Positions 1 to 64,000 of a DNA stretch of 64,000 bases are shown here, in pieces. Origin of the DNA: an uncultured Candidatus Entotheonella sp. (GTDB lineage Bacteria > Tectomicrobia > Entotheonellia > Entotheonellales > Entotheonellaceae). Where the stretch lies: contig OX639990.1 of NCBI GenBank assembly GCA_951828535.1, positions 2,219,300-2,283,299 of the forward strand, written 5' to 3'. Position numbers and translations under genes: made by a program. How positions within the stretch are numbered: the stretch's first letter is position 1; the number at the start of each line of letters is the position of its first letter. The notes under the pieces are model-generated. The model saw nothing but the letters and a program-made list of their open reading frames with translations. It made no database searches and was not told where the DNA came from.

Positions 1-1
1 C

Positions 2-760
2 AAGCGTGTGCGCCCTGTCCTGCTGCTGGCAGCCACCGAGGCGGTCGGCGGCGACGGCGAGGCGGTGCTCCCCGCCGCCTGCGCCCTGGAATTCGTGCAC
101 ACCTACTCGCTCATCCACGACGACCTGCCCGCCATGGACGACGATGATTACCGGCGCGGCCAGCTCACCAGCCACAAGGTTTTCGGCGAAGCGGTGGCCA
201 TCCTCGCCGGCGACGCCCTGCTGACCTACGCGTTCGAAGTCATGGCCGGAGCCGACCTGACGAGCCGATTTGCGCCCGCCGTGTTGCTGCTAGCCACGCA
301 CTGCTTGGCGCGCGCGGCAGGCTGGTCCGGCATGGTGGGGGGGCAAGTGGTGGACATGGCCTCGGAAGGCCGGGAGGTGCCGCTCGACGTGCTCGAATAC
401 ATCCACCGCCGCAAGACCGCTGCCCTGATCGGCGCGGCCGTCACCATCGGCGGCTTGCTCGGTGGCGGCTCGACGACGCAATTGGAGGCGCTAAGACGCT
501 ACGGGCAGGCCATCGGACTGGCGTTCCAGATCGCCGACGACGTCCTGGACGTAGAAGGCGACAGCGCCGCGCTGGGCAAACAGGCCGGGCAGGACGACAA
601 GCACGGCAAGGCGACCTACCCGGCGCTGCTCGGGGTAGAAGCCTCGCGCCAGCATGCCGCGGCGTTGCTGGACGAGGCGCTCACGGCGCTCAGCGAGTTT
701 GACGCCAGCGCCGAGCGGCTACGACAACTGGCCCGTTTCATCATAACCCGAAAGGCTTGA
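2..760 (+). CDS. ispA: Polyprenyl (farnesyl/geranyl) diphosphate synthase, 5'-truncated by window edge
   Basis: This cytosolic trans-prenyltransferase condenses isopentenyl diphosphate with allylic diphosphates to make C15-type precursors of quinones and undecaprenyl carrier. The frame is open at the window edge and reads KRVRPVL, the conserved basic KRxRP patch, so roughly 40 N-terminal residues lie outside. The first aspartate-rich motif (DDLPAMDDDD) and the second (FQIADDVLDVEGD) are both present, with the conserved K-T-A-A-L segment between them, so the catalytic Mg-diphosphate sites are intact. The stop codon lies just before the next gene, tlyA. In many bacteria dxs sits between ispA and tlyA; here it is absent. 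Exact chain length cannot be read from sequence alone. Confidence 0.93.
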   Translation, partial: KRVRPVLLLAATEAVGGDGEAVLPAACALEFVHTYSLIHDDLPAMDDDDYRRGQLTSHKVFGEAVAILAGDALLTYAFEVMAGADLTSRFAPAVLLLATHCLARAAGWSGMVGGQVVDMASEGREVPLDVLEYIHRRKTAALIGAAVTIGGLLGGGSTTQLEALRRYGQAIGLAFQIADDVLDVEGDSAALGKQAGQDDKHGKATYPALLGVEASRQHAAALLDEALTALSEFDASAERLRQLARFIITRKA

Positions 761-771
761 GTAGAGAGCGC

Positions 772-1578
772 ATGGCCGCCGAACGGGAACGACTCGACAT
801 CCTGGTCTGGCAACGACAGTTGGCGCCAAGTCGCGCCCAGGCCCAGGCGCTGATCCTGGCGGGCAAAATCGCCGTGGACGGCCAGTGCCTGACGCAATGC
901 GGGGCGCGGGTGGCCGCCCAGGCGGACGTGAAGTTACTAGGAGATCCAAGTCCGTACGTCAGCCGCGGCGGTGAGAAATTGGCGGCAGGTCTTGAGGCGT
1001 TTGATTGCCGGGTGCAGGATGCCACCGCCCTCGACGTCGGCGCCTCCACGGGCGGCTTTACCGACTGCCTCCTGCAAGCCGGCGCCCGGTGTGTCTACGC
1101 CGTGGACGTCGGCTACGGCCAGCTGCACTGGCGGCTGCGCAACGACCCGCGCGTCGTCGTGCGCGAACGCACCAACGCCCGCTACCTGACGCCGCATGAC
1201 TTCCCGGAACGCATGAGCTTCCTGACGGTGGACGCCTCGTTCATTTCGCTGCGCCTGCTGCTCCCCGCCCTCGTTCCCCTGCTGAAACCACAAGCCGAGG
1301 CGATTCTGCTCGTCAAACCGCAATTCGAAGTCGGAAAAGGCGAGGTCGGAAAAGGCGGTGTGGTGCGCGATGCGGGGCAGCACCGGCAGGTTTTGCAGGC
1401 GATTTTGACGGCGGCGCAAGGGTGCAAGCTGGCGCTGCGCGCGGCAATCCCCTCTCCCCTGCCGGGTCCCAAGGGAAACCGTGAATTTCTCGCCCATCTG
1501 ACCGCAGACACGCCACCCATGGCACAACGGGTACTGGACGACCTGTGTGTGCAGTTGACGAGCAACCCCGGTCGTTGA
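772..1578 (+). CDS. tlyA: TlyA-family 2'-O-ribose rRNA methyltransferase (hemolysin A family)
   Basis: TlyA proteins methylate ribose 2'-OH of cytidines in 16S and/or 23S rRNA. Residues 5-65 form an S4-like RNA-binding domain (RLDILV... PSRAQAQALILAGK), followed by an FtsJ/RrmJ-like Rossmann methyltransferase with the SAM-binding motif LDVGASTGGFTDCLL and a KPQFE motif carrying a catalytic lysine. Length (268 aa) is normal. I chose the ATG at 772, which begins MAAERERLD like homologues; an in-frame TTG at 757 would overlap the ispA stop as TTGA and is the alternative. The close spacing to ispA implies one transcript. Confidence 0.9.
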   Translation: MAAERERLDILVWQRQLAPSRAQAQALILAGKIAVDGQCLTQCGARVAAQADVKLLGDPSPYVSRGGEKLAAGLEAFDCRVQDATALDVGASTGGFTDCLLQAGARCVYAVDVGYGQLHWRLRNDPRVVVRERTNARYLTPHDFPERMSFLTVDASFISLRLLLPALVPLLKPQAEAILLVKPQFEVGKGEVGKGGVVRDAGQHRQVLQAILTAAQGCKLALRAAIPSPLPGPKGNREFLAHLTADTPPMAQRVLDDLCVQLTSNPGR

Positions 1579-1613
1579 CGCTCAGTGAGGTGGCGCCGGA
1601 AAATCGACCGGGG
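1566..1613. terminator. Inverted repeat after tlyA, possible transcription terminator
   Basis: Perfect 9 bp arms CCCCGGTCG (1566-1574) and CGACCGGGG (1605-1613) bracket the tlyA stop codon, with a 30 nt loop. It lies between convergent tlyA and the cysteine hydrolase. There is no clear U-tract and the loop is long, so a terminator role is only a suggestion. Confidence 0.3.
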
Positions 1614-1663
1614 CGTTAAGGTGTATTTCCCCCGATTGCGGAAAGCCGAGCACGAGGATGGCC

Positions 1664-2518
1664 TCAACCCAAGTTCGCAAGGAACTCGTCGGTCGAAAGG
1701 ATTGCGTGGGCAAACCGCGGATAGCTGAGCTCGACGGCTGCGGTTTGCTCCTTCTGCGACATGCAGCCGACGGCATCCTTTATCATCGTTACATGGTAGC
1801 CCAGCTCAACAGCCTCACGGCCGGTGGCCTCCACGCATGTATTGGTCAACATGCCAGCCAACGCGACGTGGTCAATCCCGTGTTGCCGCAGGATCTGATT
1901 GAGATCGGTGTTGGCGAATCCACTCGCGCTCCAGTGCTCCAACGCGACCATGTCACCCGGTTCAGCCTTCAACCCGTTCAGAAATTCGCCGCGCGGCGTG
2001 CCATGGGCAAACATCTTGTAATTCATGATTCCCTTGTGCGACCAATTGCGGAATTTCCAATTGGCGTAGTCACCTCTCCGGTATCTTCGGTGCGGCGCAT
2101 ACACGACCTGGGTTCCCGTGGAGCGGGCACCCGCCAGCAGTTTTTTCAGGTTATCCACGACCCCGACGGCCCGCACCACTGAGCCGACGGCTGGCCACGC
2201 GGCGCCATTGGGAGAGAGGAAATCATTGTAGGGATCGATGATCACGACGGCCGTTCGCTGCCTAAGCGAGCCGTCGGACGCCGCATGAGCCTCGGAGGCC
2301 CCTAGCGGGCCGCCGCGTGTCGTCAGCGCGCCTGCCGCAAGGGCGGCACCCGAAGCGCCGACCACTGAACGCATGAATCGACGGCGATCAAGCCGCTTTC
2401 CTTCTGATCGATCTTGGGTGGGGTGATCACAGCACTGCTTGGGTTCACATCCCTCACGTTCTTGAGGGTTCTGCGCTGGACGCGCTTCTGCTAAACTTGG
2501 ACGTCGTTTATGACCCAT
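1664..2518 (-). CDS. Tat-exported isochorismatase-family cysteine hydrolase
   Basis: The protein (284 aa) has a long N-terminus with a twin-arginine signal (LDRRRFMRS, residues 43-51) followed by a hydrophobic Ala/Gly stretch, predicting Tat-dependent export of a folded enzyme to the periplasm. The remainder is an isochorismatase-like alpha/beta hydrolase: nucleophile-assisting D95 in VIIDPYNDF and catalytic C228 in MLTNTCVEATGR. The lysine of the usual D-K-C triad is not obvious; that region reads EHWSASGFANTDL, a variant seen in a cysteine-hydrolase subfamily. The substrate is unknown. A GGAG ribosome site precedes the ATG. It is divergent from a TetR gene whose likely operator lies in the shared promoter region, suggesting repression by that regulator. 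Confidence 0.82.
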   Translation of the reverse strand: MGHKRRPSLAEARPAQNPQEREGCEPKQCCDHPTQDRSEGKRLDRRRFMRSVVGASGAALAAGALTTRGGPLGASEAHAASDGSLRQRTAVVIIDPYNDFLSPNGAAWPAVGSVVRAVGVVDNLKKLLAGARSTGTQVVYAPHRRYRRGDYANWKFRNWSHKGIMNYKMFAHGTPRGEFLNGLKAEPGDMVALEHWSASGFANTDLNQILRQHGIDHVALAGMLTNTCVEATGREAVELGYHVTMIKDAVGCMSQKEQTAAVELSYPRFAHAILSTDEFLANLG

Positions 2519-2662
2519 TATTGATCTCCTCTTCGTATCTCCTGTATGGGCTTATGGAGCGGCCTGCGACCCGCATCGTTTTGCTCTCTAAGCGCTCACT
2601 GGCAACTCGCGGCGCGGCGATTAACCTTTTGCTTTCGGCCATGCCGCGGCCGTTACCTCAGC

Positions 2663-2688
2663 AATTACGTACCGATCAGTACATAATT
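2663..2688. promoter_or_regulatory. Candidate TetR operator
   Basis: The arms AATTACGTAC (2663-2672) and GTACATAATT (2679-2688) form a 10 bp inverted repeat with one mismatch around a 6 bp spacer. It sits between the divergent cysteine hydrolase and the TetR gene. Size and position are typical of an operator for a dimeric TetR repressor controlling itself and the divergent gene. The assignment is inferred from symmetry and position only. Confidence 0.5.
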
Positions 2689-2759
2689 AGCGCCTGGCGA
2701 TCTAAAGTCAAGGATCAATCGTCCTAATTTCTCAACGTATCCAGATTGGGTTGGTGGTG

Positions 2760-3347
2760 ATGGTGAGAGGCCGACCGCGCGAATTCGATACGGAAGAAGC
2801 GCTAGCCAAGGCACTCCGAGTGTTTTGGGAGCGCGGTTTCCAGGCGACTTCGATTACCGATTTGACCGCAGCAACGGGGGTTGGTCGAACGGGGCTCTAT
2901 GCTGCGTTCGGCGACAAGGAATCCCTTTTTTTGCTGGCGCTGGATCGTTACATGGCACTCGCCTATACAGATTGCGCAGAAATGTTAGAAGACGAACCGG
3001 ACGCACGTCGCGCCGTTGAGGCTCACTTGCTCAGGATGGCAGATAGTGTCACGAAACCGGACGACGCGCACAGCTGCATGTTAATGAATACCGTGCAGGA
3101 AAGCGCCGTACTCAGTTCCAAAGTCGGAGAACGAGTCAGGCAACTATATTTGCGTATCCTGGGGGCCGTCCAGAGACGGTTACAACGCGCGAAGGTCGAA
3201 GGCCAATTGGGGCCAGATGAGGATACCGATTTGTTAGCTCGGTTCCTACAAGGGCAGGTCATCATGCTCTCGGTTCTGGCGCGCAATGGCGTGCAGCGCG
3301 ATGTCTTGGTCGCTATGGTGAAAAAGGCGATGCGCGCATGGCCGTGA
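2760..3347 (+). CDS. TetR/AcrR-family transcriptional regulator
   Basis: A 195-residue one-component regulator. The N-terminal 50 residues carry the TetR helix-turn-helix: GRPREFD, then ITDLTAATGVGRTGLYAAFGD, matching the recognition-helix consensus. The C-terminal 130 residues are an all-helical ligand-binding and dimerisation region with no recognisable ligand signature. The run TTG-GTG-GTG-ATG-GTG leaves the start ambiguous; ATG at 2760 is preferred because the conserved domain begins soon after it. It is divergent from the Tat-exported hydrolase and very probably regulates it through the palindrome at 2663-2688. Confidence 0.85.
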   Translation: MVRGRPREFDTEEALAKALRVFWERGFQATSITDLTAATGVGRTGLYAAFGDKESLFLLALDRYMALAYTDCAEMLEDEPDARRAVEAHLLRMADSVTKPDDAHSCMLMNTVQESAVLSSKVGERVRQLYLRILGAVQRRLQRAKVEGQLGPDEDTDLLARFLQGQVIMLSVLARNGVQRDVLVAMVKKAMRAWP

Positions 3348-3559
3348 GATAGAAATTTCTGGCGTAGTCCACATCTCCAATCGACTTTTGCACAGCGTTC
3401 CGTCACTTCCCACCCGGCGTAAACAGCATGAACGGGTGGCTCGCGCTGCCTCCGGCGTCTCGGTGTCGGTCAACTCCAGGCCCGTTATCGTCTTGCCCGA
3501 CCAATCTCCGGTCTCGCGGGTATCGAAACCACCCAAGCACCGCGTGAGGCGCAGCGCCG

Positions 3560-5104
3560 TCAGCCATCCGCCACCTCGAACGCCGTCACGTTGCGCGTTT
3601 CACGGCTGAACTCCACCCCGATCAGATGGACCGGCTCTCCCCGACCGCGATACTTCTCCGCGTAGCCCCGCTCCTTGAGCTGCGCCAGCGCCGCTCCCTC
3701 AGGCGCCAACTCCACCACCTTAAACTCGAACAGATAGACGTGACCACCCGTCCGCACCGCCATGTCCAGACGACCGTGGTTGCTGCTGTCTTCCACCACG
3801 ATCTCGAACCCCAGCGCCGCAAAGTACGAATAGAACACGCTCGCGTAGTAGCCCTCGTAATGCGCGATGTCGTTGTTCGTGTACCACTCGTACGGAATGC
3901 TCGCAAAAAACGCCTGGAACAGCTCCTTCATCGCCACGAAGTCGTTCGCCTCCAGCAAGCGGTACAAACGGACGCTGTTGGCGGTCTGCCGCGTCGTATC
4001 CTGCACCAGATGGTGCAGTAGGCTGCGGTTCAGGCTCTGGCGCACCTCGCGGTTCGGATAGCCAAGCCGGTACAGCGCCTCACCGCCCATGTTGTCTTCC
4101 GACACGATGGTCAGATAACCGGTCTGGAACAGCAACGCCTCGGTGCCGATGTGGTCCACGTCGAAGGCCGACAGCAACTCTGCGGTGCTCACCGTCTCAC
4201 CGAGCGACACCGTGGTGACCCGGCGCTGGAACAGGGTCTCCACCAGGAACGTTGGCGTCGCGGTCTCGAACCAGTGGGCGGCGAACTCGCGGCTGTCGAA
4301 CAACAACAAGACGTCATAGGGGTTGTACACCTTCTCCTCGCCGCGCCAGCAGTAGCCGTTGTACCAGTCGCGGATCCGCTCCCGGTCCAGGCCAGGGAGT
4401 TCGGGCGCGAACACGGTATCCAAATCCGCCTCCGTGTAGCCGCAGATCGCCGAGTAGCGCCGGTCCAGGGTGATGTCCTTGAGGTTGTTGAGGCCGGAGA
4501 ACAGGCTGACCTTGGAGAACTTGCTGACGCCCGTGAGAAACGTGAACCGAACGTGCGCGTCCGCAAACTTGATGTTCGCGTATAAGCTGCGCAGATAGTC
4601 GCGGTTGGCCCGAGCAAGCTCTGGTGACCCCAGCGCGTCCAGGATCGGCTTGTCGTACTCATCGATCAGCACCACCACGCGCTGCCCTGTCTTGCGGTGC
4701 AGCGCTTCCAACAGGAAGCCAAGCCGCTCGGGACCCGTATCGTCCGTCGTCACTTGGGCCTGGCGCTCGATGCTGTTGAGTTGCGCCATCACGTTGCGGC
4801 GCAACCCGTCCGGGTCCTGGTAGTCGCCGCCGCTGAAATCGAGGCGTACCACCGGGTGTCGCACTGACCAATCCCAGCGACGGTGGATGTCCAACCCTGC
4901 GAACAGCGTCTCGCTGCTCTCGAACAACTCCTTCAACGTGTCCAGCAACAGGCTTTTGCCGAAGCGCCGCGGGCGCGACAGAAAGTAGTGCGTGCCCTCG
5001 TCCACCAATCGCCCCATATAGGCGGTCTTGTCAACGTAGTAGTAGTCCGCCTCGCGCAGCGTGCGAAAGGTCTGCAGGCCGATGGGCAATCTTCGTCTCG
5101 TCAT
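3560..5104 (-). CDS. AAA-ATPase-like / PD-(D/E)XK nuclease superfamily protein (DUF1703 type)
   Basis: This 514 aa protein belongs to a family common in accessory DNA. It starts MTRRRLPIGLQTF with the family-typical YVDKT motif, then a Walker-A-like loop RPRRFGKS and a Walker-B-like VVLIDEYDKPI. The C-terminal domain carries a PD-(D/E)XK-type core, GRLDMAVR followed by LFEFKV (D...E-x-K). An open frame continues 148 codons further upstream, but that part reads antiframe through the duplicated hisA fragment. The ATG at 5104 has a good GGAGA ribosome site, so I start there. The family's biological role is unestablished; a nuclease or mobile-element function is inferred. Confidence 0.85.
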   Translation of the reverse strand: MTRRRLPIGLQTFRTLREADYYYVDKTAYMGRLVDEGTHYFLSRPRRFGKSLLLDTLKELFESSETLFAGLDIHRRWDWSVRHPVVRLDFSGGDYQDPDGLRRNVMAQLNSIERQAQVTTDDTGPERLGFLLEALHRKTGQRVVVLIDEYDKPILDALGSPELARANRDYLRSLYANIKFADAHVRFTFLTGVSKFSKVSLFSGLNNLKDITLDRRYSAICGYTEADLDTVFAPELPGLDRERIRDWYNGYCWRGEEKVYNPYDVLLLFDSREFAAHWFETATPTFLVETLFQRRVTTVSLGETVSTAELLSAFDVDHIGTEALLFQTGYLTIVSEDNMGGEALYRLGYPNREVRQSLNRSLLHHLVQDTTRQTANSVRLYRLLEANDFVAMKELFQAFFASIPYEWYTNNDIAHYEGYYASVFYSYFAALGFEIVVEDSSNHGRLDMAVRTGGHVYLFEFKVVELAPEGAALAQLKERGYAEKYRGRGEPVHLIGVEFSRETRNVTAFEVADG

Positions 5105-5230
5105 GGAATTCTCCCTGACCCGTTCCGGTGTCCGGGTCTTGCCGCTCCATGATCCGCCTCGCGCAAATCGGCGCGCATTGAAGCGCGTTTCTGCAGGGCG
5201 TGCAAGTGTCTGAAACCAGGACAAACCGAT

Positions 5231-5445
5231 GCTCAGCTTCGCTGGTTGAGAGCCACCAACTCCGCGTAGCGCAGCCCGGTGCCGCCGAACAGGTCGAGGG
5301 CGCTTCCCACCGTGAAATCCAAGCGATCCTGGCCGAGTTCCCGAACCTGCTCGACGTCCGCCATGCTGCGAATGCCCCCGGCGTACGTGACCGGCAGCGG
5401 CGCAATACGCCCGAGCAGCCCCACGAGCTCGGCGCCGATGCCGGC
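5231..5445 (-). pseudogene. Duplicated 3' fragment of hisA (direct repeat copy 1)
   Basis: These 215 bp are colinear, without gaps, with the last 215 bp of the intact hisA (9489-9703). About 10 mismatches cluster in the 75 bp nearest the stop codon and the remaining ~140 bp are almost identical. The fragment keeps the reading frame and a stop codon (ending VALNQRS where hisA ends VALSRQS) but lacks the rest of the gene, so it cannot encode HisA. Weak similarity continues about 14 bp to 5459, then ends abruptly. It marks the far end of the inserted four-gene operon. Confidence 0.9.
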
Positions 5446-5478
5446 TGGCGTCCTCTCCCCTGCTCGTGGTCACTTTCG

Positions 5479-6090
5479 CTAACGGACTGATCTCGGCAGA
5501 GACCTGCACTGCCTTGCACGCTCCGGACCTATCAGGGCAACGACCCATTTCAAATGGTGCGGCAGAACCCGCATGCGGCCGTCATGCAGCGCGTTGAAAA
5601 CCGCGTCGGCAAGACGGACACACCCAAGGGCTGCCCAAACATCGTCCTGAACCAAAAGGTCAACAGTACTTCCCGTCACAAGACCAGCGAAACGCGCCGC
5701 ACATATCCGGTTCGCTTTGCGTTCATCTATGAGGGGGATGGCGTAGGGTTTCATTTCAAGCGCATACGCAATTGTTGCGGCTTCCCCGTCGTCAAGTGTT
5801 TGAGCAACAGGGCCGGAGACGAGGCTGGAGAAATACTGCATCCCAGTGCCTCCAAGCTGCACGATTTGCACTTGTCCCGACGCATGCCTTGCGTCGACTG
5901 CTGCAGCGTCGCCCCGGCCGGTTTGCACGCCGCTTTTGAGCTCCAGAATGACCTCTGATACAACAAGAAACGGATTGGGCAAGGCATCCAGAATCGTTTC
6001 GGCGCACTTCGTGGCATTCAGATTGATCAAAACGCTCGTATCGGCGACAACGGGGACCGCCCGATCAGTGAGGCAGCTTTGGCGCTCCAT
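5479..6090 (-). CDS. PIN-like domain protein, last gene of the hisA-island operon
   Basis: The 203 aa protein has the pattern of PIN ribonucleases of the DUF3368-like group: D17 in VVADTSVLINL, an acidic helix around E46/E50, the DDGEAATIAYA motif (D100-E103), and LIDERKAN (D122/E123). These would form the Mg-binding site of a single-strand ribonuclease, usually the toxin of a toxin-antitoxin pair. Its start overlaps the 3' end of the XRE-ImmA gene by 26 nt and is preceded by GGAGG, so translation is coupled. No small antitoxin of its own is visible; the upstream helix-turn-helix/ImmA protein is the only nearby candidate partner. About 60 C-terminal residues after the PIN fold match nothing I recognise. 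Confidence 0.75.
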   Translation of the reverse strand: MERQSCLTDRAVPVVADTSVLINLNATKCAETILDALPNPFLVVSEVILELKSGVQTGRGDAAAVDARHASGQVQIVQLGGTGMQYFSSLVSGPVAQTLDDGEAATIAYALEMKPYAIPLIDERKANRICAARFAGLVTGSTVDLLVQDDVWAALGCVRLADAVFNALHDGRMRVLPHHLKWVVALIGPERARQCRSLPRSVR

Positions 6091-7240
6091 CCGCGTCGCC
6101 TCCTTCTACCTCCACCCCATCCAGAATTTCGCGCAACTGAATTCGGTCAAGGCGCAATAGGCGGGCAAGCTGCCCCTCGCTGAGCAGTTCTTGTCGCCAT
6201 GCTTCAGCAGCCAACAGGCTCAGGCGAAGCGTCGTTGGACTCTTCATGTCAATCGGGGGGTTCATAGCCGCCGTATCCCCCAAAACCTGTTTGGCCTGTT
6301 CGTTCGTGATGCCGCCATTTCCCTCAAACCAGTCCCAGGTCCCCCGTTTCGTCAGGCCGAGCTCTTCGAGTCGTCGAACCATGGCTTCACGCGATACGCC
6401 AAAGGCATGCGCAAGCAGAATGACGTGACGCCGCGTCAGGCGAGACGCACCTTGCGTTACGTCTCGAAATCTCTGCATGACCGTCCGTGCCGGCGTCAAG
6501 AAGGCTCGCGCGAACGCATTGGCGTACCGTTCCTCGCGCGAGTTTTCCTGGCCGTCACGATACAGCACTTCGGGTGCTTGGCGGCTTGAAACAAAATGCC
6601 CCAGTTCATGCGCCGCGCTTTGTGCTCGGCGTTCGCGTCGGTGATTGGCATTCAGCAACATGCACGCGCCAACCTGTTCATCATAGGCGAACAATCCCGA
6701 TACACGGGCGTCAAGCCGCCGGACATAAACGCGAATGCCAAGGTCGAGCTCCAAAAGACTCGTCACGTCGTGCACCGGCGCCAAGCCCAGGCCGAGCTTG
6801 TGCCGGAGTTCGGTCGCGTCATTTTCGGCCTGAACGCGCACATCACCCGGCATAAGCGGTCGTTGTGGAGGGTAATTCCGGGGGCGGACGACCCCGAGCA
6901 GGTTTTCCAGCTCAACTTCGGCCTGCACAAGGGTTTCCAGCACTCTGACTGCTTCGTCGGATGCCTCTTCCTTGCACGCGGGCAGCTTCCGAAATCGAGG
7001 CACAAGGTCAACGTACACGGACTCGCGACGAAGCAAGGCGTTGACCGACGTCGCGTATAACTTGGCCAACGGCAGAAGTTCAGCGGTGCGAACGGCGCGC
7101 TGTCCTTTCTCCATGGCCACCAGCGTCGTACGCGCCACGTCAATGCTGGCAGCTGCATGTGCCTGCGTCACGTCGGCCGTTTCCCGCGCAATCCGCAGAC
7201 GCCTACCAACCTCCACGGGATCCAACCCCTCCTCAGACAT
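6065..7240 (-). CDS. XRE helix-turn-helix / ImmA-IrrE metallopeptidase fusion regulator
   Basis: The protein (391 aa from the ATG at 7240, which has GGGGAGAG upstream) begins with an XRE helix-turn-helix (roughly residues 9-63, including TQAHAAASIDVARTTLVAME). It continues into an ImmA/IrrE zinc peptidase domain with HELGH at 211-215 and downstream glutamates (EERYANAFARAFLTP) as third-ligand candidates. Proteins of this architecture act as repressors and/or cleave repressors to induce mobile elements or toxin-antitoxin operons. The ATG lies 8 nt inside the end of the QueC-like gene, and its own end overlaps the PIN gene. It is the natural candidate to bind the palindrome in the operon promoter at 9237-9263. 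Confidence 0.88.
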   Translation of the reverse strand: MSEEGLDPVEVGRRLRIARETADVTQAHAAASIDVARTTLVAMEKGQRAVRTAELLPLAKLYATSVNALLRRESVYVDLVPRFRKLPACKEEASDEAVRVLETLVQAEVELENLLGVVRPRNYPPQRPLMPGDVRVQAENDATELRHKLGLGLAPVHDVTSLLELDLGIRVYVRRLDARVSGLFAYDEQVGACMLLNANHRRERRAQSAAHELGHFVSSRQAPEVLYRDGQENSREERYANAFARAFLTPARTVMQRFRDVTQGASRLTRRHVILLAHAFGVSREAMVRRLEELGLTKRGTWDWFEGNGGITNEQAKQVLGDTAAMNPPIDMKSPTTLRLSLLAAEAWRQELLSEGQLARLLRLDRIQLREILDGVEVEGGDADGAPKLPH

Positions 7241-8636
7241 GCCTCTCTCCCCTTTTAATCCACTGGGCCACAAACGACTTCGGACCCAGGGAGTCGACAA
7301 AATTTCTCCACTCCACTCCGTGTTGCCTGATTAGCCGGTACAGCTTTGTCTGAACTTCTTCTTCAGCGAGTCCGAGAGAACGGCTCAATCCAAAAATTTG
7401 TCGAGAAAGACCCGGCTGGTTTGCAGGGGACTGCAGAACGCTCGCCAAGTGATCAAGATGGAGCGCCCCGGCAATTGCATATTCATGCATTGCGCCTTTG
7501 AGCTTTCTCTTCCCATATGAAGCGGCGGCACCATCCTCGTATCGGGCCGCAGTCAAATCCTCCCAGACGTACGTTTCTCTGGGCTGCGTGAGACCTGCCG
7601 CATGAACGCTCATACGCCGGAGCATACATGCTGCGCAGACACCGCACTGTCGCTTCGTGCCGGATACGGATACATGCCTTTGATCCTGCCAGCATGAACG
7701 GGTTTGAGCCCAGTTCGACCTATCCGGGCACTTCGCCACGAATTCAGCGAGCGTCTCCCCTTTGGTGTGCCAGAGACGGGGATAGGTAAAGCGAGCCTTA
7801 TGACCGAAAAGGGCCAAAAGGAAAGCCGTCATACGATCAGTGAATAAGGGGTGATTCCGATAGTCCTCGTACGCTTGGCCAACCGGCACAAGACTCGGTC
7901 CCAAGGCGCCCTGCCCACTCTCGGGCATAATGACCATTTTGGCTCCTGACAGATAAGCTGCGATACCACTTAGCACTGCAAACTTGAAGCCTCGGGACCG
8001 TGCGCTTGTTTCAGCAGCGCGCTTGCCCTCATATCGAATTTGATACGGAACAGAAGCGAAGGGGGATGGGTGACTTCCGGTACGGCGTTCGTTTAAGGGT
8101 TTCGACCCGAGGCGGACCCGCAGCACGTTGAAGCCATACTCCCGTTTCATGAGACCCGCCACCGCATACGAATCGAGACCATCGCTGTATGGAATGATCA
8201 CGCCCGTACCATCGGGTACCGGTATATCGAAGTTGCCCTGACAGGGAGCCAGGGCCTTTGCCTTTCTCGCGACAAATTCGAGGCGCCATTGATCACCTGT
8301 TAGAAACGACAGGGTGTCGCACAGGGCGGTCGAGGCATTGGATCTCCAATGGCCTGGCTCATGAACTGGAACTCGTAGCACAAATTCTCGGCCCCACCCT
8401 GTCGAAGGCCGCGCCTTCGTACGGTCGCAAAACTCTGCGGCTGCGGCAACGACAAGCACGTCGTACACCCGTTCATCCCATTTGGTGAGGCAATAGGTCT
8501 GGATTCCACTCGTATCAAATTCGAGATCTTTGCCGATTTCGCAATTGAGCCAGTGACGACGGGCGGATGTCCCGGGTTCCACGACATCGACACGATGCTG
8601 CGGCAAAGCCGAGTCTGATGATTTTGTATTCCCCAT
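7233..8636 (-). CDS. QueC-like PP-loop ATPase, probable defence-associated paralogue
   Basis: This 467 aa protein resembles 7-cyano-7-deazaguanine synthase (QueC), which uses ATP to convert carboxy-deazaguanine to preQ0. It carries a PP-loop IPYSDGLDSYAVA (SDGLDS at 151-156) and a zinc-type cysteine set C315, C331, C334, C337 (CGVCAAC), with PESGQGALGP at about 238. It is twice the length of housekeeping QueC, with an extra ~135-residue N-terminal region. No queD, queE or queF genes are nearby, so a role in tRNA queuosine is unlikely. QueC paralogues of this size occur in antiphage loci such as Qat. The start codon overlaps the upstream stop as TGATG. Confidence 0.75.
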   Translation of the reverse strand: MGNTKSSDSALPQHRVDVVEPGTSARRHWLNCEIGKDLEFDTSGIQTYCLTKWDERVYDVLVVAAAAEFCDRTKARPSTGWGREFVLRVPVHEPGHWRSNASTALCDTLSFLTGDQWRLEFVARKAKALAPCQGNFDIPVPDGTGVIIPYSDGLDSYAVAGLMKREYGFNVLRVRLGSKPLNERRTGSHPSPFASVPYQIRYEGKRAAETSARSRGFKFAVLSGIAAYLSGAKMVIMPESGQGALGPSLVPVGQAYEDYRNHPLFTDRMTAFLLALFGHKARFTYPRLWHTKGETLAEFVAKCPDRSNWAQTRSCWQDQRHVSVSGTKRQCGVCAACMLRRMSVHAAGLTQPRETYVWEDLTAARYEDGAAASYGKRKLKGAMHEYAIAGALHLDHLASVLQSPANQPGLSRQIFGLSRSLGLAEEEVQTKLYRLIRQHGVEWRNFVDSLGPKSFVAQWIKRGERHV

Positions 8637-9205
8637 CAGAGAGACACTCCGTCGTCCAGCCCTGTGTGCTTTACGGGAGTTCGTGGACGTTGACTTTTGC
8701 CGACGCCAAGAACTTGATGGGCGATTGCCACGGCATCTAATCTCCCAAAAGCTTCTTGGGATCGCTGCCTAACATCGGTAACGCAATTGCGCGGGGGTTC
8801 TCTGTAGTAATGCTCCTCGACTTGACGTAAACCGCGTGCTGCGAGATCCGTAATGACCTGACAAGCCGACTCCGATAAGGCATCATCACCTGAGGCCCCT
8901 TTCACGACGGCCTGGACGACGTAGTCCAGGAATTCACCAGCGAGCGGGCGTCCGGCTACTTCTGCCCGAAGGAATTCGAGCTTCTGGACATTCTGGTCGC
9001 GGAAGAGCTCGGTTTGACCATTGGACAGGACGTTCTGAATTTTGTTGACGAGGCTCTCGGGAATTCGTTGATGCCAATCTCCTTTCGCCGCCGCCAAGAG
9101 CGCGTCACGCCCATCTTCAGGACTGTACGCTTCGTTGTAGATACGTTCTGCAGCCCGTTTCCAACTAGGGGACATCGGCAAGCTTTTATGTGGGCCATCA
9201 CTCAT
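8636..9205 (-). CDS. Unknown helical protein, first gene of the QueC-like operon
   Basis: A 189 aa protein I do not recognise. It looks predominantly helical and soluble, without signal peptide or membrane segment. The first 120 residues include alternating acidic and hydrophobic segments, and the tail (RPRTPVKHTGLDDGVSL) looks unstructured. It has a strong AGGAGGT ribosome site (9211-9216) and a near-consensus promoter upstream, so it leads the operon. Its stop overlaps the QueC-like start by one base, so the two are probably made in fixed ratio and may interact. By position it could be the protein partner or substrate of the QueC-like enzyme, which is inference only. Confidence 0.6.
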   Translation of the reverse strand: MSDGPHKSLPMSPSWKRAAERIYNEAYSPEDGRDALLAAAKGDWHQRIPESLVNKIQNVLSNGQTELFRDQNVQKLEFLRAEVAGRPLAGEFLDYVVQAVVKGASGDDALSESACQVITDLAARGLRQVEEHYYREPPRNCVTDVRQRSQEAFGRLDAVAIAHQVLGVGKSQRPRTPVKHTGLDDGVSL

Positions 9206-9236
9206 TTAAAACCTCCTATGTCGAATTTTGGTTTAA

Positions 9237-9263
9237 ATTATATGACATTGTCAGTTCTGTCAA
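9237..9263 (-). promoter_or_regulatory. Promoter with embedded palindrome for the QueC-like operon
   Basis: On the minus strand TTGACA (9263-9258) and TATAAT (9242-9237) match the sigma70 consensus perfectly, with a short 15 bp spacer. Inside the spacer is the palindrome TGACA-A-TGTCA (9243-9253). The -35 hexamer itself repeats the half-site TGACA. A protein bound here would block RNA polymerase. The operon's own XRE domain protein is the likely ligand. Confidence 0.65.
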
Positions 9264-9488
9264 CTCCGGTGACTGCTGAGCGTCATGCGAACGGGCAATC
9301 AACGTCGAGATCGAGCATGAGGGCAGACCGATCACGGCAGTTTATCTAGTGGCGGTGGATGCCTAGGACTGATGCAAGAAAGGATGGATGGAAAAGAGGG
9401 GGTAGAAGTGAGCTATAGCTTCATGTTCCGCCAATGATGTGAGGACAGAACAATTCAGCCATAACCGTCCGCGCTCTTCCCTGCGAAC

Positions 9489-9703
9489 GCTCAGCTTTGC
9501 CGGCTCAGCGCCACCAAGTCCGCGTATCGCAGCCCGGTACCGCCGAACAGATCGAGGGCGCTTCCCACCGTGAAATCCAACCGATCCTGGCCGAGTTCCC
9601 GAACCTGCTCGACGTCCGCCATGCTGCGAATGCCCCCGGCGTACGTGACCGGCAGCGGCGCAATACGCCCGAGCAGCCCCACGAGCTCGGCGCCGATGCC
9701 GGC
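9489..9703. repeat. Direct repeat copy 2 (3' end of intact hisA)
   Basis: This is the counterpart of the fragment at 5231-5445, in the same orientation and at about 95% identity. The repeat begins two bases beyond the hisA stop codon and ends inside the gene. The two copies flank a 4.04 kb insert carrying the QueC-like operon. Confidence 0.88.
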
Positions 9704-10249
9704 CTGGCGGCCCTCCACGGCGGTGGCGTGGATGAGAAACTCGTAGCAGCTTGGGGCCAGGTCGGCCAGCGTGGAAGCGTTGATTTCCAGGTCGGTGGCG
9801 GTCTGCCAGCGGTCGGTCATGGCGACGTAGCGACCGTCTATCTTGCGGCAACTGAGATCGAGGATGAGGCGGGAGGCGCCGACGGCGTCGACCATGTCCT
9901 GCAGCCGGTCGCGGCGCAGCTTGCCGTTTTGAAATACGTAGGAGGTGACGATGACCCCAACGGCGCCGCGTTGCAACCACGCCGCGGCGTTTTGCGGATT
10001 GATGCCGCCGCCCACCTGCAAGCCGCCGGGAAAGGCGGTCACGGCGGCGGTAGCGGCGGTCTCGTTGCCCGGTCCGAGCATGATGACATGACCGCCGTGC
10101 AGGCCGTCCTGGCGGTAGCGGTCGGCGAAATAGGCGGCGGGTTGATCGGTTGCGAAGTTGGTCTGCGGGTCAGCGCCGTCTTGCAAGGAGGCGCCGACGA
10201 TCTGTTTGACGACGCCGTTGTGCAGGTCGATGCAAGGACGGAAGCGCAT
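9491..10249 (-). CDS. hisA: ProFAR isomerase of the eukaryotic/plant type (HisA)
   Basis: This enzyme isomerises the ProFAR intermediate of histidine biosynthesis. The 252 aa sequence matches the eukaryotic-type HisA family (plant HISN3) rather than ordinary bacterial HisA. It starts MRFRPCIDLHNGVVKQIVG and contains GGHVIMLG, FPGGLQVGGGIN, GVIVTSYVFQNG, LILDLSCRK and PVTYAGGIRSM in the family order. D8 and the later aspartate of LDLSCRK fit the acid/base pair of the (beta-alpha)8 barrel. No other his genes are in the window. The 3' end is where the neighbouring island joins, so the last 215 bp may be the incoming allele. Confidence 0.88.
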   Translation of the reverse strand: MRFRPCIDLHNGVVKQIVGASLQDGADPQTNFATDQPAAYFADRYRQDGLHGGHVIMLGPGNETAATAAVTAFPGGLQVGGGINPQNAAAWLQRGAVGVIVTSYVFQNGKLRRDRLQDMVDAVGASRLILDLSCRKIDGRYVAMTDRWQTATDLEINASTLADLAPSCYEFLIHATAVEGRQAGIGAELVGLLGRIAPLPVTYAGGIRSMADVEQVRELGQDRLDFTVGSALDLFGGTGLRYADLVALSRQS

Positions 10250-10267
10250 GCGCCGGCGGTCTCGAAC

Positions 10268-11473
10268 TCAGCTGGCGTTGACGAAGGATTCCCACTTGGC
10301 TTCCATGCCGGAATCCTCCACGGTTGCCATCAGGTACTGGCCGTATTCGCCGCTGGTAACGCCGGTGCTGCGGCCCGTCATGGCCACGGTGCGTTCGTAC
10401 TGGCCGCAAATGTCCAGGGCCTTGTGCAGCCGAGCGCCGGATTCCTGGAAGCCGATGTGCTCCATCAGCATGGCGCCGGCCCGCACCATCGAACTGGGAT
10501 CGGCGTACTGCGCGCGGCCTTCCTGCACCATGCGCGGGGCGCTGCCGTGGATAGCCTCGAACATCGAGTACACCTTGCCGACGTTGGCGCTGCCGGCGGT
10601 ACCAACGCCGCCCTGAATCTGCGCCGCCTCGTCCGTCAGGATGTCGCCGTACAGGTTGGGCAGGGCGAGCACCTGGAACTGCTTCTGGCGCGCCGGGTTG
10701 ATGAGCGCCGCGGTCATGATGTCGATGTACCACCCCTCCCACGAGATGCCCGGATAGTTCTCCGCCACCTTGCGGGCGATGTCGAGGAACTTGCCGTCGG
10801 TCGTCTTGACGATATTGGCCTTGGTAACGATGGTCACCGAATCCTTGCCGGTGCGCTTGGCGTGCGCGAAAGCGGCGTCGATGATGCGCTCGGAGCCCTG
10901 CGACGTGATGACGCGGAAATCGATCGCCAAATCATCCGTGACGTTCACCCCCTGGCTGCCGACGGCGTACATGTCCTCGGTGTTCTCGCGGAAAAATGTC
11001 CAATCAATACCTTGGGCGGGCACCCGCACGGGGCGCACGTTGGCGAACAGGTCGAGGGCCTTGCGCATGCCGACGTTGGCGCTTTCGAGGTTCGGCCAGC
11101 CGTCGCCCTGCTCCGGGGTGTGGGTCGGGCCTTTCAGCGTCACGTGGCAGTCCTTGATGTCGGCCAGCACGTCGTCGGGGATGGATTGCATGTGCGCGGC
11201 GCGGTTCTCAATGGTCAGGCCGTCGATGATGCGGAAGACCACCTTACCGCTTGCCACCTGATCGCGCAGCAGGTATTCCAGAACCTTTCTCGACTCTTCC
11301 GCGATGGTCGGGCCAATGCCGTCGCCGCCCAGAATGCCGATGATAATGGGGCTGATGGTGCTGAAGTCGAGCCAGTCGGGCTGCTGCTTGAGGCGCTCCA
11401 CCCGCTCGAGTTGCTCAGCCATGACCTGGCCGAAGTGCGCTTTGCCGGCTTCGATTTGTGCTTCGTACGCCAA
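10268..11473 (-). CDS. icd: NAD(P)-dependent isocitrate dehydrogenase
   Basis: A 401 aa member of the isocitrate/isopropylmalate dehydrogenase family, catalysing oxidative decarboxylation in the TCA cycle. GILGGDGIGPT marks the N-terminal nucleotide-binding start. The S-x-N-V-x-x-R substrate motif (SANVGMR) favours isocitrate over isopropylmalate. Other family motifs are FRENTEDMYA, the metal-binding NLYGDILTDEAA and FEAIHGSAPR. The upstream open frame reads through a REP-like repeat (translated PAKAGIQ, TPAYAGV), which is not coding. A TTG at 11473 with GAGGAG upstream is the best start. Coenzyme preference cannot be fixed by eye. It lies 18 bp upstream of hisA on the same strand. Confidence 0.83.
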   Translation of the reverse strand: MAYEAQIEAGKAHFGQVMAEQLERVERLKQQPDWLDFSTISPIIIGILGGDGIGPTIAEESRKVLEYLLRDQVASGKVVFRIIDGLTIENRAAHMQSIPDDVLADIKDCHVTLKGPTHTPEQGDGWPNLESANVGMRKALDLFANVRPVRVPAQGIDWTFFRENTEDMYAVGSQGVNVTDDLAIDFRVITSQGSERIIDAAFAHAKRTGKDSVTIVTKANIVKTTDGKFLDIARKVAENYPGISWEGWYIDIMTAALINPARQKQFQVLALPNLYGDILTDEAAQIQGGVGTAGSANVGKVYSMFEAIHGSAPRMVQEGRAQYADPSSMVRAGAMLMEHIGFQESGARLHKALDICGQYERTVAMTGRSTGVTSGEYGQYLMATVEDSGMEAKWESFVNAS

Positions 11474-11543
11474 GATAGACTCCTCATTATTCAGGAAAGG
11501 TCTGAGTGAGCGCGCCGATTTTAACCCTGGGCAAATCCGCCTC

Positions 11544-11635
11544 ACTCCGGCGTACGCCGGAGTCCAGGAGAATTTCTGGTGCGAAGCGCCTGCCCCAAAC
11601 CGGAGAGGTCGCTGGATTCCGGCTTTCGCCGGAAT
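11544..11635. repeat. REP/BIME-like intergenic palindromic element
   Basis: Two palindromes lie 52 bp apart. ACTCCGGCGTACGCCGGAGT (11544-11563) is a perfect 20 bp palindrome, and ATTCCGGC-TTTC-GCCGGAAT is at 11616-11635. The element lies upstream of icd. Related CCGGAGTGAC-type palindromes recur at 33494-33551, indicating a dispersed genomic family. Confidence 0.7.
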
Positions 11636-11719
11636 GACCCACAAAAGGCATCGGCTATTCATACAGAATTTGGTTTGGGATGCGTAAGCGCATGGTTCTA
11701 AACCATACGACCCCGCATG

Positions 11720-12817
11720 TCAACACGCCCCGTCGAAGGTCAACACGCTGCGCGCCACCTCGCCCGCCTTCATGGCCCGGAAGGCTTCGTTGATGTCCTC
11801 CAGACGGCCCCGTTTGCTCACCATGTCATCGAGATTCAGGCGCCCCTGGCGGTAGAACTCCAGGTAGCGCGGGATGTCGGTGCGGAACTGGTTGGAGCCC
11901 ATGCGCGAGGTCTGCACCTTGCACTCGGGGCGCAGGGCCCTGAAGGGGAACGACAACTCAGAGCCGTCGGGCGGCACCCCGACGATGGTCGCCGTGCCGC
12001 GTATGGCGAGGGATTCAACCGCCTGCCGGACCAGGACGGGCAAGCCGACGGCCTCGAAGGCGTGATCGACGCCCTGCCCACCCGTGAGTTCACGCAGCTG
12101 GGCGACGGCGTCCCCCTTGTTGGAATCAATGACGTCGGTGGCGCCGAGGCTATGCGCGCGCTCCAGCTTGGCGGGAAACTTGTCGATGCCGATGATGCGG
12201 CTGGCGCCGCCGATGCGGGCACCCTGGATGATTGACAGGCCGACACCGCCGCAGCCGAACACGGCAACCGTCTGGCCGGCTTGCAGGCCCGAGGTGCGCA
12301 GCGCCGCGCCAACGCCGGTGAGCACGCCGCAGCCGACCAGCGCGGCGCGGTCCAGGGGAATGTCACGGTCGATTTTGACCAGCGAGTTCTCGTGCAGCAG
12401 CATCTGCTCGGCATAACTGCCGACATCGGCGAACGGGATTAGACGCTCGCCGTCGAGGTTGAGGCGCGGCGCCGTGTCCGACGAGCGGCTCACGTAGCCG
12501 GTGACGCACACGTTGGGATGCCCGCTCAGGCACTGCGGGCAGGCGCCGCAGAAGCCGGACAGGCAAGCCACCACGTGGTCGCCGGGCTTGACGGTGGTAA
12601 CGGCGCTGCCGACAGCCTCAACCACGCCGGACCCCTCGTGCCCCATGACCATGGGGTGGTCGCGCGGCGGCAGGTCGCCGTCGACGTAGTGCAAATCGCT
12701 GTGGCAGACGCCCGTGGCGGCGGTACGCACCAGGACTTCGCGATCGCGCGGATTATCGACGGTAACCGACTCGATCTGGAGCGGCTCGTGGGCCCGGCGG
12801 AAGATGGCGGCTTTCAT
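11720..12817 (-). CDS. Zinc-dependent alcohol dehydrogenase (class III-like MDR)
   Basis: A 365 aa NAD(P)-dependent alcohol/aldehyde oxidoreductase. The catalytic zinc site is GVCHSDLHYVDGD plus GHEGSGVVE. The structural zinc lobe is FCGACPQCLSGHPNVC with four cysteines. The cofactor fold is marked VAVFGCGGVGLS, with D at the end of the second strand (IIGIDKF) favouring NAD. The sequence resembles class III/formaldehyde-type and mycothiol-independent dehydrogenases, but the substrate is unknown. I start at ATG 12817, which begins MKAAIF and has GGGAG upstream. Both neighbours are transcribed away or on separate units, so it appears monocistronic. Confidence 0.86.
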   Translation of the reverse strand: MKAAIFRRAHEPLQIESVTVDNPRDREVLVRTAATGVCHSDLHYVDGDLPPRDHPMVMGHEGSGVVEAVGSAVTTVKPGDHVVACLSGFCGACPQCLSGHPNVCVTGYVSRSSDTAPRLNLDGERLIPFADVGSYAEQMLLHENSLVKIDRDIPLDRAALVGCGVLTGVGAALRTSGLQAGQTVAVFGCGGVGLSIIQGARIGGASRIIGIDKFPAKLERAHSLGATDVIDSNKGDAVAQLRELTGGQGVDHAFEAVGLPVLVRQAVESLAIRGTATIVGVPPDGSELSFPFRALRPECKVQTSRMGSNQFRTDIPRYLEFYRQGRLNLDDMVSKRGRLEDINEAFRAMKAGEVARSVLTFDGAC

Positions 12818-13010
12818 CTTGGTGCTCCCTTTGTGAAGTTCGATGCGTCGCAAACGGCTGGCAGCCCGGCGGCTGGGGATGACTGACAACTGGACTTTAA
12901 CACGATTCAGCCTCTATAGTGTCGATTCAAAACCTCGTTCGGAATGCCTGTTTGCAGCCTGCGAGCTCAGCCCACCTTGACCTGCCTTTCGCCTCTGCGA
13001 GGACTAGAGG

Positions 13011-14789
13011 ATGCGTGGCTTTACCCGTCTCTGTGCGCTCTACGCCGATTCCCGCCTTCGCCTCGCCTGGGCGCTGGCCTGCACGGTAGCGGCGGTGCTG
13101 CTGCACCTCGCCGTCCCACTGATCCTCAAGAGCGTCCTCGATGACGGGCTGGACCCGGACAACCCCGGCTTCGTGTACGTGGCCGGCGCGCTGCTGGTCG
13201 GCGTCACCGCGCTGCGCAGCGCCGCGGTATACGGGCAGAACTACCTGGTGGCGTTCCTGGCTCAGCGCCTCGCCTACCGGCTGCGCAACCAGCTATACGA
13301 CAAATTGCAGCGGCTGAGCTTTGCCTATCACGACCGGGCGCAGACCGGCGATCTGATGTCGCGCGCCGCGGCTGACGTGGAAGCGGTGCGCCACTTCTTC
13401 CACTTCGGCTTCCCGATGGTCTTCAGCGTCCTGTTGACCGGCGTGGGAACAACGGCGGCGCTGGCCTGGCTCGATTGGCGCCTGGCGGTATTGTCCATCG
13501 GCGGCTTTGCGGTGATTCTGGCGGTGTCAGTCACCATGGGCCGCTGGCTGCGGCCGTTGCAGGAGATCGTGCAGGCGCACACGGCCCGCCTGTCGGTGGC
13601 CTGGCAGGAAAGCCTGACGGGTATCCGGGTGGTCAAAGCGTTCGGGCGCGAACAGTCGCAAGAGGAATCCTTTTCGGAGGTGGCCGGCGACCTGTACAAG
13701 GCGCATATGCGGGTAACGCACGCCCAGGCACTGAGCCTGCCGCTGTTGACGCTTCTGCTGGCGGTGGGGCTGGCGTTAACGCTGTACGTCGGCGGCCGGG
13801 AGGTCATCCTGGGCGGCATGAGCCTTGGCACCCTGGTGGCAGCCACCAGTTACCTGGTGCAATTGGGTCACCCGCTGCGGCGCCTGGGCTGGCTCGCCGG
13901 CATGGTGTCGCGCTGCCAGGCCGGCGGCCGGCGCCTGTTCGAGGTGCTGGACGCCGTTTCCGAGGTGCGCGAATCCCCTCGCGCACGGACTCTGCCGCAG
14001 GTGCGCGGGGCACTGCGCTTCGAGCACGTCAGCTTCCACTATGACCGCCATCTGCCGGTTCTGCACGATATCAGCTTCACCGCCGAGCCGGGGCAAACGG
14101 TGGCGCTGCTGGGCGGCACCGGCAGCGGCAAAAGCACCCTGGCGCAACTGATCCCGCGTTTTTACGACCCCACCGGCGGTGTCGTCAGCCTGGACGGCAT
14201 CGATGTCCGGGACCTGCAATTGGACGCTCTGAGGCGGCACATCGGCATCGTCATGCAAGACACCTGGCTGTTCTCCAACACCATCCGCGACAACATCGCC
14301 TACGGGCGCCCCGACATCGGCCTTGAGGCCGTCGTGGCAGCGGCCAAAGCGGCGCACGCCCATGACTTCATCATGAAATTCCCGCACGGCTACGACACCT
14401 GGATCGGCGAACGCGGCGTGACGCTGTCGGGCGGCCAGCGGCAGCGCATCGCCATCGCCCGCGCCTTCGTGCGCGACCCGCGACTGCTGATCCTTGACGA
14501 CGCCACGTCGAGCGTGGACGTGGAGACGGAATTCCTCATCCAGCGCGCGCTGCGGTCGCTGATGGTGGGGCGAACCACCGTGGTCATCGCCCATCGCCTG
14601 TATACCCTGCGGCACGCCGACCTGATTCTGGTGCTGTCCGGCGGGCGCATCGTGCAGCGCGGCACGCACGACGAACTGCTGGACGAGCCGGGGCTGTACC
14701 AGACCGTGCACAAACAACAGTCGCGCGACCCGGACGAACAAGTTGCGCCACCGGTTTCGCCCGTTGCCGCTGAGCGGTCGCACGTATGA
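13011..14789 (+). CDS. ABC exporter half-transporter with degenerate catalytic site (subunit 1)
   Basis: A 592 aa type IV exporter subunit with six predicted transmembrane helices in the first ~310 residues and a nucleotide-binding domain. Walker A is GGTGSGKST (about 368), the signature is the canonical LSGGQRQR (about 473), and Walker B is LLILDDATSS. The catalytic glutamate after Walker B is replaced by aspartate, the hallmark of the degenerate half of heterodimeric exporters such as TM287/288 and BmrCD. Its stop overlaps the next subunit's start as ATGA, so the two are translationally coupled and should pair. The substrate (drug, lipid or peptide) is not predictable. Confidence 0.9.
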   Translation: MRGFTRLCALYADSRLRLAWALACTVAAVLLHLAVPLILKSVLDDGLDPDNPGFVYVAGALLVGVTALRSAAVYGQNYLVAFLAQRLAYRLRNQLYDKLQRLSFAYHDRAQTGDLMSRAAADVEAVRHFFHFGFPMVFSVLLTGVGTTAALAWLDWRLAVLSIGGFAVILAVSVTMGRWLRPLQEIVQAHTARLSVAWQESLTGIRVVKAFGREQSQEESFSEVAGDLYKAHMRVTHAQALSLPLLTLLLAVGLALTLYVGGREVILGGMSLGTLVAATSYLVQLGHPLRRLGWLAGMVSRCQAGGRRLFEVLDAVSEVRESPRARTLPQVRGALRFEHVSFHYDRHLPVLHDISFTAEPGQTVALLGGTGSGKSTLAQLIPRFYDPTGGVVSLDGIDVRDLQLDALRRHIGIVMQDTWLFSNTIRDNIAYGRPDIGLEAVVAAAKAAHAHDFIMKFPHGYDTWIGERGVTLSGGQRQRIAIARAFVRDPRLLILDDATSSVDVETEFLIQRALRSLMVGRTTVVIAHRLYTLRHADLILVLSGGRIVQRGTHDELLDEPGLYQTVHKQQSRDPDEQVAPPVSPVAAERSHV

Positions 14790-16627
14790 AGGTCTCAACC
14801 CCCCGCAACCCGGACGCGGCGCCGACCAACGGCCACCGCGAACCCGTGGAGGAAAAGCGCTTCGGCAAGGTGTACGACGCCCGCGTCATGCGCCGCCTGT
14901 GGCCGTTCGCGGCACCGCACACAACGGTTTTGATCGTCGCGGCGGTCTGCATGGTCGGGGTCGCCGCCAGCCAGCTGCTCGGCCCCTACCTCATCAAGCT
15001 CGCCCTCGACGGTCCCATCGCGCAAGGCGATCCGCGCGCCCTCACCGTTATCGTGCTGTTCTACCTCGGCAACACGCTGGCCGGCTGGGGCCTGCAATAT
15101 GGGCAGACCCTGCTGCTCATGCGCGCAGCGCAGCGCGTGCTGCTGAACCTGCGTCAGGCGCTGTTCCGGCATCTCATGCGGCTCGACGTGGCGTTTCACG
15201 ACCGCCAATCCGTGGGCCGTCTGATGTCGCGCGTGCAGAACGACGTGGGCACCCTGCAGGACCTCTTCACCAGCGGCATCCTGAGCATCCTCAGCGACGC
15301 GCTCACCCTGGTGGGCATCCTGATCGTCCTGTTCACCATGCACCCCTACCTGGCGCTGCTGACCAGTGTGGTGGTGCCGCTGGTGCTGATCGTCACCGCC
15401 TACTGGCGCACCCATTCGCGGCGCGCCTTCCAAGTCGTGCGGCGGGCGCTGGCGCGCGTCAACGCCAGCCTGCAGGAAAACATCTCCAGCGTGCGCGTCA
15501 TCCAGAGCCTGTGCAGCGAGACGATCAACATGCGGCGCTTCGAGGGCCTGAACGGCGACCACCTGGACGCAACGCTGAGGGCTGCGCACCTGTCCGCCCT
15601 GTTCTTCCCGGCCATCGAGATGATGACCACCCTGGCCATCGCCGTGGTGGTCGTCTGCGGTGCGCCGCTGGTGATGGCCGGCGATCTCAGCGCCGGCGTC
15701 CTGGTCGCCTTCGTGCTCTATATGTATCGCTTTTTCGAGCCGCTGCGCGACCTCAGCTTTCGCTGGAACTCGCTGCAAATGGCCATGGCTTCGGGGGAGC
15801 GCATTTTCGAGGTACTGGAGACGCCGCGACACGTTCTTGAGGACGCCGCGCCGGTGCGGCTGCCGCGAATGCGGGGTGAGGTAGAGTTTCGGCGGGTGTC
15901 GTTCCACTACCAGCCCGGCGTGCCGGTTCTGCAAGATTTCTCGCTGGCGGTGCCGGCGGGGCAATATCTGGCCATCGTCGGGCATACGGGGGCGGGCAAG
16001 ACGACGCTGATCAACCTGCTGACGCGGTTTTACGACGTGACCGAGGGCGCCATTCTCATCGATGGCACCGACTTGCGGCGGCTATCGCAGGCCGACCTGC
16101 GGCGGCAGGTCGCCATCGTCCTGCAGGAGCCTTTTCTGTTCAGCGGCACGGTGCGCGAGAATCTGCGCTACGCCAACCCTGACGTCAACGACGCGGCGGT
16201 GGAGGCAGCGGCCCGCGCCCTCGGCGTGCACGACAGCATCATGCGGCTTGAGCACGGCTACGATACCGAGGTGCGCGAGCGCGGCAGCCTGCTGAGCCAC
16301 GGCCAGCGGCAGCTTGTCAGCTTCGTGCGCGCCCTGCTAGCCGACCCGCGCATCCTCATCCTCGACGAGGCCACCGCCAGCATCGACGTCGAAGCCGAGC
16401 GGCTGGTGCAGGCTGGCCTCAGGACCCTGCTGCACGGCCGCACCACGTTCATCATCGCCCACCGCCTCTCAACCGTGAAGCAGGCAGACCGCATTATCGT
16501 CCTGGAAAACGGACGGATGGTGGAAAGCGGTGCGCACGAGGAGCTGGTCCGGCGCCACGGGCCTTACGCGCGTCTGTACGACATGACGTACGCCAGCTTG
16601 GTAGCGGGGATGGATGACGAGGCATGA
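14786..16627 (+). CDS. ABC exporter half-transporter with consensus catalytic glutamate (subunit 2)
   Basis: The 613 aa partner of the preceding subunit, with an N-terminal membrane domain (about residues 40-340) and a C-terminal ATPase. Walker A is GHTGAGKTT (about 398), Walker B is ILILDEATAS with the catalytic Glu, and the signature is LSHGQRQL instead of LSGGQ. In a head-to-tail dimer this altered signature faces the Asp-containing Walker B of subunit 1, so both deviations fall in one composite site while the other stays fully canonical. The gene begins inside the upstream stop codon. The closest families are BmrCD/TM287-288-type multidrug exporters. Confidence 0.9.
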   Translation: MKVSTPRNPDAAPTNGHREPVEEKRFGKVYDARVMRRLWPFAAPHTTVLIVAAVCMVGVAASQLLGPYLIKLALDGPIAQGDPRALTVIVLFYLGNTLAGWGLQYGQTLLLMRAAQRVLLNLRQALFRHLMRLDVAFHDRQSVGRLMSRVQNDVGTLQDLFTSGILSILSDALTLVGILIVLFTMHPYLALLTSVVVPLVLIVTAYWRTHSRRAFQVVRRALARVNASLQENISSVRVIQSLCSETINMRRFEGLNGDHLDATLRAAHLSALFFPAIEMMTTLAIAVVVVCGAPLVMAGDLSAGVLVAFVLYMYRFFEPLRDLSFRWNSLQMAMASGERIFEVLETPRHVLEDAAPVRLPRMRGEVEFRRVSFHYQPGVPVLQDFSLAVPAGQYLAIVGHTGAGKTTLINLLTRFYDVTEGAILIDGTDLRRLSQADLRRQVAIVLQEPFLFSGTVRENLRYANPDVNDAAVEAAARALGVHDSIMRLEHGYDTEVRERGSLLSHGQRQLVSFVRALLADPRILILDEATASIDVEAERLVQAGLRTLLHGRTTFIIAHRLSTVKQADRIIVLENGRMVESGAHEELVRRHGPYARLYDMTYASLVAGMDDEA

Positions 16628-16645
16628 CAGGGACGGGTGATGAAC

Positions 16646-16969
16646 TCACGGGGCCAGAGTGGCAGGGACTTCGGAATACTGGACGACGGCCCTATCCTCC
16701 ACCACCAGGGAGCGCCCAACGACTTCGAGGGCCTTTTCGACCGCCGTCATGGGAGATTGATGCCCAGGGTCGAGAAGCCGGCGGACTGCGTTTTCTCGCA
16801 GGCCCAGGGCGACCCCCAGGCAATCCTTGGCCATCTCCACGGCCTCTTCCCAGGACCAGCCGCCTGTGTTGGCGCCGTACACATCGGGAAAGGTCACCGT
16901 GTAGGCTTCCCTTCCACTCGCCCGTTCTTCCTCATCACGGACGATGCTGAACGGATAGGCATAGCGCAT
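16646..16969 (-). CDS. HicB-family antitoxin-like protein without a HicA partner
   Basis: A 107 aa protein beginning MRYAYPFSIVRDEE and continuing YTVTFPDVYGANTGGWSWEEAVEMAKDCL, the partial RNase-H-like fold of HicB antitoxins and related Ser/Thr-rich UPF0150 proteins. The C-terminal ~45 residues may hold a small helical DNA-binding element. No HicA double-stranded RNA-binding toxin is encoded on either side, so it is an orphan. It lies tail-to-tail with the ABC exporter. A second, truncated copy of its first ~17 codons occurs at 17390-17449. Confidence 0.7.
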   Translation of the reverse strand: MRYAYPFSIVRDEEERASGREAYTVTFPDVYGANTGGWSWEEAVEMAKDCLGVALGLRENAVRRLLDPGHQSPMTAVEKALEVVGRSLVVEDRAVVQYSEVPATLAP

Positions 16970-16979
16970 GGTCTATTGT

Positions 16980-17249
16980 CTACCCTCCCCCGGCACCCTG
17001 TACGGCTGTACCAGCGAAAAGTAGCCGCCACAACAAACCGAGCACCAGGACCTGCAGGGTAAGCAGAACCCCACCCATCCAGCGCAGTGTTTTGACGTCG
17101 CCTCGCAGCACCTCAACTTCCGTGCGAATGCCCGAAATCTCAGTGCGTACGTCCGCACGCAGACCTTCCATGTCCGTCTTCGTCGCTAGCTGACCGGTAT
17201 CAGCATCAGCCAACGCCGCGACGATGGCCGTCGCTTGCGGCTCCGGCAT
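16980..17249 (-). CDS. Small coiled-coil protein with C-terminal membrane anchor
   Basis: At least 89 aa. The middle (residues 20-55) is a heptad-rich coiled coil (TDMEGLRADVRTEISGIRTEVEVLRGDVKTL) followed by one hydrophobic segment (GVLLTLQVLVLGLLW), a DUF1640-like layout. Family members usually start with an IDTLALxxxL stretch before the first ATG used here. That stretch is present in frame upstream (IDTLALKTGLLDGG), reaching an ACG at 17298-17300 that sits 4 nt after a strong GGAGGA. The true start may be that ACG, or the original ATG may have mutated. The function of this family is unknown. Confidence 0.5.
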   Translation of the reverse strand: MPEPQATAIVAALADADTGQLATKTDMEGLRADVRTEISGIRTEVEVLRGDVKTLRWMGGVLLTLQVLVLGLLWRLLFAGTAVQGAGGG

Positions 17250-17389
17250 GCCGCCGTCTAGCAGGCCGGTCTTGAGTGCCAGGGTGTCGATTAGGGGCGT
17301 GTCGTCCTCCTTTCACCCGGCCTTTTCCAGATACGTATTGAGAACCTCAACGAAGATGTCCTGGTTCTTCTGCCAGAGCACGAAACGCT

Positions 17390-17449
17390 CACCATCTAGC
17401 CGTCATTTTCCTCGTCGCGGGCGATGCTGCATGGACAGGCATAGCGCAT
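17390..17449 (-). pseudogene. Truncated hicB 5' end (duplicate)
   Basis: Read on the minus strand, this begins MRYACPCSIARDEEN, then hits a stop at 17390-17392. It aligns with the start of the hicB at 16969 (MRYAYPFSIVRDEEE), and about 39 of 47 nucleotides match, including the identical block GGCATAGCGCATGGTCTAT. Immediately beyond (down to 17309) another frame ends with FVLWQKNQDIFVEVLNTYLEKAG-stop-like residues, the tail of a lost gene of uncertain family. The two hicB starts bracket the coiled-coil gene. Confidence 0.65.
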
Positions 17450-17473
17450 GGTCTATAGGCCCCCTGCCAAGCG

Positions 17474-20077
17474 TCATTTCTGCGCGCGCAGAATGGTGCG
17501 TAGCGAGCGCGACGGCTGCAGGTAGGTCCGGGCCGCGTCCTGAATGTCGGCCAGGCTGACCTGCTGCACCGCTTCCAGGTACGTCTGGTAGGCGTTCCAC
17601 TGGCCCTGATGGAGCATGCCGAGGCCGAAGATGCCGGTGCGCTGGCTGGTGCTTTGCAGGCTGATGTCGAGTGCGCCGGCGATGTAGGTCTTGGCGCGCT
17701 CCAACTCCTCCGACGTAACCCCGTCGCTGTGAATCTCCTGCACCACGCGTTCGAATTCGCTGAGCGCCTCGCCTTCCTTCTCGGGCGTGCAGCCGATGTA
17801 GAAGGCCAGGTAGCCGGGATCGACCGGATAGGCATCGAAGCTGGTCACCGCGTAGGCCAGGCCGCGCTTGTCCCGCAATTCCACAAACAGCCGCCCGCCC
17901 ATGCCACCGAGGATGGTGTCGAGCACGTGCAGCGTGTAGCGGCTCGGGTCGCGGCCCGTAACGGTCGGAAAGCCCCAGATAATATGCGTCTGCTGGCCTT
18001 CCACGTCGATCACCTCGGTCGCCGCCTCGCTCCACGTGGGCACCTCCGGCACCGTGGTCGTCACGGCAGCGGCAAGCTCGGCAAGTGATGCCGGGGCTGA
18101 CTGATGCCAACGTGACAGCACTGTGTCAGCGGTAATGTCGCCCACGACGACGTACACCGCGTCCTGCGGGCGCAGCAGGCTTTGGTGGAACGCGGCCAGA
18201 TCATCGCGCGAGACTGTGGACAGGCCCTCGGGCGTGCCGATGGACAGGTGATTGTACGGATGGGAGCCGTAGAATTTGCGCAGAAATTGCTGCATTGCGT
18301 ACTGGAAGCGGTTTTCCTTCAGGGTGTCGAGGTCGCGCAATTGATCGGCCTGCTCGCGCGCCACTTCGGCGTCCGGGAAGCTGGGCTCGGTCAGCAACTC
18401 AAGGTAAAGCTCCAGCCCGTCGGCGAAGGTGTCGCGCAGAAAGCGGGCGGCGAGCTGGACGGAATCGCGGTCGCTTGAGGCGCCCAGGGTAGCGCCGAGG
18501 CGGTCAAGCTCGCGTTCGATCTCGGAGGCGCTTCGCATGCTGGTGCCGCGGTCCCACGTGGCGCTGAGGAGGCGGACGATGCCTTCCTTGCCCTGCGGGG
18601 CGCTGCGCTGCCCGCCGGCGAGCAGGGTGCGGATGGTAACGAGCGGGGCCTTGCGGTCGGTCTGCACGATCAGCGTGCTGCCGCCCGGTAGGGACACGAC
18701 GGACGTGTTGTCCGTGCTGCGGGGCGCCGCGGGCGCCTGCGGCGTCTCGTCCTGCCGGGTCCAGGCGAGCATGGTGTCCTCGCTCGGCAGGTCGGCGTCC
18801 GAGGGCATGAGCAGGGCGAGGTTGGCACGCTGCGGATCGAGAAACGTCGCCGCCGCCTGCTGCAGGTCGTCGTGGCTCAGCGATTCGATGGCAGCCACGT
18901 AGCGCTCGCCGTAGTTCGGGTCGCCGTACACCAGCATGTGGCTCCCCAGTTGGCTGGCGATGCCCTGGTACGTTTCGCGGGCGTGCACGAAATGGCTGAC
19001 GATGCGCGTTTTTGCCGCCGCCAAGTCGTGCTCGGAGATGGACAAAGCGGGTTGCCGCACCGGCTGCATCAGCCCCTGTACCACGTCGGCCACATCGTCG
19101 GTCATGCAGGTGGCGCCGAGCAGGAAAACGCCGCGGTCGCACGGCGTGTAGTTGAAGGCATACACGTCGTGGGCCAACTGGCGGCGGCGTTTGAGGGCCG
19201 TGTAGAGGGTGGAATTGTAGCCCGAGCCCAGCAGGTCGCTGAGCAGGTCGAGCGCCGGGACTTGCGGGTCGGTGGCCTCGACCGACGGCATGGCGATTTC
19301 GACGCGCGCCAGTTCGGCCCGAAAGGGGAACGCCAGCACGCGCGGCTTCGCCTGAGCGGGCTCGTCGGCACGCGGCCTGACGGGCAATGCCGAGGCCGGC
19401 ACGGCGCCGAAGCGGTCCTCGACAGTGCGCAGCATGGTGTCGGAATCGAAGTCGCCGACGGCCACGAAGATCATGTTGTTGGGCACGTACCAGGTATTGA
19501 ACACGCGCAGCATGTCGTCGCGCTGGATGGGCCGCACGGTCTCCTCGAAACCGATGATCGGGCGGCGGTAAGGGTGCGTCGTGAAGGTGAGATCGAACAG
19601 GCGCTCGGCGATTTCGTGATCCGGGTTGTCCTTGCTGCGCCGGAATTCTTCGAGCACCACTTCCTTTTCGCGCTCCAGCTCGGTGGGATCGAAAAAGGAG
19701 TGCAGAACAGCGTCGCTCAACACGTCGAAGCCGGTTTCCCAGAAACGGCTGGACAGGGTGACGTGGTAGACCGTTTCATCGTAATTCGTCCAGGCGTTCA
19801 CCGAGCCGCCGGCGCCCTCGATAAGCGCGGCGATTTCCCCATTCGGAAAGCGGTCCGTGCCCTTGAACAGCATGTGCTCGAAGACGTGCGCAATGCCCGC
19901 CACGGCCGGGTCCTCGTCGGCGCTGCCGAACCGCACCCACGTTTGCAGGGCGACGACGGGTGCGCTGTGGTCTTCAAGCAGCACCACTTGCAGGCCGTTA
20001 TCAAGGATGTGCACGTTGGCCCTGGGAGCGTGGTCGAGGTCGCCGTTCGTCACGGGGCGGCGGCTTGTGGATTGCAT
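17474..20077 (-). CDS. M16 (pitrilysin/insulinase) family zinc peptidase
   Basis: An 867 aa protein containing two tandem M16 modules in one chain. The N-terminal module has the inverted zinc motif HVFEH (H64, E67, H68) and the distal glutamate in VVLEEFRRSKDNP (about 143). The C-terminal half (from about residue 450) is an M16C-type domain lacking the zinc motif and forming the closing half of the chamber (LGGMGGRLFVELRDKRGLAYAV). Such enzymes degrade small peptides; in Gram-negatives they may be cytoplasmic or periplasmic, and no signal peptide is visible here. It faces the enoyl-CoA hydratase-like gene divergently. Its 3' side adjoins the duplicated hicB fragment. Confidence 0.9.
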   Translation of the reverse strand: MQSTSRRPVTNGDLDHAPRANVHILDNGLQVVLLEDHSAPVVALQTWVRFGSADEDPAVAGIAHVFEHMLFKGTDRFPNGEIAALIEGAGGSVNAWTNYDETVYHVTLSSRFWETGFDVLSDAVLHSFFDPTELEREKEVVLEEFRRSKDNPDHEIAERLFDLTFTTHPYRRPIIGFEETVRPIQRDDMLRVFNTWYVPNNMIFVAVGDFDSDTMLRTVEDRFGAVPASALPVRPRADEPAQAKPRVLAFPFRAELARVEIAMPSVEATDPQVPALDLLSDLLGSGYNSTLYTALKRRRQLAHDVYAFNYTPCDRGVFLLGATCMTDDVADVVQGLMQPVRQPALSISEHDLAAAKTRIVSHFVHARETYQGIASQLGSHMLVYGDPNYGERYVAAIESLSHDDLQQAAATFLDPQRANLALLMPSDADLPSEDTMLAWTRQDETPQAPAAPRSTDNTSVVSLPGGSTLIVQTDRKAPLVTIRTLLAGGQRSAPQGKEGIVRLLSATWDRGTSMRSASEIERELDRLGATLGASSDRDSVQLAARFLRDTFADGLELYLELLTEPSFPDAEVAREQADQLRDLDTLKENRFQYAMQQFLRKFYGSHPYNHLSIGTPEGLSTVSRDDLAAFHQSLLRPQDAVYVVVGDITADTVLSRWHQSAPASLAELAAAVTTTVPEVPTWSEAATEVIDVEGQQTHIIWGFPTVTGRDPSRYTLHVLDTILGGMGGRLFVELRDKRGLAYAVTSFDAYPVDPGYLAFYIGCTPEKEGEALSEFERVVQEIHSDGVTSEELERAKTYIAGALDISLQSTSQRTGIFGLGMLHQGQWNAYQTYLEAVQQVSLADIQDAARTYLQPSRSLRTILRAQK

Positions 20078-20285
20078 GTGCGGGGGTCCTCCTGGGGAAA
20101 GATGGTGATAGTGGAATTTCCGAACGATACCTTACTTCGGCGCCGGATACCATAACGCATCAAGGGCTTCTCACTCATCCCGGAAAAGGGCGGTGATCTT
20201 TACGGCTGGAAGCGGCAAACATTGCGTAGTATAGTCGCCCGCGTTTCAGGCATTGCAACCGCCACAACAACAGGAGAAAACGGGC

Positions 20286-21080
20286 ATGAGCGACGCCAAA
20301 AAGCTACTGATGGAAAAGGACGGGCCGATTGGCTGGATCATTTTCAACCAGCCGGAAAAGCGTAACGCCGTGAGCCAGGAAATGTGGGAGTTGATGCCGG
20401 ATTACGTGAAGGACCTGGCCGAAGACGATGCCATCCGGGTGGTGATCCTACGCGGCGCCGGTGAGATGGCGTTCGTCGCCGGAGCCGATATTTCGCAGTT
20501 CAAGGAACGGCGGCGCAACATGGACGACGAGGCGGCCTACGGGCGCATCTCGGCGCGCGGCCAGGAAAGCCTGAAGACGCTCGAAAAGCCGCTGCTGGCC
20601 ATGATCCACGGCTATTGCATCGGCGGCGGCGTCAGCATCGCCATCGGCTGCGACGTGCGCATCGCTTCGGACGACGCCCGTTTCGGCATTCCCGCCGCCC
20701 GCCTGGGATTGGGCTACCATTACAACGGCATGGAGCGGCTCATGAAGCTGATTGGCCCGGCCTACACCAAGGAAATCTTCTTCAGCGCGCGCACCAATTT
20801 CAGCGCCCAGGACGCCCTGCGCATGGGACTGGTCAATCAGGTCGTTCCCAAGGCCGAGCTGGAATCGTTCACCCGCGACTACGCCCTCACCATGGCCCGC
20901 AACGCCCCGCTCACCCTGCGCTCCGCCAAAGCCAGCGTGGACCAATTGCTGAAGCCGCCCGAACAGCGCGACCTGGCCGCGCTCGACGCGCTCATCGCCG
21001 ATTGCTTCAACAGCCAGGATTACCAGGAAGGCGTGCAGGCATTCACCGAGAAGCGCCGCCCGCAGTTCCAGGGCCGCTGA
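20286..21080 (+). CDS. Crotonase (enoyl-CoA hydratase/isomerase) family protein with non-canonical active site
   Basis: A 264 aa crotonase-fold protein. The oxyanion-hole segments are clear (AGADISQF and GYCIGGG). However, the two catalytic glutamates of true enoyl-CoA hydratase are replaced: the position after GGGx is S117 (GGGVS) and the position after the next proline is A137 (GIPAARLG). It therefore probably catalyses another crotonase-type reaction (isomerisation, decarboxylation or thioester hydrolysis) rather than simple hydration. An AGGAG site precedes ATG 20286; an upstream in-frame TTG is unlikely. It is followed after 50 bp by the universal stress protein gene. Confidence 0.85.
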   Translation: MSDAKKLLMEKDGPIGWIIFNQPEKRNAVSQEMWELMPDYVKDLAEDDAIRVVILRGAGEMAFVAGADISQFKERRRNMDDEAAYGRISARGQESLKTLEKPLLAMIHGYCIGGGVSIAIGCDVRIASDDARFGIPAARLGLGYHYNGMERLMKLIGPAYTKEIFFSARTNFSAQDALRMGLVNQVVPKAELESFTRDYALTMARNAPLTLRSAKASVDQLLKPPEQRDLAALDALIADCFNSQDYQEGVQAFTEKRRPQFQGR

Positions 21081-21130
21081 GACGCATCGGGATTGACCGA
21101 TTTCCCGCCAAGGGCAGGAGGGAAGCTGTC

Positions 21131-22003
21131 ATGTACAGAAAAGTACTGGTGGCCATCGGGGGAAGCCCGTGGTCGGACGCCGCTCTGAGCTACGCTATCT
21201 CCCTGGTCGCCGCCGCGGGCACCGACTTGACGATTCTCACCGTGCTGGCCAGTCCGGTGGCCTACACCATGCCCGACGTGATGTCGTCCTCCGAGCTGTT
21301 GATGGAAAGCATCGAGCGGCAAGGACACGAACTGATGGCCCACGCCTCGGCAAGGGCCGAAGCCGCCAGGGTGTCCTGCACGCCGATCGCCAAGTGGGGC
21401 AGCGTGCCGGAAACCATTCTGCAGACGGCCCATGAGGAACAATGCGATCTCATCATCCTCGGATCGCGTGTCGTCACCGGCTGGAAACGCCTCATGATCG
21501 GGCGCACCCTGAACGCCGTTACCGCCCGCTGCGAACAGCCCATTCTGGTCATCAAGCATCCCCCCACCGTGGAGTTCGGGCAGCCCACGTGGCGCCGCCT
21601 CTTGGTAGCCACCGGCGGCTCGCCGTGGTCGGACATGGCCGTGGATCATGCCCTCAAGCTGGCACAGGAAAACGGGCTGGAAGTCTGCATCCTGTGCGTT
21701 GACGCCAGCCGCGCTGGCGCCTCCAAGGACGCCTTCGACGACAACTCCGGCGCCAAGGACATCCTCGCCCATGCCGAGGCGCGCGCCGCGGCCGCAGGCG
21801 TCACGTACGAGGCCCATCTGGCCTACGGCAACGTCACCGAAGCCGTTCTGGCAACCGCCAGCAGCCGCCAATGCGACGCCATCGTCATGGGATCGCGCGG
21901 CATGACCGGCTTCAAACGCCTGATGATCGGCAGCATTTCCAACGCCGTGGCGGCCAAATCCCTCCTGCCGGTGATGATCGTCAAACGCTTCCTGGTAACC
22001 TGA
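21131..22003 (+). CDS. Tandem-domain universal stress protein (UspA family)
   Basis: A 290 aa protein made of two UspA domains (residues 1-145 and 155-290). Each starts with a KVLVAIGGSPWSD-type strand and ends in a nucleotide-loop motif. The second domain has the full ATP-binding G-x2-G-x9-G(S/T) pattern (GSRGMTGFKRLMIGS). The first reads GSRVVTGWKRLMIGR and lacks the second glycine, so it may not bind ATP. The start ATG at 21131 follows AGGAGG. Usp proteins respond to starvation, redox or membrane stress; here the gene precedes the acyl-CoA ligase/liv operon. Confidence 0.9.
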   Translation: MYRKVLVAIGGSPWSDAALSYAISLVAAAGTDLTILTVLASPVAYTMPDVMSSSELLMESIERQGHELMAHASARAEAARVSCTPIAKWGSVPETILQTAHEEQCDLIILGSRVVTGWKRLMIGRTLNAVTARCEQPILVIKHPPTVEFGQPTWRRLLVATGGSPWSDMAVDHALKLAQENGLEVCILCVDASRAGASKDAFDDNSGAKDILAHAEARAAAAGVTYEAHLAYGNVTEAVLATASSRQCDAIVMGSRGMTGFKRLMIGSISNAVAAKSLLPVMIVKRFLVT

Positions 22004-22119
22004 TACCGACTGGTTCCGCCGCCGATTGCCATTTGCAATTTGACCTTCCGTGCGGCAGACTTTGCCCCCTGCTGGCCCGGGACACGTTTGGCCCACAACC
22101 TTCATCCGTTAAATAGAGA

Positions 22120-24111
22120 ATGAACCCAATGGAACAGATCCGTGCGCCCGATACGTTTCCCAAATTTCTCCTCGACCGCGCCGGCCGCCATGCGGATCGT
22201 ATCGCCATGCGCGAGAAGGACCTCGGCATCTGGCTGGAATACAGCTGGGGGCGGGTGCTCGACGAGGTGCGGGCGCTGGCCTGCGGGCTGGCCGCCAAGG
22301 GCCTGCAACGCGGTGACAAGGTAGCGATCATCGGCGACAACCGGCCGCAGCTTTACTGGGCCATGGTGGCGACGCAATGCGTCGGCGGGGTGCCGGTGCC
22401 GCTGTACCAGGACGCCGTGGCCGAGGAAATACAGTTTGTTCTGGAGCACGCCGAAACGCGCTTCGCCATCGTCGAAGACCAGGAGCAGGTGGACAAGCTG
22501 CTGCTCGTCATGGAGCGCTGCCCGCAACTCGAACTGATCGTTTACGACGACCCGCGCGGCCTGCGTCACTACAGCGAGCCGTTCCTGTTCGGCTTCGAGG
22601 CCATCCAGGCGGCAGGCCGCGACTTCGACGCCCAGCAGCCGGCGTTTTTCGAGGAGCAGGTCGCCCTGGGCAAGGGCGACGACCTGGCGGTCATCCTCTA
22701 CACCTCCGGCACCACGGGGCGGCCAAAGGGCGTCATGCTATCGTACGACAACATCGTCATCACCTCCCGCAACGCGCTGCAGCGCGAGGGGCTGGGGGAA
22801 AGTGAGGAAATCCTGTCGTACCTGCCGATGGCGTGGGTCGGCGACCACATCTTTTCATACGGACAGTTTTACTGCGGCGGCTTCACCCTCAATTGCCCGG
22901 AAAGCAGCGACACGGTGCTCACGGACCTGCACGACATCGGCCCAACGTACTTTTTCGCGCCGCCGCGCATGTGGGAAAACATCCTGACCTCGGTGATGAT
23001 TCGCCTCGAAGACGCCGCCTGGATCAAGCGCAAGGTGTGCCATTTCTTCCTGCAGGTGGCGCAACGCGTCGGCACCCGCAAGCTCGCCAATGCCGCCGTC
23101 AATCCCCTCGACGCCTTTCTGTACCGCCTTGGCCATCTGTTGGTCTACGGCCCGCTCAAGGACAACCTGGGTTTCAGCCGTATCCGCCTGGCCTACACCG
23201 CCGGCGAGGCCATCGGCTCCGAGATTTTCACCTTCTACCGCGCCCTCGGCATCAACGTGAAACAGCTTTACGGCATGACGGAAGCCAGCGTCTTCGTTTG
23301 CGTGCAACCGGACAGCGACGTGAAGCCCGATACCGTCGGCACGGTGATGCCCGACGTGGAGCTCAAGATCGCCGCCGACGGCGAGGTCATGTACCGCAGT
23401 CCCGGCGTGTTCATGGGCTATTACAAGAACCCCGACGCCACCGCCGAGGCGATGGAGGACGGCTGGGTGCACTCGGGCGACGCCGGCTACCTGGACGACG
23501 CGGGCCACCTGAAGATCATCGACCGCGCCCGCGACGTCAGCCACCTCGCCGACGGGCAGGAAACGCTGTTCGCACCGCGCTACCTCGAAAACAAGCTGAA
23601 ATTCAGCCCCTATATCAAGGAGGCCGTCGCCTTCGGCCAGGAACGGCCCTACGTCAGCACCTTCATCAACATCGACCTGGAGGCGGTCGGCACCTGGGCC
23701 GAGCGCCGCGGCCTGGTCTACACCAGCTACGCCGACTTGGCGGCGCGTCCGGAAGTCTACGACCTCGTGCAGGGCGAGATCGAGCGCGTCAACGCCAGCC
23801 TGGCCGAGGAGCCGCAGATGGCCGGCGCCCAGATGCAGCGTTTCCTGGTGCTACACAAGGAACTCGATCCCGATGACGGCGAGCTGACCCGTACCCGCAA
23901 GGTGCGACGGCGCGTTGTCGCCGACAAGTACGGCGACCTCATCGAAGCGCTGTATGGCGACAATGAGTCCGTGTCGATTGAGGCGCAGGTGGTTTTTGAA
24001 GACGGCCGCACCGGCTTGATGAAGGCGGACCTGCGGCTCCGCAGCGTCACCCCACGGCCCTTGGAAACGCTGACCGGCTCTCCCCTGACGCCGGTTGGGG
24101 GAGCGGACTGA
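22120..24111 (+). CDS. Long-chain acyl-CoA synthetase (AMP-forming)
   Basis: A 663 aa ANL-superfamily ligase that activates a carboxylic acid with ATP and joins it to CoA. The P-loop motif LYTSGTTGRPKGV (about residue 195), the YGMTE motif (about 388) and the GWVHSGD hinge region are intact. The length and C-terminal extension match FadD15/FAA-type ligases. It is immediately followed by livG (3 bp gap) and shares a transcript with the branched-chain-type importer. That arrangement suggests the imported compound, or a product of it, is activated to a CoA thioester. ATG 22120 is used; ATG 22129 is possible. Confidence 0.88.
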   Translation: MNPMEQIRAPDTFPKFLLDRAGRHADRIAMREKDLGIWLEYSWGRVLDEVRALACGLAAKGLQRGDKVAIIGDNRPQLYWAMVATQCVGGVPVPLYQDAVAEEIQFVLEHAETRFAIVEDQEQVDKLLLVMERCPQLELIVYDDPRGLRHYSEPFLFGFEAIQAAGRDFDAQQPAFFEEQVALGKGDDLAVILYTSGTTGRPKGVMLSYDNIVITSRNALQREGLGESEEILSYLPMAWVGDHIFSYGQFYCGGFTLNCPESSDTVLTDLHDIGPTYFFAPPRMWENILTSVMIRLEDAAWIKRKVCHFFLQVAQRVGTRKLANAAVNPLDAFLYRLGHLLVYGPLKDNLGFSRIRLAYTAGEAIGSEIFTFYRALGINVKQLYGMTEASVFVCVQPDSDVKPDTVGTVMPDVELKIAADGEVMYRSPGVFMGYYKNPDATAEAMEDGWVHSGDAGYLDDAGHLKIIDRARDVSHLADGQETLFAPRYLENKLKFSPYIKEAVAFGQERPYVSTFINIDLEAVGTWAERRGLVYTSYADLAARPEVYDLVQGEIERVNASLAEEPQMAGAQMQRFLVLHKELDPDDGELTRTRKVRRRVVADKYGDLIEALYGDNESVSIEAQVVFEDGRTGLMKADLRLRSVTPRPLETLTGSPLTPVGGAD

Positions 24112-24114
24112 AAC

Positions 24115-24897
24115 ATGGGCAGCCGAGAGAGTCTGTTAAGCGTCGAAGGCGTCAGCCTGTCCTTCGGCGCCGTGCAAGCGCTGGTCGACGTCAGCATCGA
24201 GGTATACGGCGGCGAAATCCTCGCCATCATCGGTCCGAACGGCGCCGGCAAGACCTCGCTGCTTAACGTCATCAACGGCGTCTATCGCCCCCAGCAGGGC
24301 CGCCTGGTGTTCATGGGTCAGGCCCGCCCGCGCAACCTGCGTCCCTATCACGTCGCCCGCCAGGGCATTGCGCGCACCTTCCAGAACGTGGCGCTCTTCA
24401 AGGGCATGAGCACCCTCGACAACCTGATGACCGGGCGCGTTCTGCACATGCGCAGCGGTCTGCTGAGCCAGGCGCTGTACTGGGGCCGGGCGCTGCGTGA
24501 GGAGGAGGCGCAGCGGGCGTACGTCGAGCGGGTAATCAACTTTCTGGAGATCGAGGCCATTCGCAAGACTCCGGTCGGGCGCCTGCCATACGGCTTGCAG
24601 AAACGCGTTGAATTGGGCCGTGCGCTGGCCGCCGAACCGCGCCTGCTGCTACTTGATGAACCCATGGCCGGCATGAACGTCGAGGAGAAGGAGGACATGT
24701 GCCGCTTCATCCTCGACATTCGCGACGAGTTTGACATCACCTGCGTGCTGATCGAGCACGACATGGGCGTGGTGATGGACATCTCGGATCGCATCGTGGT
24801 GCTCGACTACGGCCGCAAGATCGCCGACGGCTCGCCGGACGAGGTGCGCGCCAACCCGGACGTCATCGACGCCTACCTGGGTGTGGCGCACGCCTGA
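24115..24897 (+). CDS. livG: Branched-chain-type ABC importer ATPase (LivG-like)
   Basis: A 260 aa ATPase of HAAT-type ABC importers. Walker A is GPNGAGKTS (about residue 42), the Q-loop is ARTFQNVALF, the signature is a divergent LPYGLQKRVE (about 160), Walker B is LLLLDEPMAGMN and the switch histidine is in LIEHDMGVVMD. The order of genes downstream (livH, livM, then livK and livF beyond an insert) is that of a complete importer. Substrates of this class include branched-chain amino acids, amides, urea or aromatic acids; association with an acyl-CoA ligase points to a carboxylate here, by inference. Confidence 0.9.
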   Translation: MGSRESLLSVEGVSLSFGAVQALVDVSIEVYGGEILAIIGPNGAGKTSLLNVINGVYRPQQGRLVFMGQARPRNLRPYHVARQGIARTFQNVALFKGMSTLDNLMTGRVLHMRSGLLSQALYWGRALREEEAQRAYVERVINFLEIEAIRKTPVGRLPYGLQKRVELGRALAAEPRLLLLDEPMAGMNVEEKEDMCRFILDIRDEFDITCVLIEHDMGVVMDISDRIVVLDYGRKIADGSPDEVRANPDVIDAYLGVAHA

Positions 24898-24931
24898 CGC
24901 CAACGCAAATTTCTCCGAGGGTTCCGTTCAC

Positions 24932-25867
24932 ATGGGCTTCTTCGACATCTGGTTTGTGACGCCATTTACGGAGATCCTGTCTGCTCCGATTTTCTTTGCC
25001 GAGGTCGTGCTCGGCGGGCTCATGACGGGCGTCATGTATTCGATGGTGGCGCTTGGCTTCGTGCTCATCTTCAAGGCTTCCGGCGTGTTCAATTTTTCCC
25101 AGGGCATCATGGTGCTGTTCGCCGCCTTGACGCTCGTCGGTCAGATGGAGCGCGGCGTGCCGGTCTGGGTCGCGCTGCCCGTCACCGTCGCGGTCATGGT
25201 GGCGCTGGCCTACGGCATCGAACGGCTGGTGCTGCGGCCGCTGGTCAATCAGGCCCCACTGACGCTGCTGATGGCAACCATCGGGCTGACGTTCTTCCTC
25301 GAAGGCTTTGGGGAGCTGCTGTGGGGCAGCAACGTCAAGCGCCTGGATCTGGGCATCCCGGACGATTCCTTCGACTTCGCCGGCATGCTGCTCAACGAGT
25401 TCGAGTTGTTCGCCGCGCTGACCGCTGCGGTGTTGGTGGCCCTGCTGGCCGTGTTGTCCCAGAAGACCGCCATCGGGCGGGCTTTACGCGCCGTGGCGGA
25501 CGACCATCAGGCGGCGACCGCGGTGGGCATTCCGTTGCAGACGATCTGGGTCACGGTGTGGTCCGTGGCAGGTCTGGTGGCCCTGGTTGCGGGCATCATG
25601 TGGGGATCGAAGAGCGGCGTGCAGTTCAGCCTGTCGCTCATTGCGTTAAAGGCCCTGCCGGTGCTGATTCTGGGCGGCATCACGTCCATCCCCGGCGCCA
25701 TTGTCGGCGGGCTCATCATCGGGGTTGGGGAGAAAATCGGCGAGGTCTACTGGGGTCCGGCCTTTGGCGGCGCCATCGAGAACTGGTTCGCCTACGTGCT
25801 GGCAATGGTCGTGTTGTTCTTCAGGCCGCACGGGCTGTTCGGGGAAGAAATCATCGAAAGGGTATAA
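24932..25867 (+). CDS. livH: Branched-chain-type ABC importer permease (LivH-like)
   Basis: A 311 aa inner-membrane permease with about eight hydrophobic segments. Family-typical pieces include GLMTGVMYSMVALGFVLIFK near the N-terminus and the cytoplasmic coupling region IGRALRAVADDHQAATAVGIP, the EAA-like loop that contacts the ATPase. The frame is open upstream into livG, but the ATG at 24932 gives the normal family N-terminus, with GAGG about 12 nt ahead. It pairs with LivM to form the translocation path. Confidence 0.9.
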   Translation: MGFFDIWFVTPFTEILSAPIFFAEVVLGGLMTGVMYSMVALGFVLIFKASGVFNFSQGIMVLFAALTLVGQMERGVPVWVALPVTVAVMVALAYGIERLVLRPLVNQAPLTLLMATIGLTFFLEGFGELLWGSNVKRLDLGIPDDSFDFAGMLLNEFELFAALTAAVLVALLAVLSQKTAIGRALRAVADDHQAATAVGIPLQTIWVTVWSVAGLVALVAGIMWGSKSGVQFSLSLIALKALPVLILGGITSIPGAIVGGLIIGVGEKIGEVYWGPAFGGAIENWFAYVLAMVVLFFRPHGLFGEEIIERV

Positions 25868-25870
25868 GCC

Positions 25871-26947
25871 ATGCTGTATCGTGAGACCGGGCAGTTCAAA
25901 ACGTCGTACCGGCGCGATCAGGCCATCTTTCCGATTGCCCAGGACCGCTGGTGCGTCGCGCTGGTGCTGGTGGCGGCGTACGGGGTTGTGCCGGCCCTGG
26001 CCAATGAGTACTGGCTGCAGGCCGTGCTCATTCCCTTCCTGATCTATGCCTTGGCAGCCATCGGTCTCAATCTGCTCACCGGCTACACCGGTCAGTTGTC
26101 CCTTGGCACCGGCGGCTTCATGGCGGTTGGCGCCTACACCGCCTACAAATTGACCACCGCCATGCCGGACCTGAATATCGTAATCGTCTTCCTGTTCGCG
26201 GGCATCGTGGCTGCCGCGGTCGGCCTGGTGTTCGGGCTGCCGAGCCTGCGCATCAAGGGGCTGTATCTGGCGGTGACAACGCTGGCGGCGCAGTTTTTCC
26301 TCGTCTGGCTGTTCAACCGCGTCGCCTGGTTTTACAACTACAACCCGTCCGGCACCATCACCGCGCCGCCGCGAACCCTTATGGGCATCATGGTGACCGG
26401 CCCCGAAGCCACCGCCGCGGTGCGCTACCTGGTGGTGCTGAGCTTCGTGGTGTTCTTCGCCCTGATCGCCAAGAATCTGGTGCGTAGTGAGATCGGCCGC
26501 ACCTGGATGGCCATCCGCGACATGGACGTGGCGGCCGAGATCATCGGCATCCGGCCCCTGACGACCAAGCTGTCGGCCTTCGCCGTCAGCTCGTTCTACT
26601 GCGGCATCGCCGGCGCCCTGATGCTATTCGTCTACCTCGGCAGCGTCGAAACCCTCGCCTTCGACATCAACGTGTCGTTCGAGGTGCTTTTCATGGTCAT
26701 CATCGGCGGCCTGGGCAGTATCCTCGGCTCCATCATCGGGGCTGCGTTCATTACCATCCTGCCCATTTTCCTCACCAACGCGCCGCACCTCGTCGGCCTT
26801 GAAATGCGCGTCGACCTCGCCAAGGAAATCGAACTTATCATCTTCGGCGGCTTCATCATCGCCTTCCTCATCCTCGAACCCCGCGGCCTTGCCCGCTTGT
26901 GGCAGATCGGCAAGGAAAAGCTGCGCCGCTGGCCGTTCCCGTATTGA
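25871..26947 (+). CDS. livM: Branched-chain-type ABC importer permease (LivM-like)
   Basis: A 358 aa permease with multiple membrane helices starting near residue 28. Signature segments are IGLNLLTGYTGQLSLG, PSLRIKGLYLAVTTLAAQ and the coupling loop IGRTWMAIRDMDVAAEIIGI. It starts 3 bp after livH, so the two are co-translated. The operon is interrupted after this gene: the binding protein and second ATPase resume only at 30404, beyond two opposite-strand genes. Confidence 0.92.
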   Translation: MLYRETGQFKTSYRRDQAIFPIAQDRWCVALVLVAAYGVVPALANEYWLQAVLIPFLIYALAAIGLNLLTGYTGQLSLGTGGFMAVGAYTAYKLTTAMPDLNIVIVFLFAGIVAAAVGLVFGLPSLRIKGLYLAVTTLAAQFFLVWLFNRVAWFYNYNPSGTITAPPRTLMGIMVTGPEATAAVRYLVVLSFVVFFALIAKNLVRSEIGRTWMAIRDMDVAAEIIGIRPLTTKLSAFAVSSFYCGIAGALMLFVYLGSVETLAFDINVSFEVLFMVIIGGLGSILGSIIGAAFITILPIFLTNAPHLVGLEMRVDLAKEIELIIFGGFIIAFLILEPRGLARLWQIGKEKLRRWPFPY

Positions 26948-27133
26948 TCACCGGACAGCCTTCGGGTAGCACCTCCCCTGCTCCAACAAGGTAAGGACAC
27001 TGAATCCAGGGCCTGGGGACATTTAGGCAAGCGCCGAGCGAAAACTCACCACATGAATCATCGCGACGTAGTTGACGTCAGTCTTCTCGCAACGCATCTC
27101 GATGCGAAGGTTCGTTCAGGCCATCCAGACCAC

Positions 27134-27802
27134 TCATTCTGGTACTACCACATGAATGACCCGCCGTTCAGACGGAAGTATGGACTCGGCAAATGAATCA
27201 CCATAATTGGGAAGCCTGTCAGCATATCTGATAAAAGCAGTGTGGTAGAAATTTCGGAGGATGAAATCAATAAACCGGGCTGGATTCAGCGGCGCGGTTA
27301 CCGGAATTCGGCAATGTTCGTACTGACCGAGTGTCAGGTGAGACTTGGGGTGCACCAATTCCTGATGAATGCCCTCTCGGGCGTCGTAGTCGAAACGTGC
27401 AGGGAACGGCACGATGTTCTTGGCGACTACGTCAGCATAAACTTCGTCCGCAAGGTAAACGTCAGGGTTGTTCTGGAATTCTTCAAGGTGAGGCGAGGGG
27501 AAAAATGCCAGCCGGTGCCTTTGCAGAGTTTCATTGGAGAATTCGTACATCATCTGAATCAGCCCGCCGTCAAGCATTCTGACATTGTACGCACGCGCTT
27601 GCACAAGATGTTGATAAATCTCGTTATAGGCACGATCCTTGAACGCAACCGATACGTGCCCAGCTCCCTGAAACGTGACCTCCGCAAATCCGTCACTTCC
27701 CTGTCGCTGGAATGCAAAGCACTGATCGTCGGCTAAACCAATCCTTACCAAGTCGCCGACAAGCCCGTCGATCTGTGTCCTGATCTGGCTGGAAGTTGGC
27801 AA
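27134..27802 (-). CDS. DUF2290 protein, partner of the adjacent SF1 helicase
   Basis: A 222 aa protein I assign to DUF2290 from memory of the family pattern: an N-terminal helix pair (IDGLVGDLVRIGLADDQ), then RAYNVRMLDGGLIQMMYEF, HRLAFFPSPHLEEFQNNP, KNIVPFPARFDYD, and HPKSHLTLGQYEHCRIPVTAP ending in IDFILRNFY. The conserved His/Asp/Lys residues look enzymatic, but no catalytic role is established. A TTG start lies 5 nt after the helicase stop codon, so the two genes form one unit. GC content is visibly lower than in the flanking liv genes, consistent with acquisition as a two-gene cassette. Confidence 0.75.
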   Translation of the reverse strand: MPTSSQIRTQIDGLVGDLVRIGLADDQCFAFQRQGSDGFAEVTFQGAGHVSVAFKDRAYNEIYQHLVQARAYNVRMLDGGLIQMMYEFSNETLQRHRLAFFPSPHLEEFQNNPDVYLADEVYADVVAKNIVPFPARFDYDAREGIHQELVHPKSHLTLGQYEHCRIPVTAPLNPARFIDFILRNFYHTAFIRYADRLPNYGDSFAESILPSERRVIHVVVPE

Positions 27803-27807
27803 AGGAT

Positions 27808-29976
27808 TTAACCCAGAAGCTCTTTAAGTTCGGCTACCACGTTTTCGTCCAGGTCTTCCAAGCGGACGTTACCGGATTTCAGGTCTAAAACCAGATCATG
27901 CAAGTTCTGTTGGCCGCCCTGCAACAGTTCCTGTTCCTGTGCCGTCATATCTCGATGCACGATTCGCAACCGCTCTCGCTGTTCAGCATTTGGATATGTG
28001 AATTTCAATTCGAAGTTCTGATTTTTTAATCTTTCAAACTCTGTTTTGAGTTCCTCCATGCCGCTGCCGATACCAAGAACACGAACCCATGCCTTGCTTC
28101 TCGTGATGGCCGTAAAAAGCCAATTTCGTATTCTCGCCAGATTCCTTGCCGACGAGTGGCAATCCTGGGCATTGATAATGTAGATCATTCCGGCCTCGTT
28201 GCCCTTGGCACGAAAAACGCCAGTAAATGTCACAGATTCCTTGTCTGTTTCAAAGAAAGTGTCCGGATCCGTGTCTACTCCGGCAACATGCGCGTTGATG
28301 CCCATTTCAAATAGACGATGGCGTACTGGTCCGACATTTCCGCGAGTCGTGAGGGGATTGGGATTTATGACCACGATGTCATTATGCCGCAGCTCATCCG
28401 CTTCCAAATTTCTCCTAATAGCCTCAGCCAGCCATTCGGTTTGTGCTTCTTCGCTGTCGAATCGGATAAATTGTATGAGATCCTTGATATCTGAGTGTTG
28501 TTCGAGAAACAGCGGACTGGTACCCGAGGTTCTTTGGAGTACGACAGGCTCGCAATCTCCGAGTCTACCGTCTACTAATTGATACCCGACCTCCGTCCAC
28601 AATTGCGAATTGTCGAACATTTGTATAAGGCCGGTTTCACCTTGATCTGGTGGTTCTCGATATATTCCAAATCCGAGCGCATGGGCTGTTACCAGGACAG
28701 GGCGGGAATTGCGGTAGCATTTTTCCAGGATAATATCCCACGTCGGCCCATCGCTGTTTGTATCGTCGAAACGTATGGCGGGAGACCTGTCACCATTTCC
28801 GACGAAAATACGATCTGGAGAAGGTAGGGACTCTCCCGTGAGATTTTGCAATTCATCGTAAGCGTAAACCAGCCTCTTGGGATCGCGTAGCAACTTGCAA
28901 CAGAGACGCAGAAACGCCGGTGAAAAATCTTGCGCCTCGTCTATGAGTATCACATCGTAAATGGGCTTATTTTCTCGGGCCTGATTGACAGCGTGCTCGC
29001 ATACTTTGGGAAATGGCATCCCCGGACCAAAACGCCCCTGTGCTGAACGAAGGTCCAAGTATTCCAGGTCGTGGACACGACAAAACTCGTGATAGATGCC
29101 GTCACGTTCAGGGCCTCCCGGAGCCCCCCATGCGTTCACGATTCGCATGTTCTCCCAGTCCGGTTCCTGGTTTGTCTGTTCAAGAGAGAAGTTATTGATC
29201 AGGCGGCGAAATTGCCCCTTGAGCGAGCGTGTGTTGAAAGTGACAGCGATACGCCACTCTGGATGCTGCGCATGAAGGTAAGCAGCTTTTAGTGCTAACA
29301 CGATCGTCTTGCCTGAGCCCGCCAAACCACGAATGCGTTGCACACCTTCAACGGTTTCGATAACGGCTTTACTTTGCGTGTTGTCCAATGTGGCGATTGA
29401 TTCTTCCAGGCGCTTCAGTTTGGCGCCCCGAGAATCTCCTCGCCTGATCCTTCGCCTCGCCCTGGTGCGACGAATTGTCGAAACACTCTCTATAGCAGAC
29501 CGCGTAGCTTCATAAATGGTCTCATCATGATCTTCCCCCCAATTAAATGTCTTGAGCTTTTCTACGACGGTGGAACTATCCGCAATAGGATACTCATCCT
29601 CAGAATGGCATCCGCCATGGCTCACACCCGCCGGTAAAAACGAAATCGTGTGAATTGGGATACGAAGATTCCTGCGCTCCATCAGTTCCCGGTGGGTCTT
29701 GAGCCGGGCTTCGAGCTTGTTAGCCGAGTCGTCCTGACGCTGTTTGTAATCGCCTGCATCTGTTCCTTCGACGAGATCGAATATGACAATTCCCTTGTCC
29801 TGAGATAACAGGAGGGCGTCGATCGGGTGTGGCCCCTCGGACGTACCCACGATCGGGTATCCGATGAATAACTGGCCGGAAAAATCAGCGTGATGGGCAT
29901 CATTAGAAAGCAGTCTGATCAACTCCTCGCTGGAAGCAGGCTTTCGGCTGGTGCCTCTAACAATGTCGATACTCAT
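27808..29976 (-). CDS. UvrD-like SF1 helicase with NERD-like N-terminal domain
   Basis: A 722 aa protein. The N-terminal ~170 residues look like a NERD-type nuclease-related domain (PIDALLLSQDKGIVIFDLVEG, then a Q-x-E-type helix). From about residue 195 it is a superfamily 1 helicase: Q-motif-like NTQSKAV, Walker A GLAGSGKT (about 216), Walker B VILIDEAQDF (about 343), and a C-terminal UvrD_C-2 part (FTGVFRAKGNEAGMIYII, LFTAITRSKAWVRVLG). Such helicases occur in defence loci (compare GajB of Gabija). GGAGAGG precedes the ATG. It runs against the liv operon and separates livM from livK. Confidence 0.82.
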   Translation of the reverse strand: MSIDIVRGTSRKPASSEELIRLLSNDAHHADFSGQLFIGYPIVGTSEGPHPIDALLLSQDKGIVIFDLVEGTDAGDYKQRQDDSANKLEARLKTHRELMERRNLRIPIHTISFLPAGVSHGGCHSEDEYPIADSSTVVEKLKTFNWGEDHDETIYEATRSAIESVSTIRRTRARRRIRRGDSRGAKLKRLEESIATLDNTQSKAVIETVEGVQRIRGLAGSGKTIVLALKAAYLHAQHPEWRIAVTFNTRSLKGQFRRLINNFSLEQTNQEPDWENMRIVNAWGAPGGPERDGIYHEFCRVHDLEYLDLRSAQGRFGPGMPFPKVCEHAVNQARENKPIYDVILIDEAQDFSPAFLRLCCKLLRDPKRLVYAYDELQNLTGESLPSPDRIFVGNGDRSPAIRFDDTNSDGPTWDIILEKCYRNSRPVLVTAHALGFGIYREPPDQGETGLIQMFDNSQLWTEVGYQLVDGRLGDCEPVVLQRTSGTSPLFLEQHSDIKDLIQFIRFDSEEAQTEWLAEAIRRNLEADELRHNDIVVINPNPLTTRGNVGPVRHRLFEMGINAHVAGVDTDPDTFFETDKESVTFTGVFRAKGNEAGMIYIINAQDCHSSARNLARIRNWLFTAITRSKAWVRVLGIGSGMEELKTEFERLKNQNFELKFTYPNAEQRERLRIVHRDMTAQEQELLQGGQQNLHDLVLDLKSGNVRLEDLDENVVAELKELLG

Positions 29977-30403
29977 TGCTGGTCCTCTCCCGAATTCGCT
30001 GTCGGTTGATGCTCAGATACAATCTCATTATGCCCGTTTGAGGGCACCCGCAACTGACCTGAAACCAGCTTCGGCAGCAGCGTGCCTCACAGAGCGGCAA
30101 GAACGCAGGATTTGTGAACGGCCTCGCCGCAATCATCTTCATAGCGCCTCCGCTTGGCAATGATAACCACAGGGCCTGAAATTCTTTCTATTTGAAACGC
30201 ATTAAGGTTTCAGCATTGGACACTATCCGAAAAGCACCGATGCGAGTCAAGATGAACACCTGAGAGCGACAGCACGCGGGACGCCGCGCCCATTTGCGTT
30301 AGCGCGGCGGGCACGTTTACAATAGCCGCCGCCTTATCCAGGATGACAACGGCGCATTCTGCCGATAAATCAATCCCTTGCCAACTTTCGATGGAGGCTT
30401 GTC
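29977..30403. other. Intergenic region between helicase cassette and livK
   Basis: These 427 bp contain no convincing gene. The left part should hold the helicase promoter (minus strand) and the right part the 5' leader of livK, with a GGAGG ribosome site just before 30404. A 9 bp direct repeat CAGGGCCTG occurs here (30170-30178) and just beyond the other end of the cassette (27007-27015); it could be chance. Confidence 0.5.
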
Positions 30404-31738
30404 ATGAAACGTACCAGAACGCCCGGCTTGTGGGCCGGAATGGCGATGCTGGCGGCATTGCTCATGGTGGCTCCGGTGTGGGGCCAGGACGAGCAATTCA
30501 TCCCGCTCTTCGTTTACCGCACGGGGCCTTATGCGCCGAACGGCATCCCGGCGGCCAACGGCTATGTCGATTACATCAAGCTCCTCAACGCGCGCGACGG
30601 CGGCATCAACGGCGTCAAGATCACCTGGGAAGAGTGCGAAACGAAGTACAACACCAAGCTGGGCGTCGAGTGCTACGAAAAGCTGAAAAACAGAGGCGCG
30701 ATGGGTGCCTCGCTGATCAATCCCTACAGCACCGGCATCACCTACCAGCTCATCCCCAAGGCGTCGGTGGACAAACTGCCCATCCACTCGATGGGCTACG
30801 GGCGCACGGCGGCGGCGGACGGACGCATTTTCAAATGGACTTTCAATTTCCCGACCACGTACTGGAGCCAGGCGTCCGCATTCGTCAAATACGTCGGGCA
30901 GCAGGAAGGCGGCATGGAGGCGCTGCAGGGCAAGAAAATCGCGCTGGTTTACCATAACAGCCCGTACGGCAAGGAGCCGATTCCGACGCTGACAATTCTC
31001 GCCGAAAAATACGGTTACGACCTCAAACTGCTCGCCGTCGATCATCCGGGTCAGGAACAGAAATCCACCTGGCTGCAGGTGCGCCGCTACCGTCCGGACT
31101 GGATTTTCATGTGGGGCTGGGGCGTCATGAACCAAGTGGCCATCAAGGAAGCGGCATCCATCCGCTACCCGATGGACCGCTTCATCGGCGTGTGGTGGTC
31201 GGGAACCGAATCGGACGTCGTGCCCGCGGGTGAGGGTGCCATCGGTTACAAGGCCGGCAACTTTCACGGCACCGGGGCGATCTTCCCAGTGCACGATGAT
31301 ATCCTGGCACAAGTGTACGATGGCGCCCAGACGGCGGCGGCAGGCAACAATTTCGGCGAGGTGCTATACAACCGCGGCATCATGAACGCCGTATACGACA
31401 CGGAGGCCATCCGCACGGCCATGGGCCGCTACGGCAACCAGGCGATGACGGGCGAGCAGGTTCGCTGGGGTCTGGAGAACCTGGAACTCACCACGGAACG
31501 CCTGGGCGAGCTCGGCCTGGCCGGCTTTGCCAAACCCATCAAGATCACCTGCGAGGACCACGAGGGCAACGGGCCAGTGTATATCCAGCAGTGGAACGGC
31601 CATACGTGGGACAAGGTGAGCGACTGGATCAGCCCGATGCGCGAGGTGGTGCGGGCGCAGATCGAGAAAGCCGCGGCGGAATACGCCAAGGAAAACAACA
31701 TCACGCCGCGCGATTGCGCCGCGGAAGCGGAAGGGTAA
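30404..31738 (+). CDS. livK: Periplasmic substrate-binding protein of the liv-type importer
   Basis: A 444 aa type I periplasmic binding protein. A Sec signal peptide is clear (basic MKRTRTPG, hydrophobic core MAMLAALLMVAPVW, cleavage near GQD). The mature part has two alpha/beta lobes, with NGIPAANGYVDYIKLLN in lobe 1 and KKIALVYHNSPYGKEPI at the start of lobe 2, as in HAAT-family receptors. It is somewhat longer than LivK. It delivers the unknown ligand to LivHM and is followed after 12 bp by livF. Its separation from livM by an opposite-strand cassette means it now needs its own promoter. Confidence 0.9.
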   Translation: MKRTRTPGLWAGMAMLAALLMVAPVWGQDEQFIPLFVYRTGPYAPNGIPAANGYVDYIKLLNARDGGINGVKITWEECETKYNTKLGVECYEKLKNRGAMGASLINPYSTGITYQLIPKASVDKLPIHSMGYGRTAAADGRIFKWTFNFPTTYWSQASAFVKYVGQQEGGMEALQGKKIALVYHNSPYGKEPIPTLTILAEKYGYDLKLLAVDHPGQEQKSTWLQVRRYRPDWIFMWGWGVMNQVAIKEAASIRYPMDRFIGVWWSGTESDVVPAGEGAIGYKAGNFHGTGAIFPVHDDILAQVYDGAQTAAAGNNFGEVLYNRGIMNAVYDTEAIRTAMGRYGNQAMTGEQVRWGLENLELTTERLGELGLAGFAKPIKITCEDHEGNGPVYIQQWNGHTWDKVSDWISPMREVVRAQIEKAAAEYAKENNITPRDCAAEAEG

Positions 31739-31750
31739 GGTGGAGCGCCC

Positions 31751-32578
31751 GTGACTGCCGCCACGACCGCGTCGAGCCAGACGCTCCTGAACGTCAACAA
31801 CATCGAGGTCATCTACGACCACGTCATCCTCGTCCTCAAGGGCGTCTCCCTTCAGGTTCCGGAGGGACGCATCGTCACCCTGCTCGGCGCCAACGGAGCG
31901 GGTAAGACGACGACGCTGAAAGCCATCTCCAACTTGCTGCGCGTCGAGCGCGGCGAGGTCACCAAGGGCAACATCGAATACCAGGGCCAGCGGATCGACC
32001 GGCTCAACCCGGCGGCCTTGGTGCGCCAGGGAATCATCCAGGTGATGGAGGGACGCCACCCGTTCGGGCATCTCACCTGCGAGGAGAACCTGCTGGCCGG
32101 CGCCTACACGCGGCACGACGGGCGCACGGCGCTGCAGCGGGACATGGACATGGTGTACACCTACTTCCCGCGGCTGGCGGAGCGGCGGCACGCCAAGGCC
32201 GGCTACGTGTCGGGCGGCGAGCAGCAGATGATGGTCATCGGGCGCGCCCTGATGGCCCGGCCCAAACTCATCCTGCTGGACGAGCCGTCCATGGGCCTGG
32301 CGCCCCAATTGGTGGCGGAAATTTTCGACATCGTGGCGCGGCTCAACCGCGAAGAGGGCGTCAGCTTTCTTCTCGCCGAGCAGAACGCCACGGTGGCGCT
32401 GCGGGTCGCCGATTACGGCTACGTGCTGGAAAACGGCAGGGTGGTGCTGGACGGCGACGCCGAGACCCTGCGCACCAACGAGGACGTGAAGGAATTCTAT
32501 CTGGGATTGGGTACCGCCGGGCGCCGCAGCTACCGCGACGTCAAACACTATCGACGCCGCAAACGCTGGCTCGCTTGA
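31751..32578 (+). CDS. livF: Branched-chain-type ABC importer ATPase (LivF-like)
   Basis: A 275 aa ATPase, the second NBD of the importer. Walker A is GANGAGKTT (about 45), the Q-loop is GIIQVMEGRHPFGHLT, the signature is VSGGEQQMM (about 155), and Walker B is LILLDEPSMGLAP. EGRHPF replaces the common EGRRIF. A basic C-terminal tail (YRDVKHYRRRKRWLA) is longer than in ordinary LivF. It starts with GTG 12 bp after livK. Confidence 0.9.
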   Translation: MTAATTASSQTLLNVNNIEVIYDHVILVLKGVSLQVPEGRIVTLLGANGAGKTTTLKAISNLLRVERGEVTKGNIEYQGQRIDRLNPAALVRQGIIQVMEGRHPFGHLTCEENLLAGAYTRHDGRTALQRDMDMVYTYFPRLAERRHAKAGYVSGGEQQMMVIGRALMARPKLILLDEPSMGLAPQLVAEIFDIVARLNREEGVSFLLAEQNATVALRVADYGYVLENGRVVLDGDAETLRTNEDVKEFYLGLGTAGRRSYRDVKHYRRRKRWLA

Positions 32579-32609
32579 GGTCGGCGCGGGCGGCGAAAGG
32601 ACAAAGCAA

Positions 32610-33428
32610 ATGGACAAAACGCAACGCGAGGCGGGCGCCGCGGCGGCGAGTTTTTACGACGCGCTGCGCAGCGGCTCGTTGTCATCGGCTGCGCTGGGAT
32701 ACGGGGGCGACTTCGTCGGCCAGGAATGCACCCTGCTGCCGCGGGAAATGCTCATCTTCGCGCGCCGGGCCGGGGTCGGCACCCGAACGTCGGTTCTGGA
32801 CGTGGGCAGCGGCACCGGCGGCCCGGCGTGCTTTTTCGCCGAACAACTCGGCTGCCAGGTGCTCGGTGTGGACGTCTCCGCCGTCGGCCACGAACGGGCG
32901 GTGGCGCGGGCGAAGGAAGCCGGCCTCGACGACCGAGTGCAGTTTCGCCTGGGCGACATCCAGGACGTTGACCTGCCGCCCGACTCGTTCGACGTCGTAA
33001 TCACCTACGACACTTGGTGCCACATCCCGCAGCGCGCCGCCTTGATCCAGCGCTGCGCCGCCCTCCTGAAGCCCGGCGGCCGCATGGCGATTTTTGACCA
33101 CGTGGAACGGCGCCCGCTGCCCGCCGAGAGGCGGGAGCATTTCTTCACGGTCTGGCATTTTCCCGTACTGGAAACGCCCCGGAGCTACGCTGAGGCCCTT
33201 GAGGCCGCGGGCCTGCGGCTGACCGTCCGGGACGTGTCGTCCGCCTACGCCGCGCGGTTTTACACCCGGCTCGTCGAGGGATTCACTGCACAACGCGAGG
33301 AGTTCGAGGCTATTCGGGGCACCGAGCGGTATCTCGAAGGGCTCGACCGCTTGCAGATGAGCCAGCAATACACCACCTCCGGCCGGCTCGGGCAGGTGGC
33401 CTACATTGCCGAGAAACCCGCTGGATAG
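32610..33428 (+). CDS. SAM-dependent class I methyltransferase
   Basis: A 272 aa small-molecule-type methyltransferase. Motif I VLDVGSGTGGPA (about residue 63), the acidic end of beta-2 (LGVDVSA), the post-I D in LGDIQDVDLP and motif III LKPGGRMAIFDHVE are all present. The overall form resembles sarcosine/phosphoethanolamine or UbiE-like methyltransferases, with a variable C-terminal substrate cap. An AAAGGAC ribosome site precedes ATG 32610. It lies 31 bp after livF on the same strand and may be the last gene of that operon. The substrate is unknown. Confidence 0.83.
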   Translation: MDKTQREAGAAAASFYDALRSGSLSSAALGYGGDFVGQECTLLPREMLIFARRAGVGTRTSVLDVGSGTGGPACFFAEQLGCQVLGVDVSAVGHERAVARAKEAGLDDRVQFRLGDIQDVDLPPDSFDVVITYDTWCHIPQRAALIQRCAALLKPGGRMAIFDHVERRPLPAERREHFFTVWHFPVLETPRSYAEALEAAGLRLTVRDVSSAYAARFYTRLVEGFTAQREEFEAIRGTERYLEGLDRLQMSQQYTTSGRLGQVAYIAEKPAG

Positions 33429-33493
33429 TGGCCAGCAGTCAGTGGTCAGAGCGTTTTCGGCTCCAAACGGCTTGACAGAATCACGTCACTCGG

Positions 33494-33551
33494 GTCACTC
33501 CGGCGAAAGAACGTCACCCCGGACTTGATCCGGGGTCAAGCCCGGAGTGAC
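33494..33551. repeat. REP-like nested inverted repeat
   Basis: Outer arms GTCACTCCGG (33494-33503) and CCGGAGTGAC (33542-33551) are perfect complements. They enclose a second hairpin CCCCGGA (33517-33523) / TCCGGGG (33529-33535). It lies between the convergent methyltransferase and aminotransferase genes and belongs to the same CCGGAGT-type family as the element at 11544-11635. It could act as a bidirectional terminator. Confidence 0.7.
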
Positions 33552-33660
33552 GCTTTTGGGAGCACTGAGTGGTTCATTCAGAACCGAACATGCGCTAGCA
33601 AACCCTGAAAGCCCAGCATCTTGCCCGCATTGCCTTCTGCTTTTCACTAACCACTGCCCA

Positions 33661-35013
33661 CTATCCACTGATTTTCGCGAGAAAACTCTCCCAGGCCGCC
33701 GTGAAGCTGTCGAGTTCGTGGCGGCCCATGGGCGTCGAGATGTTGCCCACCAGCCGGCTGTTCACGTAAATCCCCTCATTCATCAGGTGCAAAAAGAGCT
33801 TCTGGCGCAGCGCCTCGTCCTGGCCCTGGGCGCTGCGGTAGGTGGTCACGGGGCGGTCCGTCAGTTGCACGCCGAAGAACGACGCGATGCCGCTGATGCG
33901 AATCGGCGCGCCCGCGCTGCGCGCCATTTCCTCAAGCTGGTGCCGCAGGGTTTCACCGCGCTCGTTGATCTGTTCGTAGACCTCCGGGGTGAGTTGGCGC
34001 ATGGTGGCGAGGCCGGCCTGCATGGTCATGGGATTGCCGTTGAACGTGCCGCCGTGCGGGATGGCGGGCGTTGCCTCGGTGGCGTCGAAGGCCGCCATGA
34101 TGTCCGTCCTGCCGCCGAACGCTCCCACCGGCATACCGCCGCCGATGATCTTGCCGAGGCAACTCATGTCCGGCACGACGTCGTACCATTGCTGGGCGCC
34201 GCCGGGGGCCATGCGCAGCGTTTGCACCTCGTCGAAAATGAGCAGGGTTCGCTGTCCGTCGCACGCCTCGCGCAGCGCTTCCAGGAACGCCGCCTCGGCG
34301 GGCACGTAGCCGATGCCGGCCATGACGGGCTCGACAATCACCGCGGCCAGGTCGTCACCGTGCTGCGCGATGATGCGCCGGGCCGCGGCGGCGTCGTTGA
34401 ACGGGATGATCAACACGTCGTCCAGCGTTTTGGCCGTCAACCCCTGCGAGCTTGGCACCGGGCGGGGTGATTCTTCGCTCCCTGCCTCCGACACACGGAG
34501 CGTCACGCTGATGCTGGCGTGGTCACTGGTGCCGTGATAGGCCCCCTCCGTTTTGGCGATTTTCGACTTGCCGGTAAATGCCCGCGCCGCCCGCAGCGCC
34601 AACGCCACACCCTCCGTGCCGCTGTTCGTAAACCGCAACCGCTGCAGCGATGGCAGCGCCGCGGTCAGCAGGGCGGCCAGCTCCACCTCCGGCTCGGTCG
34701 GATTGGCGAAGGCGGTGCCCTTTTCCGCCTGCGCCTGCAGTGCCGCGGTGACCTGCGGATCCCGGTGCCCGAGGATCAGTGAGGTGGCGTTGTTGTAGAA
34801 GTCGAGGCGCTCATTGCCGTCCACGTCCCGCAGCACGCAGCTCTCGCCGTGCTCAGCGTAGAATGGAAACGGCTTGAAGAAGGCCGTCAGGCGCGAGTTT
34901 CCCCCGGCCAAAACCTGCTGCGCCTCAGCAAACCGCGCCGCCGAGCGCGGGTTGCGCTGACGGTAGGTCGCCTCCTCGGCGGCGTAGCTGTACACGGATG
35001 TGGATGCCGTCAT
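33661..35013 (-). CDS. Class III PLP aminotransferase, glutamate-1-semialdehyde aminomutase-like
   Basis: A 450 aa PLP enzyme of aminotransferase class III. The GSA-AM-like N-terminus (LAGGNSRL), the cofactor-phosphate loop NSGTEGVALALRAAR, the D of LLIFDEVQT that contacts the pyridine nitrogen, and the Schiff-base lysine in LGKIIGGGMPVGAFGG are all present. It is probably not the tetrapyrrole-pathway HemL itself, as many such paralogues act on other amino acids. I start at ATG 35013 (MTASTSVY), with GAGAGGAT upstream; the longer frame starts in non-conserved sequence. Confidence 0.85.
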   Translation of the reverse strand: MTASTSVYSYAAEEATYRQRNPRSAARFAEAQQVLAGGNSRLTAFFKPFPFYAEHGESCVLRDVDGNERLDFYNNATSLILGHRDPQVTAALQAQAEKGTAFANPTEPEVELAALLTAALPSLQRLRFTNSGTEGVALALRAARAFTGKSKIAKTEGAYHGTSDHASISVTLRVSEAGSEESPRPVPSSQGLTAKTLDDVLIIPFNDAAAARRIIAQHGDDLAAVIVEPVMAGIGYVPAEAAFLEALREACDGQRTLLIFDEVQTLRMAPGGAQQWYDVVPDMSCLGKIIGGGMPVGAFGGRTDIMAAFDATEATPAIPHGGTFNGNPMTMQAGLATMRQLTPEVYEQINERGETLRHQLEEMARSAGAPIRISGIASFFGVQLTDRPVTTYRSAQGQDEALRQKLFLHLMNEGIYVNSRLVGNISTPMGRHELDSFTAAWESFLAKISG

Positions 35014-35214
35014 ATCACGATCCTCTCTGTAGGTAGAGGCGGGCTTGAAACCCGCCCGCCAGGGGCAGCCCGACACCCCGGAAACGTCACGGCAACAGTC
35101 TGCCCGCTCCACCCGTTGCTGGCAATGCCATTTTCTCCCCCGCTTCTCGAGCAAGGGAGATTTCCCTCCTGATACGTGCCGTCCAGGTCTCTGAACGATC
35201 CATAGGCTCAGGAC

Positions 35215-35388
35215 TCATAACCAGAAAATAACAGTGGCGGCAATACAGATGGCACTGTAGACGGTGTGGGCACATCGGTCGTATCGTGTAGCGATACGAC
35301 GCCAATCTCTGAGGCGACCGAACATGCGCTCAAGGAGATTACGGCTCTTGTAAAGCTCGCTGTCGTAGGTAATCGGCTCTCTATCACA
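35215..35388 (-). pseudogene. IS5-family transposase C-terminal remnant
   Basis: The last 57 codons read ELYKSRNLLERMFGRLRDW, RRIATRYD and AATVIFWL, the catalytic-glutamate helix and tail of IS5-family DDE transposases (typical Y-K-x-R-N-x-x-E-R motif). The upstream part of the transposase is missing: the frame continues into unrelated sequence. No terminal inverted repeats are apparent. It occupies the gap between the aminotransferase and the methionine gamma-lyase-like gene; the rest of 35014-35488 shows nothing else. Confidence 0.8.
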
Positions 35389-35488
35389 GACCATATGGCA
35401 ACCGTTTATAGGCCCTGAGCCTAAACGGTGGTATCGTGCGGCTGAAGGAATCGGCCCCCTAACAAAATTTCTATAACTGGAGTTCACA

Positions 35489-36805
35489 ATGTCAAGATCG
35501 AACTCTTTTCGCCGCACCAAGATAGGCGGTCGCACGCTGCACCCCTCCACGCAAATGATGTCCTACGGATACGAACCGTCCATGTCGGAGGGGGCAGTCA
35601 AACCGCCGGTGTTTCTGACTTCGACATTTGCCTTTCAGTCGGCGGAAAAAGGTGCCGAGTTTTCTGATGTTGTCGCGGGCCGCAAACCGGCGCCACAGGA
35701 CAGCGGTGCCGGCGGTCTGGCTTACAGCCGCTTCAACCATCCCAATACGGAAATCGTTGAGGACAGATTGGCGCTGCTTGATGGTGCGGAAAGCGCGCTG
35801 CTTACCGCATCCGGCATGGCGGCAATCGGCGCGTTGTTCCTGACACTGACCCGGCCGGGCGATGCCGTCGTCCACTACACACCGCTCTACGGTGGAACAG
35901 AGACATTGCTGACCAAAGTCATGACCACTTGGGGGGTGAAATCAATTTCGTTCACCAATGGATTGTCGGAAGCGGCGCTCATCGACGCACTCGAAAAGGC
36001 GGCGCGCCGTGGTCCGGTGAAGATGCTTTATCTGGAAACCCCGGCGAACCCCACCAATGCCATCATTGATCTCGCCATGACACGGCAAGTGATCGACCAA
36101 TGGTCACAGACGACCGGTCAGCGGCCGGTAATTGCCTGCGACAACACCATGCTGGGGCCGGTTTTCCAAAAACCCATCGGACTTGGCATCGATATCTGCA
36201 TCTACTCGTTGACCAAATATGTCGGTGGGCACAGCGACTTGATTGCCGGTGGCATAACCGGATCTCGCGAGCTCTTAACGCCCATTCGCCTAACCCGCAG
36301 CGCCTTTGGTTTTCAACTTGATCCGCACTCCTCCTGGATGCTTTCCAGATCCTTGGAGACCCTGTCCTTGCGCATGGAAAGGGCTGCTCAGTCCGGGTCG
36401 CAAGTCGCGGCGTGGCTGGCTCAGAACACCATCGTTCCCTGCAAGGTGCTCCACTTTGAGCATTCGGCAAACCCGAAGGAGGCTGAGATATATGCGGCGC
36501 AGTGCACCGGACCCGGATCAACCTTCTCCATCGTGATCGAAGATGACCGGTCGCTCGCCTTTCGTATCCTGAACGAATTGAGCCTGTTCAAACTTGCCGT
36601 CAGCTTGGGCGGTACCGAGTCGTTGATCTGTCATCCGGCTTCCACGACCCATTCAGGCGTGCCCCTGGAAAATCGCCGTGCCGCGGGCATAACCGATGGC
36701 CTTATCCGGCTTTCGATCGGATTGGAGCACCCGGAAGACCTCATTGAGGATCTCAAACAGGCTTTCACCAAAGCGGCGCAGGGCGATCTGTCATTGGTGG
36801 GATAG
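35489..36805 (+). CDS. Cys/Met metabolism PLP enzyme (methionine gamma-lyase / cystathionine gamma-synthase family)
   Basis: A 438 aa fold-type I PLP enzyme that acts on sulfur amino acids. Family motifs include YSRFNHPNTEIVEDRLALLDGAE, SGMAAIGAL, YGGTETLL, LETPANPTN, DNTMLGPVFQKP, the Schiff-base lysine in YSLTKYVGGHSD, and SLGGTESLICHPAS. The N-terminal extension of about 30 residues and HSSWMLSRSLETLSLRME resemble the methionine gamma-lyase-like bacterial subgroup. A TGGAG site precedes the ATG. The exact reaction cannot be decided by eye. It lies between two transposable-element loci and appears monocistronic. Confidence 0.87.
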   Translation: MSRSNSFRRTKIGGRTLHPSTQMMSYGYEPSMSEGAVKPPVFLTSTFAFQSAEKGAEFSDVVAGRKPAPQDSGAGGLAYSRFNHPNTEIVEDRLALLDGAESALLTASGMAAIGALFLTLTRPGDAVVHYTPLYGGTETLLTKVMTTWGVKSISFTNGLSEAALIDALEKAARRGPVKMLYLETPANPTNAIIDLAMTRQVIDQWSQTTGQRPVIACDNTMLGPVFQKPIGLGIDICIYSLTKYVGGHSDLIAGGITGSRELLTPIRLTRSAFGFQLDPHSSWMLSRSLETLSLRMERAAQSGSQVAAWLAQNTIVPCKVLHFEHSANPKEAEIYAAQCTGPGSTFSIVIEDDRSLAFRILNELSLFKLAVSLGGTESLICHPASTTHSGVPLENRRAAGITDGLIRLSIGLEHPEDLIEDLKQAFTKAAQGDLSLVG

Positions 36806-37162
36806 ATGCCGAAAACGGAAGGATGAAACCCTCACTGCGTACGCGGGTGGAGCCCCTGGGAGTACGACCGAAAGGCTGGTATCGGTTTTCCCATGATTCA
36901 GTTCTTCAGCGTCAATACAAGGCTGCCGGAATCTCGAAAACACAATCCCATAGGTGGGTAACTCGCTGCTGTCCCTGAATATGAGTATATACCCTGCTTC
37001 GCTGATCCAAATCGTATAGTCCTTGGCCTGAGTGCCTGATTCGACGTGGCATTCCATCCTGACCCGGCCGTATCGTCTCGGTCGTGGACTCATTGTTCAA
37101 TGACAGAACGGACTTGCGTTTCAAAATTCAGATGCGCCACAACGGCCTCTGGGCGTAAGGGT
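36806..37162. other. Intergenic region without a supported gene
   Basis: This stretch upstream of the IS element contains only short open frames on the minus strand (36791-37093 and 36912-37124) with no motif I can recognise. They overlap each other and the preceding gene. It may hold remnants displaced by the insertion. Confidence 0.4.
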
Positions 37163-37229
37163 CTGGTGACCTAGCCCCTTGAATCCGGGCCACGGGGATG
37201 TAGAGTCCATTGTAGGGAGGATGGGCTCT

Positions 37230-37493
37230 ATGAAGCGCAGATTAACGGACCAGCAGATCATCGGTATGATCCGGGAGCAGGAGGCGGGGCTGAAGACTTC
37301 CGAGGTCTGCCGCAAATACGGCATCAGCGACGCCACCTTCTACAAGTACAAGGCCAAGTACGGGGGCATGAGCGTCTCCGATGCGAGGAGGCTGCGCGCC
37401 CTGGAGGCGGAAAACGCCAGGCTCAAGCGCCTTCTGGCCGATGCCATGCTCGACAATGCCGCTCTGAGGGATCTCACGACAAAAAACTTCTGA
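37230..37493 (+). CDS. IS3-family transposase OrfA
   Basis: An 87 aa DNA-binding subunit with the transposase_8 helix-turn-helix ([27 protein letters not shown]) and a C-terminal leucine-zipper segment ([20 protein letters not shown]). It recognises the terminal repeats of the IS. ATG 37230 is preferred over ATG 37221 because of the AGGGAGG position. Near its 3' end lies the heptamer A-AAA-AAC (37481-37487), which would permit a -1 shift into orfB. Confidence 0.9.
37481..37487 (+). promoter_or_regulatory. Slippery heptamer for -1 programmed frameshifting (orfA to orfB)
   Basis: The sequence A-AAA-AAC is in the orfA zero frame (ACA AAA AAC TTC TGA). After a -1 slip the frame continues AAA CTT CTG ACG CCC GAC, the normal K-L-L-T-P-D-A-K linker of IS3-family OrfAB fusions. 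The orfA stop follows 6 nt later. Confidence 0.8.
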
Positions 37494-37525
37494 CGCCCGA
37501 CGCCAAGCGGGTAGCCGTTCGGCAG

Positions 37526-38404
37526 GTGATGACTGTACACGGCTTGAGCGAGCGGCGGGCGTGTCAACTGGTTGGGCTGGATCGCTCCACGTTCCAGTAT
37601 TACAAGAAGACGGGTACGGACGCAGTCCTGAGGGAGCGGCTCAAGACGATGGCCGGCGAACGCCGCCGCTTCGGCTACCGGCGCCTGGGCATCCTGTTAC
37701 ACCGCGAGGGCTTCGTGGTTAATCACAAGAAGCTCTTTCGCCTTTACCGTGAAGAGGATCTGGCGGTGCGGCGCCGGCGGGGCCGCAAGCGGGCTTTGGG
37801 GACGCGCAGGCCCACAATCGTGCCGAGTCGCCCCAATGAACGCTGGAGCCTGGATTTCGTCTCTGACAGCCTTGCCGAAGGGCGAAAGTTCCGAGCCTTG
37901 TGCATCGTCGATGACTTCTCGCGCGAAGCGCTGGCCATCGTGGCGGACTTCTCGCTATCAGGCGTTCGAGTGGTACGAGAGTTGGACCGACTTGTCTCGG
38001 TGCGTGGCAGGCCTGTCCTGATTGTCTCGGACAACGGTACCGAGTTGACCAGTCACGCTGTTCTCAAGTGGTCGAGGGACACCCGGATCGACTGGCATTA
38101 CATTGCGCCCGGCAAGCCGACCCAGAATGCTTTTGTGGAGAGCTTCAACGGCCGGTTTCGGGACGAATGCCTGAACGAGCATCTGTTCAGCACGTTGTCT
38201 GAGGCGCGCCATCTGATTGAAGACTGGAGGCGGGACTACAACACTCTTCGGCCGCACAGCTCGTTAGGCGGCCTGTCGCCAAGCATCTACGCCGACCTCA
38301 GGCGCGTGCCTCGACCTGCCTTGGCTGAACTGTATCAGGGCACTGGCGAGAAGGCTCGGATCGCAATGTCGAAAGAAGCAGCAACCATGAACAGACTCTA
38401 CTGA
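37526..38404 (+). CDS. IS3-family transposase OrfB (DDE integrase domain)
   Basis: 292 aa from the ATG. In the OrfAB fusion the frame starts earlier, at the slippery site. It contains an HTH_21-like region ([16 protein letters not shown]) and an rve integrase core with the DDE triad: D in WSLDFVSD, D in VSDNGTE, and E in [19 protein letters not shown], plus the [12 protein letters not shown] tail typical of the IS407 group. There are no internal stops, so the transposase is probably functional. Confidence 0.93.
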
Positions 38405-38523
38405 CCGGTGGCGGGCATCAGGGGGCAGGGTCACTGGCCCAAAATAAGTTAAATGAGTCATACAAGTGATTGATTTCTATGACAATGTGAGAGGGGACAA
38501 CTTCCCAGGTAAGGAAAACACCG

Positions 38524-39615
38524 ATGAACACCCAGTGGTTACTCGCTCGCACGCCGCCCGGCGGGCTGCCGGTGGACGACGATTTCAGGCTGACTGAGAC
38601 ATCCATCCCCAGCCCTGGTGCCAACCAGATGCTGACGCGCACGATCTACCTGTCGCTGGACCCGTATCAATGGGGCAGGCGGCGCAGCGGCCTGGAAGCC
38701 GTTGGCGAGGTCTGTCACGGGCGTACCGTTTCGCAGGTGGTTGAGAGCAACCTGCCGACCTACCGTGAGGGCGATTTCGTCTTCAACACGAACGGCTGGC
38801 AGGCTTATGGCCTCACGGGCGAGGGTATCTCGATATTTACCTACATGCTTCCCCGCAAGATCGATCCTGCCCTGGCGCCCATCTCCACAGCCGTCGGCGT
38901 GCTGGGCATGCTCGGCCTAACGGCCTACGCAGGCATGTACGTCCAGTGTGCGCCCAAAGCCGGGGAGACGGTCGTGGTGTCGGCGGCTTCCGGTGGGGTC
39001 GGGCAGATCGCCGGCCAGATTGCCAAGCTTTGCGGCTGTCGGGTGGTGGGGATCGCCGGTGCCCCGAACAAGTGTGCCTTCGTTACCGACGTCCTGGGTT
39101 TCGACGCCTGCGTGTCGCACAAAAGTCCGGATTTGCCGGAAGCGCTGGCCGCGGCCTGCCCTGACGGCGTTGACGCGTACTTCGAGAACGTTGGCGGCAA
39201 GGTATTCCAAGCCGTCCTGCCGCTACTCAACCCGCGCTCACGCATCAGCCTCTGCGGCCTGGTCTCTCAGTACGGCAACCCGTCCCTTGATGACGCGCAT
39301 GAGGCGTGGCGTAACCAGGGGCAGGCTACGTTTCAGCGCCAAAACGTGGCCGTGCATCAGCTTGTTGTCGGGAACTTCGTGGCCGCGCACCAGACCCGGT
39401 TTCTCGCCGAAATGGCCGATTGGGTTCGGGACGGGCTGATCAAATACAAAGAGGACTTGTGGCCGGGGCTGCGGCAAGCTCCCACGGCGTTCCGGGCCAT
39501 GCTGGAGGGCGGCAACTTCGGGAAGACACTGGTGGGCGTTGGGGACGACCCCACACTTGACGAAAACCTGAAGGCCCGGCGGGCAAGCGATAACGTGCTG
39601 GGGGCGGTGGCTTGA
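38524..39615 (+). CDS. NADP-dependent MDR oxidoreductase (CurA/leukotriene B4 dehydrogenase-like)
   Basis: A 363 aa zinc-free medium-chain reductase. It lacks the zinc cysteines, begins with a substrate-lobe sequence (LTRTIYLSLDPYQWGR) typical of curcumin/double-bond reductases, and has the NADP-binding loop SAASGGVGQIAGQIAK plus FENVGGKVFQAVLPLL. These enzymes reduce alpha,beta-unsaturated carbonyls or quinones. An AGGTAAGG stretch lies about 15 nt before the ATG at 38524. It starts 87 bp after the IS target duplication, so its original promoter may have been displaced by the IS. Confidence 0.87.
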   Translation: MNTQWLLARTPPGGLPVDDDFRLTETSIPSPGANQMLTRTIYLSLDPYQWGRRRSGLEAVGEVCHGRTVSQVVESNLPTYREGDFVFNTNGWQAYGLTGEGISIFTYMLPRKIDPALAPISTAVGVLGMLGLTAYAGMYVQCAPKAGETVVVSAASGGVGQIAGQIAKLCGCRVVGIAGAPNKCAFVTDVLGFDACVSHKSPDLPEALAAACPDGVDAYFENVGGKVFQAVLPLLNPRSRISLCGLVSQYGNPSLDDAHEAWRNQGQATFQRQNVAVHQLVVGNFVAAHQTRFLAEMADWVRDGLIKYKEDLWPGLRQAPTAFRAMLEGGNFGKTLVGVGDDPTLDENLKARRASDNVLGAVA

Positions 39616-39702
39616 ATGGCCGGATAGGTCTTCGGATCACGCTGTGCTGAACGGCAAACTTACCCTCGTGTTGAAACCACATATCAGAGCGGAAGGAGAC
39701 CC

Positions 39703-40161
39703 TTGGCAGTGGCTGGATTGTATTTCGAGGAATTCACCGTTGGCCAGACGTTCAAGCATCAACCCGGTCGCACGGTGACGGAAGCGGACAACGTGCTGTT
39801 CACCACCATGACGATGAACCCGCAGCCGCTGCACCTGGACGCGGCGTTTGCCAGTCAGACGGAATTCGGGCAGCGGCTGGTGAACAGCCTGCTGACGCTG
39901 GGGATTGCCGTGGGGCTCTCGGTGGGAGACACGACGCTGGGAACGACGGTGGCCAATCTGGGATTCGACAAGATCGAATTCCCGAAGCCCGTGTTCCACG
40001 GCGATACGCTATACATCGAGACGGAAATCATGGACAAGCGGGAGTCGCGGTCGCGCCCGGACGCCGGGGTGGTGTTTTTCGAGCACCGCGCGACCAACCA
40101 GCGCGAGGAGCTGGTGGCGCGAATTCGCCGGGCGGGCTTGATGCGGAAGAAACCGGTATGA
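39703..40161 (+). CDS. MaoC-family hot-dog dehydratase
   Basis: A 152 aa hot-dog-fold protein. The hydratase-2 motif is present in altered form ([22 protein letters not shown]; catalytic D of the usual D-x-N-P-x-H replaced by M-N-P-Q-P-L-H). The rest, including [17 protein letters not shown], is typical of MaoC-like acyl-CoA dehydratases such as mesaconyl- or methylfumaryl-CoA hydratases. It starts at TTG 39703 (GAAGGAGA upstream) or GTG 39709. Its last 180 bp are duplicated at 44306-44485 on the far side of the restriction-modification cassette. Confidence 0.85.
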
Positions 40162-40225
40162 GGACCGGACGGGGTGGTCTAATCGTCGTCCTCGCAGAGC
40201 GCCCGCAGCATGGCCCAAGGGTAGA
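39982..40225. repeat. Direct repeat copy A: maoC 3' end plus DUF971 3' end
   Basis: These 244 bp match 44306-44553 in the same orientation at about 90% identity, with a few small indels near the maoC stop codon. The copy covers the end of maoC and the last 15 codons of the convergent DUF971 gene, then stops abruptly at 40225. Confidence 0.9.
40179..40225 (-). pseudogene. DUF971 gene 3' fragment
   Basis: On the minus strand the fragment reads YPWAMLRALCEDDD-stop, identical to the end of the intact DUF971 protein at 44507. Only the last 15 codons remain because the inserted cassette begins immediately after. It shows that maoC and DUF971 were convergent neighbours before the insertion. Confidence 0.88.
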
Positions 40226-40332
40226 CAGGCCATTAGAACACGCCCGTATGTTCGACAGGAAACCAGCAGCCTAGCAGCATAACCTATTCCTGGACCTCCA
40301 TACCCACGTCATTCGCGGCCATCGTAAGCCTA

Positions 40333-41043
40333 CTACATCACCACTATGAGATGATGGCATTGAAATGGACCGGATACAAAGCCGAGTTGTGTAAGTTTCC
40401 GGGAGTGATCAGAAATTCGATGGCTGCGCGTACTGAAAGTGCCAAGAGGGCGCAGGGTACAAGCCAAAGCGACCTCAATCTTCCCAAAAGCCCTTGCTGG
40501 CGAACCGCGGAGCAGATATCCAAGCATGGCGGCACTACTGGTATAGGGTGCATACCGACCAGTTAGAAACTCGTTTTTCACAGCCTTCACATATTCGGCG
40601 ATGGTGTTGTCGTTAGGAAGGACTTTTGCTTCCAATGGCCACATAACCTTGCGATTCTGGTGGAGGACGAAAGCCATGTCGTATTGTGGGGGCTGGGCGG
40701 GAGCTGGTTGTCGAGTCGCAAATTCATAGGGTCCGTGTTGGATATCGTAAGGTTCATCTCCAGAGAGACGTTGACGGATGCAAGGTTCCAAAAGCTGGGT
40801 AATCGCACGCTCTAGTTCGTCTTCAGGCTCAGTCATATCAATATGATGAAGGAGATCCACGAGAGCATCGTATCCACCCCACACTGCCTGCAGCATTTGC
40901 TCGACAGCGTCGTCTAACCAACCCTGAGCCAGTCTGGCGTACTCCGCTTCGTCAGGCCATTGCAAATCGAAAGGGGTTTGTCGACGTGTCTGAATACGTC
41001 GCCCGCGGCTCACTCGACTCCAGGCCTCCCATTTTGCTGCCAC
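40333..41043 (-). CDS. Probable PD-(D/E)XK restriction endonuclease, partner of the adjacent methyltransferase
   Basis: A 236 aa protein. Residues ~125-150 contain YDMAFVL followed 12 residues after the Asp by PLEAKVL, a D-x(n)-E-x-K nuclease core. The next helix, NTIAEYVKAVKNEFLTGRY, fits the alpha-helix after the catalytic strand. Its GTG start overlaps the end of the methyltransferase gene by 34 nt, so translation is coupled. Position, size and motif argue for the restriction subunit of a two-gene restriction-modification system. No close family is recognised by eye. A phage-triggered non-cognate nuclease is an alternative. Confidence 0.65.
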   Translation of the reverse strand: MAAKWEAWSRVSRGRRIQTRRQTPFDLQWPDEAEYARLAQGWLDDAVEQMLQAVWGGYDALVDLLHHIDMTEPEDELERAITQLLEPCIRQRLSGDEPYDIQHGPYEFATRQPAPAQPPQYDMAFVLHQNRKVMWPLEAKVLPNDNTIAEYVKAVKNEFLTGRYAPYTSSAAMLGYLLRGSPARAFGKIEVALACTLRPLGTFSTRSHRISDHSRKLTQLGFVSGPFQCHHLIVVM

Positions 41044-44000
41044 TGCATGATCTCTAGGCTGACTTCGTCTGCGTCCCGCAAAGCAATAGACCGACTCCAG
41101 TAGCGGGCTTGGTCCGGCTTGACAATGAAAACTGTCGGTATTCGCTCCCCTTGCTCTTCCAGAATATCGAAAACTCGAGCGACACGACGAAAACGGATTC
41201 CTTGTTCATCCCCTCCCTCCAAAAGACGATACACACAACGCAATCGCTCAGCCAACGCACCACTTTGAATAAGCTCAACCATAATTTCACGGCGGCGTGG
41301 CCAATTGAGATGGACCGCGACAAGACGAACGGGTAGACGCTGGTGGGTGGATTCCTCAAACACAGTTGCACAAACCTGTTTGTCCTCTCCAAAGCCGGCT
41401 CGCAGGACTCGTAAGAACCAGTCGCAATAAGAATGGAGCTCAGACTCTTCCGATTTTTTGTCACCCCTCCTACGGGTGGGCAACCGACCTGGGGAGTTAG
41501 CACCACCCTTAAAATCCGGCAATGTATAACGTAGGGCGTCTTCCACCAAGGCCCATTCAGATTCTTTTAGAGTAAATGACTCCCGGATGCGCTGGTCCAC
41601 GTCTGGAAATGTCTTTATTCCATCCAACAGTTCGCTGGTTGGTTTAGGGCAGGGAACTGTGAGAAGTTCCGTCATGTTGGTAGAGGGACGATAATTTGCA
41701 AACTGAGCACTGCGGAGCAAGAGATAATAGACGGCAAGGCGGCTATTGTAACTCAGACACGCAGCTTCCAGAATCGCTTGGTCTTGTTCTTCCGTACTAA
41801 TACTAACGTAGCTATCGGAGCAGAGAACACCGCTGCCAGAAGGCTCGACAATTGCCGCTCTGAACCGCTGTCCCTTGACTGTCCATGATTGTTTGACGAT
41901 CAACTGTTTTGGCTCGAAGGCGGAGAAATCTGTGGAGTCTTTTTCATGCGTCAATAGGTCATCATTCATGTCAAGCATTTCTGGAGGCAAGGATAAAAAA
42001 CAATTTTCAGGAAAATCAGCAGTTGCAAGGATGGGACGGTGAAGGATAACGGGCTGCGATTTGGCTCGATTTCCCCTGATAATGCCTCGGCGTTTCCGTA
42101 TTCTACCTTGCGCCGCATACTTGGCGAGTGTTGGCCATTGTCCTAGCCGACGAAGAAGAGCCAAATCGCGCCGTCCTCCCCACATGAGGGTAATCCATAC
42201 AAAGGGGTCATGCGCTGCCTCTTCAGGGCTCAATTCATGGATATCGTATGGGTCAATAATGATTCGGTAGTCATCATCGCCACTGTTCTTTGCAGGTTTA
42301 GGAAACATGTAAACTAATGGTTCATCTGGTTCATCCGAAAGAGGTGTGGGACGAAGTGTGACCAGGGCTGCCGGGCCAATCACTTTCTTAAACAAGCCAA
42401 AACGAAGAGCTGAAAAGTTGACAACCTCAGTTACTCGAAAATTCTCGAATAGTCGCTTGCGCAGAGCTTGTGCGGGTGACGAACTATTGAATAAAAGAGT
42501 CCCAACGGGTTGAAGAAGGGAAACCTGCCCCGATGGTTTGACCAAATCAGCAGACTTGGCTAGAAACAATGGGCCGATGTCGCCATATGAAATGGGCCAT
42601 TCATGTAGCCGTGCCCATTCCTTGGCCGCGCGTGTGGTCGTGTTTTTCCCCCAAGGCGGATTGCCAATGATAATATCATATCGTTTCACGTCCCCCTTTG
42701 TTCGCAGTCCTGAGATATCTTCACAAAAGAAATCCTTTGATATGAGACGCTGGCCTCGCAGAATCGGAAAATGAACATCCTGCCAATAACGCCGGGGGTC
42801 GATTTCGTCACACATTGCCAGATATAGACTGAATGAGGCGACACGCACGGCCTCAGAATCGATGTCCACACCGACTAAATTCTGTTCGAGCAAGGAGCGG
42901 AGGGTGTCACTGCTGATGGGCTGTTGAGGGTGAGCTCGTTTCCAGCGATGGACAAGCCGTTGAAAGGCTTTGACGAGAAATATGCCGGAGCCACAGGCAG
43001 GGTCAAGTATTTTTAGATCCCACTCTTCTTCGCCCCAAGGTAAAACACCGTCAAGTACAAAATCTGCCAAATAGCCTGGCGTGTAGACCGTGCCCGGCCT
43101 GGGTGTGACAAAGGCTTCGTAGATGCTACTAATGAATTCGAGTGGGACCGTGTCAAAAGAATAGGCTGGCCAAATGGAATGTTGCCCAGAGCAGAGCTGT
43201 AAGTGCCCCTCAACAAAATCGCTTAGCAGGCGTAAATGCTCAGGGTGCACACTCTGCATTTCGGCTTCCCATTCCTGTTCTTGATTCTCTGGGCTAAAGC
43301 CTTTTCCAGGAAACAAGTCGCCGTTGAAATGATGATCAAGATGCCGGAATAGGCGATAGCTATCGGCATGGTTCGCGAGAATCTCGCCCAGGGTTGTATA
43401 AGACCCAAACAATATCTCTCGCTTGCGAAGTTCACTCAGATACTCAGAACTTAGGGCGGCCTCGCCGTTGGAATCCCGACGGTGAAAGAGAAACTGGATA
43501 AAGATGGTACGAGCTAAAAGGCTGTGAATAATATGGTATGCAAGTCCTTTCTGATGGAGTTGATCGCGTACGCTGTCTAGATTCTCCAGTAGCAAATTAT
43601 CAGCACGATTTTCACTGAGAAAACGCCGTCGATGTTCACGGACAAAACGACCGCTTGCGAGTTCCAACCAAGATAAGGCATACGTCGCCTGATCAGAGAT
43701 GGAGCCCGGCAGTTGTTCCGATGGATTTTTGAAATAATGGCGCGCCTCAGAAATTTCCGAAGGCAGCGTATCATCACCATGAGATGCTTGGCTTGGCTTC
43801 TCGCAGCAGGTGAATGCCCTAACCTGATGCGGCTCAACTATTAGCAGAGTCGGCGTGCGGCTGAAATTCCAGGCGAGGCGTTGGAGTTCTGCAAGCGTCT
43901 GTGGCGGCGCAAAACGAGGGAATACGCAGACTAACGCAACAGGAGGCTGAGTTTCGATGGCCATTGGATCTGGGGAGAGTGTACCTACCTGTACATCTTC

Positions 44001-44141
44001 TGTTCCGTCAAAGAATTTAAGAGATTGACCAATCTTTTCTCGGGCCAAAGCAACGTTCACAGCAGCCCCCGCGCCTGGGGGATCAAGGATCAACTGCTCG
44101 CTCGGCCATCCGAGCTCGTGCTCGGTTTGTGTCAGACTCAT
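41010..44141 (-). CDS. N6-adenine DNA methyltransferase (large, Eco57I/PglX-like)
   Basis: A 1043 aa gamma-type DNA adenine methyltransferase. SAM motif I is LDPACGSGIFLVKAF (about residue 379), motif IV is DIIIGNPPWGKN (about 493, the catalytic NPPW), and the C-terminal ~450 residues form target-recognition and spacer regions. The first ~350 residues look like an inactive type-I-R-like or helical domain. No helicase or BREX genes are nearby, so with the downstream nuclease this is best read as a stand-alone restriction-modification pair. ATG 44141 is chosen; the frame is open 55 codons further, into the duplicated maoC boundary. Codon use and GC are lower than in neighbours. Confidence 0.87.
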   Translation of the reverse strand: MSLTQTEHELGWPSEQLILDPPGAGAAVNVALAREKIGQSLKFFDGTEDVQVGTLSPDPMAIETQPPVALVCVFPRFAPPQTLAELQRLAWNFSRTPTLLIVEPHQVRAFTCCEKPSQASHGDDTLPSEISEARHYFKNPSEQLPGSISDQATYALSWLELASGRFVREHRRRFLSENRADNLLLENLDSVRDQLHQKGLAYHIIHSLLARTIFIQFLFHRRDSNGEAALSSEYLSELRKREILFGSYTTLGEILANHADSYRLFRHLDHHFNGDLFPGKGFSPENQEQEWEAEMQSVHPEHLRLLSDFVEGHLQLCSGQHSIWPAYSFDTVPLEFISSIYEAFVTPRPGTVYTPGYLADFVLDGVLPWGEEEWDLKILDPACGSGIFLVKAFQRLVHRWKRAHPQQPISSDTLRSLLEQNLVGVDIDSEAVRVASFSLYLAMCDEIDPRRYWQDVHFPILRGQRLISKDFFCEDISGLRTKGDVKRYDIIIGNPPWGKNTTTRAAKEWARLHEWPISYGDIGPLFLAKSADLVKPSGQVSLLQPVGTLLFNSSSPAQALRKRLFENFRVTEVVNFSALRFGLFKKVIGPAALVTLRPTPLSDEPDEPLVYMFPKPAKNSGDDDYRIIIDPYDIHELSPEEAAHDPFVWITLMWGGRRDLALLRRLGQWPTLAKYAAQGRIRKRRGIIRGNRAKSQPVILHRPILATADFPENCFLSLPPEMLDMNDDLLTHEKDSTDFSAFEPKQLIVKQSWTVKGQRFRAAIVEPSGSGVLCSDSYVSISTEEQDQAILEAACLSYNSRLAVYYLLLRSAQFANYRPSTNMTELLTVPCPKPTSELLDGIKTFPDVDQRIRESFTLKESEWALVEDALRYTLPDFKGGANSPGRLPTRRRGDKKSEESELHSYCDWFLRVLRAGFGEDKQVCATVFEESTHQRLPVRLVAVHLNWPRRREIMVELIQSGALAERLRCVYRLLEGGDEQGIRFRRVARVFDILEEQGERIPTVFIVKPDQARYWSRSIALRDADEVSLEIMQWQQNGRPGVE

Positions 44142-44271
44142 GGCGATTTCACTTATTTCAATTTTCTTAGTTTTGTGACCATTCAGGTGCAGGCGTGTCA
44201 GTCGGGCGTGGGTAACAAAACCATCACACAAAGTCAAGTCTGATATGACCGGACACAGCATAACCGCACAT

Positions 44272-44307
44272 GGTGTCACCCGTTTAACATCTGCAACAGG
44301 TGACACC
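44272..44307. repeat. Inverted repeat at the right edge of the RM cassette
   Basis: GGTGTCACC (44272-44280) and GGTGACACC (44299-44307) are perfect 9 bp complements with an 18 bp spacer. The right arm ends exactly where similarity to maoC begins (44306). It lies upstream of the methyltransferase, so it may be an operator or a recombination end. Confidence 0.6.
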
Positions 44308-44553
44308 GAAGCCCGTATTCCACGGTGATACGCTGTATATCGAGACGGAAGTCATGGACAAGCGGGAGTCGCGGTCGCGCCCGGATACTGGGGTGGTGTT
44401 TTTCGAGCACCGCGCGACCAACCAGCGCGAGGAGCTGGTGGCGCGAATTCGCCGGGCGGGCTTGATGCGTAAGAAGCCGTTGTGAGATCCGGACGGGCGG
44501 GGTGATTTAATCGTCGTCCTCGCAGAGTGCCCGCAGCATGGCCCAGGGGTAGA
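44306..44553. repeat. Direct repeat copy B with maoC 3' fragment
   Basis: This is the counterpart of copy A (39982-40225). Positions 44306-44485 encode the last 60 residues of the MaoC protein in frame ([18 protein letters not shown]...KKPL) but lack the first 93, so this is a non-functional maoC remnant. The repeat continues into the intact DUF971 gene to 44553. Confidence 0.9.
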
Positions 44554-44845
44554 TGCCGGTGCGGTGGCCGTCGTCCCATTCGATGCCGAGGGCGTAATGG
44601 CCCACGGTGTTCAGGTGCACCGGCTGCACGTCTTGGGTGGTGACGGTGGTCACGGTCTGGAAGGGGTTTTTGGCCGCTTCCTGCTGTTGGGTGCGCAGTT
44701 CGCCGCAGGTGGCGCAGGGGCAGACGCGGCGCAGATTGCTGTATTCATAGAAACAGACGCGCCCATCGTTCCACAGGATGCGCAGGGCGCCGCCGTCGTT
44801 GCGCTGAATTTCCACGGGGTAATACGATTCCAGCGATTCGGCCAC
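44507..44845 (-). CDS. DUF971 / gamma-butyrobetaine hydroxylase N-terminal-like protein
   Basis: A 112 aa single-domain protein of the DUF971 family: ILWNDGRVCFYEYSNLRRVCPCATC supplies the cysteine cluster (C-P-C-A-T-C), and HYALGIEWDDGHRTGIYPWAMLRALC is the second conserved block with its histidine. Members bind zinc or an Fe-S-related metal and are linked to Fe-S cluster proteins (apbC/mrp neighbours in other genomes). It is convergent to the maoC remnant. Its 3' end is part of repeat B, but the gene is intact. Confidence 0.87.
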   Translation of the reverse strand: MAESLESYYPVEIQRNDGGALRILWNDGRVCFYEYSNLRRVCPCATCGELRTQQQEAAKNPFQTVTTVTTQDVQPVHLNTVGHYALGIEWDDGHRTGIYPWAMLRALCEDDD

Positions 44846-44997
44846 AATCGACCTTTCTGCTCGCCTTGTTCTCGGTATCGCTCACTGGTTAGAAGTGAAC
44901 GGTGCCGTCGCCTCGGCCGGACCACCCTTGGTTGATCGCCGCAGTCGTAAAGCGGAATAACCATTCGAGATGCGCTGACGGGCACTTTCGCGGGCGT

Positions 44998-45549
44998 TCA
45001 GACGCGCGGTAGCATCTCGACGGTCTCGCCCAGCAGGACATCGTCTTCGCCGTGCAGTTCGTTCATCCGACCGTAGAGCGTTATGCCGACGTCTATACCG
45101 GCTTTCCGGGCGATGAATTCGTCGGCTTTGATCCAGAAGAAACCTGATGGCCTAGCGCGGAAAGCGATGCCCGCGCCAGTCAGGATGCTGCCGAAGGGGC
45201 GAACGCCCTCGATAAACTCCGGACGTAACGGCGCCGGGAAGGCATCCAGCACGATACGGATGGTGGCCAGTTCCACCACTTGCCGGGTGCCTTTGGTGTA
45301 CAGCGCGATGAAGCGGTAGAGCGAGCGATCTTCGACAATCAGGTCATCCGCCACCAAATCTACAGTCAGCGATTCGCTCCAGTGGGCCTCGAGAGTGGCC
45401 GTCATACCGGTGTCGTGGACCAGGAGCTTGTGGTAAGTGCCGGGAACTTGCTCGGGGGATGCGACATGGATCGCCGGCGCCTCCATCGACAGGCGGCTCC
45501 AGAGCTTGCGGACCAACTCGTCGGTCTGATCGCGCTCATCCCCCCCCAT
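44998..45549 (-). CDS. Chorismate-lyase-like (UbiC/DUF98-type fold) protein
   Basis: A 183 aa soluble protein whose second half (IRIVLDAFPAPLRPEFIEG, RPFGSILTGAGIAFRA, GFFWIKADEFIARKAG) resembles the chorismate lyase/UTRA-like superfamily, where a P-L/F-G-x-I-L motif follows the central sheet. The conserved arginine expected for chorismate carboxylate binding is not certain. No ubiquinone genes are adjacent. The start is ATG 45549; the beginning of the domain cannot be fixed. Treat the family call as tentative. Confidence 0.5.
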   Translation of the reverse strand: MGGDERDQTDELVRKLWSRLSMEAPAIHVASPEQVPGTYHKLLVHDTGMTATLEAHWSESLTVDLVADDLIVEDRSLYRFIALYTKGTRQVVELATIRIVLDAFPAPLRPEFIEGVRPFGSILTGAGIAFRARPSGFFWIKADEFIARKAGIDVGITLYGRMNELHGEDDVLLGETVEMLPRV

Positions 45550-45609
45550 TGACTACAGTTCCGTTTTTAATGCGTAAATCGTGCGACATGAGGGTCCTTA
45601 CCTCTGAAC

Positions 45610-45713
45610 TTAGAGCAGTTCAAGATTGAAAGGAATCTCGATTCAAACCAGACAAATGGACTCGCTTTTCAGGGCTTCTGGGTATGCCACTGCGCAATCT
45701 TGAGCTGTTCTAA
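45610..45713. mobile_element. MITE-like element with 19 bp terminal inverted repeats and TA ends
   Basis: TTAGAGCAGTTCAAGATTG (45610-45628) and CAATCTTGAGCTGTTCTAA (45695-45713) match at 17 of 19 positions as an inverted repeat enclosing 66 bp of non-coding DNA. The outer TA dinucleotides could be the target duplication of an IS630/Tc1-type transposase. No transposase is present. A transcription-terminator role is possible but the spacing is long. Confidence 0.55.
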
Positions 45714-45855
45714 TGTGCGTCCCGTTTGAGATAACGAGTTTTTCGGAGTTGGAGTTCCTGCGAGGGCGTTTTGCCATGACCGGACGAGCTTCCACCAAAG
45801 TTCTTGGTATCAAAGTGAAGTCGCTCTAGTGGTCCAACCGCCCCGGGATTTTCCG

Positions 45856-46120
45856 ATGGGCTACGGGTTTTTTTAGCGCGCCCGTATTATCGGGACGGAC
45901 CTTGACGATGGTGCTGTCCATCGAAACCGCCTCGAACTTGATGCGCGCGATTCTCTCTCGCTGGGAGATGCTCGAAGACCCGATCCAGCGCCCCGTTCTT
46001 CGACCAGCGGCTCATCTAGGTGTAATGGGCATGCCAATTGCCAGATCACTCCGGCAACCTCCGCCACATGCAGCCATGCTCGACGACGTACAGGCTGGCA
46101 TCGAGCACTTGGCAGATTCG
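45856..46120 (-). pseudogene. Decayed IS5-family transposase N-terminal remnant
   Basis: Translating the minus strand across frames gives CQVLDASLYVVEHGCMWRRLPE-stop, GNWHAHYT-stop, MSRWSKNGALDRVFEHLP, then (frameshifted) MDSTIVKVRPDNTGALKK. These match the G-x-x-W-R-x-L-P-E, N-W...Y-x-R-F-x-R-W-x-K-x-G and D-S-T-x-V-K motifs of IS5 transposases in the correct order. Two in-frame stops and one frameshift show it is dead. The surrounding gap 45550-46237 contains only this relic and the MITE-like element. Confidence 0.8.
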
Positions 46121-46237
46121 ACAGGTTGACGTTGCCACATTGCACCAGCAAACAGGGCGCTATGCGTCGGTACTGAGAGTCGGCGATTTCCATCCCGGGA
46201 CTGGAACACGATACAGTCCGACAGTGTTAACCCGGCT

Positions 46238-46903
46238 CTAGCCGCGTCCCTCATCCACGCGACGGCGCGCCTCCGAAGCGGCAGCGACCGTCGCCGAGGC
46301 GGGTTTCTTGATTTCCATGACGTACGGACGCGGGGCGGCAATGTTGTACAGCGCGTGGAAAAGCTCCACGTCGTCCGGCCCTTCCCAGGCCCCGGCATCG
46401 AGCTTGATGAAGGTGGGCTGATAGCCGTCGAAGAGGATAGTCGGCACGCCGAAAATGTCGTGCTCGTCCGCTTCCTGATGGTCGGCGCCGACGGCAGCAC
46501 GGTACTTGCGGGTGCGCAGGTCCTCGGCCAACACGGTGGGGTCGACATCGACCTCGCGGGCCAACTGCATCAGTTCGAGGGGATTGGCAATGTCCCGCTT
46601 CTGCTGGTGGTGCGCACGGAACACGGCGATATGGAAACGGTTGAAAGCGTCCTCGCCCTGCTCAGCCAGGATGCTCATGGCGGCCTCATGCGGCGGGATG
46701 TCGCGGCTGGTGAAACGGGGGTCATCCCAGGCTTTCCATTCCATTCCGCGGCGACTGTTGACTTGCTCGAGCAGAAACGACTTCCAGGTAATTTTCAGGT
46801 TTTCGCCCAATTTGTCTTTCACGCGATCGAGCCACTCCGCGGCTCGCCAGGCGTATGGTCAAACGTAACAACTCCAGATGGTGAAGTGGTAGCCTTGACT
46901 CAT
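46238..46903 (-). CDS. DsbA-family thioredoxin-fold protein, probable selenoprotein (in-frame TGA = Sec15)
   Basis: Read from ATG 46903 (strong AAGGAG 7 nt upstream) the protein is 221 aa, beginning MSQGYHFTIWSCYV-[TGA]-PYAWRAAEWLD. The TGA at 46861-46859 occupies the position of the nucleophilic cysteine in the V-C-P-x-x motif of DsbA/FrnE/HCCA-isomerase-like proteins; the residue at the resolving-Cys position is Ala. After the TGA the frame stays open for 206 codons with full family conservation (ITWKSFLLEQVNS, IFGVPTILFDG with cis-Pro). A SECIS-like hairpin starts right after the TGA. Conventional gene finders would start at GTG 46822 and lose the active site. A nonsense mutation is the alternative. 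Confidence 0.72.
46821..46854 (-). promoter_or_regulatory. Candidate bacterial SECIS hairpin
   Basis: On the minus strand, 18 nt after the TGA, stem CGAGCC (46846-46841) pairs perfectly with GGCTCG (46833-46828) around a 7 nt loop GCGGAGT that begins with G and contains GG. A lower stem ACGC (46854-46851)/GCGT (46824-46821) extends it across an internal loop. Distance, upper-stem length and loop guanines fit the bacterial SECIS rule seen in fdhF. Confidence 0.6.
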
Positions 46904-47016
46904 GAAGGTTCTCCTTGCTGCGTTGCGGACCGTGCGGCCCTTGCATGGTGTGAATGGGAAAGGTCGATGGTAGCATACCGCCTTGGCATTGTCAGGGCGC
47001 TGGCAGGTGACGGAAC

Positions 47017-47358
47017 TTACAGGTACATGCCGCTGCCCAGCGCGCTGGCTTCCTCGTCCTCGGTGTTGTCAAAGCCTTCGCGGGCCGGGAAGTGGGCGAC
47101 GGAGCGGATGTTGCCCCAGGGAATCAACACGTAGGCGAGGTGTTCCTCGTGCTGGCGCTGGTCCGGCGGGATGAGAAGGCCGTTGTCGTAGCGCACGCGC
47201 GTGGTCTCCAGCTTGGGGTTTTCGATCCACAGACCGATGGAGTCGCGCCCCACCACTTTGGCATAGAACTTACGCTCCTTGATGCCTGCCGCCTCCAGCC
47301 CCTCGTGATGAAAAATCATCACCATAACCATTCTGTTGACCGTATCGTCGATTGTCAT
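47017..47358 (-). CDS. Conserved small beta-barrel-like protein of unknown function
   Basis: A 113 aa protein that I cannot name. It is predicted mainly beta: FYAKVVGRDSIGLWIENPK, then LIPWGNIRSVAHFP, a pattern like small SH3/Sm-type barrels in which a final I-P-W-x-x-I-x-S-V strand closes the sheet. No catalytic motif is visible. The ATG at 47358 has GAGGTC about 8 nt ahead; the TTG two codons earlier is less likely. It is divergent from the DUF507 pair with 228 bp between, so they may share a regulatory region. Confidence 0.6.
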   Translation of the reverse strand: MTIDDTVNRMVMVMIFHHEGLEAAGIKERKFYAKVVGRDSIGLWIENPKLETTRVRYDNGLLIPPDQRQHEEHLAYVLIPWGNIRSVAHFPAREGFDNTEDEEASALGSGMYL

Positions 47359-47586
47359 CGTCAATGACCTCGCCGCGGCAGGACCCGTGGTCTCAGGACG
47401 GATTTATCGCTTACCTCCAGCACGTGCTCTCCCGTCGTAAACGCCGCCAATCGGAGCTGGGCCGCATAGTAGGCAATCCATAAAGGGTTTGCAAGCAGCC
47501 GCGGGGCGCCGCGTGCGCGCTTGAACTTGCGTTGTCCGCAACATATCATTCCCTGGAATCTGCTGGATATGCGAAGGAGGACGGGT

Positions 47587-47868
47587 ATGCGACTGGGCAG
47601 GAAAATGATCGACCACGTCGCCAAGACCATCACGGACGTGTTGACCCGGAAAGACATGCTGGAGCTCGAGGTAGACCCGCGTGCCGTAACCGAGGCAGTG
47701 AGCCGGCTGATTGTCAACGACCTTATGGTTGAGGATCGCCTCAACGACGAGGTAAGAGACATCCTGGAGGACCACATCAACGAGATGGACCGCGGCAACA
47801 TCGACTACTCGCGCATGTTTTCCATGGTCAAACGCCAACTTGTGCGAGACCGCGGGCTGATTTTGTAG
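47587..47868 (+). CDS. DUF507 family protein, copy 1
   Basis: A 93 aa helical protein of DUF507 (MRLGRKMIDHVAKTITDVL, then VNDLMVEDRLNDEVRDILEDH and YSRMFSMVKRQLVRDRG). The family is widespread in deep-branching and delta-like lineages but has no known function. A strong AAGGAGG site marks ATG 47587; the frame upstream is not conserved. It is followed 31 bp later by a second DUF507 gene, so the two probably form a heteromer or have diverged after duplication. Confidence 0.87.
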   Translation: MRLGRKMIDHVAKTITDVLTRKDMLELEVDPRAVTEAVSRLIVNDLMVEDRLNDEVRDILEDHINEMDRGNIDYSRMFSMVKRQLVRDRGLIL

Positions 47869-47899
47869 GCGGGCCGCTCAGAGCGGGGGAAGAAGACCG

Positions 47900-48169
47900 A
47901 TGAGCCTCTCAAGGGAAAAAGTCAATCATCTTTCGCAGCTTGTCGTGCGGGGGTTGGAGGAAATGCCGGAGGTGACGCTCCGCATGCCCTCCAACACCGT
48001 GCGGCTGCAGATCGTGAGCGCCATACAGGAAGCGCTCCGGCTCGAAGAGGAAGTCGACTTCGCCGTCCGGCAGACTCTGGCATCCTATACGCGCAGGATC
48101 ATGGAAGGCAGCCGGGAATGGGACGTGATGTATCAGAAGCTCTACGAGCTGGAACTGGACAAGCATTAG
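47900..48169 (+). CDS. DUF507 family protein, copy 2
   Basis: An 89 aa paralogue of the preceding gene: MSLSREKVNHLSQLVVRGL, then EEEVDFAVRQTLASYTRRIMEGSREWDVMYQKLYELELDK. It keeps the DUF507 helical layout but is diverged, and the ending Y-x-K-L-Y-E-x-E matches the usual family tail. It lies tail-to-tail with the acyl-CoA ligase gene, with 24 bp between. Confidence 0.87.
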   Translation: MSLSREKVNHLSQLVVRGLEEMPEVTLRMPSNTVRLQIVSAIQEALRLEEEVDFAVRQTLASYTRRIMEGSREWDVMYQKLYELELDKH

Positions 48170-48193
48170 ATTTTTCCGTACACCTCCCCGAAA

Positions 48194-49975
48194 TCAGTAG
48201 AGCTGATCGAGCTCAGCCTGGTATTTCTGTGCCACCACCTGCCGTTTGACCTTCAGCGTCGGCGTCAATTCGTTGCTTGCCTCGGTAAAATCCTCCCGCG
48301 CAATCACGAACTTCTTGATCGACTCATACGGCGCCAAGCGCTGGTTGACCCGTTCCACACGGCCCTCCAGCAGGGTGCGGATTTGCGGGGTTTCGGCCAA
48401 CTCGGCAACCGTGTCGCCGCTGATGCCCAACTCCCGGGCATAGGCCGTCGCGGCCTCCGGGTCGAGGGTGAGCACGGCGGTCAGAAAGGGACGGCGGTCA
48501 CCATAGACCATCGCCTGGCTGATGAGCGGATCGCCCTTGAGCAGATTCTCGATGTTTTGCGGCGCCACGTTCTTGCCGCCGGCCGTAACCAGGAGGTCCT
48601 TCTTGCGATCGGTGATGCGCAGAAACCCCTCCGCATCGATCTCGCCGATGTCCCCGGTAGCAAACCAGCCATCATCAAGAAACACCTCCGCCGTTGCTTC
48701 CGGCCGTTGGTAGTAGCCCTTGGCAATGTTCGGTCCGCGCGCCAGGATTTCGCCATCGTCGCTGAGGCGCAGTTCCACCCCCGGCACCGGCAGGCCGACG
48801 GTGCCGAATTTGTAATTGTCGTGTCGATTGGCGGTCAGTGCCGGGCAGGTCTCCGTGAGCCCGTAGCCTTCCAGGATGAGCAGGCCGGCGGCGTGAAAGA
48901 ACTCGGCGATCTCCCGTGCCAGCGGCGCGCCACCAGACACGAAGTACCGCAACCGCCCGCCGAGCGCTGCATGAAGTTTTCCGAACACCAGCCGGTGCGC
49001 CAGGTGTCTTGTCAGACTGAGGCCCAACGGCAACGGCTGGCCCTGTTGCTGCAGACGGCTGGCCTGCCGCCCGACGCCCACGCACCAGTTGAAAATGGCT
49101 CGCTTGACGGCCGACCCGGCAGCGCCGGCCTGCACGCTGGCGTAGACCTTTTCGTAGACCCGCGGCACGCTCATCACCAGCATGGGCCGGACTTCACGCA
49201 TGTTCTGCGACAGCGCGTCGATACTTTCCGCGAAGGCGGTGGTCCAGCCCTTGTAGAAACCGAGGAAGGACTCGAGGCGCGCGAACGAGTGCGCCAAAGG
49301 AAGGAAAAGCAGATTGACCTCGCCCTCGCCCAGGTCGGTGATCGCGCCGCAACTTTCCATCATGAACAGGTGGTTGCCGTGGGTTTGCACGACCCCCTTG
49401 GGCGGCCCCGTGGTACCCGAGGTGTATACGTAGGTAGCCTCGTGCTCTAGCGTCAGGCCTTGCAGGCGCTGCTCGAGAACGGCTTCCTGGTCGGCGGCGT
49501 CACGGCCTCTTTGAATCAGGTCGGCAAGCGTCAGGATGGAATCGTCGGCGCCCGGCGGGCCATCCGTCGTCATGACGATGTGTTTCAGGGTCGGAACCTG
49601 ATCGCGCACGGCTATTATCTTGTCGAGTTGCACGGACGTGTCGACGAACATCGCGGTCGCACCGGAGTTTTGCAGAATATAGGCCGCCTGATCGGGCGTT
49701 GAGGAGGCGTAGATCGGCACCGTAATGCCCGCCGCGGCCATGATGCCAAGGTCGCACTGCACCCATTCCGCCCGGCTGTCGGACAGGATGGCGACGCGAT
49801 CGCCCGCCTGCAGGTCGAGCGTCAGCAGGCCCCTGGCGACGTGGCGCACGATGTCCCGCAACGCCTGCCAGGAAATTTCCTGCCAAGCCCCGTCCCGCTT
49901 GACCATGTGGGCCGTTTTACCGCCGCGCTGGGCGGCACGGTCGAAAAACACCTGTGGGATGCTACTGGCGTCCAT
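48194..49975 (-). CDS. Long-chain-fatty-acid-CoA ligase (AMP-forming, FAA1-like)
   Basis: A 593 aa ANL ligase. ATP/AMP signature YTSGTTGPPKGVV (about 190), LPLAHSFARLE, GYGLTETCPALTANR, DDGWFATGDIGEIDAEGFLRITDRKKDLLVTAGGKNVAPQ, and a C-terminal K in TPTLKVKRQVV are as in bacterial fatty-acyl-CoA synthetases. This is the second such enzyme in the window; the other (22120) belongs to the liv locus and differs in its C-terminus. GGGAGGGA precedes the ATG. It feeds beta-oxidation or lipid synthesis. Confidence 0.92.
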   Translation of the reverse strand: MDASSIPQVFFDRAAQRGGKTAHMVKRDGAWQEISWQALRDIVRHVARGLLTLDLQAGDRVAILSDSRAEWVQCDLGIMAAAGITVPIYASSTPDQAAYILQNSGATAMFVDTSVQLDKIIAVRDQVPTLKHIVMTTDGPPGADDSILTLADLIQRGRDAADQEAVLEQRLQGLTLEHEATYVYTSGTTGPPKGVVQTHGNHLFMMESCGAITDLGEGEVNLLFLPLAHSFARLESFLGFYKGWTTAFAESIDALSQNMREVRPMLVMSVPRVYEKVYASVQAGAAGSAVKRAIFNWCVGVGRQASRLQQQGQPLPLGLSLTRHLAHRLVFGKLHAALGGRLRYFVSGGAPLAREIAEFFHAAGLLILEGYGLTETCPALTANRHDNYKFGTVGLPVPGVELRLSDDGEILARGPNIAKGYYQRPEATAEVFLDDGWFATGDIGEIDAEGFLRITDRKKDLLVTAGGKNVAPQNIENLLKGDPLISQAMVYGDRRPFLTAVLTLDPEAATAYARELGISGDTVAELAETPQIRTLLEGRVERVNQRLAPYESIKKFVIAREDFTEASNELTPTLKVKRQVVAQKYQAELDQLY

Positions 49976-50025
49976 GGAGTCCCTCCCGTTTCCTTTTTCC
50001 TTGTGCGATGCGTTCTGCCATTGGC

Positions 50026-50475
50026 TCAGCCGCTACCAGGGCTGTCGAGGAGCAGCGTCACCGGCCCGTCGTTGACCAGGTGCACCTGCATGTGCGCGCC
50101 AAAGACGCCGTGCGCGACGGGTACGCCGTGCCGGGCGGTGGCTTCGAGGAAGTATTCGTAAAGGTGTTCGGCCTGTTCCGGGGGAGCCGCCTGAACGAAC
50201 GACGGGCGACGGCCTTTGCGAGCGTCGCCGTACAAGGTGAACTGCGACACAACCAGCACGCCGCCCTGAATGTCCTGCACGTCGCGGTTCATCTTGCCCT
50301 GCGCGTCGTTAAATATCCGCAGCGTGACGACCTTCGCTGCCAGATAATCGGCGTCCCGTTCCGTATCCGGCGTTTGCACGCCCAGGAGCACCAGCAGGCC
50401 CTGCTCGACGGCACCCACCGTTTTGCCATCCACCTCGACCCAGGCCTTCGAGACCCGTTGCACCACAGCCCGCAT
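50026..50475 (-). CDS. dtd: D-aminoacyl-tRNA deacylase
   Basis: A 149 aa DTD homologue that hydrolyses D-amino acids from mischarged tRNA and so protects translation. It begins [18 protein letters not shown], contains the active-site motif [17 protein letters not shown] and ends with the cross-dimer motif VNDGPVT (NxPVT-type), both hallmarks of DTD. A GGAGGG-like site precedes ATG 50475; GTG 50478 is adjacent. It is divergent from the ferredoxin gene. Confidence 0.94.
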
Positions 50476-50613
50476 CACGCCGCCCTCCGCTCCGGGCGCC
50501 GCGCTCGTGCTGTCAGCGCCTCCCGCGCCTGTTGCAATGGCCCGGCGAGGCCGCTAGAATGGCCCGGTTCAACAGTAAACGTCAAGAGCCGACCCAATAC
50601 ATGGAGAAACGTA

Positions 50614-50892
50614 GTGGCGGAGCGAGCGAGGCGGGCGCGCAAACCGCGGCCTAAAGCGTGGATTGATGTCGATGGCTGCACCGGTTGTGAGTGGTGCGTT
50701 GATTTTTGTCCGGTCGATTGCATTGATAAAATTGCCGATCCTTCCTACGCCGGCGACGGCACCCACCAAGTCGTTATCGTCGATTGGGACGTGTGCACGG
50801 GATGTACCATTTGCGCCAAAGAGTGCCCCTGGGACACCATTACGATGATTTCAGGCGCCGACGTTGAAGTGTTGCTGGACGAGGAAGTCTAA
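50614..50892 (+). CDS. Ferredoxin with two [4Fe-4S] clusters
   Basis: A 92 aa electron carrier. Cluster ligands are CTGCEWCVDFCPVDC and, after a 30-residue insertion, CTGCTICAKECPWD; each C-x2-C-x2-C-x3-C-P set is complete. The N-terminal 20 residues are highly basic (ERARRARKPRPK), unusual for a ferredoxin and possibly a docking tail. I start at GTG 50614, preceded by TGGAGA; the longer open frame upstream is antisense to dtd. It is convergent with the flavoprotein gene. Confidence 0.88.
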   Translation: MAERARRARKPRPKAWIDVDGCTGCEWCVDFCPVDCIDKIADPSYAGDGTHQVVIVDWDVCTGCTICAKECPWDTITMISGADVEVLLDEEV

Positions 50893-50914
50893 CCCTCAAG
50901 GCCGCCATCGCCGT

Positions 50915-51511
50915 TCAGGCATCGACTCGCTGCAAATAAGCCAGCATCTCGGCGACGATCTCCTCGGGCTCTGCCAGCCTTCCGACCCCCTCCCCTTCCT
51001 TTGTACTCGCCAGTTGACCATATCGCGGCGCGATGATTTGAACGCCCCGCCCGCGCAGGGTGTCGAGGTGCGCCTGCACGACGGCATTGCCGTACATAAG
51101 GGGATTCATCGCCGGCGCCAGGAAGGTGGGAACCCGTTGCGCCAGGGCCACGAACAGCGTGCTGAACAAATCGTCCGCGATGCCGGTGGCGAGCTTGGCG
51201 ATGGCGTTGGCCGTTGCCGGCGCCACCAGGGCCAAGTCCGTGCCCTGCGCGAGGGCCAGATGCTCCATCTGCCAGCCGTGCGCCGGCGCAAACTGGTCCA
51301 GGCTGACCGGATGGCCGGAGTGCATGGCGAAACTGGCCGGCTTCATGAACTCGGCGGCGTGATCGGTCATGACGACGTACACGTCAGCCCCCTGCTGCTT
51401 CAGCAGGCGCAACACCCCCAATGCCTTGAAGGCAGCGATGCCTCCGCTGACCGCGAGAACCGTCTTCTTGCCTTCCAACTGGTTCATGACACGTTCTGCG
51501 TTCTCAGCCAT
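50915..51511 (-). CDS. HFCD flavoprotein, single-domain CoaC (PPC decarboxylase)-like
   Basis: About 198 aa. The homo-oligomeric flavin-containing Cys decarboxylase fold is marked VLAVSGGIAAFKA (flavin phosphate loop), EHLALAQGTDLALVAPATANAIAKLATGIADDL and the substrate-clamp motif APAMNPLMY typical of phosphopantothenoylcysteine decarboxylase. Unlike the usual bifunctional CoaBC, the ligase half is absent and the next sequence is the CIRCE promoter region. It may supply CoaC activity alone or be an epidermin-decarboxylase/UbiX-like relative. The start is uncertain between ATG 51511, ATG 51487 and an upstream TTG (51595). Confidence 0.8.
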   Translation of the reverse strand: MAENAERVMNQLEGKKTVLAVSGGIAAFKALGVLRLLKQQGADVYVVMTDHAAEFMKPASFAMHSGHPVSLDQFAPAHGWQMEHLALAQGTDLALVAPATANAIAKLATGIADDLFSTLFVALAQRVPTFLAPAMNPLMYGNAVVQAHLDTLRGRGVQIIAPRYGQLASTKEGEGVGRLAEPEEIVAEMLAYLQRVDA

Positions 51512-51607
51512 GCGTGGATACGGTTTACCACCCAACCATAGCACGAGCCGGATGAGGTCGAACCACAAAAAACGCTCGCCCTCTTGCAAACTCAAAAGGA
51601 ATTTAAT

Positions 51608-51646
51608 AGCTTATTAGCACTCAATACATGTGAGTGCTAATAAGCT
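51608..51646. promoter_or_regulatory. CIRCE operator with extended 15 bp arms
   Basis: The consensus HrcA site TTAGCACTC-N9-GAGTGCTAA (51614-51622, 51632-51640) is perfect. The symmetry extends outward by six more bases on each side, giving arms AGCTTATTAGCACTC and GAGTGCTAATAAGCT around a 9 nt spacer. It lies 58 bp upstream of groES and identifies HrcA-repressed heat-shock control. Confidence 0.93.
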
Positions 51647-51703
51647 GGAGCGCCTAGGCGCGACACGTACGTAATCACAACAATCAGACGGAAGGAGAGG
51701 ACT

Positions 51704-51991
51704 ATGGGCTTACGTCCCTTGCACGACCGCATTTTGGTTCAGCGGTTGGACGAAGAAGAAGAGGTCCAGGGCGGCATTATCATCCCGGACACCGCGAAGG
51801 AGAAACCGCAGCAGGCCAAGGTTCTGGCCGCGGGTCCCGGTCGCGCCTCCGACGATGGCAAGGTGCAGGCCATAGATGTCAAAGAGGGTGACAAGGTCAT
51901 CTTCGGCAAGTACGCCGGCACGGAAGTGAAACTCGACGGTGAAGAGTATTTGATCATTCGTGAAGACGATGTCTTAGGCGTTTTGGAATAG
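51704..51991 (+). CDS. groES: Co-chaperonin GroES (Cpn10)
   Basis: A 95 aa subunit of the heptameric lid that caps GroEL in ATP-dependent protein folding. The mobile-loop region [30 protein letters not shown] and the core [29 protein letters not shown] are canonical. A GGAGAGGA site precedes the ATG. It is first in the groESL operon, 31 bp ahead of groEL, under the CIRCE element. Confidence 0.97.
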
Positions 51992-51998
51992 GTGCTGA

Positions 51999-53681
<1,683 letters not shown>

Positions 53682-53692
53682 ATCCGCTGTGG

Positions 53693-53720
53693 GCCGCCGG
53701 CATCTTTCGAGGTCGGCGGC
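53693..53720. terminator. Stem-loop terminator after groEL
   Basis: Perfect 7 bp arms GCCGCCG (53693-53699) and CGGCGGC (53714-53720) follow the groEL stop by 12 bp and precede TACGCTTTTAT. It is a good rho-independent candidate on the plus strand. It also lies just beyond the end of convergent pdxT (53728), so it may serve both. Confidence 0.65.
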
Positions 53721-53727
53721 TACGCTT

Positions 53728-54315
53728 TTATCCCGCCGCGAGCATCTGCAAGAAGTATTGATGCACGCGGCGGTCTTGCGTGAGCTCGGGGTGGAAGGAG
53801 GAGACGAGGACACTACCCTGTCGAGCCAGCACGACCTCGCCCCGGCACTCGGCCAGGGGTGTTACTCCGGGATTGACTTGGGCGATTTTCGGAGCGCGAA
53901 TAAACACCATCTCCAGGGGTTCGGCGCTCAGGTCGTCCGCCAGCGGCGTTCCCAGCGCCACAAAGCTGTCAATCTGCCTGCCGTAGGCGTTCCGTCTCGC
54001 CACAATATCAATGAATCCCAGACTTTCCTGATGCGGCTGGGTTTCCTGCGCCAGCAGGATGAGGCCCGCGCAGGTTCCGAAGATGGGCCGGCCTTGGGCA
54101 TGGAATTGCTCAAGCGCGGGGCGCATCGCCACCGGCGCCATGAGTTTGAGCAGCGTCGTGCTTTCCCCGCCCGGAATGATAAGCCCCTGTACGCTGGTGA
54201 GATCGGCGGGTTTCTTGACGAGTTTCGACTCGACCCCCAGTTCACCAAGAGCTTTTTCGTGTGCGGCGAAATCGCCTTGCAGGGCCAGCAGGCCGACACA
54301 CGCCATGTCGATCAC
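53728..54315 (-). CDS. pdxT: Pyridoxal 5'-phosphate synthase glutaminase subunit
   Basis: A 195 aa class I glutamine amidotransferase that supplies ammonia to PdxS for de novo PLP synthesis. The catalytic Cys lies in [10 protein letters not shown] (canonical G-T-C-A-G), the oxyanion motif is [12 protein letters not shown], and the His/Glu pair is in [16 protein letters not shown]. Its GTG start overlaps the pdxS stop as GTGA, so the two subunits are translationally coupled. Confidence 0.96.
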
Positions 54316-55193
54316 CAGCCCCGCGTCTGCAACAATTCGCTGTCGTCCAAGCGGCTAATGTCGATCCCCACCATGGCCTCGCCGAGGTCCTCGGACACGC
54401 GCGCCAGCAGGTCGGCGTCGAGGTAGTGCGTGGTCGCCTGCACGATGGCGTCGGCACGGCGTTGCGGGTCGCCGGACTTGAAGATACCCGAGCCCACGAA
54501 GACCGATTCGGCGCCGAGTTGCATCATGAGCGAGGCGTCGGCGGGCGTCGCCACGCCACCAGCGGCAAAGTTCGGCACCGGCAGCTTACCGGTCTGCGCC
54601 ACCATCTTGACAAGCTCGTAGGGGGCCTCGAGTTCCTTGGCGGCCGCCATGAGCTCCTCATCGCCCAGGATCGTCAGTTTGCGCATGGCGCCCTGCACGG
54701 CGCGCATGTGGCGCACGGCCTCGACGACGTTGCCGGAGCCCGCCTCCCCCTTGGTTCGGATCATGGCCGCGCCCTCGGCGATGCGGCGCAGCGCCTCACC
54801 CAGATTGCGCGCCCCGCAGACAAAGGGAACGCGAAACGCGAATTTGTCGATGTGATGGGCTTCATCCGCCGGCGTCAGCACTTCGCTCTCGTCAACGTAG
54901 TCGACGCCCAACGCCTGCAGAATTTGAGCCTCCGCAAAGTGCCCAATGCGCACCTTGGCCATCACGGGAATCGACACCACCGCCATGATCTCGCGGATTT
55001 TCGTCGGATCGGCCATGCGCGCGATGCCGCCTTGCACCCGGATATCCGCCGGCACGCGCTCCAACGACATGACGGCTACCGCACCCGCATCTTCAGCAAT
55101 CTTGGCCTGGTCGGCAGTGGTGACGTCCATGATGACGCCCCCCTTGAGCATCTCCGCCAGGCCCGTCTTTAAGGTAAACTGTGTCTCGGCCAT
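54312..55193 (-). CDS. pdxS: Pyridoxal 5'-phosphate synthase subunit PdxS
   Basis: A 293 aa (beta-alpha)8 enzyme that makes PLP from ribose 5-phosphate, glyceraldehyde 3-phosphate and ammonia. Key pieces: [21 protein letters not shown], the active lysine in [44 protein letters not shown] and [23 protein letters not shown] 55193 with AAGGAG upstream is the start. It is the first gene of pdxST; DXP-dependent PdxA/PdxJ synthesis is therefore probably not used by this organism. Confidence 0.97.
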
Positions 55194-55406
55194 ATCCGAC
55201 GTCTCCTTCATCCAACATCGGCGTTGCACGAACGCCCCTGCGGCACGTGTCTTTTCCGTTAACGATTAGCAACAAACACAAAGGTCACACTATAACGTTT
55301 GACGGGGTTTGATACCAGACCGGACGGCTTGCCCGGCGCGGCGCCGCTTGGATATAGTGAGATCCCTTGTTCCAACCCGGGCAATGACCCTCGCAGGTGA
55401 GCATCC

Positions 55407-56615
55407 ATGATCAGCTATACGCAGGCCGTGCAGACCATTATCCGCAACCTGCCGCAACCGCTGCAGGAAGAGCGATTGGCGTTGACGGCGACCCATCAGC
55501 GCGTGTTAAGCCGCGCCCTGACCGCGCCGCACGACATGCCGCCGTTCGATCAATCCCTGATGGATGGCTACGCGCTGCGGAGCCGCGATACCCGCGCGGT
55601 TACGCCGGCGCGGCCCGTGCGCCTGACGCTGGGCGCAACGCTCACTGCGGGAGAGTATTTGGAGCAGCCGCTGAAGCCGCACCAGGCGGTGCCCATCATG
55701 ACCGGGGCGCCGATACCGCCCGGCGCCGACGCCGTCCTAAAGATGGAAGACAGTGAGGTTGAGGGCAGCGATTTGGTTATCCGGCAGCCGCTTGGCAGGT
55801 GGGTGAACGTCCAGCGGCGCGGCGACGAGATTCGGCGCCGCACGGTTGTGCTACCTCGCGGAGAACGCCTGACGCCGCAGCGAATCGGCACGGTGTTAGC
55901 CCTCGGTCTCGCCAGCGCCGATGTCGCACGGCGCCCGCGCTTGGCCCTGGTGGCACCCGGCGACGAGCTGTTACCGCCCGGAGCGGCGCCGCAACCGGCC
56001 AAGAAGTGGTGCAGCAACCTATACGCCCTGGAATTGCGAGCTCAGGAGCTGGGTTGCGCCAGCGTCAATCTGGGTATCGTGCCAGACACCCTCGACAGTC
56101 TGACGGAGGCGTTACGGCGCGGACTGGATAACGACATCATCGTCATTCTCGGCGCCTCGGGGCGCGGCCAGCACGATTTTGCCGCGCGCGCCATGACCGC
56201 AGCGGGGGCCGACATCCTGTTTCGCGGCGTCGCCGCCAATCCGGGCCGCGGCGTCACGGTTGCGCGCCACCGGCAGACACTGATTATGGGCCTTCCCGGC
56301 TCGCCTTGGGGTTCCTTTGTCGGTTTTGAAACCTTCGTGCGGCCCGCCATCCGAACGCTGTTGGGCCAACCCGCTATCCCCCGCGAGCTCACAGCCACCG
56401 TCAGGACCTCGGTGAAGGTGCGACCTGGCACAACGCACTTTTTCCCCTGCCGCCTGCATCCTGATCCCGAAGGCTGGCAAGCCACGCTTCTCAACAATCT
56501 GCTCGACCTGTCACGAGCCGATTCGCAGCCCCTTGGATTACTGGTCATGCCACCGCATCGGCGGCTTCTGCGGGCCGGTTCAAGGGTGCGAATTCAGCCC
56601 CTCACGATGGACTGA
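55407..56615 (+). CDS. moeA: Molybdopterin molybdenumtransferase
   Basis: A 402 aa MoeA homologue that inserts molybdate into adenylylated molybdopterin during Moco synthesis. The PPFDQSLMDGYALRS motif, ALVAPGDELLPPG, the ILGASGRGQHDFA loop and GLPGSPWGSFVGFE are present in order; GLPGSP replaces the usual GLPGNP and the T-G-D-E motif is A-P-G-D-E. ATG 55407 follows AGGTGAG. It is divergent from pdxS and monocistronic. It may support formate dehydrogenase or other molybdoenzymes elsewhere. Confidence 0.92.
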   Translation: MISYTQAVQTIIRNLPQPLQEERLALTATHQRVLSRALTAPHDMPPFDQSLMDGYALRSRDTRAVTPARPVRLTLGATLTAGEYLEQPLKPHQAVPIMTGAPIPPGADAVLKMEDSEVEGSDLVIRQPLGRWVNVQRRGDEIRRRTVVLPRGERLTPQRIGTVLALGLASADVARRPRLALVAPGDELLPPGAAPQPAKKWCSNLYALELRAQELGCASVNLGIVPDTLDSLTEALRRGLDNDIIVILGASGRGQHDFAARAMTAAGADILFRGVAANPGRGVTVARHRQTLIMGLPGSPWGSFVGFETFVRPAIRTLLGQPAIPRELTATVRTSVKVRPGTTHFFPCRLHPDPEGWQATLLNNLLDLSRADSQPLGLLVMPPHRRLLRAGSRVRIQPLTMD

Positions 56616-56756
56616 TCAGGCATTTATTGCAATTTGCAAATTTTAGCTTGCACGATAGTTTTGTTACGCATATCCTATGCGGCACGCCTGCATCGGCAAG
56701 GCCATGTCGCACCCTCCGGAAGTTCGCAACTTATTGACTTATAAGGGGATAATTCA

Positions 56757-59525
56757 GTGAATAGCGCAGCTCCTCCCTCCGCAACCCTCCCCGCCACGGA
56801 TCCAACTTCTACCGGGAGCTCGGCGCCTGCGAACGCCTCTCCTGGCCTGCCGATGCAGCGCTATTTCACCAGTTCCGACGTGCATCCATACGACGCCGTT
56901 GCGTGGGAAAATCGCCACGCCGTGATCATCGGTGAAAATGGGCGCGCGGTGTTCGAACAGCGTGACGTGGAATTCCCCGAAACGTGGTCGCAGTTGGCGA
57001 CCAACGTGGTGGCCTCGAAGTATTTCCGCGGACCGCTCGATTCCCCCCGGCGCGAACGCTCGGTGCGCCAGGTGCTCGACCGGGTCGTGCACACCATCAC
57101 CACTTGGGGCGACGACGACGGGTACTTTGCCAGCAAGCAGGATGCGGAAATTTTTTCGCATGAGTTGACCCACGTTCTGCTGCACCAGAAGGCGTCGTTC
57201 AACTCTCCGGTGTGGTTCAACATCGGGGTGGAGGGCACGCCGCCGCAGGCGAGTGCCTGCTTCATCATTTCCGTGCACGACGACATGCACGCCATCCTGG
57301 ATTGGTACCGGCAGGAAGGCATTATCTTCAAGGGCGGATCGGGGTCGGGCGTCAATCTCTCTCGCCTGCGGGCCACCGGCGAATCCCTTTCGGGCGGCGG
57401 CACGGCCTCCGGGCCCTTGTCCTTCATGCGGGCCGCAGACGCCTCCGCCGGCGCCATCAAGTCGGGCGGCACGACGCGGCGCAGTGCCAAAATGGTGCTC
57501 CTCAATGCCGACCATCCCGACATCGAAGCCTTCATCCGCTGCAAGGCGGTTGAGGAGCGAAAGGCGCACGCGCTCATCGACGCCGGGTACGATGCTTCCC
57601 TGGACGGCGACGCCTACGGTACCGTCAGCTTCCAAAACGCCAACAACTCGGTGCGGGTGTCCGACGCGTTCATGCGCGCGGTAGCTGAAGACAACGAGTG
57701 GCAGACCCGCCACCGCATTTCCGGCGAGCCCGCCAAGACCTACCAGGCCCGCGACCTGCTGCGGCAAATCGCCGAGGCGACCTGGGCCTGCGGCGACCCC
57801 GGCATCCAGTTCGACGACACGATCAATAGCTGGCACACGTGCCCCGCCGCCGGACGCCAGGAGGCCACGAACCCGTGTGCGGAGTACTGCTGGATCAACG
57901 ACAGCGCCTGCAACCTCTCCTCGCTCAACCTGATGCAATTCCTCGATGACGACGGGACGTTCGACGTCGAAGCCTTCCGCCACACCGTGCACGTGATGAT
58001 CCTGGCGCAGGAAATCCTCGTCGGCCACGCCAGCTATCCCACCCCGGCCATTGAGCACAACAGCCATGATTACCGCACCCTGGGCCTCGGATACGCCAAT
58101 CTCGGGGCGCTGCTCATGGCCCGCGGCTTGCCCTACGACTCGGACGCGGGCCGCGCCTATGCGGGCACCATCACCGCCCTGATGACCGGGCAGGCGTATC
58201 TGACCAGTTCGCAAATCGCCGCTGCGCAAGGACCCTTCGCCGGTTACGCGGACAATCGCAAGCCCATGCTGAAGGTGATTAAAAGGCATCAGGAAAGTTG
58301 CCGCAGCACGCAGCACGAAGCCCTCCCGCAGCCGCTACAGGAAGCCGCCCAGCAGGTGTGGAGCGAGTGCTACGCCCACGGCAAGCAGCACGGCTACCGC
58401 AATGCGCAGGTGACCCTGTTGGCGCCCACCGGCACCATCGCGTTCATGATGGACTGCGATACCACCGGCATCGAACCCGACCTGGCGCTGGTGAAATACA
58501 AGAAACTCGTCGGCGGCGGCGGGCTGAAGATCGTCAACAACACGGTTCCGCGCGCCCTGACCTGCCTCGGCTACACGCCGCAGCAGATCGACAACCTCGC
58601 GCAACACATTGACGAGCACGGCACCATGGAGGGCGCACCCGACCTCCGGGAAGACCACCTGCCGGTCTTTGACTGCGCCTTTCCCGCCATGCCCGGGGGC
58701 CGCTCGATCCATTACAGCGGACACCTGCGCATGGTGGCGGCGGTGCAGCCGTTTTTGTCGGGGTCGGTGTCGAAAACGATCAACGTGCCCAATCAGGCCA
58801 CGGTCGCCGACATCGAGCAGGCGTACATCAACGCCTGGGATCTCGGCATCAAGTGCGTCGCTATCTACCGCGACGGCTGCAAGCGCACGCAGCCGCTCAA
58901 CACCAAGGCGGCCGAGCCGGACAGCGCGGCAGCACCGAGCCGGCCCATGCGACGGCGGCTGCCGGATGAGCGCCAGGCCATCACCCACAAGTTCTCGATT
59001 GCGGGACATGAAGGCTACATCACGGTTGGTTTGTTCGATGACGGCACACCCGGCGAGATTTTCCTGGTCATGGCCAAGGAGGGCAGCACCATCTCCGGGC
59101 TGATGGATGCCTTCGCCACATCGATTTCGCTGGCTTTTCAGTACGGCGTGCCACTGCGGGCGTTGATCGACAAATTCAGCCACATGCGCTTCGAGCCGGC
59201 CGGATTCACCCAAAACACCGAGATTCCCATCGCCAAGTCGGTGATGGATTACATCTTCCGCTGGCTGGCTTCCAAATTCCTCGATCAGAACGAACGCTCC
59301 CAAATCGGTGTTCTCGACCGGGACGGCGTGGAACAGGCTGCCGAACCGGTGACGCCCGAGGAAGCAAAGAACGGCCACCACGCGCCCCTGGGGACCACCG
59401 AGGAGCCCTATTACTTCCGGTTACAGGAAGACGCCCCCTCATGCGCCGACTGCGGCGCCCTGATGATCCGCAACGGCGCATGCTACAAATGCCCCAATTG
59501 CGGCGCCACCAGCGGGTGTTCGTAA
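56757..59525 (+). CDS. nrdJ: Adenosylcobalamin-dependent (class II) ribonucleoside-diphosphate reductase
   Basis: A 922 aa class II RNR that reduces ribonucleotides using coenzyme B12, working with or without oxygen. Substrate and radical-site motifs are FIISVHDDMHAI, GGSGSGVNLSRLR, NPCAEYCWINDSACNLSSLNL (active-site Cys), and APTGTIAFMMDCDTTGIEP. The C-terminus has a cysteine-rich module (CADCGALMIRNGACYKCPNC) typical of the zinc-ribbon NrdJ group, probably carrying the redox cysteines. GTG 56757 with AAGGGG upstream is the start. No cobalamin riboswitch or NrdR box is evident in the 141 bp leader. Confidence 0.96.
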   Translation: MNSAAPPSATLPATDPTSTGSSAPANASPGLPMQRYFTSSDVHPYDAVAWENRHAVIIGENGRAVFEQRDVEFPETWSQLATNVVASKYFRGPLDSPRRERSVRQVLDRVVHTITTWGDDDGYFASKQDAEIFSHELTHVLLHQKASFNSPVWFNIGVEGTPPQASACFIISVHDDMHAILDWYRQEGIIFKGGSGSGVNLSRLRATGESLSGGGTASGPLSFMRAADASAGAIKSGGTTRRSAKMVLLNADHPDIEAFIRCKAVEERKAHALIDAGYDASLDGDAYGTVSFQNANNSVRVSDAFMRAVAEDNEWQTRHRISGEPAKTYQARDLLRQIAEATWACGDPGIQFDDTINSWHTCPAAGRQEATNPCAEYCWINDSACNLSSLNLMQFLDDDGTFDVEAFRHTVHVMILAQEILVGHASYPTPAIEHNSHDYRTLGLGYANLGALLMARGLPYDSDAGRAYAGTITALMTGQAYLTSSQIAAAQGPFAGYADNRKPMLKVIKRHQESCRSTQHEALPQPLQEAAQQVWSECYAHGKQHGYRNAQVTLLAPTGTIAFMMDCDTTGIEPDLALVKYKKLVGGGGLKIVNNTVPRALTCLGYTPQQIDNLAQHIDEHGTMEGAPDLREDHLPVFDCAFPAMPGGRSIHYSGHLRMVAAVQPFLSGSVSKTINVPNQATVADIEQAYINAWDLGIKCVAIYRDGCKRTQPLNTKAAEPDSAAAPSRPMRRRLPDERQAITHKFSIAGHEGYITVGLFDDGTPGEIFLVMAKEGSTISGLMDAFATSISLAFQYGVPLRALIDKFSHMRFEPAGFTQNTEIPIAKSVMDYIFRWLASKFLDQNERSQIGVLDRDGVEQAAEPVTPEEAKNGHHAPLGTTEEPYYFRLQEDAPSCADCGALMIRNGACYKCPNCGATSGCS

Positions 59526-59726
59526 GTTGCGTCAACGCGGTCCCGGTTCACGGGGCTGAGTCATAGGGAGGTACAAGGTGAAGAGACGCCTGTTCGTGTC
59601 CGGATTTCAGCACGCGCGGGTATGCCTACTGTTACTATGACTGCCTCCGCTTGTTGTCCTTAAGAAGGGTCCAGCTTAGCAACTGACCACCGAAGAACCG
59701 TTGAAAACCCCGCTTTACAGACCCTC

Positions 59727-60116
59727 TTAGTCTGCCCTCACCCGTCGACGCGGCCATTCCACACTCAGCAGGAACAGCAGAGAAAAAGCGATCAACAAGA
59801 TCGCCACGGCCAGAATCGCCGGACTGATCTGCTCACGGAAACAGCGCGCAGTTCTGGAAGACCACGCCGATACCCCGCTTGCGCGGCGGCAGGTCGTGCA
59901 CCGAGCGGCCGCGGATTCGGAGGGTGCCCGAGGTGGGCGCCTCAAAGCCGACCAGCATCATCAGGCAGGTCGTCTTGCCCGAGCCGGAGGCACCAAGCAA
60001 GGTCAGAAACTCCCCGTCTCGCACTGTCAAGTCCAGGTACGCACGACTTGGACTCGTCCGTCGTAGCTCTTGCAAACGCGCTCAAATTCGACGTGGGTAT
60101 TTTGGGCCGAATCCAT
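59727..60116 (-). pseudogene. Relic of a PotA-type ABC transporter operon (ATPase N-terminus joined to permease C-terminus)
   Basis: From 60116 the frame reads MDSAQNTHVEFERVCKSYDG, shifts frame near 60045, then continues LTVRDGEFLTLLGASGSGKTTCLMM with Walker A and VVFQNCALFP. A stop (TGA) follows at 59833, and in the next frame the sequence resumes as EQISPAILAVAILLIAFSLLFLL and a basic tail, the C-terminus of a PotB/PotC-type permease, ending at 59727. It is thus a deletion scar removing most of the ATPase and permease genes. Sequence 59526-59726 shows nothing recognisable. Confidence 0.75.
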
Positions 60117-60380
60117 GAGGTTGTTGATCCTGTGCCGCCCGCCCCATCACAAATGGAGGGAAGAAATACAACTCTCTTGAAGCGGAACGCTCTCCTTCCG
60201 AACCTTCCTCCGGATTCCGTCCTGCCTTTAACGTTGCCCTAGCCAAGCAACGCCATGTTTTGGCGGAAACGTCGAGCCCTATTTCAGGAATAACTCATGT
60301 GTGTTCGCCATGGGAATGTTTATTCTGTTCATACAAACTGGTCGTAATATATGGTCTAATTTGGAATCTGGGGATGCAGA

Positions 60381-60623
60381 ATGGAAATGATCGGGGCCTA
60401 TGAAGCCAAGACGCATCTGTCCCAGCTACTCGAACGCGTAGCGCGGGGCGAGCATCTGACTATTACGCGGCACGGCAAACCCGTAGCCCAGTTGATTCCC
60501 GTGACCGCCGATCGCGAACGGGCGCAGCAAGCGGCCGCGCGCATTGTCGAGCGGCGGCGCCACCTCAAGCAAGCGCCGTTGGCGGAATTGATGGCCACGA
60601 TTCACGAGGGGCAGCGCTATTGA
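60381..60623 (+). CDS. Phd/YefM-type antitoxin
   Basis: An 80 aa antitoxin with the PhdYeFM core (IGAYEAKTHLSQLLERVARGEHLTITRHGKPVAQLIP). Its N-terminus folds as the DNA-binding dimer; the C-terminus (RHLKQAPLAELMATIHEGQRY) should wrap the toxin's active site. Its stop overlaps the toxin's TTG start as TTGA, implying coupled translation. The upstream 60 bp are AT-rich and likely contain an autoregulated promoter. Confidence 0.88.
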   Translation: MEMIGAYEAKTHLSQLLERVARGEHLTITRHGKPVAQLIPVTADRERAQQAAARIVERRRHLKQAPLAELMATIHEGQRY

Positions 60624-61951
60624 CGCCCATCGTCATCGACAATTCCGTTTTCCTTGCCTGGTGCATGGGGAACGAAGAGGAACCCACGGCGATCAGCGCC
60701 ATGCGGCACGTGGCCGAAGAGGGCGGGGTCACGCCACGCATCTGGTGGTACGAGTTACGCAACGCTCTGATGATGAACGAGCGCCACGGCCGGATTTCTC
60801 CGCAACAGGTGTCGGACACGCTGACGGACGGTCTCGCCCTAGGCCTTTCCATTGACGACGCACACGACGAATCGCTGCTCCTCGATCTCGCACGCCGGTT
60901 TGAGTTGACCGTCTACGACGCAGCGTATTTAGAAGTAGCCTTTCGTCGCAGCCTGCCCTTGGCGACACTCGGCCACCGGTTGCGCAAGGCGGCGGAGGCA
61001 ATGGGGCTCGATGACTTGGTGGGCTGCATTGAAGTGCTAAAAGAACGTATGCAGTCGTATCGCACTGATCTGGCAGAAAATGAAATACGTACGCGCGTGG
61101 CGCTGATCGATCCATTGCTGCGCGCTCTGGGCTGGGACGTCTCCGACCCGACGGTGGTGATGCCAGAGTACAAGGTAGGGAACAAATCGGCGGACTACGC
61201 GCTATTGCGATCTGATGGTATGCCGGCCGCCACCCTGGAAGCCAAGAGGCTGGGCGAGCCGCTGGGTTCTCACTGGATGCAGATGCTCAACTACGCAAAT
61301 GCGTCCGGCATTGAATATGCTGGGATCACCGATGGAAACCATTGGGAACTGTACGACGTTTTCAAGCGGGGAACCTTGGAGGAGCGACGGATCCTGGATG
61401 CCTCCATCGCCGACGCTCCAGCCCACGAAAGCGCCTTGAACCTCCTACTGCTCTGGCGACCTAACCTGGCGTCTGGCCAGCCAGTGGCGGCTAACACACC
61501 AGTGGTTGAGGATCATCAGCTGGCACCGACACCGGCTCAGGTTGAGCAGACCTCCACGCCGCCACCGGCGTCGTCCAATTGGATTGCGCTATCCGAATAC
61601 AATCCGCCAGCAGGCCAGCGGCACCCAGTGGCCATTCGATTCTGGGATGGAAGCGAACGGACATTGATCTATTGGAACGAGGTACTTACCCGTGTTGTCG
61701 AGAAGCTTTATACAGAGAGGAAGCTCACCGTCGAAACTCTACCGATAGGATGGACCAAGCAAGTGTACAGCGTACACACTGAGCCGACCCACCCGACCGG
61801 CAAGGCATTTGGAATATCCAAAAGCATCGAGGGGACGCCGCTGTTTGTGAACGTGAATCTGAACGCTCGCCAGATCAGACAAAACGCCAAACGGCTGTTG
61901 GAACACTACGGCTTGGATCCCGCCGACGTACATTTGCGGGAAGCGCGATAG
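60620..61951 (+). CDS. VapC-like PIN toxin fused to an HsdR_N-type restriction nuclease domain
   Basis: One continuous 443 aa frame. Residues 1-130 are a VapC-type PIN domain (D7 in VIDNSVFLAWC, E45, D100 in VYDAAYLEVA; the fourth acidic site reads TLG instead of TLD). Residues ~131-290 match the start of type I restriction HsdR_N proteins: CIEVLKERMQSYRTDLAENEIRTRVALIDPLLRALGWD, SADYALL (D192) and ATLEAKRLGEP (E207, K209). The C-terminus (~315-443) is a separate domain containing NLNARQIRQNAKRLLEHYGLDP. It pairs with the upstream Phd antitoxin. The start is TTG. Confidence 0.78.
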   Translation: MTPIVIDNSVFLAWCMGNEEEPTAISAMRHVAEEGGVTPRIWWYELRNALMMNERHGRISPQQVSDTLTDGLALGLSIDDAHDESLLLDLARRFELTVYDAAYLEVAFRRSLPLATLGHRLRKAAEAMGLDDLVGCIEVLKERMQSYRTDLAENEIRTRVALIDPLLRALGWDVSDPTVVMPEYKVGNKSADYALLRSDGMPAATLEAKRLGEPLGSHWMQMLNYANASGIEYAGITDGNHWELYDVFKRGTLEERRILDASIADAPAHESALNLLLLWRPNLASGQPVAANTPVVEDHQLAPTPAQVEQTSTPPPASSNWIALSEYNPPAGQRHPVAIRFWDGSERTLIYWNEVLTRVVEKLYTERKLTVETLPIGWTKQVYSVHTEPTHPTGKAFGISKSIEGTPLFVNVNLNARQIRQNAKRLLEHYGLDPADVHLREAR

Positions 61952-62063
61952 CCGGAAGGTCCCTTACCAGCAGACCAACGGCAACTGATACATGGGAGTG
62001 CGCTTGGCCCCGGCGGCGTGGCTCAACGAAAAACCAAAACCCGTTTATAGGTCCACAGAAACC

Positions 62064-62741
62064 CTAGCCCCCCGCTCCCTGCTGTCGGCTCCCCGGCTTC
62101 ACCGGCGCGCTGCCCTGCTGGCACAGGGGACACGCCTCGGGTTGATAGGTAGGCACCTGTAGGGTAAGCAAGGCGTTCAGTGGCACGCCCAGGTCGACCT
62201 GACCGCCGCTGCGATCCAGAATGGCTCCGACGCCCAGCACAATCCCCTCCAACTCCTGCACCAGACGTATCAGCTCGCGAACCGAACCGCCGGTGGTGAT
62301 GACGTCCTCGACGATCACCACCCGCTCCGCCGGCTGCAGGTCGAATCCCCGTCGCAGGGTCATCACACCGTTGTCGCGTTCGCCAAAGAGCGCCCGCGCG
62401 CCGAGCGCCCGCGCCGTTTCGTGCCCGATGATGAGGCCGCCCACGGCCGGCGAGATGACCGCATCCACCGCGTAATCCTGGAACCTGTCCGCCACACAGC
62501 TCCCCAACGCCTCGGCATGCTTCGGATGTTGCAACGCGCGGGCGCATTGGATGTATTGCGAACTGTGCAGGCCCGAGGTAAGAACGAAGTGCCCTTCGAG
62601 CAGCGCCTCGGTGCGGCGCAACAGGTCCTCAAAAGGCTCCTCCATCGTGAAGAAGAGGCGTCCTTCAATGATGCTGTCAAATCGCTCGTTGAATATATTG
62701 CGCATGGTTTCCAAGTCTACATCACGCATGGATTCCACCAT
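62064..62741 (-). CDS. pyrE: Orotate phosphoribosyltransferase
   Basis: 225 aa from ATG 62741, which has GGGAGAA upstream; a start at 62645 would give the normal ~190 aa length. The PRPP-binding motif VVIVEDVITTGGS, the catalytic-loop LFGERDNGVMTLRRGF and SSQYIQCARALQHP identify OPRT, which joins orotate to PRPP in pyrimidine synthesis. The C-terminal CPLCQQGSAPVKPGS tail is typical of the clade. It lies 12 bp after tatC in the tat operon. Confidence 0.92.
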   Translation of the reverse strand: MVESMRDVDLETMRNIFNERFDSIIEGRLFFTMEEPFEDLLRRTEALLEGHFVLTSGLHSSQYIQCARALQHPKHAEALGSCVADRFQDYAVDAVISPAVGGLIIGHETARALGARALFGERDNGVMTLRRGFDLQPAERVVIVEDVITTGGSVRELIRLVQELEGIVLGVGAILDRSGGQVDLGVPLNALLTLQVPTYQPEACPLCQQGSAPVKPGSRQQGAGG

Positions 62742-62753
62742 GATCGATTCTCC

Positions 62754-63509
62754 CTAATCCTCGTCGTCATCATCACCGTCATCTTCGCGCGCCCGGCGCG
62801 ACTCGATGCGCTTGGCGGCCAGGATGCTGGCGCTATAGAGCAACAGCGTCGGCAGCGCCATGAAGCTCTGTGAAATCGGGTCCGGCGGGGTCAGAATCGC
62901 GGCCAGGACAAAGGCCAGCACCACCGCGTACCGGAAATGCCGGATCAGGCCGCGCGAGGTGACCAAGCCGAGCTGGGTAAGAAATACCACCACGACGGGC
63001 AGTTGAAAGACCAGGCCGAAAGCGATCATCAGCCGAAGGCAGAAAGAGACGTAGTAGCCGACCGACAGGTGCGCGGTGATGTCGTCACTGGCGAAGCTGA
63101 GGAGGAAGGTCACCACGAACGGCAGCAGGAGATAGAACAGCGCGCCGCCCGCATAAAACAACGTCGTCGAGCCAACCAGAAAGGGGATCGTGTACTTGCG
63201 CTCGTGCTCCAGGAGTCCCGGCGCCACGAATTTCCACAACTGGTGCAGGATGACCGGCAGGACCACGAACAGCCCGGCGAAGAAGGCGACTTTAAGGTAC
63301 GTGAGAAAAGCTTCGGCGGGGGCGATGATCTGCAGCGGCACGTGCAGGTCGCCGCCAATTGGCGTCCAAGGGAACTGCACTGCCGAGACAATGAAATCGG
63401 AGAGTCCGTAACAGATCAGAAAACCAACGGCAAGGGCGGCCACACTCCAGAAGAGCCGCGTCCGCAACTCCGTAAGGTGTGCCGTCAACGGCATGGGGGT
63501 ATCAACCAT
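62754..63509 (-). CDS. tatC: Sec-independent (Tat) translocase subunit TatC
   Basis: A 251 aa inner-membrane receptor of twin-arginine signals, with six hydrophobic helices; LTAHLTELRTRL is the family start, FVAPGLLEHERKY the first periplasmic motif, and AAILTPPDPISQS the last conserved segment. A strongly acidic C-terminal tail (DDGDDDDED) follows. It overlaps the tatA/B stop by 8 nt. It supports the Tat signal seen on the exported hydrolase at 1664-2518. Confidence 0.96.
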   Translation of the reverse strand: MVDTPMPLTAHLTELRTRLFWSVAALAVGFLICYGLSDFIVSAVQFPWTPIGGDLHVPLQIIAPAEAFLTYLKVAFFAGLFVVLPVILHQLWKFVAPGLLEHERKYTIPFLVGSTTLFYAGGALFYLLLPFVVTFLLSFASDDITAHLSVGYYVSFCLRLMIAFGLVFQLPVVVVFLTQLGLVTSRGLIRHFRYAVVLAFVLAAILTPPDPISQSFMALPTLLLYSASILAAKRIESRRAREDDGDDDDED

Positions 63510-63792
63510 CCTGGGGCTGCTCCGTCAGGCTGATGGTTGTCTGCGCCTCCGGGACGGTGGCAAAGCGTTCCCGTATTTCTTGAGCGACTGCCTTGTTCTG
63601 CTGCGCGTCTTCCTGGCGGTCCATGGCCGCAACGTCCTGCTTGATGGTGTTCTGGAACTCCTCACTAGCCTGCCGCAGATAGGCATAGCCACGCCCCAGC
63701 ATGCGGGCGGCCTCTGGCAGACGTTGGGGTCCCAGAACCAGCAGCGCCAAGATCAAAATCAGAATAAGCTCCGGCAACCCAATGCCAAACAT
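63502..63792 (-). CDS. Twin-arginine translocase subunit TatA/TatB
   Basis: A 96 aa protein with one N-terminal membrane helix (MFGIGLPELILILILALLVLGP), the F/L-G-P-x-x-L-P hinge, then an amphipathic helix and a longer variable tail (FQNTIKQDVAAM...). The G-x-x-E-L motif is of the TatB type (acidic residue at position 8), so it is more likely TatB, but a single TatA/B protein may do both jobs here. ATG 63792 follows GAGG. It starts the tatB-tatC-pyrE operon. Confidence 0.88.
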   Translation of the reverse strand: MFGIGLPELILILILALLVLGPQRLPEAARMLGRGYAYLRQASEEFQNTIKQDVAAMDRQEDAQQNKAVAQEIRERFATVPEAQTTISLTEQPQDG

Positions 63793-63944
63793 AGGCACCT
63801 CAAATCTTCAGGGAAAGGTAGAGAAGATGCCGCATACCTCTCAGGCGTGCGGCGAGGCGACAGTATAGCAGAACTGCATAGGCGTTTCTCCTCGGGCCGG
63901 AGGCATCGGCGCGGCTGGCAAAGGAAGGCTGCAGCGGGGCACGA

Positions 63945-64000
63945 TCAGCCCGATTGGCGGTCGAGGGTGCGGTACTGGACGGCTTCCGAGAGATGCTCGA
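63945..64000 (-). CDS. ComM/YifB Mg-chelatase-like ATPase, 3' end only
   Basis: The last codons read EHLSEAVQYRTLDRQSG-stop, matching the conserved C-terminus of the YifB/ComM family (A-E-A-x-Q-Y-R-x-L-D-R). The rest of the gene lies beyond the right edge of the window. ComM is a hexameric branch-migration helicase used in natural transformation. Confidence 0.6.
   Translation of the reverse strand, partial: EHLSEAVQYRTLDRQSG

Follow-up and report, generated by a model that had tools for sequence, protein, structure and literature searches.

A predicted DsbA-fold selenoprotein with a CxxUP active site in an uncultured Candidatus Entotheonella

The Sargasso Sea and GOS surveys already recorded DsbA-like selenoproteins, with active sites of the UxxC and UxxV types (PMC1088965, PMC2398784), and Table 1 of a 2026 review distinguishes a DsbA-like form 1 (UxxC) from a form 2 (DxxUP, PF01323, MDP6049977.1), giving CxxUP for no DsbA-like family (PMC13188914). 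On the side of the Cys-containing proteins, a review devoted to the thiol reductases of Deinococcus describes DR_2335 of Deinococcus radiodurans as DsbA-like, with a single conserved Cys and a predicted location in the cytoplasm; neither functional nor expression data were available for it (PMC8945050). Here, we describe a gene on the minus strand (46238..46903) of a 64-kb stretch of DNA from an uncultured Candidatus Entotheonella sp., the whole of which is referred to as the window. We conclude that this gene is almost certainly a true selenoprotein gene and, judging from its sequence, that it very probably encodes a selenocysteine (Sec)-containing oxidoreductase of the DsbA fold.

The gene starts with an ATG at 46903, continues for 13 further codons to an in-frame TGA at codon 15 (46861-46859), and then stays open for 206 codons up to a TAG stop (46240-46238). 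With TGA translated as Sec (U), the product comprises 221 residues, begins MSQGYHFTIWSCYVUPYAWRAAEWLDRV and carries Sec15 at the position of the catalytic Cys (CYV-U-PYAW). The ATG is the sole start codon between the preceding in-frame stop and the TGA, and is preceded at a distance of 7 nt by the ribosome-binding site AAGGAG (46911..46916, minus strand), a purine-rich counterpart of which lies 5′ of the ATG in the related genes L035-L038. A Pfam scan of the product matched the DSBA domain PF01323 with 59.5 bits (cut-off 25.6, E 5e-16) and, weakly, the Rv2466c-like model with 28.2 bits (cut-off 27), while no NCBIfam model scored above its cut-off. These results bear out the initial annotation, which had placed an in-frame TGA at the nucleophilic Cys, behind a strong ribosome site and start and ahead of a family-like frame, and had predicted that automatic annotation would truncate the protein at GTG 46822; without readthrough, the ORF list indeed shows only 194 aa from that GTG.

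TGA at codon 15 was recovered in nine further genomes (protein identity 33–96%), bringing the Sec genes to ten with that of the window. Genome searches with stops read through gave matches with a single TGA from a genome of the same genus (OY282375.1, deposited as 'uncultured Candidatus Entotheonella sp.'; 96%), from two genomes of the family (74% and 69%) and from two genomes of other phyla (49% and 33%); a named collection, followed by a profile search, contributed L039 (Tectomicrobia), L040 (Nitrospinaceae) and the TGA genes of genomes G153 and G290. Extending the search to the wider phyla of the two outlying Sec genomes recovered just those genomes, and all ten belong to lineages named Entotheonella, Tectomicrobia or Nitrospinota. 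In each of the ten genes, the TGA stands immediately before a Pro aligned with Pro16.

The same collection yielded 43 Cys loci, belonging to Chloroflexota, Dormibacterota and Deinococcota, in which the site reads DYLCPY, DYLCPF or a close variant, and all 38 aligned single-Cys homologues place their Cys (codon TGY) exactly at residue 15, as the selenoprotein reading had anticipated. In an alignment of 46 sequences (8 Sec and 38 Cys, with U entered as C), residues 15 (C/U), P16, H99, P154 and T155 are invariant. A maximum-likelihood tree of 50 rows united nine Sec proteins, all with CxxUP at the active site, in one clade with full support, and grouped the tenth, L046 (DYLUP), with a Cys protein from Chloroflexota (support 91/90). 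Cys and Sec have hence been exchanged more than once, in a direction that the uncertain root of the tree does not fix.

The plain 194-aa frame from GTG 46822, together with the remnant of an IS5 element just downstream in the window genome, would also fit a true stop at codon 15, in which case the locus would be either a decayed gene or a 14-residue leader followed by reinitiation at the GTG. However, the TGA is flanked on both sides by matching coding sequence in ten genomes, with no TAA, TAG or indel at codon 15 among the ten Sec genes or the aligned relatives, and a start at GTG 46822 would delete the first strand together with the active site from a fold that is otherwise predicted with confidence, which makes termination at this codon very improbable.

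The bacterium, a member of the Entotheonella group, is of the sponge-symbiont type. The host genome, a single contig of 3.62 Mb, encodes the complete Sec machinery that the initial annotation had proposed to look for: selA (512 bits), selB (80 bits for its wing domain), selD (319 bits) and a selC product, the tRNA-Sec, that scored 74 bits against a gathering threshold of 47 and was called by ARAGORN as tRNA-SeC with anticodon UCA. SelB was found in seven of the eight Sec genomes tested, the remaining one having tRNA-Sec, which is also present in genomes G153 and G290. A TGA within an otherwise open frame could in principle reflect a reassigned code, in which TGA encodes Trp or some other residue. 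We rejected this explanation, to which we give practically no credence, as long ORFs in the window end in TGA more often than in any other stop (23 of 40), the homologues carry Cys rather than Trp at the site and the Sec machinery is complete; readthrough of TGA is thus specific to the site.

Just downstream of the TGA, the minimum free energy fold contains a hairpin (46828..46846, minus strand) of eight pairs, one of them G·U, which joins 46846-46839 with 46835-46828 around a GGA loop, the stem beginning 12 nt past the TGA. The initial annotation had correctly described a loop with G first and containing GG, but its distance of 18 nt and its stem of 6 bp were slightly off. A small apical loop containing G, in a hairpin just 3′ of the TGA, is a feature of bacterial SECIS elements (PMC1088965), and the window hairpin matches this description. 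The nine close Sec genes all carry such a hairpin, with a stem of 7–8 bp and the GGA loop lying 20 nt beyond the TGA, and the inner seven pairs are kept at the same position in every one of them; across the nine genes, 100% of the stem cells are paired, as against 34–43% when the pairing pattern is slid. Variation in the stem is one-sided and preserves pairing (G-C/G-U, A-U/G-U, C-G/U-G), so that the search for covariation proposed earlier returned conservation and no compensatory base changes across the nine genes. Covariation is unobtainable here because the stem codons scarcely vary. Constraint on the RNA was told apart from constraint on the protein by two controls. In the first, a comparison of synonymous codons for the same residue among seven genes, codons 21-23 agree in 48 of 48 cases, versus 46% gene-wide.

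In the second control, synonymous codons were redrawn from each gene's own usage. Such redraws rebuilt the 7-bp stem in ~1% of cases for the window gene and in 1.6% for L040, an AT-rich orthologue (GC3 0.26) that nevertheless retains GCC-ACG-GAG, with P ~0.002 from its own codon use. For the GC-rich genes L039, L112 and L114, redraws rebuilt the stem in ~20% of cases, which leaves the control with little power there, and their hairpins are no more stable than the synonymous shuffles. Under a looser criterion, stems of at least 7 bp occur near the corresponding place in only 2 of the 43 Cys homologues, and the RNA of the outlying Sec gene L046 folds into a different hairpin. Rfam, including its SECIS models, gave no match in 46200-46960, with nothing beyond chance at E up to 5. 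Taken together, these observations are good evidence, short of proof by covariation, that a SECIS-like element is conserved here, and we consider it highly likely that the hairpin acts as a SECIS.

To place the product within the DsbA superfamily, we examined an AlphaFold2 model built from the 46-sequence alignment (pLDDT 93.6), which shows a thioredoxin fold with a helical insert and a cis-Pro loop, as in other members of the superfamily, with position 12 after the first strand and Sec15 before the first helix. Among solved folds, the native and C24S structures of D. radiodurans DR2335 matched best, with a Z score of 23.1 and an rmsd of 2.2 over 195 residues, followed by Rv2466c (Z 18–19), FrnE (Z 16–17) and then GST-kappa and DsbA proteins. 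The PDB sequence profiles agree: the DR2335 entry 7dk9 leads at E 6e-56, together with the mutant 7dka, and the entry after these stands at 3e-13. Rv2466c, like FrnE, is a cytosolic DsbA-superfamily enzyme, and its active site is likewise CPxC; both score below DR2335 in fold and profile.

The window protein reads U-P-Y-A at the site, and a Cys at the fourth position is found in none of the ten Sec forms, setting it apart from the CPxC active site of FrnE (PMC8945050). The label DsbA/FrnE-like in the initial annotation thus holds at the level of the superfamily and fails for FrnE itself, the family being a single-Cys, DR_2335-like group, to which the window protein belongs by its full-length profile match and its single active-site Cys or Sec followed by Pro. 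Similar to the window protein, DR_2335/DR2335 (PDB 7dk9, 7dka; 'DSBA-like Trx domain-containing protein') is predicted to be cytosolic and has a single active-site Cys-Pro and no CxxC. By contrast, it carries Cys24 with an Asp at −3 (DFLCPYAW), where the window protein has Sec with a Cys at −3 (CYVUPYAW), and the two share ~22% identity over the structural alignment. From the fold, our best guess is a cytosolic role in thiol-disulfide exchange or thiol transfer, and under our preferred reading the product, a member of the DR_2335-like branch, would act in the cytosol as a thiol-selenol oxidoreductase.

The Cys at −3 is Cys12 (codon TGT, 46868..46870, minus strand), a candidate resolving residue. 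All nine members of the CxxUP clade, including one at 43% identity, read C-Y-V-U-P (CYVUPY), whereas Asp occupies position 12 both in L046 and in the Cys homologues; the position at +3 from Sec, where UxxC selenoproteins have their resolving Cys, is Ala18 in the window protein. The Sec clade has swapped the family Asp at −3 for Cys, which creates a CxxU pair ahead of the slot where CxxC normally lies. With no Cys at the second CxxC position, oxidised selenium would most likely be resolved by Cys12, or else by an external thiol, and we put the chances that Cys12 is the resolving residue at about even.

The contrary reading also takes the protein to be a selenoprotein, with Sec15 working alone as in a DR_2335-like monothiol enzyme, either aided by a low-molecular-weight thiol from outside the protein or acting as an isomerase or transferase in the style of GST-kappa and HCCA isomerase, and with Cys12 incidental. 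The fold matches to GST-kappa and 2-hydroxychromene-2-carboxylate isomerase (Z ~15–16), the fact that every aligned Cys homologue has just one active-site Cys and an Asp at −3, and L046, which bears Sec in the same fold without Cys12, are consistent with this reading. Against it stands Cys12 itself, invariant throughout the clade, even in a member at 43% identity, and arisen where the family has Asp; we regard the monothiol enzyme as a serious contender, though leaning somewhat away from it.

Returning to the preferred thiol-selenol oxidoreductase, SelB with Sec-tRNA(UCA) would decode the UGA at 46861-46859, aided by the hairpin just downstream. Sec15, at the N-terminus of the first thioredoxin-fold helix and beside the cis-Pro loop (V153-P154-T155), would be the nucleophile in place of the Cys of the relatives, and Cys12 (C-Y-V-U), gained by the clade along with Sec, may resolve the oxidised selenium, a task that could alternatively fall to an external thiol. 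The likely partner would be a Cys-containing DUF971/GBBH-like_N protein encoded nearby.

This protein of 112 aa (44507..44845, minus strand; PF06155, E 3e-23) carries a CPCATC motif. Its gene lies directly downstream of the Sec gene in seven other Sec loci (L035, L036, L037, L039, L040, L112 and L114) and follows it at a greater distance in the window, so that it accompanies eight of the nine CxxUP genes, being absent beside L038 and beside the outlier L046; the neighbours measure 112–121 aa, share the motif CPCAxC and, in those scanned, match PF06155 with E 3e-17 to 5e-28. No DUF971 neighbour was found at the Cys loci, in flanks of up to 5 kb. We slightly favour a functional link between the Sec protein and the DUF971 protein on the strength of this gene neighbourhood. 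Motifs of the CPCxxC type can bind metal. The DUF971 protein of the window has, in addition to CPCATC, a conserved GH further on (GC in L039/L040), a pattern that could serve metal binding. The literature on the Fe-S protein HCF101 also takes up DUF971 (PMC7980591).

In the window, 44846-46237 holds an insert of ~1.3 kb that is absent from the same-genus genome and splits the Sec gene from its usual neighbour, the two being adjacent in L035. The insert includes a decayed IS5-family transposase remnant (45829..46194, minus strand; blastn 68–73% to IS5 family transposases, plasmid copies), and the IS-like insert gave no Pfam match, which applies also to a 183-aa ORF (45549-44998) within it. As a result of this split, the pair may no longer be co-transcribed in the window strain. 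At L038 (6314-8237), from a Tectomicrobia genome, the Sec gene has ORFs for a putative ArsR-like regulator, ACR3-like transporter and ArsC-like protein at a distance of a few kb, and these neighbours are probably coincidental.

Among the described DsbA-like selenoproteins, form 2 (DxxUP) is likewise a DsbA-fold selenoprotein with Sec-Pro and, in its listed motif, no further Cys; judged by that motif, the CxxUP clade differs from it (PMC13188914). The Asp at −3 of DxxUP is Cys12 in the window protein and its eight relatives, and is present only in L046 (FDYLUPF), which fits the form 2 motif. Form 1 (UxxC) and the GOS 'DsbA 1-3' (UxxC, UxxV) resemble the window protein in placing Sec in the N-terminal slot of the DsbA active site, but the UxxC type has its resolving Cys at +3, where the window protein has Ala18 and its candidate Cys at −3. 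The claim of a new selenoprotein therefore stands for the CxxUP form with its DUF971 partner, which is outside the list of the 2026 review, and not for DsbA-like selenoproteins as a kind, which are themselves known (PMC13188914, PMC2398784).

The host genome contains another DsbA-type gene whose frame includes a TGA (L118, G000:C1:809700-811600, minus strand), with the active site DYTUPHC (KEFSDYTUPHCRALQ around Sec), a hydrophobic N-terminal segment and its own strong hairpin (GGCGCTCC...GGAGCGC). It is conserved in two relatives (L119 and L120) and fits the known UxxC type of DsbA-like selenoproteins. Related Tectomicrobia-type genomes contain other DsbA-superfamily genes (L098, L103, L089, L023 and L121) with TGA at UPWC- or UPYC-like active sites, such as DYLUPWCYPAAVRL and DFTUPYCYVAT, and these lineages seem to be rich in Sec-containing DsbA proteins.

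The locus adds a well-supported selenoprotein subfamily to a poorly studied, uncultured group, in which annotation would truncate the protein at its active site. Sec and Cys forms of one fold, a solved Cys relative in DR2335 and a clade-specific Cys before the Sec together offer a comparison for what selenium brings to this fold, and the conserved neighbour provides a first functional handle for both the Sec protein and DUF971. We tentatively raise the possibility, doubtful as it is, that a CxxUP centre, with a co-acquired resolving Cys three residues before Sec, and a dedicated DUF971/GBBH-like_N CPCxxC protein form a two-gene selenium-dependent redox unit, which, if true, would represent a type of redox centre unlisted for DsbA folds.
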